Origin: a virus | Strand: one strand, 5' to 3' | Length of the DNA: 31,590 bases | IMG/VR virus record: IMGVR_UViG_3300007734_000567 | Span: 1-31,590 of that record | Shown: positions 1 to 31,590 of the stretch, piece after piece | How positions within the stretch are numbered: position 1 is the stretch's first letter | Layout: each line of letters opens with the position of its first letter | Program-made: the position numbers and the translations under genes | Notes under the pieces: generated by a model | Databases searched by the model: none | The model's input: the letters and a program-made list of their open reading frames with translations, nothing else | What the model was told of the DNA's origin: nothing

Positions 1-358
1 GGCGCTCCGTCCGCACAAGTTCAGCCTCTGCCTGGAACGCCCTTCGTTCCTCGGACACTTGCTGAGTCTTGCGGGTGTAGTCTGCTTCTCGGCTGTAGCC
101 CTTTTGGAGTTCTTCAAGCGTGACCTCGACATTCTTGCCGTCAACTTTGACGGTGAATACGGGTGGCTTGTCCTCCTCCTCCTCGGCCTCATCCTCATCA
201 GGCTGTTCCCCATCGGAGTCTTGCAATTCCTCCTCTGGAGCCGCTGAGTCAACTTCCGTCAACTCTTCATGCAACTCAACGTCCTGTTGGTCCCCACCTT
301 CCGATGGCAACATCGCGTCAATCGCACTTGCTGCGTTAGCAATATTTAGGTTATCCAT
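1..358 (-). CDS. Putative phage scaffolding protein, N-terminal part (runs off the left edge)
   Basis: The frame opens with ATG at 358 and stays open to the window edge, so about 119 N-terminal residues are seen. The first ~65 residues are very acidic, with Glu/Asp runs. They are followed by a stretch reading TVKVDGKNVEVTLEELQKGY and then SREADYTRKTQQV. That 'GYSREADYTRKTQ' signature is common in putative scaffold or head-assembly proteins next to phage portal genes, which is the basis of the call. It lies 13 nt after the 84-aa gene in the head operon, where a scaffold before the capsid gene would be expected. Charged, coil-prone composition fits a scaffold. The C-terminal capsid-binding part is outside the window, so the identification rests on motif and position only. 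Confidence 0.6.
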   Translation of the reverse strand, partial: MDNLNIANAASAIDAMLPSEGGDQQDVELHEELTEVDSAAPEEELQDSDGEQPDEDEAEEEEDKPPVFTVKVDGKNVEVTLEELQKGYSREADYTRKTQQVSEERRAFQAEAELVRTER

Positions 359-371
359 GTTTCAGTTCCTT

Positions 372-626
372 TCATTTACGGGTGCGTTCCAATTTCTTAC
401 GCTCCACCCAACCGTTATCGATCATCTTCTTCAGCTCAGTTTTCAACATATCAATGCTTTGCAGCATCGCCCACGCTTGCTCACGTTTTGCAGATTCATC
501 GGGAAGGCTAGACTTCCACTTGTAAACCTGGATATCCTGAAGCTGTTGCAGGGCATTGGTAAAAACCTCGTCTTGGAGCAGTAGCTCTGACTTGTTGCCC
601 TTGCGGATGATGTCTTCCTCGGTCAT
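372..626 (-). CDS. Hypothetical phage protein between portal and scaffold
   Basis: An 84-aa mostly helical, charged protein. The start ATG (626) overlaps the portal stop as ATGA, so translation is probably coupled. It has a central repeat of Leu/Gln helices (LLLQDEVFTNALQQLQDIQ) and a basic C-terminus (ERKKLERTRK). No enzyme motif, signal peptide or membrane segment is visible. Small proteins of this type sit beside portal genes in many phages with this head-gene order, but I do not recognise a named family. A head-assembly role is inferred from position alone. Confidence 0.7.
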   Translation of the reverse strand: MTEEDIIRKGNKSELLLQDEVFTNALQQLQDIQVYKWKSSLPDESAKREQAWAMLQSIDMLKTELKKMIDNGWVERKKLERTRK

Positions 627-2686
627 TGAAAGGTTCCTGGTTGTTGCATTTGTTGCTTGACCATCTCACGGTCAACATTCTGTGCGGCTGTAATCTCAGC
701 CGTACTTATCTGTGTGTTGTACTTCAGTTCCAGCTCGTACTTCTTTAGAGCCATCTCTTGGTACATCTTGTCTCGCGCAAAGTCATCGTCCATCACCATC
801 TTCTGGCGGCTGAGTTCAAGCTCTGCCGCCTTCTTCTGGATGTCAGCTTGAATGCTCTGTGCCTGCACCTGCGCCAGCATCTCCTCTGGCGTTGGCTTGG
901 GTGCTGGTGGTGCTGGCGGCTGGTAGTTGGCGGGTATCTGGTTGAAGAACTGGCTGGGGTCTTTAAAGCCGTTCAACTCCACAATCTTCCGCAATGTGCT
1001 GCTGTACTGCGCTGGCGTCACCAGGGGATTCACCACGCCAAGCTGGGTCAGCACTTCTTGCTGCTTGGCGCTGATCTGCATCAGTGCCGCCACGCGCTCG
1101 TTGGTGTCTCCGTTGCCCATGCCAATGTTGATGGAGCAGTCCATCGCAGCATTCCAGGCTCTCGGATCAATCTGCACAAACTCATTCCGCAGGCGCACCA
1201 TGCGAGCCTTGTCCTGGTGGGTGGTCACCAGGAACAGGATTGACTTAAACAGCTTCCGCATACCTTCAGCCATCAGCCTGGATATCAACTCAATGCGGCC
1301 CTGGCTGGCTGAGATGGTTGCTGCCACTGCCGCCTTGGTGCTGGACTGCAAGGCGTCAGCGTTCAGGCCCATAGCCGCCTTGCTCATGCCAGTACGGTCT
1401 TCACGAATCTGGTCAATGTAGTCCAGCATTGGGAATGCGGCTTGTCCTACAAATGGAGTAGAAAACGGTTGAACCATGCCGGGTGCCCTCATGCGGATGA
1501 TGGCACCTGTCTCGTTGTTCAGTACATCGTCAATGTTGACCTGGCCCTCCACAATGGCAGTCCTTGGGTGGATGCTCTGCGCCAGGCTGTCCAGCGTGTT
1601 TCTTAGGATTTCGATCTTGATCTCCTGCAGGTCATGGGTGATGTCAAAGATGGACATCGCTTCTAATGGGCTGGTGTGTGGCTCGGGGTCGCAGGGGAAG
1701 TCAATGAAGGGAATGTAGCTTGCTGGCAGGTTCCTGAGAATCTTGTAGCCGCTGCCGATGCAGCAGACCTTCCGCAACTCGGGGATACCGTCCTTGTCGT
1801 AATCAACCCGCAAATACGCCTCAACATACAGCACTCGCTCCATCATGGGGTTGGCGCTCTCAACAGAAACACCAAATGCGGTCATGGGCTGACGCGCCAG
1901 GTACTCTTGGTTGGTGTCCAAATCGGTGCTGGTGATGTTCTCCCTCACCTCGTCCTCGTCGTAGCCCAACTCAATCAGTTGCGCCACTGTCGCCATCTGG
2001 CGGTGGGCAATGATGGCTGAGTCATCAAATGACCTAGCCCTACGGTCCAGCAGCAGTTCCTCGGGCGGCACAGACATAATCCGCACCCGCCCACCCTTGA
2101 TCTTTCGCTTGATCTGGACATCGTGCAGCTGGCCCATTGCCTGGTCAGGATAGGTGTTCATCACCATCACATCAGTCTGCTCTTGCATCAAAATCTGCAG
2201 CGTCTGGTCATCAAGTCCAGAATACTCCTCAATGCGGACAGTCTCATCCTCCTCCCACCAGCACTTCATAATCCCGCACTTCCGCACCAAAGAATCCTTG
2301 AAGGTGGCGTAGGTGGTCAGGAAACCGTTGTTGTCAGAGTTAAAGATGAAGTTGCAGTAGTCAGTAGCCTGCTGTGCGTTAGCAACGTCCTCTGGGCCCG
2401 TTGGCACAAACTCAACTGTGTTTTCGCTGCTGAAGAAGATACGCATCAGTGATGGCATCATGGCTGATACTGTGTCTCGCACCTCCATAGCCACCACCTG
2501 AGAGCGCCCCTCCTCCTCGGTGCCGAACAGGTCACCGCGGTAGTACTCAGTACCCTTGGCGCGGATAGGACTCAGGTCAGTGTCAATGTAGCTGACTGCA
2601 TCGGTCAGCTCAATGCTGATGATGCCTTGCAGCTCGTCCAGGTCCATGACCTCAACGGCCTGGGTGTCGGTGTTTAGATTTTCCAT
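623..2686 (-). CDS. Portal protein
   Basis: The dodecameric vertex ring through which DNA enters the head and to which the tail connector binds. The reading frame is about 690 residues, within the size range of P22-like portals. Support: an N-terminal helical region with RDTVSAMMPSLMRIFFSSEN; a middle part with ADALQSSTKAAVAATISASQ-like clip/stem helices; a Gln/Ala/Lys-rich C-terminal coiled coil (EEMLAQVQAQSIQADIQKKA) like a barrel; and a place between terminase and scaffold genes. The frame extends to a TTG at 2707, but ATG 2686 has AAGGA six bases upstream and is preferred (687 aa); ATG 2692 is the alternative. The stop overlaps the next start. Confidence 0.85.
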   Translation of the reverse strand: MENLNTDTQAVEVMDLDELQGIISIELTDAVSYIDTDLSPIRAKGTEYYRGDLFGTEEEGRSQVVAMEVRDTVSAMMPSLMRIFFSSENTVEFVPTGPEDVANAQQATDYCNFIFNSDNNGFLTTYATFKDSLVRKCGIMKCWWEEDETVRIEEYSGLDDQTLQILMQEQTDVMVMNTYPDQAMGQLHDVQIKRKIKGGRVRIMSVPPEELLLDRRARSFDDSAIIAHRQMATVAQLIELGYDEDEVRENITSTDLDTNQEYLARQPMTAFGVSVESANPMMERVLYVEAYLRVDYDKDGIPELRKVCCIGSGYKILRNLPASYIPFIDFPCDPEPHTSPLEAMSIFDITHDLQEIKIEILRNTLDSLAQSIHPRTAIVEGQVNIDDVLNNETGAIIRMRAPGMVQPFSTPFVGQAAFPMLDYIDQIREDRTGMSKAAMGLNADALQSSTKAAVAATISASQGRIELISRLMAEGMRKLFKSILFLVTTHQDKARMVRLRNEFVQIDPRAWNAAMDCSINIGMGNGDTNERVAALMQISAKQQEVLTQLGVVNPLVTPAQYSSTLRKIVELNGFKDPSQFFNQIPANYQPPAPPAPKPTPEEMLAQVQAQSIQADIQKKAAELELSRQKMVMDDDFARDKMYQEMALKKYELELKYNTQISTAEITAAQNVDREMVKQQMQQPGTFQ

Positions 2687-2701
2687 GCTCATTCCTTGAT
2701 A

Positions 2702-2726
2702 CCCCAAAAATACAAATCTCTTGGGG
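2702..2726 (-). other. Small stem-loop just upstream of the portal ribosome binding site
   Basis: In the 67-bp gap upstream of the portal gene, CCCCAA (2702-2707) and TTGGGG (2721-2726) form a 6-bp inverted repeat with a 13-nt AT-rich loop. On the minus-strand transcript it lies directly before the AAGGA that serves ATG 2686. It could modulate portal translation or be a processing site. There is no T-run placing it as a terminator. Weak evidence. Confidence 0.3.
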
Positions 2727-2753
2727 ATTGATTTTCGCTGAATTCAAATTGAC

Positions 2754-3440
2754 TCATTGAAACCAAACCTTCGCATACTCAGGACGATTTAACTCAATCC
2801 AAGGTTTAGCCGCCAGCGTCAGCGCATATGCATCTCGGCCTATGGTGCTGCTGCCAATGTGATGCACATAGCTGGCACTCAAAAAATGCTTGTAGCCCTT
2901 CTTCGCCAAATCAATGCAGATGACATCATCGCTGAAGTAATTGATGGGCGGGAACTGGCAATCTTCAAACGCCTCTGAACTCATCCAAGCAAATATCGGA
3001 CTCACGACAGACAACTGCTTGACAAATGACTCATGGTTGAATTTCATGCCGTTGAGTTTCTCACCATCATTGAACCTAATATTCTGGATTGGCCTCACGG
3101 CATCAGACCTGGACGCCACCAGGCCAGGGTTCTGCTGCAGCTCATTGCAAATCGCCACATCATCCAGCAGCACCCGGTAGCTGCTGGGCGTCAAAACAAT
3201 ATCGTCATTGGCTATCACCACAGCATCATGCCCATCACTGAGTGCTTTGCGGATAACTGCGTTGTAATCATCACCAAAGTTGCTGGCATCACCAAACACC
3301 AGTGTGCAGTTGTAACCATCAATCACCCTCTCTGGCCCCTTCAGATACACCTGGACATCAGGCGCGTACTGCCTGATGCTCTCCAATAGCACGGGTAAAC
3401 CCCTGCCGTGGACGGTGCTGATGACAATGGGAGGGTTCAT
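2754..3440 (-). CDS. Glycosyltransferase, GT-A (family 2-like)
   Basis: A 228-aa protein that starts with a short Rossmann-like strand (IVISTVHGRGLPVLLESIRQ). The segment AVVIANDDIVLTPSSYRVLL has the DD pair expected of the metal- and nucleotide-sugar-binding DxD site, at about residues 95-105. A second acidic pair is in INYFSDDVICIDLAKKGY, as in the acceptor/catalytic loop of GT-A enzymes. No membrane segment. ATG 3440 overlaps the preceding stop (ATGA), so it is expressed with the terminase-portal operon. A small glycosyltransferase inside a head operon could modify virion proteins or a host structure; the substrate cannot be told from sequence. Confidence 0.7.
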   Translation of the reverse strand: MNPPIVISTVHGRGLPVLLESIRQYAPDVQVYLKGPERVIDGYNCTLVFGDASNFGDDYNAVIRKALSDGHDAVVIANDDIVLTPSSYRVLLDDVAICNELQQNPGLVASRSDAVRPIQNIRFNDGEKLNGMKFNHESFVKQLSVVSPIFAWMSSEAFEDCQFPPINYFSDDVICIDLAKKGYKHFLSASYVHHIGSSTIGRDAYALTLAAKPWIELNRPEYAKVWFQ

Positions 3441-3877
3441 TCCAGCTCGGTGTCCATTTCCTCGTCTTCAACAATCCATGCATCGCAAGTTCTGCTGGAC
3501 GCACACTTAAAATCAAATATCTCGCAGTACCCCAAGTCGCCACCCTCAATCACTGCCCAGGGGTCACCCTCATCACCAATGCCCTCGGCAATGCAGGATT
3601 CAATCTCATCGCTTTGATTAAACGCAGAGCAGTTACCGCAACGGCTCTGCTTTGCGTCCTTGGCGCTGACATCCCACTTTTCTGCCTTACGCATCCAAAA
3701 CTCGGTGTTGGGCAGCTTGGGATTCTCAGGACCGTATGCCGCCTTGGTAATCGCCTTCTCACGATTCTTTAGATTCAGCGTCACATCCTGAGTTGCCTCT
3801 GGACAACTATCACCAGGCTCCTTACCGCCCATGATAATCATCACGGCGTGTTTCATTTCCTTGGGTACGGTTCTCAT
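3437..3877 (-). CDS. Cysteine-rich phage protein, probably metal-binding
   Basis: A 146-aa acidic protein. Its C-terminal half carries six cysteines: C80 and C83 (RCGNCSAFN), C95, C118 (GYCEIF), C125 and C131 (FKCASSRTCDAW). The spacing and the final 'CxAW' resemble small Cys-cluster proteins known from many aquatic phage genomes, where zinc or iron-sulfur binding has been assumed. C25 lies apart in a less conserved N-terminus. It sits in a chain of ATGA overlaps between the DUF6496-like gene and the glycosyltransferase gene. Function unknown; metal binding is inferred from the cysteines only. Confidence 0.65.
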   Translation of the reverse strand: MRTVPKEMKHAVMIIMGGKEPGDSCPEATQDVTLNLKNREKAITKAAYGPENPKLPNTEFWMRKAEKWDVSAKDAKQSRCGNCSAFNQSDEIESCIAEGIGDEGDPWAVIEGGDLGYCEIFDFKCASSRTCDAWIVEDEEMDTELE

Positions 3878-4032
3878 TTCATGCCCTTCTTCATTTTCTG
3901 TGCCTCGGACATAGCAATGGCAACGGCCTGGTCACGGGTCTTCACCTTCTGACCGGAGCTGCTCATCAGCTTCTTGTTTTTGTACTCGCCCATCACCTTT
4001 GCAATTTTCTTGGTTGCTGCTGTAAATTTCAT
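3874..4032 (-). CDS. Small basic DUF6496-like protein
   Basis: A 52-aa lysine-rich protein (MKFTAATKKIAKVMGEYKNK at the start). It contains a pattern 'KVMxEYKxxxLxSxSGxKVxxRxQAVAIAxSEA' that I recognise from the short DUF6496 family found in phages and bacteria. Its ATG (4032) overlaps the terminase stop, and its TGA overlaps the next ATG, so it is tightly coupled on both sides. The basic charge would suit nucleic acid or head-protein contact, but no function is established. Confidence 0.75.
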   Translation of the reverse strand: MKFTAATKKIAKVMGEYKNKKLMSSSGQKVKTRDQAVAIAMSEAQKMKKGMK

Positions 4033-5435
4033 GCTGCCCTCGTTAGGTTACGTCTAATACCCTGCCCCCACTTAGTACCGCCAAAGCTGCCATACATCGC
4101 AGTTCCCGCATCGCTGGCAAAGGTCAAGCAGAATGCGTCTGCTTTATCGGGTGACGCCAGGCCACGCTTGCGAATCTCGTCTTTACCCTCAATCTGAATC
4201 TTCCCACTGCTGGTGAAGAAGTACCGCACTGTCGCCAGTTCAGCAATTAGACTCTCATCCTTGGGAATCTTGCAGTCTCGCTTCTCCAGCCAAGCCTTAG
4301 CCTTGTGCCACAGTTCAGCCTTCAGATTCCGATACGTACTCCCCAATGCCGGGGATTCTGCCACATTGATGCCAATTGCTGGTAACTTTAATTCACGCAG
4401 CCTGTCTACCACCCCAGCACCCAACCCAATGCTGTCCACCATGATCTCATGGGGACGCTGGCTTGGCTGCAGCGCCTGGTACTCTGCCATCACAGCACCA
4501 GTGAGCTGCATCAGGTCCAGATTCTTCCAGGTCTTGATCTCAGTTATCACATTCCCCTGACGCTTGCACAGTGCTGATCTGTCGCTCCCAAACCGCGCAA
4601 CGTCCAGCCCCCACACCACACTGGCAATGGGACTCATGGCAACATCTCGGTTGGTTGCCGCCTCCAACAACTCCATCGGTATCACGGTGTCGTCATCACT
4701 GCGCGGAAACTCACCCAGAACCCGTATCCGATAGGCATTGGACTCCTCGCCGTAGCGCACCTTCATCTCCTCCATGTACGCGTCTGACACCCTTGGGCTG
4801 TCGGCGCAGCTCACCTTCATTGTCACCCAGTCATCCTTGAGGCGATTGTGCGTATCAAAGAAGAAACCGCTGCTGCGTACCGGGTTACCTAGTAACAAAG
4901 TTACAGCCTTGTGGCCCGACATACTGCCAGCTGCCGCCTCAAACACCTGCTCGGGGATACCGCTGGCCTCATCAGCCACCAGCATCACATTCTCACTGTG
5001 TACCCCCTGCAGCGCCTCAGGCTGCTCTGCTCGTGATGTCCTGGCGCTGACAAACGCCTCAGTGGGTGCCTCCTTCACCTCAATGCGGTCCTGCTTCACC
5101 TCCAGCTGCTCCTGCAATGTTGGGGGTAGCGCCTTGACCCAGCGCTTCAGTTCAGCAAACAGGGCGTCATACAGCTGGCTGCTGGTGGGGGCGGTAACCA
5201 CAATCTTCACCGGAAACCGTAGCAGCAGATACCAGATGATGGCCCAGCTTGCCGCTGTACTCTTGCCTACGCCATGCCCGGACCTAACGCTGATGCGCCT
5301 GTTGTTGGCGGCAATGTGTTTAAGGAACTCCTCCTGCCAGGGGTCAGGCTTAACGCCAAGCACCTCCTTGACAAACAGCACTGGGTTGTTTTTATACAGT
5401 TTGGCAAAGGCGAGGAACGGGTTAGCGTCAGTCAT
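4029..5435 (-). CDS. terL: Terminase large subunit (packaging ATPase and nuclease)
   Basis: The motor that cuts concatemeric DNA and pumps it into the prohead through the portal. The 468-aa protein has a Walker A loop GHGVGKS (residues 53-59) and a Walker B strand MLVADEA with D155/E156. Coupling residues around LLGNP (181-185) follow. The C-terminal RNase H-like nuclease has acidic residues D278 (GLDVARFGSD), D334 (IMVDSIGLGAGVVD) and D433 (SPDKADAF). Length is typical of the family. It starts at ATG 5435 after a long structured gap downstream of the small subunit, with only a weak ribosome site. The stop overlaps the next ATG. Confidence 0.95.
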   Translation of the reverse strand: MTDANPFLAFAKLYKNNPVLFVKEVLGVKPDPWQEEFLKHIAANNRRISVRSGHGVGKSTAASWAIIWYLLLRFPVKIVVTAPTSSQLYDALFAELKRWVKALPPTLQEQLEVKQDRIEVKEAPTEAFVSARTSRAEQPEALQGVHSENVMLVADEASGIPEQVFEAAAGSMSGHKAVTLLLGNPVRSSGFFFDTHNRLKDDWVTMKVSCADSPRVSDAYMEEMKVRYGEESNAYRIRVLGEFPRSDDDTVIPMELLEAATNRDVAMSPIASVVWGLDVARFGSDRSALCKRQGNVITEIKTWKNLDLMQLTGAVMAEYQALQPSQRPHEIMVDSIGLGAGVVDRLRELKLPAIGINVAESPALGSTYRNLKAELWHKAKAWLEKRDCKIPKDESLIAELATVRYFFTSSGKIQIEGKDEIRKRGLASPDKADAFCLTFASDAGTAMYGSFGGTKWGQGIRRNLTRAA

Positions 5436-5484
5436 ATTTCACATTATGCATTTTTTTATTTTTTTTGGGAAACGGGTTGCGTTA

Positions 5485-5559
5485 GGCGGGTGGCGGGGGG
5501 GATGGCGTTTGGTGTGTGGCGGGTGGCGGGTGGCGTTTGGCGTTTGGCGGGTGGCGTTT
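5485..5559. repeat. Tandem 7-bp repeat array between terS and terL
   Basis: Eight consecutive heptads of the form GGCGKKT run from 5504 to 5559: GGCGTTT, GGTGTGT, GGCGGGT twice, GGCGTTT twice, GGCGGGT and GGCGTTT. Two more related units begin at 5485 before a run of seven Gs. The array is purely G/T-rich on the plus strand, with a strong strand bias, and is bordered by T-runs on both sides. Open frames crossing it on either strand are low-complexity and not credible genes. It is part of the 407-bp gap 5436-5842. Iteron, packaging site or G-rich structural element are all possible. Confidence 0.85.
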
Positions 5560-5596
5560 TATTTTTTTCGGTAGGTGTTTGGCTCTGCAACTGTCG

Positions 5597-5710
5597 CCCC
5601 CCGCCAAGCGCCGGGACGGGGGGGGTCGGCGCGGCTGGCGGCTGGGAGCAGCGCCAGACGCCCCGCGGCTGCGCTCGAGCGCCTGTCGGCAGGCACCTGG
5701 CGCTGCAGCC
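5597..5710. other. GC-rich nested inverted repeats
   Basis: A GC-rich island unlike the flanking sequence. It holds a stem with arms 5640-5657 and 5697-5710 (GGCTG...CAGCGCCAG against CTGGCGCTGCAGCC, with a 4-nt bulge). Inside are a perfect 12-bp palindrome GCGCTCGAGCGC (5671-5682) and a hairpin GCCTG-TCGG-CAGGC (5681-5694). A C-run (5597-5602) can also pair with the G-run near 5628-5635. No credible coding sequence is present. Such structure beside terminase genes and DnaA boxes suggests an origin or packaging initiation site. Confidence 0.55.
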
Positions 5711-5784
5711 ACCAAAAGCGTACAAAGTGGCACTTATGCACCGAATGCTTAATACAACGACCATTATGTTAACAAGCAAATGGC

Positions 5785-5872
5785 TTATCCACAGCCTATA
5801 CAAGCGTTTTCGTCAAAAGGTGTAGTTATCCACAGGACGCTGTCATAAAGAGGGTGTTTCGCCTGTGGACAA
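5785..5872. promoter_or_regulatory. Cluster of DnaA boxes, candidate replication origin
   Basis: Two perfect matches to the bacterial DnaA box TTATCCACA lie on the plus strand at 5785-5793 and 5826-5834. A one-mismatch box (TTGTCCACA) lies on the minus strand at 5864-5872, just inside the 3' end of the small terminase gene. The 60 bp to the left are AT-richer, and further left lie the inverted repeats and heptads. The combination is what a DnaA-dependent origin looks like. A function for host DnaA here is inference. Confidence 0.55.
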
Positions 5873-6277
5873 GTCCTCGACCACTTCAAGCTGGCGCAGC
5901 GCGTCCAGGCGCAGATTGCCGATGTTGACCGTCACCGCTGCCTGTTTTGCGCCGTACGTCTTCGCGTCCCACCTCTCGGCGAGCCACTGGCGCGTCCTGA
6001 TGCGGTGCAGCGGCTTGCTCGGGTTGTCGTCCTCGATGGCGTCCGCAATGTCCAATGTCTGAGCTGCGAGGAAACTTGCCGCCTCCACCCGCGCGCGCGT
6101 AATTATAGGCTCGTAGTCATTCTCGTCTATCCACTTGTCCAATCCACGCCTTCCGATACCCAGCTCCCGGCAGATGTCGGCCTTGGACTTGCCCACCTCA
6201 AACATGGACAGGACGATCTCGCTGTCAATGTCCTCCAGCAGCGTAACGTCTTGTCGTACTTTCGGGTTCCCTGGCAT
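5843..6277 (-). CDS. terS: Terminase small subunit
   Basis: The DNA-recognition partner of the large terminase. The N-terminal third has a helix-turn-helix: SMFEVGKSKADICRELGIGR followed by RGLDKWI. Then comes a helical core, ARVEAASFLAAQTLDIADAI, and the family-like stretch PLHRIRTRQWLAERWDAKTY, as in Sf6/P22-type small subunits. The frame extends to TTG 6292, but ATG 6277 has GGAG seven bases upstream and is preferred (144 aa). It lies upstream of terL with an unusually long 407-bp gap between them that may hold the site it binds. Confidence 0.85.
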   Translation of the reverse strand: MPGNPKVRQDVTLLEDIDSEIVLSMFEVGKSKADICRELGIGRRGLDKWIDENDYEPIITRARVEAASFLAAQTLDIADAIEDDNPSKPLHRIRTRQWLAERWDAKTYGAKQAAVTVNIGNLRLDALRQLEVVEDLSTGETPSL

Positions 6278-6357
6278 CAGAACGCTCCACAATCGTTTTA
6301 ACCTGCACTAAGCACCACCAGGCTCACATTGCCCTTGCAGCGCCACCTGAGTCCATT

Positions 6358-7014
6358 TTAGCGGCTTACTGGAGCCTTCATCGCTTTGGCGTGGTCAAAG
6401 TTGAACAACGGGTTGCTCAACTCACCTGACAGGTCAATGTCGGAGTCTGGCAGGTCATCAAAACCTGTGGCACCACCGCCAGCCGCAATCCTGGTCATCC
6501 TTGTACCTGGTAGTAATGCCTTGGCCTTCATGATATCCTTGATCACATCCGATTCCAATAATAACTCTAACTCCTCCATCGACCATATATGTCGGTTACT
6601 TAACTCGGGTCTGAACTGTTGATAATATATTGCATCGTTGTGAGTTTGCACCACCACCATAATGCTCTTGTCTTGCATCACCCACTCAACCGCATTGATC
6701 TCTGGTTTCTCTTCAATATTATTATCAACCGCCCAGGCGTCAAGTACACCATAGCCTTTGATCATTCCCGCTACGGCCTTCTCCATTTTCTCAATGTCCC
6801 TGTCCCGCTGGGCATTGAAGACTCGCTCTAGCTGCTGGGTCAGCTTGAGCCGCAAGTTGGCATCCACCAACATCTCAATGCGCTTCGTTCCCCACCTAGC
6901 GTCATGCTCTTGCTTGACCCGGTCAAGCCTAGCCACCAAAGACTCAGCTTTCACCTGGAACTCGTCTAGCAGAAAGTTAGACCCTTCATCCACCACCAAT
7001 TGTGCTTTTGCCAT
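6358..7014 (-). CDS. Hypothetical helical phage protein
   Basis: A 218-aa protein, not recognised. The N-terminal ~110 residues are predominantly charged helix (AESLVARLDRVKQEHDARW; QQLERVFNAQRDRDIEKMEK), likely coiled coil. A central ~40-residue segment (VEWVMQDKSIMVVVQTHNDA) looks like a small alpha/beta unit, and the C-terminus is Gly/Asp-rich. ATG 7014 has GGGG eight bases upstream. Its 5' end overlaps one copy of the iteron-like repeat that fills the gap to the primase-helicase, so it may be controlled by whatever binds there. It lies between the replication and packaging genes. Function unknown. Confidence 0.7.
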   Translation of the reverse strand: MAKAQLVVDEGSNFLLDEFQVKAESLVARLDRVKQEHDARWGTKRIEMLVDANLRLKLTQQLERVFNAQRDRDIEKMEKAVAGMIKGYGVLDAWAVDNNIEEKPEINAVEWVMQDKSIMVVVQTHNDAIYYQQFRPELSNRHIWSMEELELLLESDVIKDIMKAKALLPGTRMTRIAAGGGATGFDDLPDSDIDLSGELSNPLFNFDHAKAMKAPVSR

Positions 7015-7143
7015 TTGTGCTGCCCCATTTGTACATTTCGATCCGAACAGAACAAATGGTCAAGTGTTATACCCTTGACCCCATTTGTACTGCTTTTTTC
7101 CGAACAAATCGTCTACCATTTGTACGATTTGTACCATTTGTTC
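7011..7143. repeat. Iteron-like array, eight copies of CCATTTGTAC
   Basis: Eight copies of a 10-bp motif close to CCATTTGTAC occur at 7011, 7025, 7050 (inverted), 7081, 7102 (inverted), 7116, 7125 and 7134. Five mismatch the consensus at one or two positions (7011, 7050, 7102, 7125, 7134). The last three start exactly 9 bp apart and overlap by one base. Copies at 7050 and 7081 are part of a larger imperfect inverted repeat (GAACAAATGGTCAAG against CTTGACCCCATTTGTAC). The 137-bp gap 7015-7151 is otherwise empty. Immediately adjacent is the primase-helicase gene, so a Rep-binding origin or a multi-site operator is likely. Confidence 0.8.
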
Positions 7144-7151
7144 TTTTTGCC

Positions 7152-9233
7152 CTAAAAGTGCTCCTTTTCGTCATTTCTGGTGGTGAAGAAAGCAAAGTCA
7201 CCATCCAACGTCACACCCTCAAGACCTGTAGCTGCCCTCCAAATCGGCTTGAAATCACCATCTTGAGACTTGATTTCGCCTGTTTTACCCAACCCACGCC
7301 AGACTTTTTCCCGCCAAAGTGACACTAAAGCCACCCGTTTAGACCCGAACTTGGTGTTCTGGATGCGGTCCGTTTCCCGTAAAGACTCCACAAAAGCGGT
7401 CATTGCCTTGCCCTGGTGCTTGCCCTGGCCCGTCCTATTGAGGCCAACTTGCTGCGTGTTTACAACGATATCCGCTGCCTCAACCGCCAGGCTTTGAGTA
7501 TTATCAAACCCTAACCTACCATTATCTAAATTAACTTTGACCATGCGAAACCCATACTTTGCACCATCACTTCCATCCTTCTGCTTAGTAATAGTTATAT
7601 TACCTGACCCTGCATATTGATTATCTTGCAACGCTGAATCCAGGCGCTGTAACTCCAACTCAGTGTCCAATGCACCCAGCAATGAACTATGCCCACGCAA
7701 ACCCTTGGTAATATCTTTTCCAACGTGGTGGACAATCTGCAATGCACAATTCAATAGCCGCTGAATCTTTGACAATGAGGCAATGAACGCTCCCATATCT
7801 GAGCTGTCATTCTCATTTCCACCACCAAATGCTCTTGCTAAAGTGTCCACCTGCACCAGCTCAAAGCGTACCTGCTCCCGCTGCACAAGGTTGCTGATGG
7901 CTAACTGCAGCTGCTGAATGTCCTCCTTACTGCTTCTGAGGTTCAACTGGTGACGAATAACGTAGACAGGTGCCCCTGGCTCAGTCTTGTGGTGCAGGCG
8001 GCAGCCTCTAATCCTTGCGCCAATGCCACCATGACCCTCACCGCATATGTACAGCACTGCGCCAGGGGTAGCCACAGGCTTACCCATCCAATCAGCACCT
8101 GTAGCAATGGAATGTGCAATGTCGAGTGCCACGAACGATTTGAATGAACCTGGTGGCCCAAACAGTGCGCTGAAACCCTTGCGAGGCAGTACATCTTGAA
8201 TCAGCCACTCCACGGGTTCATCTTGGATGGTGTCCCAAGGCTCAATGCGTATCTTGCTTTCCTCTGGCACTAACGCTGGCTCTGGCTCAAATTCGTCTGA
8301 CGCTGGCTCTGCCACTGGCTCTACGTCTTCCGCTGGTGCTGGTGGCTGATATGCAATGGACTCGGCATCCTCCAGGACGGGTAACCCCTTGCACAATGCC
8401 ATCAGTCCAGCCTTATCACCGCCAGCCGCCACCCACTCAAACGCATCCTCAGTATGCCCAACAGGTAGCGCCAAGAGTCTGACTGACTTGGCAATGGGGA
8501 GCAGTGCTGATGCCACCAGAGATGCATAGCGGTAACCGGGTTGGTCATTGTCCGGGACCAAGACGATGTTGAGGTCAGCAAACCAATGGTTATTGGCACC
8601 AGGCCAACTCCCGGCGCCAGTGTGCGATGTGCTGGTAAACACGCCAATGGATGCTAAGGCATCAGCAGCCTTCTCCCCTTCGCATAGGAACAGTGGCTTA
8701 CCTTGGCGGCTGGCCTCCAGCACATCACTCAACCGATAGGGAATGACCTTGGCACCCACCATAGACGCCTGGCGTGTACCGTCCTCCATGACTCTGAGCA
8801 GTTTGTAGGTCTTGCCCTTGGCGTCAGTGGTGCGAAACCTTTGCTTGACGAACAGCACAACGCCATGCTCATCAACATACTCCCACTCGTCTGTCAAGTG
8901 CAATTGCACTGGTGCTGGTGGATATTGCACTGGCCTTGGCACTTGCACTGGTGCCGGGTGATGCCCATTGATGGGCCTGACCACCAAAGGCTCCACCCAT
9001 TCACTGCGCTGCGGCAGCAACCCCATGTCCCTGACCGCTGCCCAAACATCATGCTGACTGCAGCCACCGTGACACTTCAGCAAGAGCTTGCCATCTTCGT
9101 CACAGATGGACAAAGATGGGTTTCTGTCCCCGTTCCCCTGTCCGTGGTCAAGCACCGGGCAGGACGCCAGCCAATGCCCGTTTGCTGCTGGTTTTGCGCG
9201 TCCCAGTGCTGCTGCAATCAGTTTTGCATCCAT
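7152..9233 (-). CDS. Primase-helicase: zinc finger, Toprim and RecA-like ATPase
   Basis: A 693-aa replication protein. Residues 20-75 form a CHC2-like zinc finger (SCPVLDH, then C54 and C58 in KCHGGCSQHD). Residues 178-260 are a Toprim domain with E185 (LCEGEKAADAL) and the DND triad at 228-230 (VLVPDNDQPG). After an acidic Pro-rich linker (about 295-335) comes a RepA/RecA-like ATPase with Walker A GPPGSFKS (359-366) and a Walker B-like strand LVQVDTLARAFGGGN. This order fits a phage primase fused to a RepA-type hexameric helicase. ATG 9233 has GGA eight bases upstream. An iteron array lies directly downstream. Confidence 0.9.
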   Translation of the reverse strand: MDAKLIAAALGRAKPAANGHWLASCPVLDHGQGNGDRNPSLSICDEDGKLLLKCHGGCSQHDVWAAVRDMGLLPQRSEWVEPLVVRPINGHHPAPVQVPRPVQYPPAPVQLHLTDEWEYVDEHGVVLFVKQRFRTTDAKGKTYKLLRVMEDGTRQASMVGAKVIPYRLSDVLEASRQGKPLFLCEGEKAADALASIGVFTSTSHTGAGSWPGANNHWFADLNIVLVPDNDQPGYRYASLVASALLPIAKSVRLLALPVGHTEDAFEWVAAGGDKAGLMALCKGLPVLEDAESIAYQPPAPAEDVEPVAEPASDEFEPEPALVPEESKIRIEPWDTIQDEPVEWLIQDVLPRKGFSALFGPPGSFKSFVALDIAHSIATGADWMGKPVATPGAVLYICGEGHGGIGARIRGCRLHHKTEPGAPVYVIRHQLNLRSSKEDIQQLQLAISNLVQREQVRFELVQVDTLARAFGGGNENDSSDMGAFIASLSKIQRLLNCALQIVHHVGKDITKGLRGHSSLLGALDTELELQRLDSALQDNQYAGSGNITITKQKDGSDGAKYGFRMVKVNLDNGRLGFDNTQSLAVEAADIVVNTQQVGLNRTGQGKHQGKAMTAFVESLRETDRIQNTKFGSKRVALVSLWREKVWRGLGKTGEIKSQDGDFKPIWRAATGLEGVTLDGDFAFFTTRNDEKEHF

Positions 9234-9332
9234 TGGATGTTTCCATTGTTTTTATCCTCTGCTCCAGCTGATACACCCGCTGCGCGAGTGCAATGAGGAG
9301 CAAATTCCATTGTTCTTGTGTCATTCGGGGGC

Positions 9333-9360
9333 AAAAAAACCCGGCACTCAGGCCGGGTTC
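9333..9360 (-). terminator. Rho-independent terminator after the SSB-like gene
   Basis: A perfect 8-bp stem AACCCGGC (9338-9345) / GCCGGGTT (9352-9359) with a 6-nt loop. It is followed on the minus strand by a seven-T run (plus-strand As 9333-9339). It sits 17 bp after the stop of the 204-aa SSB-like gene and before the primase-helicase, so it would end or attenuate transcription of the early operon there. The 143-bp gap 9234-9376 has no other convincing feature. Confidence 0.85.
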
Positions 9361-9376
9361 CTTTGTCAGTTTACGT

Positions 9377-9991
9377 TCAGTTGAACATTTCCTCGTCATC
9401 CTGCTGCACTGGTGTTGGTGCTGGCTTAGGCTTTGCAGACTGCACTGGACCCTTATGGTAATGCCGTATTGTTTGCGGTTGCTCCATCACTGGTTCCTCA
9501 AAGTCAGCATCTGCCGGGTCAGCGTCTAGGGCAGCTGGACGGTTAATCCAGTTCTTCACGCTAAAGTTAGGAATTGAGGTGTTCCCGGCACCAATCTTGA
9601 GTGACGTAGCTCCCTCGTACTTGATGACAGGCACCTTGCCAGGGTTTGCATCAGCCGCCTTATCGCAGGCGTTGTAGATGGCTTGGAAACCTTTTGTCAC
9701 CCCTACGCCATTCGCGCACCACTCCACGACACCAAGAGGCTTGCTGAACAGCTTGACCGAGAACCCATACTTATAGTCCGGGCTGGGCTGCTTACCCTTG
9801 ACGCCAACTTGCGCGTCCTCCACCCAGTCCCGCTGTCCCACTGCCAGCAGCAGCCACCCAGTGCGAACTGAGTCCAGGTCCATCACCATTGTGTCCAATG
9901 TGATTGCCTCCTTGCTGCTGTTCTCCCAGGTTTTGGTTTGAGCCATAAACCTGATGTAACTAGCACCAGAGTTGCTTTGAAGATTTAGCAT
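9377..9991 (-). CDS. Putative single-stranded DNA-binding protein
   Basis: A 204-aa protein. The first ~150 residues are beta-rich with aromatic and basic residues (GWLLLAVGQRDWVEDAQVGV; YKYGFSVKLFSKPLGVVEWC; NFSVKNWINRP). The last ~55 are a disordered Pro/Ala/Gln linker ending in the acidic tail DDEEMFN. That architecture, a beta core plus acidic hydrophobic tip, is the hallmark of SSB-type proteins that recruit replication partners. The gene sits between a recombination nuclease and the primase-helicase. AAGGAA is well placed before ATG 9991. The fold family is not recognised by motif, so the call rests on architecture and context. A terminator follows. Confidence 0.55.
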   Translation of the reverse strand: MLNLQSNSGASYIRFMAQTKTWENSSKEAITLDTMVMDLDSVRTGWLLLAVGQRDWVEDAQVGVKGKQPSPDYKYGFSVKLFSKPLGVVEWCANGVGVTKGFQAIYNACDKAADANPGKVPVIKYEGATSLKIGAGNTSIPNFSVKNWINRPAALDADPADADFEEPVMEQPQTIRHYHKGPVQSAKPKPAPTPVQQDDEEMFN

Positions 9992-10032
9992 TTTGAATTT
10001 CCTTTTTAGAGTTGAAGATTACGCTTTCGCAT

Positions 10033-11097
10033 TTACTCACCTAAGTCCATCGCTCGGCAAAGGGTGAGTCCACTAGACACTTTGGTTGTCAAAGTTTCCG
10101 TGACTGTTTTATCGCCAAGCAGCTTTTCGGCAACTGCTGGCGATATGATTTCTTTGGGGTAGATTTGCGCTGATGTCAAACCCGCCTGGTGCAGTGCAGT
10201 GGCAGCATCAGCCTCATCCGTCCACTTCCTCGTGGACTTCTTCGGCCCCATCTGCCAACCCGGTAATGACGCACCGTCCTTGATGCGCTTGGTGGCATAC
10301 GTTTCCAATGCCTTGATGAACGCCTCGACTTTGGCAATGTTGTCCAGGAACGATGTCAGCTGCTCAGTGGATAGTGCCTCTGGTGCCTGCGCCACGCTCA
10401 TCACATTGAAAGGCTCAATGTGCGCTGGACAGATTGCTTTGGCTGGGCACCATTGACAAGCAGCTTCACTTGGCACCGCCTCTGCTGTCGTGGACATTGC
10501 TGCCTGGACAGCGGGTATCAGTACTTGCGACTCCCAGCGCAACAGGTCAGGCACCGTCATTGTGTGACTGCGATTGACGCCATGCACTGGCTGGACAATG
10601 GTCATTGTCACTGTCTTGAATTGCTTCTTCGCCAGGCGCATACCGCCCAAGGCGTAAATCCGCATCTGGTCAGAGTCAGCGTCTACGTAACCCCTGCCCG
10701 TCTTCAAGTCCCCAATAACGAATTCGCCAGTGTCGTCACTCCAGCCCAGGACATCAGCAGTACCCGCTACTCGCACTGCTGGTGACTCATACGCAGTGAC
10801 AAACTGCTCCACAAACACATTGCCCAGGCGCAATTCCTCGCACTCAATGTAGTCCAGGTGCTTTCGAGCGTAAGTGATGGCCTCCTCGTCCATCCTGACG
10901 CCTCCAACGTCAATGTTTAGCCACTCCTCTGGTGTGCTCGAGGTAAGGAAACAGCTTTCACTTAGAGAGTGAATTGCAGTGCCACGCTGGGCAGCAGCAC
11001 CTGCCTCTGACTGTGGCATCTTGGCGCTGAGTTGAACGCTTGCAGGGCAAGCAATCCACCTTGCGGCTGCACTCGGCCTAAGAGTTATCTGTTCCAT
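10033..11097 (-). CDS. DUF2800 PD-(D/E)XK nuclease, Cas4/RecB-like
   Basis: A 354-aa protein that opens with the family-typical LRPSAAARWIACPASVQLSA. The nuclease core is at about residues 115-150: VRVAGTADVLGWSDDTGEFV, then IGDLKTGRGYVDADSDQMRI, giving the D...D-x-K catalytic motif and downstream QxRIYALG motif IV. A Cys cluster follows (EAACQWCPAKAICPAH). With the C in IACPAS this could bind an iron-sulfur cluster, as in Cas4 and AddB-type nucleases. It lies beside SSB-like and RuvC-like genes, so a role in phage recombination or DNA end processing is likely. Start ATG 11097 overlaps the 75-aa gene by 13 nt. Confidence 0.85.
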   Translation of the reverse strand: MEQITLRPSAAARWIACPASVQLSAKMPQSEAGAAAQRGTAIHSLSESCFLTSSTPEEWLNIDVGGVRMDEEAITYARKHLDYIECEELRLGNVFVEQFVTAYESPAVRVAGTADVLGWSDDTGEFVIGDLKTGRGYVDADSDQMRIYALGGMRLAKKQFKTVTMTIVQPVHGVNRSHTMTVPDLLRWESQVLIPAVQAAMSTTAEAVPSEAACQWCPAKAICPAHIEPFNVMSVAQAPEALSTEQLTSFLDNIAKVEAFIKALETYATKRIKDGASLPGWQMGPKKSTRKWTDEADAATALHQAGLTSAQIYPKEIISPAVAEKLLGDKTVTETLTTKVSSGLTLCRAMDLGE

Positions 11098-11312
11098 GCG
11101 GCTCTTTCGTTGTGACTGTCTTCAATAAGAATCTGGTACACCAGGACTCTGATCTCCTGGCTCACGGCATGACCCAGATCGTCCGGGTCCAGCATCCGCT
11201 GGAGGAGTTCCGTCTTCATGCTGCACTGGCGTCTGGACTTCTCCAACTCATTGCCCAGCCACAGAATGTGCGCCTTGAGCGTTTGGCGCTCAGTGCTTTG
11301 CAGTGATGTCAT
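11085..11312 (-). CDS. Small hypothetical protein in the recombination operon
   Basis: A 75-aa charged helical protein (AHILWLGNELEKSRRQCSMK). Its ATG (11312) overlaps the stop of the RuvC-like C-terminal frame (ATGA), and its own end overlaps the DUF2800 nuclease by 13 nt. No membrane segment or known motif is visible. Tight coupling on both sides argues that it is a real gene. Function unknown. Confidence 0.65.
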   Translation of the reverse strand: MTSLQSTERQTLKAHILWLGNELEKSRRQCSMKTELLQRMLDPDDLGHAVSQEIRVLVYQILIEDSHNERAAWNR

Positions 11313-11689
11313 ATCGCCCCCGCCAGTGCTATCAGAACAGCGTCAGCGCGTCCATCGTCCTTGACCCGTGCAAAGAGATGCGCCTGACTTGGAAACAGCT
11401 CCATGACCCTCTGGCGGCTCCCGTCCTTGCCTCTCGCGGCACCTGAAGACTTCTGCCAGGCTTGCGGAGTGACAAAGGTCACAGGTATCTGCTTAGCGGC
11501 TAAGACACCCTCGATGATGCCAACCGAACGCCCAAAGCTGAACATAGAACTCACACCCTGACCAGGCCTTGCGCCTACCTTCTCGCAGATGGCTTTGTGC
11601 GGCTCCAGCTGCTGCATCAGCATTGAGAGTCCAGCTGGACAGACTTGCCGTTTTTGGGACTTGTTGCGCTCCACGGTGACGGTGGGCAT
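11309..11689 (-). CDS. RuvC-like resolvase, C-terminal part (separated by a frameshift)
   Basis: A 126-residue frame holding the second half of a RuvC-like Holliday junction resolvase: MPTVTVERNKSQKRQV, then the helix and strand PHKAICEKVGARPGQGVSSM with the expected catalytic Glu, FSFGRSVGIIEGVLAA, VTPQAWQKSSGAARGKDGSR, and an acidic end KDDGRADAVLIALAG with the last metal-binding Asp. The first catalytic Asp (GIDPG) is in the overlapping upstream frame (11617-11844). The two halves join only through a -1 shift near 11690-11705. Either a recent indel, a sequencing error or recoding would explain this. The stop overlaps the next ATG. Confidence 0.75.
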   Translation of the reverse strand: MPTVTVERNKSQKRQVCPAGLSMLMQQLEPHKAICEKVGARPGQGVSSMFSFGRSVGIIEGVLAAKQIPVTFVTPQAWQKSSGAARGKDGSRQRVMELFPSQAHLFARVKDDGRADAVLIALAGAI

Positions 11690-11844
11690 ATCGTGTAGCT
11701 GACCAGGACACCGCTGACCAGGAGAGCGATAGCGCCTGCTGCGCCAGGGTCAATGCCAATGACTCTGGAAAAAGATGGGACAGGCGTGGTGCCTGTCCCG
11801 AAAGTAGGCAACTGCGTGGCCTGAGTTGCATTGTAGGTTGTCAT
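11617..11844 (-). CDS. RuvC-like resolvase, N-terminal part (separated by a frameshift)
   Basis: A 75-residue frame. Its ATG (11844) overlaps the regulator stop as ATGA. After ~25 unconserved residues it has the RuvC first strand SRVIGIDPGAAGAIALLVSG with the catalytic Asp. After LVSY the frame loses family resemblance and runs to a stop at 11617. The resolvase sequence continues in the -1 frame as HDMPTVTVERNK. A 9-bp terminator-like hairpin (11777-11799) lies inside its unconserved 5' part. As it stands it would make a short non-catalytic peptide unless ribosomes shift frame. Confidence 0.65.
   Translation of the reverse strand: MTTYNATQATQLPTFGTGTTPVPSFSRVIGIDPGAAGAIALLVSGVLVSYTICPPSPWSATSPKNGKSVQLDSQC
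11769..11799 (-). terminator. Terminator-like hairpin inside the resolvase 5' coding region
   Basis: Perfect 9-bp inverted repeat GGGACAGGC (11777-11785) / GCCTGTCCC (11791-11799) with a 5-nt loop. On the minus-strand transcript it is followed by AUC and five Us (As at 11769-11773). The shape is that of an intrinsic terminator, placed about 40 bp after the stop of the regulator gene. It overlaps codons for the poorly conserved N-terminus of the resolvase, so it may act as an early attenuator. Confidence 0.55.
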
Positions 11845-12047
11845 GCCAACTCAGGCCAAATCTTGGCCCAGGTTCCCTGGCACAGCATCTGCCTGGTGAC
11901 TGTTCCACCAGACGCAGCCTCTACTCGAATGGCTTCTGCTGGACTCATGTCCCGCCTGCCGCTGAGACACTGGTAGAGCCACTGCTCGTTAAGGCCAACC
12001 CGTTCTGCGAGTTCTTGGCGCTCTGTTGCTGTCAATTTGTTGTCCAT
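11841..12047 (-). CDS. YdaS/Cro-like transcriptional regulator
   Basis: A 68-aa helix-turn-helix protein. QELAERVGLNEQWLYQCLSG and RRDMSPAEAIRVEAASGG match the Cro-like YdaS family, including the typical C-terminal QMLCQGTWAKIWPELA. Such proteins bind operators at the phage early control region, acting as Cro or antitoxin-like repressors. The frame extends to TTG 12152, but ATG 12047 gives the family length. That ATG has no purine-rich ribosome site. A -10-like TAGACT with TG extension ends 7 nt upstream, which would give a leaderless mRNA as for lambda cI. The stop overlaps the resolvase ATG. Confidence 0.85.
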   Translation of the reverse strand: MDNKLTATERQELAERVGLNEQWLYQCLSGRRDMSPAEAIRVEAASGGTVTRQMLCQGTWAKIWPELA

Positions 12048-12209
12048 GCGAAAGAGTCTAGCAGACTGCTTGAGTCGTTTGGGGTAGGTGTTTACCCTTA
12101 AGGGTTTGTCATAGTAAATATTTTTGCTAAAAGCCTTGATAGGCACTAGCAAGCCGCTAGAATTCTACTTAAGCCCTAGCACTTTTCACAGGGTCTTTTA
12201 GGAAGCAAA
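12048..12209. promoter_or_regulatory. Divergent control region between regulator and plus-strand block
   Basis: This 162-bp AT-rich gap separates the leftward regulator from rightward genes. It contains a perfect 12-bp palindrome ACCCTTAAGGGT (12094-12105) that looks like an operator, and a 5-bp inverted repeat CTAGC-AAGCC-GCTAG (12146-12160). A -10-like TAGACT (12055-12060, minus) lies 7 nt before the regulator ATG. It is the natural target of the YdaS/Cro-like protein, but operator identity is inferred. Confidence 0.55.
12136..12163 (+). promoter_or_regulatory. Putative sigma-70 promoter for the plus-strand block
   Basis: TTGATA (12136-12141) and TAGAAT (12158-12163) each differ from the sigma-70 consensus by one base and are 16 bp apart. 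The first plus-strand gene starts 47 nt after the -10. The -10 overlaps the right arm of the CTAGC inverted repeat, so a bound regulator could block it. Confidence 0.55.
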
Positions 12210-12386
12210 ATGATCAGCATCTACAGCACAAAAAACGGAATGGCCTACCAGCACGGTACCCGCCGCGCACTGGTTGACAGCAAAGGCTGCACGTTTTTCC
12301 AAAAACAAATCAATGGCGCATGGGTCAATGGTCGCCACTCTTACGCACTTGACCTGATTGCAAAAGTCAAGGCGGCTCTGGTCTAA
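12210..12386 (+). CDS. Small hypothetical protein, first gene of the rightward block
   Basis: 58 aa (MISIYSTKNGMAYQHGTRRA at the start), basic, without signal or membrane segment. ATG 12210 has AGGA seven bases upstream and follows the putative promoter at 12136-12163. No family recognised. As the first gene under a regulated early promoter it may be a regulatory or host-takeover peptide, but nothing in the sequence proves this. Confidence 0.6.
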   Translation: MISIYSTKNGMAYQHGTRRALVDSKGCTFFQKQINGAWVNGRHSYALDLIAKVKAALV

Positions 12387-12393
12387 ACCAAAC

Positions 12394-12407
12394 GGGGCTA
12401 CGGCCCC
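12394..12407 (+). other. Stable UACG-tetraloop hairpin between two small genes
   Basis: GGGGC (12394-12398) and GCCCC (12403-12407) pair around TACG, giving the cUACGg member of the extra-stable UNCG tetraloop family. It lies in the 33-nt gap between the 58-aa and 50-aa genes, just before the AAAGGA ribosome site. There is no T-run, so mRNA stabilisation or translational tuning is more likely than termination. Confidence 0.5.
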
Positions 12408-12419
12408 AGAAAGGACATC

Positions 12420-12572
12420 ATGGAAGATTACAACGAAGACCTGGCAGCTTACATGGCTGATGATGGCTTTGAGCCTTGCGACACTGACATTTGCCCTGCC
12501 TGCGAAGGCTCGGGCGAGGGCGAGTTTGATGGCAGTGTTTGCACTACCTGCCGTGGGCGGGGTGAGGCATGA
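12420..12572 (+). CDS. Small zinc-ribbon protein (DnaJ-type CxxCxGxG repeats)
   Basis: 50 aa, acidic N-terminus followed by two motifs, CPACEGSGEGE and CTTCRGRGEA. These match the CxxCxGxG zinc-binding unit of DnaJ and of small phage zinc-ribbon proteins. AAAGGA precedes ATG 12420, and the stop overlaps the next ATG (ATGA). It probably folds around one zinc ion. Partner unknown. Confidence 0.7.
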   Translation: MEDYNEDLAAYMADDGFEPCDTDICPACEGSGEGEFDGSVCTTCRGRGEA

Positions 12573-12778
12573 ACTGGGTGGCAGCTGGGCTGGTGGCCCT
12601 GGTGCTATCAGCAGCTTACTTGCTCGATGGCCCGTCTGAGCATGAGGCTCAGGTGGATACAACGGAGGAGAAGATTCAACGGCTGTGCGGTGAAAACGCA
12701 GCCTGGAAGTTGCTTGAGGATGGGTTGGTGCAGTGCTTCACGCACCGTGGACTCAAGACTCGAAAGGTGACGTTATGA
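12569..12778 (+). CDS. Small membrane-anchored or secreted hypothetical protein
   Basis: 69 aa. Residues 3-19 (WVAAGLVALVLSAAYLL) form a membrane segment or signal anchor, followed by an acidic then basic soluble part with two Cys (LCGENAAWKLL; VQCFTHRGLKTRK). Coupled by ATGA overlaps to genes on both sides. A membrane location is likely; function not recognised. Confidence 0.65.
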   Translation: MNWVAAGLVALVLSAAYLLDGPSEHEAQVDTTEEKIQRLCGENAAWKLLEDGLVQCFTHRGLKTRKVTL

Positions 12779-12897
12779 ACAATGATGACGACTATGAGTT
12801 AATGATGTGGGCCTACTTGGTTGCCCATGTGGTTGTGTTTTTGCTCGCTCTGGTCGGCATTGCTGGCCTGGCGGGATTCTTGTGGGGGATGCTATGA
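12775..12897 (+). CDS. Tiny single-pass membrane protein
   Basis: 40 aa: an acidic N-terminus (MNNDDDYELMMW) and one hydrophobic helix (AHVVVFLLALVGIAGLAGFL). It starts in an ATGA overlap with the 69-aa gene and ends in an ATGA overlap with a 13-codon frame. The composition is that of a small inner-membrane peptide. Confidence 0.6.
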   Translation: MNNDDDYELMMWAYLVAHVVVFLLALVGIAGLAGFLWGML

Positions 12898-12935
12898 ACG
12901 CAGAGGACGCCATCCGAGCAAAGGGACAACCATGA
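12894..12935 (+). CDS. 13-codon linking minicistron
   Basis: A 13-aa frame (MNAEDAIRAKGQP). Its ATG overlaps the previous stop and its stop overlaps the next ATG (12932), both as ATGA. It may exist mainly to hand ribosomes from one gene to the next. It could also be chance; no family is known. Confidence 0.3.
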   Translation: MNAEDAIRAKGQP

Positions 12936-13219
12936 CTAAAGACATCATTAAATTTGATTCAAAACGTCAAGCAGCGAAGGCTAAGCTGGACGATGACACT
13001 CAGGTCTACGCAGACACGCTGCTGATCGTGTACCAAAGAGGGTACGCCGACGGTAAGCAGGCAGCACAGCGCAAGCCGTTGACAGATAAACAGATTTTGG
13101 CCGACGAAACCTTGCGCTACTACTTTGGACAAAACGGCGGCGCTGGCCCCGTATCAAAACAAGGCAGAAAAGTAGTCAATGCAATTGAAGCCGCCCACAA
13201 CATTAAGGAGCAACCATGA
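12932..13219 (+). CDS. Hypothetical phage protein
   Basis: 95 aa, soluble, Lys/Gln/Ala-rich with helix KFDSKRQAAKAKLDDDTQVY and an RGYADGKQAAQRK stretch. ATG 12932 has AAGGGA six bases upstream. The frame stays open further upstream through the 40-aa gene, but that part lacks a ribosome site and overlaps a better-supported gene. Ends in an ATGA overlap with another short frame. Function not recognised. Confidence 0.65.
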   Translation: MTKDIIKFDSKRQAAKAKLDDDTQVYADTLLIVYQRGYADGKQAAQRKPLTDKQILADETLRYYFGQNGGAGPVSKQGRKVVNAIEAAHNIKEQP

Positions 13220-13260
13220 CTGACCCGACTATCGCTTCATGGAGTCGAGAGAATGATTGA
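13216..13260 (+). CDS. 14-codon linking minicistron
   Basis: A 14-aa frame (MTDPTIASWSRENDstop). It begins in the ATGA overlap with the 95-aa gene and ends 8 nt inside the PAPS-reductase-like gene. AAGGAG lies upstream. Possibly a coupling or leader peptide; very low coding evidence. Confidence 0.25.
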   Translation: MTDPTIASWSREND

Positions 13261-14086
13261 CCCATTCAAAATTACAGAGCCAACTTGCATCAGTTTTAGC
13301 GGTGGACGCACCAGCGCCTACATGCTTTGGCGTGTGCTTGAGGCTCACCAGATGAGCCTGCCACCAGAAGCCGTTGTCTGTTTTGCGAACACTGGCAAGG
13401 AAGATGAGGCAACCTTGAGATTCGTGCAGGACTGCTCAGAGCAGTGGGATGTGCCGATTGTGTGGCTGGAGTATGCCGAGGTGGATTACACCATTGTCAA
13501 TTTTAAGACTGCCAGCCGCAACGGTGAACCGTTTGAGGCACTAATTTGCAAACGCAACTATTTGCCTAACCCCGTGACCCGGTTTTGCACCAGCGAACTG
13601 AAGATTCGTCCAATTGGACGTTACCTGTTGTCTTTGGGCATGGCTGACACCAAGACAGAAGCTGAAAACATGAGCATGATTGGCATGAGAGCAGATGAAC
13701 AACGCCGAGCCGCCAAGATTCCAGATAAGTCGCGAATCCCACTGGTAACGGCAGGCATCACAAAAGAGGATGTTGGCGCATTTTGGCGCAGCCAACCATT
13801 TGATTTGGGCCTGCCAAACAACAACGGCGTGACTATGCATGGAAACTGTGACCTATGTTTTCTGAAAGGCGGGTCACAAGTGTTATCCCTAATTGCGGAA
13901 AAGCCAGAACGTGCTATATGGTGGGCAAAAATGGAGGCGTTGGCGTTGGCGTTGGCGTCCAAGCCAAGCGGTGCGGTGTTTCGCTCCGACCGCCCCAGCT
14001 ACGCATCAATGTTGCAATTTAGCAAAGATCAAACAGATTTTTTTAACCCAAATGACGAATCAATTGCTTGTTTTTGTGGAGATTAA
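13253..14086 (+). CDS. PAPS reductase-like PP-loop ATPase
   Basis: A 277-aa adenine-nucleotide alpha-hydrolase family protein. The PP-loop SGGRTSAY is at residues 16-23. The PAPS-reductase/DndC-type motif RFCTSELKIRP (110-120) follows, with C99 nearby. Further cysteines C199 and C202 (GNCDLCFLKG) and C273/C275 (ACFCGD) could bind a metal or iron-sulfur cluster. These proteins activate a substrate with ATP for sulfur chemistry. In phages they are often labelled PAPS reductases, but nucleic acid modification is equally possible. GGAG lies eight bases before ATG 13253. A (GGCGTT)3 stretch encodes ALALA near 13936-13953. Confidence 0.85.
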   Translation: MIDPFKITEPTCISFSGGRTSAYMLWRVLEAHQMSLPPEAVVCFANTGKEDEATLRFVQDCSEQWDVPIVWLEYAEVDYTIVNFKTASRNGEPFEALICKRNYLPNPVTRFCTSELKIRPIGRYLLSLGMADTKTEAENMSMIGMRADEQRRAAKIPDKSRIPLVTAGITKEDVGAFWRSQPFDLGLPNNNGVTMHGNCDLCFLKGGSQVLSLIAEKPERAIWWAKMEALALALASKPSGAVFRSDRPSYASMLQFSKDQTDFFNPNDESIACFCGD

Positions 14087-14089
14087 ATA

Positions 14090-14230
14090 ATGAAAATTGC
14101 AGTCTGGGAGCCTGTCCAGGCCCACAAAGAGATGATGACTGTGATCTGGCCTACGCTCAAATCAATGCTGATGGCAGGCCATCGGATGACAATTGAGATC
14201 AAACAAAGCAGGCGCAGCGCCAATGGGTAG
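14090..14230 (+). CDS. Short NinB-like fragment or small hypothetical protein
   Basis: 46 aa, starting three bases after the previous stop with GGAG nine bases upstream. The sequence MKIAVWEPVQAHKEMMTVIW, then MAGHRMTIEIKQSRRS, looks like the start of a NinB-type recombination protein. In lambda NinB the corresponding 'VTIQERNRSLDQN' continues for about 100 more residues. Here it stops right after RRSANG. It is either an independent small gene or a truncated remnant. Confidence 0.45.
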   Translation: MKIAVWEPVQAHKEMMTVIWPTLKSMLMAGHRMTIEIKQSRRSANG

Positions 14231-14247
14231 GGCTGACAGAGGAGGAG

Positions 14248-14355
14248 ATGAGTGACATAGTGGCTGACATAGATGTTGATTTTGGCAATTTATTGTGGAA
14301 AGTGGTTTGCCTCACAAAAATTATTGAATCCAAGCTAAAGGAACTCAACAAATGA
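14248..14355 (+). CDS. Small hypothetical protein, possibly 5'-truncated
   Basis: 35 aa from ATG 14248 (a GAGGAGG lies very close upstream), ending in an ATGA overlap with the next gene. The frame stays open upstream as far as 14194 and reads QRQWVGLTEEEMSD. That 'WVGLTEEE' pattern resembles a recurrent short phage peptide, so the original start may have been lost. Confidence 0.4.
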   Translation: MSDIVADIDVDFGNLLWKVVCLTKIIESKLKELNK

Positions 14356-14651
14356 CTTACTTACGGAAAGCCGCGCAGCAGGCGCTGGAGGCCATACATC
14401 TGTGGCATTGGGCAAGTGAAACGCACCTGCTGATGGCGGCGCATGATGCCCTACGCATTGCGCTTGAGCAGGAGGACATGAATGAGGCATTGTGGGCCAT
14501 GTCAAAAAAAACTATGCCAGCAACCCGAATTGCATTGCGTGAGCCAGTTGCGTGGATACGTGATGGGACAGCACAGTTGTATGTCAGCTTAGACCGGGAT
14601 GAGGATCACACGGTTCCTCTTTTCGCACACCCACCCGAGGTCGCCAAATGA
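14352..14651 (+). CDS. Short phage protein with 'EPVAW...PLF.HPP' motif
   Basis: 99 aa. A helical N-terminus (AAQQALEAIHLWHWASETHL) is followed by a small beta unit, REPVAWIRDGTAQLYVSLDR ending VPLFAHPPE. That C-terminal unit recurs in many small proteins of Burkholderiales and related phages, usually as repeated or shuffled modules, without known function. Coupled by ATGA at both ends. Confidence 0.65.
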   Translation: MTYLRKAAQQALEAIHLWHWASETHLLMAAHDALRIALEQEDMNEALWAMSKKTMPATRIALREPVAWIRDGTAQLYVSLDRDEDHTVPLFAHPPEVAK

Positions 14652-14719
14652 GCAGATCGGTGTGGGGGCGCGAAACATTTGAGGCTATTGAAAAAGCATT
14701 GAAGGCTAAGAACACATGA
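14648..14719 (+). CDS. 23-aa peptide gene
   Basis: MSRSVWGRETFEAIEKALKA plus three residues, a basic amphipathic helix. Starts and ends in ATGA overlaps with the 99-aa and 79-aa genes, which is the only argument for translation. Confidence 0.35.
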   Translation: MSRSVWGRETFEAIEKALKAKNT

Positions 14720-14955
14720 CGATTACCGTACTGTCAAAACGCATTCGTGACGCCCTGGACCAGGCGCCGGATGGCATGACTGCCAGTGAGCTGTCCCTTG
14801 CGCTTGACGTTGGCGCATCCCAAATCAGCAGATCACTCGCGCTGATGCCTGATGTCTATATCGACCGCTGGGTCCAGACTAGGACCAAATACGCAGCCGT
14901 CCACTGCCTGGCGTTTGTGCCTGATGATTGCCCGTATCCTGGGCGACAGGCTTAG
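14716..14955 (+). CDS. Winged-helix DNA-binding protein, small
   Basis: 79 aa. The segment IRDALDQAPDGMTASELSLA then LDVGASQISRSLALMPDVYI has the spacing of a winged helix-turn-helix with a recognition helix around ASQISRSLA, followed by a wing (RWVQTRTKYAAVHCL). It is the last gene of the rightward block, and its TAG overlaps the lysozyme TAA on the other strand. A regulator role is plausible, with target unknown. Confidence 0.6.
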   Translation: MTITVLSKRIRDALDQAPDGMTASELSLALDVGASQISRSLALMPDVYIDRWVQTRTKYAAVHCLAFVPDDCPYPGRQA

Positions 14956-15428
14956 GACAGGAACAGCGCCCGTTCGTCGTTCCGGCGCTTAACCAGGCCA
15001 GGCAGCACCTTGCCACCGCCCTTTGTAAACTTTAAGAATTCGTCGGCAGCTTCTTGCGTCTCGCCCCGAAGAACCTTTTGACGGAGGGTGCTTCGCTGTA
15101 CGCCCCCCAAACCCAGATTAAAGCTAAAGCTGACAAGAGCATCGTTTTGACCTGCGGTAAGCACCATAGGAAAAAGTCGGGCGACCCCAACCTCAAATCG
15201 CTGGAGATCAGTACTAAGGATTCCATCTACTTCCCCCGCTGAAAAAGTACGGTTATCATTTTGTTCCAGCGGAAAAGCGTCTCTTTGATCGAGTGGTAAA
15301 GCACCTTGAGCCGGGTATAAAACATGGCCTACTCCTACAGTCCAAAGTTTTGCTGGGCAACGGTATGGCTTGAGCCGAACGCCTTCATGGTGCTTAATCA
15401 TCTCTTTGCAGCGGTCAGAGACTTTCAA
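14952..15428 (-). CDS. Endolysin, GH24 lysozyme
   Basis: Hydrolyses the beta-1,4 link of peptidoglycan to release progeny. The 158-aa protein carries the T4-type catalytic pattern E15-(8)-C24-(5)-T30 in HHEGVRLKPYRCPAKLWTVG, with Cys in the place of the T4 Asp as in several GH24 phage enzymes. The typical NDALVSFSFNLGLGG and VLPGLVKRRNDERALFL follow. No N-terminal signal-anchor, so export needs a holin. The start is TTG 15428, overlapping the holin TGA, with AAAGGTGG before it. It is the last gene of the leftward late operon and converges with the rightward block. Confidence 0.92.
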   Translation of the reverse strand: MKVSDRCKEMIKHHEGVRLKPYRCPAKLWTVGVGHVLYPAQGALPLDQRDAFPLEQNDNRTFSAGEVDGILSTDLQRFEVGVARLFPMVLTAGQNDALVSFSFNLGLGGVQRSTLRQKVLRGETQEAADEFLKFTKGGGKVLPGLVKRRNDERALFLS

Positions 15429-15916
15429 TCTTTGCCACCTTTAAACGCCCGTCCACCGAAATGGAAGCTGATGATTGACGCAAAGATGATCTGCGTGTCG
15501 GCGTCCCACAGTTTGGCAATCAACACATCAAAGGCAATGTCCCGCTGCCATGCGTAGACAAAACCGCCGATCTCGACAAAAGCAAACAGGGCAAAGAATC
15601 CGTAGGTCAGTATCGGGCGCACACCGGAGCGCAGGTTAATCATCCACTGGCTGGCTCCTTGACCGATGGCTATGTCGTGTGCATAGAGTGCAGCGCGTTC
15701 TGATGCCTCTGCTTCAATGGCCTGCCCCTCTACCTTGATCTCCTCTACCCGCTGCTGGGCCTCAAAGCCAGCCTTGCGTAGCTCCAGTTCGCGCTCAATT
15801 TGCAACTGAGCCATTGCCATCTCATGCTTCTTGTCGGCCTTATCCTGAAAGAACCCAAGCAACTTGGGCAAGCCGCCAGCGAGGAAGCTGATGAGCGTTG
15901 AGAGTAGGGTTAGCAT
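15425..15916 (-). CDS. Putative holin (3TM type)
   Basis: 163 aa from ATG 15916, which overlaps the preceding TAA (TAATG) and has GGAG seven bases upstream. An N-terminal hydrophobic segment (LLSTLISFLAGGLPKLLGFF) is followed by a charged coiled coil (about 28-85). Two C-terminal hydrophobic segments follow (LTYGFFALFAFVEIGGFVYA; a weaker one near TQIIFASIISFHFGG). The order resembles the 3TM holin family (PF11351-like), and it sits directly before the lysozyme. It probably forms the inner-membrane hole or supports it. Translation from further upstream is possible but less likely. Confidence 0.7.
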   Translation of the reverse strand: MLTLLSTLISFLAGGLPKLLGFFQDKADKKHEMAMAQLQIERELELRKAGFEAQQRVEEIKVEGQAIEAEASERAALYAHDIAIGQGASQWMINLRSGVRPILTYGFFALFAFVEIGGFVYAWQRDIAFDVLIAKLWDADTQIIFASIISFHFGGRAFKGGKD

Positions 15917-16392
15917 TATCCATCTCCAACAATTTGCCAGGTCAACCAGGCCACCAGGCCAACTATGGACGACACCAGCGCAGACCATAAACCAAAATTC
16001 ACAATGTCGCTGATCTCTTCTGCTCTTATCGCCTTGGCGTGAGCCACTTCAGCTTCCGCTTTTTTACGCTCTGCCACCATGCGGTTGCGCTCCAACATAA
16101 TGGCATTCCACACATCGTCATTGCCAGACCAGATTAACATTTGTTTTAATTCTGCCTCTGCATCTTGCAGTTGTTTCAACTGCATCACTGTTTCAAACGC
16201 CACCGCTGTATCGCTCTGACCAAACCCCTTGGGTTTCTTCTTTACCGACTCTTTCGCAATGACATCCTTGGCCTCAAAAAACTTCATCAAGTCGCCACTG
16301 ATGGCGTTGATGTCCTTGCCCATCTTGATAGCCGCTTGCACCCCTTTGATTGCACCCTGTGCCACAGCAAATGCGGTTATCGGGTCAATCAT
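15916..16392 (-). CDS. Membrane-anchored lysis-cassette or virion protein of unknown role
   Basis: 158 aa. The N-terminus (MIDPITAFAVAQGAIKGVQA) resembles small proteins near lysis or tail genes in aquatic phages. A long charged helix (QLKQLQDAEAELKQML; RMVAERKKAEAEVAHAKAIR) leads to a C-terminal membrane helix (FGLWSALVSSIVGLVAWLTW). A helix plus single anchor next to holin and lysozyme would suit a spanin-like or holin-accessory protein, but no lipobox or Rz motif is seen. No clear ribosome site before ATG 16392; the gap to the previous stop is 2 nt. Confidence 0.6.
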   Translation of the reverse strand: MIDPITAFAVAQGAIKGVQAAIKMGKDINAISGDLMKFFEAKDVIAKESVKKKPKGFGQSDTAVAFETVMQLKQLQDAEAELKQMLIWSGNDDVWNAIMLERNRMVAERKKAEAEVAHAKAIRAEEISDIVNFGLWSALVSSIVGLVAWLTWQIVGDG

Positions 16393-16394
16393 TT

Positions 16395-16562
16395 TTAACG
16401 ATGCAGCGTCAGGCTGGCATAGACGATAGCGGACATTGAGACAATCAACACCCCGGCGGTCTTCATAATGACGCCTTCCAAGCGTTTTAATCGTGCGTTG
16501 ATTTGTGCGTATCTCTCAGCGCAGACGGCTTCGTGGCTGGAGAATTGTGTTTCAAGGCTCAT
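16395..16562 (-). CDS. Small coiled-coil/TM protein, XhlA-like holin partner
   Basis: 55 aa from ATG 16562, overlapping the previous TAA (TAATG), with GGAG about nine bases upstream. The N-terminal amphipathic coil (HEAVCAERYAQINARLKRLE) is followed by one membrane helix (TAGVLIVSMSAIVYASLTL). This layout matches the XhlA family, which cooperates with holins. It lies two genes upstream of the putative holin. Confidence 0.6.
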   Translation of the reverse strand: MSLETQFSSHEAVCAERYAQINARLKRLEGVIMKTAGVLIVSMSAIVYASLTLHR

Positions 16563-16876
16563 TATGCTTGGCTCCATGCAAACCAACCATCAGCCAATAC
16601 TTTAGCCTGAGTTCTAAATTCCTGATATACCGCATACTTATCACCGCCATCATTGATAGCTGCAAACTCTGCGTTGTAAGAGTAAACGCTACCAATAATT
16701 GCGCTAATAATCTGGCCTCTGTCATCGGCTAAATTGCATACAGCTTCATTTTGTTCCCACTGCATTCGAGGCTCACCCATGCTTGGGGCTGATACTTGTT
16801 GTGCATTCCAGTGTATCAAGAGCAATTGACCACTCACCTGATATGTGGGTAGTTGCTCGTCAGAATATGTTTTCAT
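16562..16876 (-). CDS. Acidic hypothetical protein coupled to the DGR reverse transcriptase
   Basis: 104 aa, MKTYSDEQLPTYQVSGQLLL at the start, aromatic and Gln/Ala-rich, net acidic. Its ATG (16876) overlaps the RT stop (ATGA), so it is translated with the DGR. It does not look like Avd, the basic four-helix DGR accessory protein. It could be a fiber chaperone/assembly factor, a structural protein, or an unrecognised accessory of this retroelement. No known domain is visible. Confidence 0.6.
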   Translation of the reverse strand: MKTYSDEQLPTYQVSGQLLLIHWNAQQVSAPSMGEPRMQWEQNEAVCNLADDRGQIISAIIGSVYSYNAEFAAINDGGDKYAVYQEFRTQAKVLADGWFAWSQA

Positions 16877-17898
16877 ATTGCGCCTCTAAGTTGTTTGGGA
16901 TATGTCTTAACTAATTTTAAAGTCATGTGCTTGCGCCACAACATCTTTGCATTGGCATTTTTTGCCCAACCTTTGTAAGCCATCAAACTACTTAAGGCAG
17001 TAGTTTTATCAAGCATCTTGATGTTGTTTTTTATTCTTTTGCAATTTGCTTTAAAGTTTGTTGCAATTGTTTTTCTAAGTCTTGTGTATTTTGTTTTAAA
17101 AACAAAACCAACAAAATCAATTCCGTCTTTTGCAACTGTATACAAATTCCAGTTTAACTTTATTTCAAGTTTAAGTTTTGCCAAATGTTCAATAATCTTT
17201 GCTTTTATAAATAACAACTTAGCTTTATTGTCATCCATAAAAACAATGTCATCACAATATCTAAAGTAACCTTTGGGCTTGTACTCCTGTTTGACAAGCC
17301 AATCTAATTTACTTAAATATAAATTACCCAAATGCTGAGATGTGTAGTTACCAATCGGTAAACCTTTGATGCTGTCAATGATGTTGTCTATCAACCAAAG
17401 AGTGTCTTGGCATTTAATCTTTCGTCTAACTTCTATTTTTAGCAACTCGTTATCAACTGAGGGGTAATACTTTTTCACATCAACTTTAATTGCGTATGTA
17501 GGACAGTCTTTAGACCTAATAAGAGCCTTGACCCTTTTCATTGCGTCAGATGTGCCGCGCCCTGTAATTGACTGGAATGTATCTCTGATAAAAGAATTGG
17601 TAAAAATTGGGCCTACCACATTAAGTAGTGTGTGCTGAACAATCCTATCTGGGTAATAAGGCAACTTATGAATTGTCCTCATTTTCCTACCATCAAATCG
17701 TTCCTCAGTCTCGTACTCGCTTGTATCAAACTCTTTGCTTAACAACAAATCTTGAATCTGCTTAGCGTACTTATCTAAATCAGCGTCAACCATTATGACT
17801 TCGTTGTAAAAAGACTTACCCCTTCTAGCCTGTCGATGCGCGTGCTTTATGTTTTCAATGTCTGTAATCTGGCCCCAAAGGTTTCCAATGCGTTTCAT
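16873..17898 (-). CDS. DGR reverse transcriptase
   Basis: Copies the template-repeat RNA with adenine-directed errors to make mutagenic cDNA. The 341-aa RT has motif A IKVDVKKYYPSVD (137-149; D140), the DGR-type motif IGNYTSQHLGN (182-192) in place of the QG motif of other RTs, the catalytic YCDD (214-217) and a GFVF segment (264-267). There is no integrase, protease or RNase H extension, and its length is as expected for DGR RTs. ATG 17898 has a strong GGGAGGAA site about 9 nt upstream. The gene is markedly AT-richer than the fiber gene, with Lys/Ile/Asn-rich coding, suggesting acquisition as a module. Confidence 0.95.
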   Translation of the reverse strand: MKRIGNLWGQITDIENIKHAHRQARRGKSFYNEVIMVDADLDKYAKQIQDLLLSKEFDTSEYETEERFDGRKMRTIHKLPYYPDRIVQHTLLNVVGPIFTNSFIRDTFQSITGRGTSDAMKRVKALIRSKDCPTYAIKVDVKKYYPSVDNELLKIEVRRKIKCQDTLWLIDNIIDSIKGLPIGNYTSQHLGNLYLSKLDWLVKQEYKPKGYFRYCDDIVFMDDNKAKLLFIKAKIIEHLAKLKLEIKLNWNLYTVAKDGIDFVGFVFKTKYTRLRKTIATNFKANCKRIKNNIKMLDKTTALSSLMAYKGWAKNANAKMLWRKHMTLKLVKTYPKQLRGAI

Positions 17899-18155
17899 CG
17901 CTGGTTTCCTCCCTGCTGTTCGCTTACGCTACCAAGCAGTATTGGATTGCCATATTCGCCCGTTAGGGCAGGGGTTTTGTGCCACATTTCTGCAACAGCG
18001 AGGTGTGTACCAATATTACGATTCAGATTAGAGGAATCATTATTCAAATTCCAATAGAAACTGCCTGCATTCGCCCCATTATTCGCATTACCGCCAAATA
18101 ACGTGACCTGCCAACTGTTAAACCAAATCAATTGCACAATAACCCCTTCAAACAT
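17895..18155 (-). CDS. Open frame spanning the template repeat
   Basis: An 86-codon frame that starts at ATG 18155 directly after the fiber stop (TAAATG) and ends in an ATGA overlap with the RT. Residues 13-53 are the in-frame template version of the fiber tip and so are Asn-rich. The rest (AEMWHKTPALTGEYGNPILL and onwards) has no recognised match. There is no ribosome site before the ATG, so translation would need termination-reinitiation. It may be only a by-product of the repeat keeping the fiber frame. The region's main product is probably the non-coding template RNA. Confidence 0.3.
   Translation of the reverse strand: MFEGVIVQLIWFNSWQVTLFGGNANNGANAGSFYWNLNNDSSNLNRNIGTHLAVAEMWHKTPALTGEYGNPILLGSVSEQQGGNQR
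17998..18120 (-). repeat. DGR template repeat (TR)
   Basis: 123 bp aligned without gaps to the 3' end of the fiber gene (18163-18285) at a fixed offset of 165 bp. Of 34 adenines in this repeat on the minus strand, 25 differ in the variable copy. Every C, G and T is identical. This one-way, adenine-only pattern identifies it as the template. It starts 99 bp upstream of the RT gene and is rich in AAT/AAC codons, which give the widest amino acid range when adenines are randomised. Confidence 0.97.
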
Positions 18156-21100
18156 TTAAAAGGCGAGGCGCGCACCAATAACACGATTCAGACCAGAGGA
18201 ATCATAAGACAAAAACCAACAGAAACCGCCCGCACCCGCCCCATCATCCGCATCACCGCCAAAAAACGCGACCCGCCAACCGCTATTCTGATAATAGTAA
18301 TCTGCCCAATAAGTGCTGGATGAACCACCAACTGCTGAAGGCAAAAACGCATAAGGCTCTTGTTGGCAATTGGTTACATAGCCATCAGTTGCTACCATTG
18401 CCGCACCAATTGATACGTAGTTTGTTGAGGTGTCGTCAGCAAAGTTAGTGTTTGTATTACTCACAAATGCTTGGTTGCTGTTGATGTTATAGCCATCAAC
18501 CCAGTTCCAACAATTACCATACCAGTTTTCAATCCCGCGATAAGACATGAATGCCGTATCGCGAGTGCCGCTAGACGCACCCGTTGTGGTGTTGGTGCTT
18601 GCGTTGCCAATACTGTTTGACTTGCCCGCTATTGAGTGTGGTGAATCTGTTTGAGTTCCCGAGGAGGGAGCGTTATATGCTCCAGAAACAGCAACATTAC
18701 CATCACCAATGTTTTGCTGAGTTCTAAAAGTTCCATACTCAACCAAGAACAATAACTCAACCGCCCAAGCCAAATAGACATCTACTTGTCTCCAACCCGT
18801 ACCGCGATTAGCCGCAAGCGTTCTGCAATTAGCGCGAGTAACACCAACAGCAGGGTAAATGCCAGAAACAGAAGAAAGTTTAGGAGTTATGTCGGTGCTC
18901 CAAATTTGACCAGATGTCCAGTTATTGTCGTAATTCAAACCAGATTCATAAGTTGTACCAGTTGAATTCACGCAAGCATCGTAAGCACCAATGTATCGGT
19001 AAGGAACAAACTCACCATTCTTAAAAAACGCTGGGTGCAAAGCGTATCCAGAAACAGGGAATAAAGAGATAGACCAAGTACGGGTAGAGCCTGCTGTGAA
19101 TTTTACATAAAAAGCAGGAATCTCAACCATCACTTGACCATCCGCACCTGTCAAAACAGATGCGTTTCCGTTGGCATTCAAAGCAGAATTTGTTGGGTCT
19201 AAGTAATAATTAACAGCACCATTGTCAAACACAACACAACGCCGCATTGAGGTGTGAACATCCGTTACACCACCGCCAGAGTATGTGTCTGTTGATTGTG
19301 TCCAAGATACCGATTGAGCCACTGTTAATGATGTAGCCGATAGGGTTGTGAATGTTCCAGCCGCAGGGGTTACATTACCAATAATGCCTTGCAGAGATGT
19401 GGCAGTTGCTACTCCGAGGGCAGGAGTTACCAAAGTAGGTGAAGTCGCAAAAACAGCAGAGCCTGTTCCTGTCTCATCAGTTAAGGCAGAACGTAGATTA
19501 GCTGAACTAGGAGTCGCTAGAAAGGTTGCTACGCCAGTACCTAAACCGCTGACGCCCGTTGATACCGGCAAGCCCGTCAGGTTTGTTGCTGTGCCGCTGC
19601 TGGGGGTGCCGAGTGCCCCGCCGTTGACGACAAAAGCGCCAGCAGAGCCTGTATTAACGCCAAGGGCTGTGACGACACCCGTGCCCGTAGTCGTAGTGCT
19701 AGGAGCCGCACCAGCCCCGCCGCCAATAACCAATGCGCTTGCTGCCAGTGCAGCAGACGATGCCAATGTGCCAGCAGCTGTGTAGGCCAGTACGCCGCCC
19801 GATGTGCCTGCTGTAAGCCCCGTGCCGCCGTTGGCTACGGGGAGTGTGCCTGTCACGCCTGTGGTGAGTGGCAAGCCTGTGGCGTTGGTTAGGGTGACGC
19901 TGGTGGGCGTTCCTAAGATTGGGGTGACAAGGGTAGGGCTGGTGGCAAACACAGCAGAGCCTGTGCCTGTTTCGTCCGTAAGAGCGCCAGCCAAGTTAGC
20001 TGAGCTAAACGAACCCAGCAGCGTGGCATTGCCTGTAGAGGTAATTGCGCCGGTTAAATTGGCATTGGTAGTCACGTTACCTGCTGTCAACCCTGCTGCC
20101 GTGCCTGTAATGTTTGTGCCGATTAGGGCAGATGGTGTACCAAGATCAGGAGTAACTAAAGTTGGCGAGGTGCTAAACACCAAGTTGGTTGAGGTTGTGC
20201 CTGTTGCACCAGCCGCCGTAAAACCAGATATATTGTTAAACGCTGCTATGCCTGCGCTGGTTGCGTTTGTGCCGCCCAGGGCCACTGTGACGGGTACTGT
20301 GAGACTAAACGCTGTGCCGGTTAGAGTCAGCCCAGTGCTGGCGGTATAGCTGCCTGCGCCTGCAAATTGCACAAACGTGATTGCTGTAGTGCCTAACGTG
20401 CCGCCAGCGTTTGACGTACAAACCCATCCGGTATCTGCTAACGTAGTTCCTTGCTCAATAAACGCAAATGCGCCTGGCACTTCTGCCCAAGCGTCCATGT
20501 CGGCTGATCTGGCCCAGGCTCCAGCGGCTACAACGTAAATGCCATTGTCGGCTGGCGCTGTTTGATTTTTGACCAAGCATCTGTCTGCCGCAATCAAGGC
20601 AACGCCGTCAATTGTCTGTGTGCCGGATAGCGTAATGTTGGCAGTGGTAGCCGCTACGCATGAGGCTTTAGGGTCCAACCCTTGGGCTACGGTATCGACA
20701 TAATCCTTGTTTGCAATGTCTGTGGATGCTGATGGAGTCGTGGAAATTGTGCCTGCCGTCACCGACAAATTAGCAATTGTGCCAAGGCTTGTTAATGATG
20801 AGCCGGTAACGCCAGCTGCTAATGTGCTGCCTGATAGCGTGCCTGCCGGTGCAATGACCGCTGCTGTGGTGATGCTGGTTGTCAAGCCTTTAGCATTGAT
20901 TGTCACCACTGGAATGGCGGTGCTAGAGCCGGTAACGCCTGCCGTTGCTACAGTTGCCAAGGTGCCTGCTGCGGTGACGTTTGCAGAGCCGTCAAAGCTG
21001 GGCGATGTGTAGGCCAGGTCGCCAGTGATTGCGATTGTCCTGCCCGTTGCCAAGGTGGTGGCTGTGCTGGCGTTGCCTGTTAATGCTGCTGTGACAGTTC

Positions 21101-22562
21101 CGGCGACAAAGTCTCCGCTGGCGTCCCGAGCCACAATTGCACTTGCAGTATTTGCTGATGCTGCCGTGGTAGCTGAGTTGCTGACTTTTAGGGCTGTGCC
21201 AATTGTTGCCAGTTTAGTGTCGTCAATTGCGGCAGATGCGTTTATGTCTGCGTTGACAATCACGCCTGCGGCTATTGCAGTGGCATTGCCAACAGACGTA
21301 ATGTCGCCCGTTAAATTAGCGTTGGTGGTGACATTGCTTGAAGTAAAAGACAATGCTGTGCCGGTAATGTTTGTTCCTACAAGCGCGGTAGGCGTGCCAA
21401 GATCAGGCGTAATTAAAGTTGGCGAAGTATCAACAACAAACTTTGTCCCTGTACCAGTTTGACTTGCAATTGATGTTACGTTGCCAACTGAAGTTATCGG
21501 CCCTGTCAAATTAGCGTTAGTTGAATTATTGCCATCCAATTTTTGAATAGCTTGTAATATTGAATCTGTAGCTGCGACTGTGCCTGCACCAGAAATGTAG
21601 CCCGTCAATACTTTTGCAATTACTGGCGCATTGGTCAACGTAGTGGCATTGCCAATTGACGTAATGTCGCCCGTCAAGTTTGCGTTAGTGATTACTGTAG
21701 CTGCATTGCCAACACTTGTAACCCCACCCGTTAGGTTTGCGTTGGTGACTACGGTAGTTGCATTGCCAACCGATGTGACCATCCCGGTTAGGTTTGCGTT
21801 AGTCGTGACGTTGCCAGCAGTTAAACCAGCCGCCGTGCCGGTGACATTTGTCATTACGCCAGATGCCGGTGTTCCAAGTGCTGGGGTAACAAGTGTCGGG
21901 CTAGTAGCAAACACGACAGCACCTGTGCCTGTCTCATCAGTAAGAGCAGCCGCTAAATTGGCGCTAGAAGGCGTTGCAAGGAAGGTCGCCACACCAGTGC
22001 CCAATCCGCTGATGCCGGTCGCTACGGGCAATCCTGTGGCGTTGGTAAGGGTGCCTGATGCAGGTGTCCCAAGCACTGGCGTGACTAGCGTTGGCGATGT
22101 TGACAAAACTGTGTTGCCAGTGCCTGTGCTTGTGCTGACTCCGGTGCCGCCGTTAACTACGGGAAGAATGCCAGTTATGTCGGCAGTAGACAGACTAATG
22201 GCGTCCCAGGCAGAATTAGTGCCGTCCGTCTGAAGATACTTGTTGGCATGAGTTGTCTGCACTGGCAACAAAGCATTGAATCCTGCATTTGCCGTAATTT
22301 GCCCAGTACCGCCAAGATTAACCGGCACTGTTAACAAGCTGATAGTTGAGCCAGAAATATTGATAGGCGTGGTTGCGTTGTACTGGATAACGCCCACAGG
22401 TCCAACTGTTTGAGTCGTGCCGTTGGTGTAGGTAATGAGCAAATAATTTGCTTGATTGATGACAACCAGCGAAATGCTTGCAATGCCAACCCCTGCTACG
22501 CCGCGATCTAAACTGACGGTGACATTGTTGCCGTCTACTACAGTGACTTGCATATTTGCCAT
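18156..22562 (-). CDS. Tail fiber / receptor-binding protein, DGR target
   Basis: 1468 aa. A short N-terminal attachment region (MANMQVTVVDGNNVTVSLDR) is followed by a long Thr/Gly/Asn/Ala-rich repetitive shaft with units like NANLTGxITSVGNAT, TSPTLVTPxLGTPxSG and PVxNGGTG. The last ~250 residues are a C-type-lectin/FGE-like domain (GTGWRQVDVYLAWAVELLFL; YRGIENWYGNCWNWVDG; GWRVAFFGG; IGARLAF), the fold typical of DGR targets. The variable repeat is its extreme C-terminus, so the ligand-binding surface is hypervariable. ATG 22562 has AAGGGG upstream. Followed immediately by the TR and RT. Confidence 0.92.
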   Translation of the reverse strand: MANMQVTVVDGNNVTVSLDRGVAGVGIASISLVVINQANYLLITYTNGTTQTVGPVGVIQYNATTPINISGSTISLLTVPVNLGGTGQITANAGFNALLPVQTTHANKYLQTDGTNSAWDAISLSTADITGILPVVNGGTGVSTSTGTGNTVLSTSPTLVTPVLGTPASGTLTNATGLPVATGISGLGTGVATFLATPSSANLAAALTDETGTGAVVFATSPTLVTPALGTPASGVMTNVTGTAAGLTAGNVTTNANLTGMVTSVGNATTVVTNANLTGGVTSVGNAATVITNANLTGDITSIGNATTLTNAPVIAKVLTGYISGAGTVAATDSILQAIQKLDGNNSTNANLTGPITSVGNVTSIASQTGTGTKFVVDTSPTLITPDLGTPTALVGTNITGTALSFTSSNVTTNANLTGDITSVGNATAIAAGVIVNADINASAAIDDTKLATIGTALKVSNSATTAASANTASAIVARDASGDFVAGTVTAALTGNASTATTLATGRTIAITGDLAYTSPSFDGSANVTAAGTLATVATAGVTGSSTAIPVVTINAKGLTTSITTAAVIAPAGTLSGSTLAAGVTGSSLTSLGTIANLSVTAGTISTTPSASTDIANKDYVDTVAQGLDPKASCVAATTANITLSGTQTIDGVALIAADRCLVKNQTAPADNGIYVVAAGAWARSADMDAWAEVPGAFAFIEQGTTLADTGWVCTSNAGGTLGTTAITFVQFAGAGSYTASTGLTLTGTAFSLTVPVTVALGGTNATSAGIAAFNNISGFTAAGATGTTSTNLVFSTSPTLVTPDLGTPSALIGTNITGTAAGLTAGNVTTNANLTGAITSTGNATLLGSFSSANLAGALTDETGTGSAVFATSPTLVTPILGTPTSVTLTNATGLPLTTGVTGTLPVANGGTGLTAGTSGGVLAYTAAGTLASSAALAASALVIGGGAGAAPSTTTTGTGVVTALGVNTGSAGAFVVNGGALGTPSSGTATNLTGLPVSTGVSGLGTGVATFLATPSSANLRSALTDETGTGSAVFATSPTLVTPALGVATATSLQGIIGNVTPAAGTFTTLSATSLTVAQSVSWTQSTDTYSGGGVTDVHTSMRRCVVFDNGAVNYYLDPTNSALNANGNASVLTGADGQVMVEIPAFYVKFTAGSTRTWSISLFPVSGYALHPAFFKNGEFVPYRYIGAYDACVNSTGTTYESGLNYDNNWTSGQIWSTDITPKLSSVSGIYPAVGVTRANCRTLAANRGTGWRQVDVYLAWAVELLFLVEYGTFRTQQNIGDGNVAVSGAYNAPSSGTQTDSPHSIAGKSNSIGNASTNTTTGASSGTRDTAFMSYRGIENWYGNCWNWVDGYNINSNQAFVSNTNTNFADDTSTNYVSIGAAMVATDGYVTNCQQEPYAFLPSAVGGSSSTYWADYYYQNSGWRVAFFGGDADDGAGAGGFCWFLSYDSSGLNRVIGARLAF
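18163..18285 (-). repeat. DGR variable repeat (VR) in the fiber C-terminus
   Basis: Last ~42 codons of the fiber gene (residues about 1426-1467). Relative to the template it carries 25 substitutions: 18 A to G, 6 A to T and 1 A to C on the coding strand. These change 18 amino acids, for example Asn to Asp, Gly, Phe, Ser, Tyr and Val. The 3' border CCTCGC, shared by both copies just before the stop, is the candidate initiation-of-mutagenic-homing end. No second variable copy was found in the window. Confidence 0.97.
19380..22240 (-). repeat. Degenerate modular repeats in the fiber shaft
   Basis: The shaft is built from interspersed imperfect repeats. I count six copies of NANLTG-(x)2-TS-xGNxT and six of TSPTL(V/I)TPxLG, plus several 'xxNGGTG' units. 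The DNA repeats are similar but not identical, allowing unequal recombination and shaft-length change. The same codon pattern leaves long spurious antisense open frames. Confidence 0.75.
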
Positions 22563-22574
22563 GATTTTTTCCCC

Positions 22575-23072
22575 TTAGATTTTAATAATGCCGTCTGAAC
22601 GTACCAAAAACATTAAGAAAATGATGTTGTCCTCGGCAGGCGTAGGCGAGTTAGCGGGGAATGAAATCTTAATGCGTCCAGAAAAGCAAACTGGATTAGT
22701 AACATCAATGCCCAATTCGGCATCAGTAGTCAGCAGCCCCCAGGTAGAGTCATCAATCGTAATTGTGAATGAGCCTGCCGCTGTGACAATGTTGCTAACA
22801 GTCAATGCGACTGCGGTGGGCGGCGGCGTGAAGTTGCCAATGTCAAAAACAAGCCCGTTGCGGGTGTCAATTAGATTGGTGACAGTGCGCCGCAGAATTT
22901 GTGCGTTGATGGTAACGCCGGTTAAATCTACGGGTTGTTGGACGCCTGCTGAGTCTGCTGCTGTGAGCGTCAGGTTCCAATAAGTCTGTTGGTTGTAGAC
23001 TAACTCGCCAGCGATAACGGGATTGTCAAACCCCGATACCTGCGAGATCGTATTTTTAGAAAATTTAGCCAA
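22575..23072 (-). CDS. Phage tail-associated structural protein
   Basis: 165 aa, beta-rich, acidic, without membrane segments. It starts at TTG 23072 (MAKFSKNTISQVSGFDNPVI) with AGGGG eight bases upstream and no in-frame ATG nearby. Segments such as GELVYNQQTYWNLTLTAADS and VDLTGVTINAQILRR look like a small jelly-roll or Ig-like baseplate/fiber accessory domain. It lies between the collar-domain protein and the fiber, so a role in attaching fibers is likely. Family not securely named. Confidence 0.65.
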   Translation of the reverse strand: MAKFSKNTISQVSGFDNPVIAGELVYNQQTYWNLTLTAADSAGVQQPVDLTGVTINAQILRRTVTNLIDTRNGLVFDIGNFTPPPTAVALTVSNIVTAAGSFTITIDDSTWGLLTTDAELGIDVTNPVCFSGRIKISFPANSPTPAEDNIIFLMFLVRSDGIIKI

Positions 23073-23133
23073 GATGTTCCCCTAACACGGGTGGTGACGC
23101 TCCCCGCTGACTCGCAGGGCTACGATTCTTGTC

Positions 23134-23712
23134 TTATGACTTCATAATATAGCACAGTGCATAGTACGGCGGCAGGTTTGCATTGGTTCCGCTGCTGCCT
23201 TCAGTGCTGTTAGCTACGGATATGCTTGTCACTGCTGTACTTGTTGCAGGAGTATTTGCCAAATTACCAGACCCGCGCAAAGGCGAACTGCCGACTAAAC
23301 TATCTCCCACCAATTGAATAGTATGACTGTGGCCTGGGTCTGTAACAGTTGCTGTGTGTGTGTGGCTTACGACAATCGCATTGGCAGAGCCGCCAGAGGC
23401 AGCAACCGCATAAGTTGACCCTGCGCCAACAATAAATCTATCCCGCAAATCAGGCGTGCTGTTTGAGCCGTTACACAATAACCAGCCGGTTGGTATGCTA
23501 GCTTGTGAGCCTGACCAAATAATTATGCCTCCTGATGGCACTGAGTAAACGGCTTGAGCAACGTCTAGGTTAGTTCTGGCTGTTGCTGCCGTTGTTGCAG
23601 CTGTACCGCCATTAGCAATTGGCACGGCCCCCACTAAGCCATCGGTAGCATCTAACTGACCCGAGGTGTTGAGGTTGTTGGCTAGTTGTCCTAAATTGAA
23701 GGCTTGCGTCAT
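23134..23712 (-). CDS. Tail collar-domain protein
   Basis: 192 aa. The N-terminus has the fiber-like VGAVPIANGGTAATTAATAR unit. The C-terminal ~110 residues are a phage tail collar (MdpB-like) domain: PSGGIIIWSGSQASIPTGWL, LCNGSNSTPDLRDRFIVGAG, the His-rich VSHTHTATVTDPGHSHTI, and the ending NLPPYYALCYIMK. Such domains form knob-like tips or collars on tail fibers, with the His residues binding metal in related proteins. ATG 23712 overlaps the J stop (TAATG). Confidence 0.85.
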   Translation of the reverse strand: MTQAFNLGQLANNLNTSGQLDATDGLVGAVPIANGGTAATTAATARTNLDVAQAVYSVPSGGIIIWSGSQASIPTGWLLCNGSNSTPDLRDRFIVGAGSTYAVAASGGSANAIVVSHTHTATVTDPGHSHTIQLVGDSLVGSSPLRGSGNLANTPATSTAVTSISVANSTEGSSGTNANLPPYYALCYIMKS

Positions 23713-26700
23713 TATGCGGCTCCATCTCTTGCAAATGTTTGCTGGTTTAACAAAGTGTAATTATTTGGAATTGCTGTAACCAAATTATAATTTGCTGCGC
23801 TGGCGGTGTAATCGTAAGTCTTGGCAAGAATAACCCCGTTTGCGTAGATTTCCATTGCTAATGGATTGCTTGGAAATGTGTAGGTAATAGCGCCATTTAC
23901 AGAATATGCCACGCTGTTGGTTACGTTGCTTGCAGGCACGTTGTAATTATTTGGTGCGTAAAGAATAATTGTTATTTTGCCAGTGACTGCGCCCGGAAAA
24001 CCAACAATTGCAGGGCCATCTAAATCGTAATCAACCTCGCTGAATTGCACGCCGTTGACGTAGATTGATTCAAACCCGTTTTGAATTGTAATTGTTGTCG
24101 GTGTGTAAGTTGTTACAGCAGTAACGTCTGCGCTGTAACGTGTCCAAGGCCGGTAAGTTGATGCGGCGGCTCTGTAGCGGAAAACATTGTCATTGATTGC
24201 CGCGCCTGCAATTGTTCCTGTAAATGTTATGACTTTGGTGCTTGTGTTTATTGTGCTGACGGTGTAAGTTGTTGGGGTGCCAACATTTGTAAATGTTAAT
24301 AACTCTCCAGCCAAAATATCCTGATAAGGTTGGTCAGCATAGGTAATGGTTGTGGAAGTGACAGCAGTAATTGTCAATCCTAAATCTTCATAATAAACTG
24401 ATGTGCTAACTGCCCTCATGTTTATGATAATGACAGTATCATTTAATGTACAACCTGTTCCCAAGACTACAGTTGTGCTTGTCTCGGTGTATTCTGTTGT
24501 ATCAAGCAGCAAGCCGTTTTTAAATACTAAAACATCGCCCACAATATGAGTTACAGAAAATGTTGTTTGCGCTGCCGTAGCTTGAAATGTTGACTCAGTG
24601 TAGTAAAAACTATCAGGCGAAGTAAACCCTACTACTCGCCCAAATACATCAATTGTCAATGTAGCGGCGGCAAAATTCTTAGAGTAAACGCCTGCGCCAA
24701 AATTTAAGAATTGAGCTAGTTTTACCACCATTGTGCCGTTGGTGTTATTTGTAACGGAAACAATGCCGTCTTGCTGTGAAACAGCCGTTGTTCCAACAAT
24801 TGTCAATTGCCCTGTTCTGATGTCTAAATCAATACTATTGATGCCGTCTTCTAATCCTAGCCATATTGTTGGGTCATAAACTGCTGTGTTAGTTGGGACA
24901 AAGGCAGCGTTAAGATTTACAAATGACGCTTCTCCAACTTCAAAACTGAATTTGCGATTGCCTCGATTTACATACAACAAATATTTATCAGTCGAAAAAT
25001 TAGAAGATGCTTGATACCAAGTGTAGTCCGATGCGTTTGAACTGCCAGTAGAGCTAGGCGTGTTTTGCAGGCCATAGTACGCTTTGTTTCTTGGGTTAGT
25101 TGTAAAGCCTGTCCCCACTAAATCGTTGCCATAACGCACATTGATGTATCGCTCGGTATATTGAAAAGTGGTTGGACGCCATTGCAAAACTGATGATGCT
25201 ACAGAATATTGGCTGGTTGCAATACCATTTACAAGACGAGCAAACAGATACCAATTGCCACCAGGCAATGTGGCCGAGATTGTGGGCAGTGATTGGCTTG
25301 GAGAAATAGGCACGCCGTTGCTTGGAACTTGCGTAAACCCCAACAAATACAGTTGACTTGGCGTTGGGCTGGCAAATGCCGAATACCATATTTCTGCAAC
25401 AGTTACAAAACTGGCGGTCCCAACATACGGTTGCACTGTGATTGTCGGCACTGCCGCTGATGGGTAACTGGCGGTGACTGTTGGCGCAGGCACTACTCCA
25501 AAAAATGACGGGTCTGTGATTGCGGTATTTGGTGCTGGGCTGTACTGAACTATGGTGGCATTGTCATAGACGGCGGCGTTGTATTCGTTTAGTTCCAGAC
25601 TTGCGCCCAAATTGCCGTCAGGCAGTGATACCTCGCTAACCTTCATCACCCTAAACAATTTTGCAGACCAGCCGTAACTGGTGTTTGTGATGGATACCAC
25701 ATCGCCAGCGTCTAACTGGATGGCTGGGTAAGCTGCATTAATGCCGACAATCAAATCTTCTCTGGCTTGCTCAAGCACCCGGTTTGCCAAGTAGCTGACT
25801 TGGACAGACTCATTTATTAAATCAAAATTGCATGAAAATTTATTGATTGGTTCGTTAGCGTAAAGCAGGTTTGACGGTGTTTCAAGATAAACCAAATCTC
25901 GTTGGTCACGGTTTAATTTATTGGGAAATTGCGCTTCAATTTGATTAATTGAGTTTGTAATATCTGTCAGGCTAACTTTTATGTCACCAATAATATTGGT
26001 GTCGTCAAAAGCGTATGCGGTGCTTTCCGCTTTGTTAATTACAATTGACCACTGCCCGGACGCTGCGTTATAAGCGTTCCAGCTATCGCAGGCCAGCATG
26101 ATGCGGTCAATGTTGGCAAGTACATTTTGCCCTGTATCCAACACGCCGTTAATTCGGTATCTGGCTTGAGTTGCAGGGTTGCCGTTGCTGTCGGTAAAAG
26201 TGATTGTTTGGTCTGCGTAGGTGTTAAGCGCAGTTGCAGATGCAGTATCAATTAACCCTGCTGCCATGCCGCCGCCGTAGACTTCATTGCCTAAATAATC
26301 GGCCCACACATCTCCTGGCTTGGCTGCGCCTGTGCCGTTTAGATTTTGCGTAACGTTGAACGTGATGGCCTGTAGATTTGTGGTGCCTGCGTCCTGGTTG
26401 TAGTTTAGCTTTACGATTGCAAACGCCAAGCCATTCATTTGTCGGACGGCAGCAGGCCAGCGTTCCGCTGAAATAATGTCTGCGCCGCCCATTGCGGTAT
26501 TTGGTGCAGTACCTGTAATGGTCGTGATGGCACCCGCATCAGTTGATGTGTACAAATTGATATAAAGATAACCGCTGATTTTTGTGTCTACATTTCCAGC
26601 GCCGTCTGTCAAGCTAACAACTTTGGTTAAATCTGAGGCATCAAAAGTCACCAAACGGTCGCCGTAGTAAAACTTGGTGCGATCAAAAGTGAATTGACCA

Positions 26701-27008
26701 TTAGGGCTAATGCTGCTGATTGCCAGCACGTAGTACATAGATTGCTGGTCAATTGTTAGCACTGCGTCCACAAATGTGCCGCCCATGTATGCGCTGCCGT
26801 ATACGATTGGCAAACTGTTAGTAGTGTTTGGTGCTACCTGTTGCCTGACGCCTTGATCTACTGGTTTATTTGCTGTTGGGTCATTTGGGGCAAAAATTCG
26901 ATTAACAACGTAGCTAACGGCAAAATTAACTGCAAATGTTGATATTGCTAAAGCCGCAGCGCCACCTCCTAATAAAGCTGCTCCAGCCGCAATAATTGTT
27001 GCTACCAT
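23712..27008 (-). CDS. Tail tip / host specificity protein J-like
   Basis: 1098 aa, the large tail tip protein. Residues ~5-35 are an Ala/Gly-rich hydrophobic segment (IIAAGAALLGGGAAALAIST) followed by NRIFAPNDPTANKPVDQGV, as in many J-like proteins. Next come VRQQVAPNTTNSLPIVYGSA and a central domain (RYRINGVLDTGQNVLANIDR; VVSITNTSYGWSAKLFRVMK) typical of the J/gp27-like tail hub (PF13550-type). The C-terminal half is beta-rich and repetitive (YTETSTTVVL, QFSEVDYDL), like receptor-facing domains. ATG 27008 is preferred over TTG 27011 and overlaps the preceding TGA. Confidence 0.85.
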   Translation of the reverse strand: MVATIIAAGAALLGGGAAALAISTFAVNFAVSYVVNRIFAPNDPTANKPVDQGVRQQVAPNTTNSLPIVYGSAYMGGTFVDAVLTIDQQSMYYVLAISSISPNGQFTFDRTKFYYGDRLVTFDASDLTKVVSLTDGAGNVDTKISGYLYINLYTSTDAGAITTITGTAPNTAMGGADIISAERWPAAVRQMNGLAFAIVKLNYNQDAGTTNLQAITFNVTQNLNGTGAAKPGDVWADYLGNEVYGGGMAAGLIDTASATALNTYADQTITFTDSNGNPATQARYRINGVLDTGQNVLANIDRIMLACDSWNAYNAASGQWSIVINKAESTAYAFDDTNIIGDIKVSLTDITNSINQIEAQFPNKLNRDQRDLVYLETPSNLLYANEPINKFSCNFDLINESVQVSYLANRVLEQAREDLIVGINAAYPAIQLDAGDVVSITNTSYGWSAKLFRVMKVSEVSLPDGNLGASLELNEYNAAVYDNATIVQYSPAPNTAITDPSFFGVVPAPTVTASYPSAAVPTITVQPYVGTASFVTVAEIWYSAFASPTPSQLYLLGFTQVPSNGVPISPSQSLPTISATLPGGNWYLFARLVNGIATSQYSVASSVLQWRPTTFQYTERYINVRYGNDLVGTGFTTNPRNKAYYGLQNTPSSTGSSNASDYTWYQASSNFSTDKYLLYVNRGNRKFSFEVGEASFVNLNAAFVPTNTAVYDPTIWLGLEDGINSIDLDIRTGQLTIVGTTAVSQQDGIVSVTNNTNGTMVVKLAQFLNFGAGVYSKNFAAATLTIDVFGRVVGFTSPDSFYYTESTFQATAAQTTFSVTHIVGDVLVFKNGLLLDTTEYTETSTTVVLGTGCTLNDTVIIINMRAVSTSVYYEDLGLTITAVTSTTITYADQPYQDILAGELLTFTNVGTPTTYTVSTINTSTKVITFTGTIAGAAINDNVFRYRAAASTYRPWTRYSADVTAVTTYTPTTITIQNGFESIYVNGVQFSEVDYDLDGPAIVGFPGAVTGKITIILYAPNNYNVPASNVTNSVAYSVNGAITYTFPSNPLAMEIYANGVILAKTYDYTASAANYNLVTAIPNNYTLLNQQTFARDGAA

Positions 27009-27457
27009 CAATGCACCCTAAAAAATGTTGCTTGCATGGGGCTGTAGCCTCGTTTGGTGTAATCAATCCATGAGTTGTTTGCCATGACTGCGGTTACTGC
27101 AACATCAATGCGTCCATCGTCAATTAAATCTGTAGCCAGGCGATCAAATTCTTTCCAGAGCCTGCCGCCCACAGTGCCATTACGATGCTCGGGTTTAACC
27201 CACCACGCCAGTTCATGCAGTTCGTAGACTTCTGGACACCAGACGTTTGTGGTAATCAGTGCAGCAATAAACCCTCTTGATTCATTGTCGATCAGCACAA
27301 ATCCACGCCCTGCCATCATTTGCGTCATTAAATTAGCAACGTGCGTTTCATCATGGGCTGCTGCTGCTTGCAGGGCTGGCACAGGCGTCTGCGTGCTGTA
27401 GTCCCGCATCATTTGCAGCAACTGAGGCATATCGTGTTTGTTGGCTTCACGAATCAT
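27008..27457 (-). CDS. GNAT-family N-acetyltransferase in the tail operon
   Basis: 149 aa. The GNAT acetyl-CoA-binding motif A is seen in ELAWWVKPEHRNGTVGGRLW (R/Q-x-x-G-x-G/A pattern), after the usual N-terminal REANKHDMPQLLQMMRDYS. A motif B-like end, MANNSWIDYTKRGYSPMQAT, follows. Transfers an acetyl group from acetyl-CoA to an amine; the substrate is unknown. It sits between the tail hub genes with one-base start/stop overlaps, a position also seen in other phages, so it may act on a virion protein or host target. ATG 27457 is preferred over the adjacent TTG. Confidence 0.8.
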   Translation of the reverse strand: MIREANKHDMPQLLQMMRDYSTQTPVPALQAAAAHDETHVANLMTQMMAGRGFVLIDNESRGFIAALITTNVWCPEVYELHELAWWVKPEHRNGTVGGRLWKEFDRLATDLIDDGRIDVAVTAVMANNSWIDYTKRGYSPMQATFFRVH

Positions 27458-28104
27458 CAATTTATTCCTGGTGATTCAAAAGTCGTTTGAGCGTTTGAGG
27501 TATTGCTGCTGACTGTGGCTGATTGCGGTGGTTTGCCAAAGTCAAAATACGTGGCTGCAATCGCCGGGACACGGTTCATGCTAGTGTCGCTAGGGTAGAT
27601 AAAATTCCACGCCTTGGGAGTCGTTTTAATGCCCTGAATGCGGTTTTCTAGAATGGTCCGAAAGCTGGCGCAGGTTATGCCAACCGTGGCGATGCGTGTT
27701 CGCAATTGATCGTTAAAATCTTCAGTGATTGAACAATTGCTGACAATGCCAGAGTAGCGTTTAAAAAACTGCTGGCTTGGGCTAGTAATGATTTGATTGT
27801 TGCTGTCTAAGAATCCACGCCATACGTCAATGTTGCTGCCCTTGATGTTGGCGGCAAGCACAACGGCAATGTTAGTGCCGTCCACGCCTGTGAGCGATAT
27901 TGCTAGGTCGGCGCTGTTGGCTTTAATGCTACGGTCAATGGCGCTGATGGATAGCAGACTTCCCAGGTTGCTAAACGTCATCCCATCCACGGTAATTGCT
28001 GCTGCCGCATTGCAAAAATAATAGGTTGCCGTGCTGGTAATAAGCCGTATAAATTCGGCTTGAATGATGGATGGGCTGCTCAGTGCAGCCATTGCGGTGG
28101 TCAT
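27457..28104 (-). CDS. Tail protein, DUF2163-like distal tail component
   Basis: 215 aa. The N-terminus IIQAEFIRLITSTATYYFCN, then a 'SNLGSLLSIS...SADLAISLTGVD' pattern and FKRYSGIVSNCSITEDFNDQ, resemble the N-terminal beta domain of DUF2163/BR0599-type tail proteins found upstream of J in siphoviruses. No enzyme motif. ATGA overlap with the preceding gene. Likely part of the tail tip complex between the distal tail protein and J. Confidence 0.7.
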   Translation of the reverse strand: MTTAMAALSSPSIIQAEFIRLITSTATYYFCNAAAAITVDGMTFSNLGSLLSISAIDRSIKANSADLAISLTGVDGTNIAVVLAANIKGSNIDVWRGFLDSNNQIITSPSQQFFKRYSGIVSNCSITEDFNDQLRTRIATVGITCASFRTILENRIQGIKTTPKAWNFIYPSDTSMNRVPAIAATYFDFGKPPQSATVSSNTSNAQTTFESPGIN

Positions 28105-28751
28105 CCTGTAATGTCCTCAATAAACACAAAGTCCCCGTCCCACTGCACAAATGCGCCAGAGGTCATTGGGTTGAGTGTGTACGTGGGACATTGTGCCGCC
28201 AGCAAATAAAACGTGCAGGCCGAGCCGACTGCTGTCAAGGTGCCTGTCGTGGGCGTGCCAATTACTGGGCGGTGCAGAGTTACGCTGACAGTTGAGCCGC
28301 CACCACGCAAAACCTCTGCTGTGACTTTGTACGGGTAAACCCCAAGCTGTAAAAAATCGCCTGCCGCAAACACCACTGTGCCTGCCGATACGCTTGGCAG
28401 GTTGCCGACAGTAATTGTGGTTGCGTTGGCGGCTGGCACTGCGGCAAGGGTTAAAGCTGCTGCCTGCCCACTGGTCAAGCCGCCTTTGTAATCATCAAAC
28501 CAACTTAACAAGCTACTGGCAAAAGTAATTGTCTCGGGCAGTTGGCGGTCTTTGTTGTCAATGGCTTGAATAACGCCACGCACTTGCGGGTAGTACAAAT
28601 ATGCGTGCGGTTTAACGGTAAATGACCACGGCACAGATGTTAGGTATTCTGCCACTCGCACCTGGCCTGATCTGCTAACCTGCTGCCCAACGGTGCGCCG
28701 ATTCTGAACGCTGATGCTTTGGCTGATTTCAAAAATGGTTTGAAAACTCAT
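28101..28751 (-). CDS. Distal tail / baseplate protein
   Basis: 216 aa, beta-rich. It begins MSFQTIFEISQSISVQNRRT and contains SFTVKPHAYLYYPQVRGVIQ and a central FAAGDFLQLGVYPYKVTAEV-like segment, with a conserved-looking 'WDGDFVFIEDITG' end. The place immediately after the tape measure gene is that of the distal tail protein, on which the tip assembles. Coupled by ATGA at both ends. The exact family is not recognised by motif alone. Confidence 0.7.
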   Translation of the reverse strand: MSFQTIFEISQSISVQNRRTVGQQVSRSGQVRVAEYLTSVPWSFTVKPHAYLYYPQVRGVIQAIDNKDRQLPETITFASSLLSWFDDYKGGLTSGQAAALTLAAVPAANATTITVGNLPSVSAGTVVFAAGDFLQLGVYPYKVTAEVLRGGGSTVSVTLHRPVIGTPTTGTLTAVGSACTFYLLAAQCPTYTLNPMTSGAFVQWDGDFVFIEDITG

Positions 28752-30928
28752 GTTCTGCCCCTGCCAAGCGATAGGTTTTTAGCGCCGTATGCGTTTGCGG
28801 CCCACACTGCTTTGCTGCTGCCCAGTATGCGGTCTTCAAACGATTTGGTATCAATTGCTTGAATATTGTAATTCGTAATATTAGTGGAACCGCCCATCAT
28901 TGCCATTGAGTGGTTGGGCACAATTGCGCCTGCGCTGCGTGGTACAAACAATTCTGGCCCACGTTCACCAACCAAATATGGGCTGTTACTTTCTACCGGA
29001 CCACCAGCCGCTTTGGGTTGTAAACTTACAGATGATGAAAATAAAGATTTTCCAATCATTGAAAACAAATTAGTTGCAGATGCTCGAAGTTGTATTGCCA
29101 ACATATCTTTGATAACAGATTTTGCAAAATCTCCAAAATTTAGTTTGCCTGTTGTGATAAATTCTTCTAAGGCTTTAGACATACTGCCCATCATAGAATC
29201 AAATGCTTTGCCACCAGCTTGAAAACTGGTTTCCATGTCTTTGCCAAACGTCTCCATGCGGAATAAGAAACCTTCCATCATGCCGCCTGATTTTTGATCT
29301 TTTAATATTTGCATACGTTCTTTGGCTAATCCAATGGCTATTTCTTGATTTCTATTTGCTAATTGATAAGCTTCATTTTTTCCATCTTCTGTTAATTGTT
29401 CATTTTTAAAAATACTTAAAACAGTTTCATCATATTTATATTTTATTTGTAGGAGTTCTTTTTCTAATTGTACTTCTTCAGCTTTCATGTACAAAGATTT
29501 TTGATCTATTAAAAACATTTCTTGAGCCATTTGCAATCCTACTAATTCTGTCCTTGATTGCGCTCCATATTCATTTAAATATATTTGACGTTGTGCGTCC
29601 AAATTTTTTTGTTTGCTTATTACCTCATCAATTTCTTTCATTAATTCTTCATGTTGCCTTGCTTCTTCTTCACGATATTTATCTCTAAGTGCTGTTTTCT
29701 TTGCATTATATTCAGCGTCTATTGCTGCCAATTGAAAAGTTAATATTAAAGAATTTTGGCCTATAAATTTATTTTCTTCGGATATATTTTTTTGTTTAAT
29801 TTCTAAAGTTGCTTGCGCTGTTTTCTTTTTATATTCAATTTCTATTATTTGACTTTCGTTTAAAAATTTATTTATTATAGAAAATTCATTTTCAAGCCTT
29901 AATTTTTGTAATTCAAATTCTTTTGCTAAAACTTCTTTTGGGGTTGTAACTTTTCTAATTGGCTTATCTATTTTTTCTTTTGTTTGGCTTTTAGAAACCT
30001 CATCTGCTTTAATTCTTTGAATTGCTATTAATGCGTCTTGTTCTCTTTGTAAAGCTAATATCTCTCTATCAATTGTTGATAAAACTAAAGGACGACCTAA
30101 CGCTAATTCCTTTTGTTTTCCTAACTCTGCTATTTCTTTGCTTAATTCTACAATCCTAACTGTAGGGTCATTGCCAGTGCCAAATCCAATAAATTTACCG
30201 AAAATAGTAAACGACAAATTTGATATATCTAAATCTTTTAAATATTTGCCGAGTTTTAATAAAGATGGGCCAAGTGTCTCGGTAATTAATAAACTAATAT
30301 CTCGGCCTACGCTTTTAAATAAATCAAATGCTTCTGCTGCATCTTTGATTGCTTTTTCTTGTTCAAGTGTTGCGCCTTTGCCTTCTTTTAAACCTTTGGA
30401 AAAATCTACCATGTCCACGCCTTTAGCAGATTTACTAAATACGTCTGCTGCCCTGGCGCTGCGGGTTAAAGGATCTGCAATGCCAGCAATTGCATCGGTT
30501 GTTTTAAGCAATAACTCTTGAGTAGACATACTGCCAATGTCTTTAAGAGATATGCCCAACTGACTAAAAGTTTTTTGCCCTTCAAATGAGCCTTTGGCGG
30601 CTTTGTCAACAAAGTCTGAAAAACTGGACAACATTTTTACAGCGTTGTCGCCTTTGCCTCCAGAATTCTCTAAGGCATTTGTGAGTTTAATTACCGAATC
30701 AATTGCAAGATCGTTAGCTGCGGCAGTGTCTGCTATTTGATCTGCATATCCAATTGCTTTGTAAGTAGCAACAGACAAAGCAGCGCCAAGCGCCAGCACA
30801 GCATTTGCAGCTACACCAATAGCTGCTGTGGCAAAGTGATCTAATTTTCTAGATGCAGCTTCTAAACCAGTGACAAATTCGGCGCTGTTTAAGCCAAGGG
30901 CAACACCGAGCCGAGCAATGTTAGCCAT
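28748..30928 (-). CDS. Tail tape measure protein
   Basis: 726 aa. It sets tail length and is ejected with the DNA; at about 0.15 nm per residue it would give a tail near 110 nm. N-terminal helices (LGVALGLNSAEFVTGLEAAS) and hydrophobic segments near residues 35-55 precede a long Lys/Glu/Gln coiled coil (about 250-540). The C-terminus has the lambda-H-like end PKAAGGPVESNSPYLVGERG then PELFVPRSAGAIVPN. The coiled-coil DNA (about 29280-30300) is much AT-richer than both ends. ATG 30928 overlaps the chaperone frame by 8 nt. Confidence 0.92.
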   Translation of the reverse strand: MANIARLGVALGLNSAEFVTGLEAASRKLDHFATAAIGVAANAVLALGAALSVATYKAIGYADQIADTAAANDLAIDSVIKLTNALENSGGKGDNAVKMLSSFSDFVDKAAKGSFEGQKTFSQLGISLKDIGSMSTQELLLKTTDAIAGIADPLTRSARAADVFSKSAKGVDMVDFSKGLKEGKGATLEQEKAIKDAAEAFDLFKSVGRDISLLITETLGPSLLKLGKYLKDLDISNLSFTIFGKFIGFGTGNDPTVRIVELSKEIAELGKQKELALGRPLVLSTIDREILALQREQDALIAIQRIKADEVSKSQTKEKIDKPIRKVTTPKEVLAKEFELQKLRLENEFSIINKFLNESQIIEIEYKKKTAQATLEIKQKNISEENKFIGQNSLILTFQLAAIDAEYNAKKTALRDKYREEEARQHEELMKEIDEVISKQKNLDAQRQIYLNEYGAQSRTELVGLQMAQEMFLIDQKSLYMKAEEVQLEKELLQIKYKYDETVLSIFKNEQLTEDGKNEAYQLANRNQEIAIGLAKERMQILKDQKSGGMMEGFLFRMETFGKDMETSFQAGGKAFDSMMGSMSKALEEFITTGKLNFGDFAKSVIKDMLAIQLRASATNLFSMIGKSLFSSSVSLQPKAAGGPVESNSPYLVGERGPELFVPRSAGAIVPNHSMAMMGGSTNITNYNIQAIDTKSFEDRILGSSKAVWAANAYGAKNLSLGRGRT

Positions 30929-31280
30929 GATTAAATTTCTCCGAATTGAAACCTGGTGCCTGCACCATAAACGCTAACAGACTGTCATTGGCCTGCGCTG
31001 CAAGCTGTTCTTTGCTGGCTGGAGGGTACAAGTAGTCATGCACAGCGCCAAGCGTGCCTGCAAGCCTGTACGGGGCTGCGTGAGGCGGTCTAATGTAATT
31101 GAAAACTCCCGTTGTCAATACTGCAAGCTGCGCCAGAAGGCCATGATTTCCCAGCACTCCATCAGCGTACATCGTTTGGATTTGCAGCATAGTGATTTGG
31201 TCAAGGGCAGCAATTGAATCTGATGTATGCCCATTGAAGATCATCGCCGCGGCGACTTGTTCCCTCAATGAGCAAATTAG
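30921..31280 (-). CDS. Tail assembly chaperone, frameshift-extended part (GT-like)
   Basis: About 119 codons in the -1 frame relative to the upstream chaperone frame, from CTA 31280 to TAA 30921. The apparent start at TTG 31268 has no need to be used: a slippery G-GGA-AAC just before the upstream stop lets ribosomes pass into this frame. The result is a fused protein ending in EQLAAQANDSLLAFMVQAPG and FNSEKFNHG. In lambda the analogous T extension of gpGT binds the major tail protein while gpG binds the tape measure. Position directly before the tape measure gene fits. Confidence 0.8.
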   Translation of the reverse strand, partial: LICSLREQVAAAMIFNGHTSDSIAALDQITMLQIQTMYADGVLGNHGLLAQLAVLTTGVFNYIRPPHAAPYRLAGTLGAVHDYLYPPASKEQLAAQANDSLLAFMVQAPGFNSEKFNHG

Positions 31281-31590
31281 TTTCCCCGTGTCTCCTTGTA
31301 GCCTGGGCTAACAACTTCACTGATCTTTTCCACTAACGCAAGCTGGACGCTCAAAGGCCATTCCATTTCAATCTCAGCGTAGGTAATGTCGTCCAGAGTG
31401 TTGGCTGGGTTTTCTGGCTGTAGCAGGCGAATCATCTCAGTGATGCGTGCCTCCATCATGGCTTTGTTGGTAGCAGCTTCCCGCATTGATCGCCCAGATA
31501 CAACCACATCGTTTTCGGTAAAAACCAAATCTTCGTTTTTCAACGTCTTAAATTCGTCTAAAGATTTTGTTAAATCAGCGTAAATTTTGC
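31277..31590 (-). CDS. Tail assembly chaperone, zero-frame part (G-like), partial
   Basis: The frame is open from the right edge of the window (KIYADLTKSLDEFKTLKNED) to TAA 31277, so its start lies outside; 104 residues are seen. Helical and charged, with NKAMMEARITEMIRLLQPEN and EIEMEWPLSVQLALVEKISE, as in phage tail assembly chaperones. A TTG at 31543 could be mistaken for its start. The last codons CGG GGA AAC TAA contain the frameshift heptamer. Confidence 0.8.
   Translation of the reverse strand, partial: KIYADLTKSLDEFKTLKNEDLVFTENDVVVSGRSMREAATNKAMMEARITEMIRLLQPENPANTLDDITYAEIEMEWPLSVQLALVEKISEVVSPGYKETRGN
31280..31286 (-). promoter_or_regulatory. Programmed -1 frameshift site G-GGA-AAC
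   Basis: On the minus strand the zero frame reads CGG GGA AAC TAA. GGGAAAC fits X-XXY-YYZ exactly, differing from the lambda G/T site GGGAAAG in the last base. Slippage by -1 gives GGG AAA and continues as CTA ATT in the downstream open frame. The stop codon lies immediately after the heptamer. Confidence 0.8.

Follow-up and report, generated by a model that had tools for sequence, protein, structure and literature searches.

The virus record IMGVR_UViG_3300007734_000567, analysed here as an entire sequence of 31,590 bases (the window), almost certainly carries a complete diversity-generating retroelement (DGR) of a tailed phage that lacks avd. By itself the element is ordinary, with an architecture already described for DGRs; the added value comes from its comparison with related loci, which concerns a structured RNA located between the template repeat (TR) and the reverse transcriptase (RT) gene, and the influence of the following base on the fate of each template adenine. 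On the minus strand the order is tail fibre gene (22562-18156), a 42-nt gap after the variable repeat (VR), the TR, a 99-nt spacer and the RT gene (17898-16873). The components proposed in the initial annotation, i.e., TR, VR, a DGR-type RT and a target fibre, are all present (Table 1).

Table 1. Features of the retroelement and its surroundings (positions in the window).
Feature	Position	Strand	Basis or remark
Target gene, 1468-aa tail fibre, VR at the extreme C-terminus	18156..22562	-	ORF; phrog_5302
C-type-lectin/FGE-like C-terminal domain of the fibre, 345 aa	18156..19193	-	AlphaFold2 model and Foldseek
VR (variable repeat)	18163..18285	-	25/34 template-A positions changed, 0/89 others
TR (template repeat)	17998..18120	-	9 adenines before G/C, 25 before A/T
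TR-RT spacer, structured RNA	17896..18003	-	Covariation in 27 sequences; covariance-model matches upstream of RT
DGR reverse transcriptase, 341 aa	16873..17898	-	RVT_1, phrog_1423, motifs IGNYTSQ and YCDD
Open frame of 86 aa that spans the TR and reaches the start of the RT gene	17895..18155	-	Probably no gene; frame shifted in relatives
104-aa fibre-associated protein (probable), overlaps the RT gene	16562..16876	-	Tracks the fibre rather than the RT in relatives; not Avd

The tailed-phage genes in the record include those for a SU10-type portal, a tape measure, a lysozyme and a small terminase similar to that of Sf6; no nucleotide relatives were found among the named phages. Three other genes are outside the element. 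A phosphoadenosine phosphosulfate reductase-like gene (13253-14086, plus strand; phrog_424, 3e-47), which is an auxiliary metabolic gene, sits on the strand opposite to the structural genes; a weak GNAT acetyltransferase match (27008-27460, minus strand) lies amid the structural genes, and a YdaS/HTH-like small protein (11841-12152, minus strand), which scored under the curated cut-off, is a possible regulator.

The evidence for the element begins with the two repeats. When the alignment of the TR (17998-18120) and the VR (18163-18285) was recomputed, it extended over 123 bp without gaps and gave the same figures as the initial annotation: 25 mismatches, every one of them at an adenine of the TR on the coding (minus) strand, which has 34 adenines in total, and identity at the 89 other bases (Fisher p = 6e-19 for A versus non-A positions). 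The spectrum of 18 A>G, 6 A>T and 1 A>C changes was recovered as well, and a hand count of the two translations again yielded 18 altered residues. The similarity ends abruptly on both sides, and the RT starts 99 nt beyond the TR. Past mutagenic homing, as was first proposed, is the only sensible reading of these differences. None of the TR codons can be converted to a stop codon through A>N changes, and only 4 nt separate the end of the VR from the stop codon of the fibre gene. With respect to IMH and IMH*, the 3' ends of the VR and the TR differ at A positions only, and the two sequences diverge after a shared CTCGC. An exhaustive A-tolerant repeat search for further VRs in the whole 31.6-kb record returned this pair alone.

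Profile searches matched the RT to RVT_1 (3.1e-12) and phrog_1423 (2.2e-95), and its homologues are located in DGR loci, in agreement with its original assignment to the DGR type. The gene is intact, and its translation carries IGNYTSQ, which fits the motif (I/V/L)GxxxSQ defined for DGR RTs (PMC3521204), and YCDD, which fits YxDD; its nearest relative is 67% identical. As a separate observation, some annotated phage RTs probably include the TR as a false N-terminal sequence, because the phrog_1423 profile opens with a segment that matches the translated TR.

Residues 1101-1468 of the fibre match the tail protein family phrog_5302 (3.5e-85). The AlphaFold2 model of the C-terminal domain, built from a 29-row alignment, has a pLDDT of 75.9 and a pTM of 0.81, and its best Foldseek match is TaqVP (5vf4), the variable protein of another DGR, with E 3.5e-10 and a probability of 1.00; Mtd variants of BPP-1 rank after TaqVP, below significance. 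The VR lies in the C-type-lectin-like tip of the tail fibre, and the switching of host range through changes of the tip, which had been stated as the aim of the element, is a reasonable inference. The N-terminal two thirds of the fibre (18156-22562, minus strand) look like a shaft made of repeated stretches, e.g., 'TSPTLVTPxLGTPxSG' and 'TTNANLTG'.

Searches with the RT gathered 8 and then 47 loci in viral contigs (these sets overlap) and 80 in microbial genomes. Seven of the first 8 close relatives have an A-only TR/VR pair in the same layout, and an A-only pair was found in 116 of the 134 RT-bearing loci; nearly all of these 116 show the order VR-TR-RT.

Two features of the BPP-1 element were searched for without success. 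The Pfam bAvd model PF22296 matches nothing in this record, which is possibly incomplete, even though the BPP-1 Avd used as a positive control was detected. The same model gave 0/23 in relatives of the same architecture; among more distant relatives, 37 of the 49 records or genomes have no Avd, scored over the whole record regardless of linkage to the cassette. Avd-like domains accompany 62% of the DGR RTs in complete genomes (PMC8934634), i.e., they are common but not universal, and the DGR of crAssphage LMMB, assigned to 'lineage 3', has the order target-VR-TR-RT without avd (PMC7290462). The second feature is the GC-rich hairpin or cruciform that follows the VR in BPP-1 (PMC3240598): downstream of the present VR no stem of at least 6 bp was found and the folding z was 0.27. 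Most close relatives likewise do not have this hairpin, which is a feature of BPP-1 and several phage DGRs and is not universal.

Given that two open frames overlap or abut the RT gene, i.e., the TR frame (17895-18155) and that of the 104-aa protein downstream, it could be thought that both encode DGR accessory proteins that act in place of Avd, and the retention of the 104-aa protein in almost all close relatives would agree with this idea. We consider it very improbable, since the distribution of both frames goes against it. The 86-aa TR frame was rejected as a translated peptide because it is shifted in five relatives (L014, L016, L017, L021 and L042) in which the nucleotides are conserved. 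The 104-aa protein was rejected as an Avd substitute since in relatives it tracks the fibre gene, and it has no Avd-like fold match. Its gene directly follows the fibre gene in L142 (fibre 3-3215) and L154 (fibre 2637-3989), records of 21 and 25 kb without an RT whose fibres are homologous to the one described here; these may be sites without a TR-RT cassette, or possibly targets served in trans. In L019 (50-3255), where two tandem fibre genes both have VRs and share one TR, a copy lies downstream of each fibre gene, that is, also after the second target, and in L166 the gene is placed before the RT. The model of the protein is a confident beta-plus-helix structure (pLDDT 91), and the family has no match to Pfam, PHROG or PDB folds. 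The 104-aa protein is probably a fibre-assembly or fibre-associated protein.

The spacer between the TR and the RT is conserved as a structured RNA. A helix (P1) forms between the 3' end of the TR (18001-17996) and positions 17903-17898, next to the start codon of the RT; it encloses a small hairpin, P2 (17970-17957), and the P3/P4 hairpin (17946-17910), whose loop is of the GNRA type and whose internal loop, GGUA/GAA, may resemble a bulged-G motif. When 27 sequences were aligned with MAFFT, the structure showed 97 double-change cells versus 31.2 +/- 3.8 in shuffled alignments, and 91% of the pairs of the 21-pair structure form, compared with 36-45% when the partners are slid by 1 to 3 columns. 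Since the fold energy of the single sequence is unremarkable (z = -1.09), it is solely this covariation that carries the claim of a structured spacer.

A first covariance model placed 27 of its 28 matches (E < 1) in TR-RT spacers, as judged by their positions versus the RT starts, and gave 104 bits to the spacer of this record, in which the RNA is fully kept. A second model, made from 35 training sequences, was used to scan 545 kb of loci outside the training set, a few of which are near relatives of training sequences; it gave 61 matches, and 61/61 end within 150 nt upstream of an RT, while 48 of the 51 with a known TR start within 60 nt of it. The spacer model also matches crAssphage LMMB (26.6 bits), cr56_1, Perkons and LBR48, but not BPP-1. 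A search of Rfam gave no match for the spacer. Because the loci were gathered by RT similarity, the claim for this RNA applies to this RT group. A strict regular-expression search found the GNRA hairpin in 14 of 79 distant spacers versus 0.46% of control windows; of the two tests, the one by covariance model is to be preferred. For BPP-1, the spacer is already known to be structured (PMC12875486; PMC8867640); no report of a family-wide spacer structure was found in the searchable literature. The Shine-Dalgarno-like GGGAGG of the RT gene overlaps the 3' arm of P3, and for this reason folding of the spacer and translation of the RT may compete.

The lack of a PF22296 match and of a post-VR hairpin could also be taken as signs of decay, i.e., that both avd and the hairpin were lost, that the cassette is dead and that the VR is just a record of past homing. 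We give hardly any credit to this explanation, because the RT is intact with its motifs, 25 of the 34 template adenines have already been rewritten, the spacer RNA is retained in full, and relatives that also lack avd still show turnover of the VR between near-identical genomes. In eight of nine near-identical pairs the VR differs at 30-50% of the TR-A sites, and in these same eight the other VR sites differ by 0-5% and the rest of the sequence by 0.1-5%. For instance, L014 and L016 differ at 14/34 template-A sites, 1/82 other VR sites, 0/116 TR sites and 0.35% elsewhere; likewise, the values for L005 and L053 are 15/30, 1/69, 0/99 and 0.4%. The remaining pair, L033 and L034, shows almost no VR change (1/18). 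Since the VR has been rewritten between near-identical relatives, the DGR lineage is active, a conclusion drawn from comparing the sequences of close relatives rather than from this phage's own element; an exact 30-mer search for a second genome or near-identical copy of this phage found none.

A further result concerns the adenines themselves. Of the 103 adenines that precede a G in 31 TR/VR pairs of this phage's clade, 97 had changed, without exception to G; with C as the next base, 96 of 102 had changed, 95% of them to G; by contrast, where the next base was A or T, about 64% of the adenines had changed, with mixed outcomes. Overall in the clade, A[GC] becomes G in about 92% of cases, silent sites included. 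The present record shows the same bias, given that 9/9 A[GC] became G versus 9/25 A[AT] (p = 0.001), so that the A[GC] class makes up half of its 18 A-to-G changes. The initial annotation had treated the 34 adenines as equally variable. The exclusive targeting of adenines stood, whereas their equal variability did not: since the 9 adenines before G or C almost always become G, about 25 adenines, not 34, carry real diversity here.

Many of the A[GC] sites give Ser>Gly, Thr>Ala or Gln>Arg replacements, and the fold may need a small residue, so that the excess of A>G could in principle reflect selection on the protein (a requirement for Gly, Ala or Arg) instead of a context bias of the RT. This explanation is unlikely. 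At fourfold-silent sites of the clade, 44 of 46 A[GC] became G versus 10 of 20 A[AT] (p = 4e-5), and since silent sites behave alike, the main cause must lie elsewhere than in selection on the protein; besides, context dependence is already known for the BPP-1 RT, for which NAC was shown in E. coli to favour misincorporation of G, i.e., A>C (PMC12875486). A context bias of the RT is the preferred explanation. The share of A[GC] that becomes G is 0.93 at RT identities of at least 60%, 0.90 at 48-57%, 0.78 at 42-46% and 0.90 at 35-42% (phage), and only 0.35 in cellular DGRs; in four named phages and archaeal viruses it is 34/44. If the RT reads A[GC] as G, it makes no difference whether the template has A or G at these positions, and the drift to G in the TR columns agrees with this: in an alignment of 24 TRs, A makes up 91% of the A[AT] columns, compared with 54% A and 27% G in the A[GC] columns. 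An earlier survey described the substitutions as essentially random, with G the commonest (PMC3521204). No earlier report of a near-deterministic A[GC]->G class was found in a search that covered mainly the openly accessible literature.

From these results, the following sequence of events can be proposed. A transcript would carry the TR together with the adjoining spacer, and the spacer would fold, by analogy with BPP-1, as a closed RNA with several hairpins, bracketing the 3' end of the TR and presenting it to the RT. As in that system, the spacer RNA may recruit the RT and prime the cDNA near the TR 3' end. The RT would then copy the TR into cDNA and misread its adenines, those before G or C as G and those before A or T at random; the cDNA would replace the VR with which the fibre gene ends. 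Exposed residues of the C-type-lectin-like tip would be altered in this way, and a different receptor would presumably be bound.

A broader proposal is that DGRs without avd form a mechanistic class, in which a folded spacer RNA in cis replaces the role of Avd plus spacer, and adenines are read in two modes, both of them unreported; we regard the chances of this proposal as evenly balanced. Within it, the present comparisons support the RNA as well as the context pattern, and the functional roles and the priority are presumed. If true, the spacer, with the TR 3' end paired at the RT start codon, would handle both recruitment of the RT and priming, and the next base in the template would separate fixed from variable positions. 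In dozens of avd-less DGRs of phage, bacterial and archaeal origin, the spacer covariance model points to where the RT gene begins, and would thus give DGR annotation an RNA handle, as well as a concrete RNA for testing recruitment of the RT in the absence of Avd. In turn, the next-base rule alters the way in which DGR diversity is counted (25 instead of 34 free adenines in this case) and predicts which A/G changes of the template are neutral.

The element is not exceptional, as catalogues of DGRs list over 30,000 of them (PMC8144416), and the layout target-TR-RT without avd was already described (PMC7290462). The order found here is that of 'lineage 3', a comparison made by gene order and pairwise RT similarity. 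With BPP-1 (mtd/avd/brt) the element shares the RT class, a receptor-binding tail protein as the target, a TR-RT spacer and adenine-only TR/VR differences (17/23 adenines are changed in BPP-1). It differs in that BPP-1 needs Avd, and has avd between the VR and the TR as well as a post-VR hairpin (PMC3240598); also, the BPP-1 spacer fails to match the present RNA model, and its RT puts G opposite A at NAC (PMC12875486), whereas in the present clade NAC gives G in the VR. The VR-bearing domain has the fold of TaqVP from Thermus aquaticus (5vf4), with 16-18% identity in the structural alignment. As for crAssphage LMMB, the present phage is unrelated to it (SU10-type portal), and has a larger fibre and a 42-nt gap between VR and TR; nevertheless, both have the target-VR-TR-RT order, no avd, a C-type-lectin VR and RTs that are 36% identical, and the spacer RNA model matches the crAssphage sequence (26.6 bits) just upstream of the RT.
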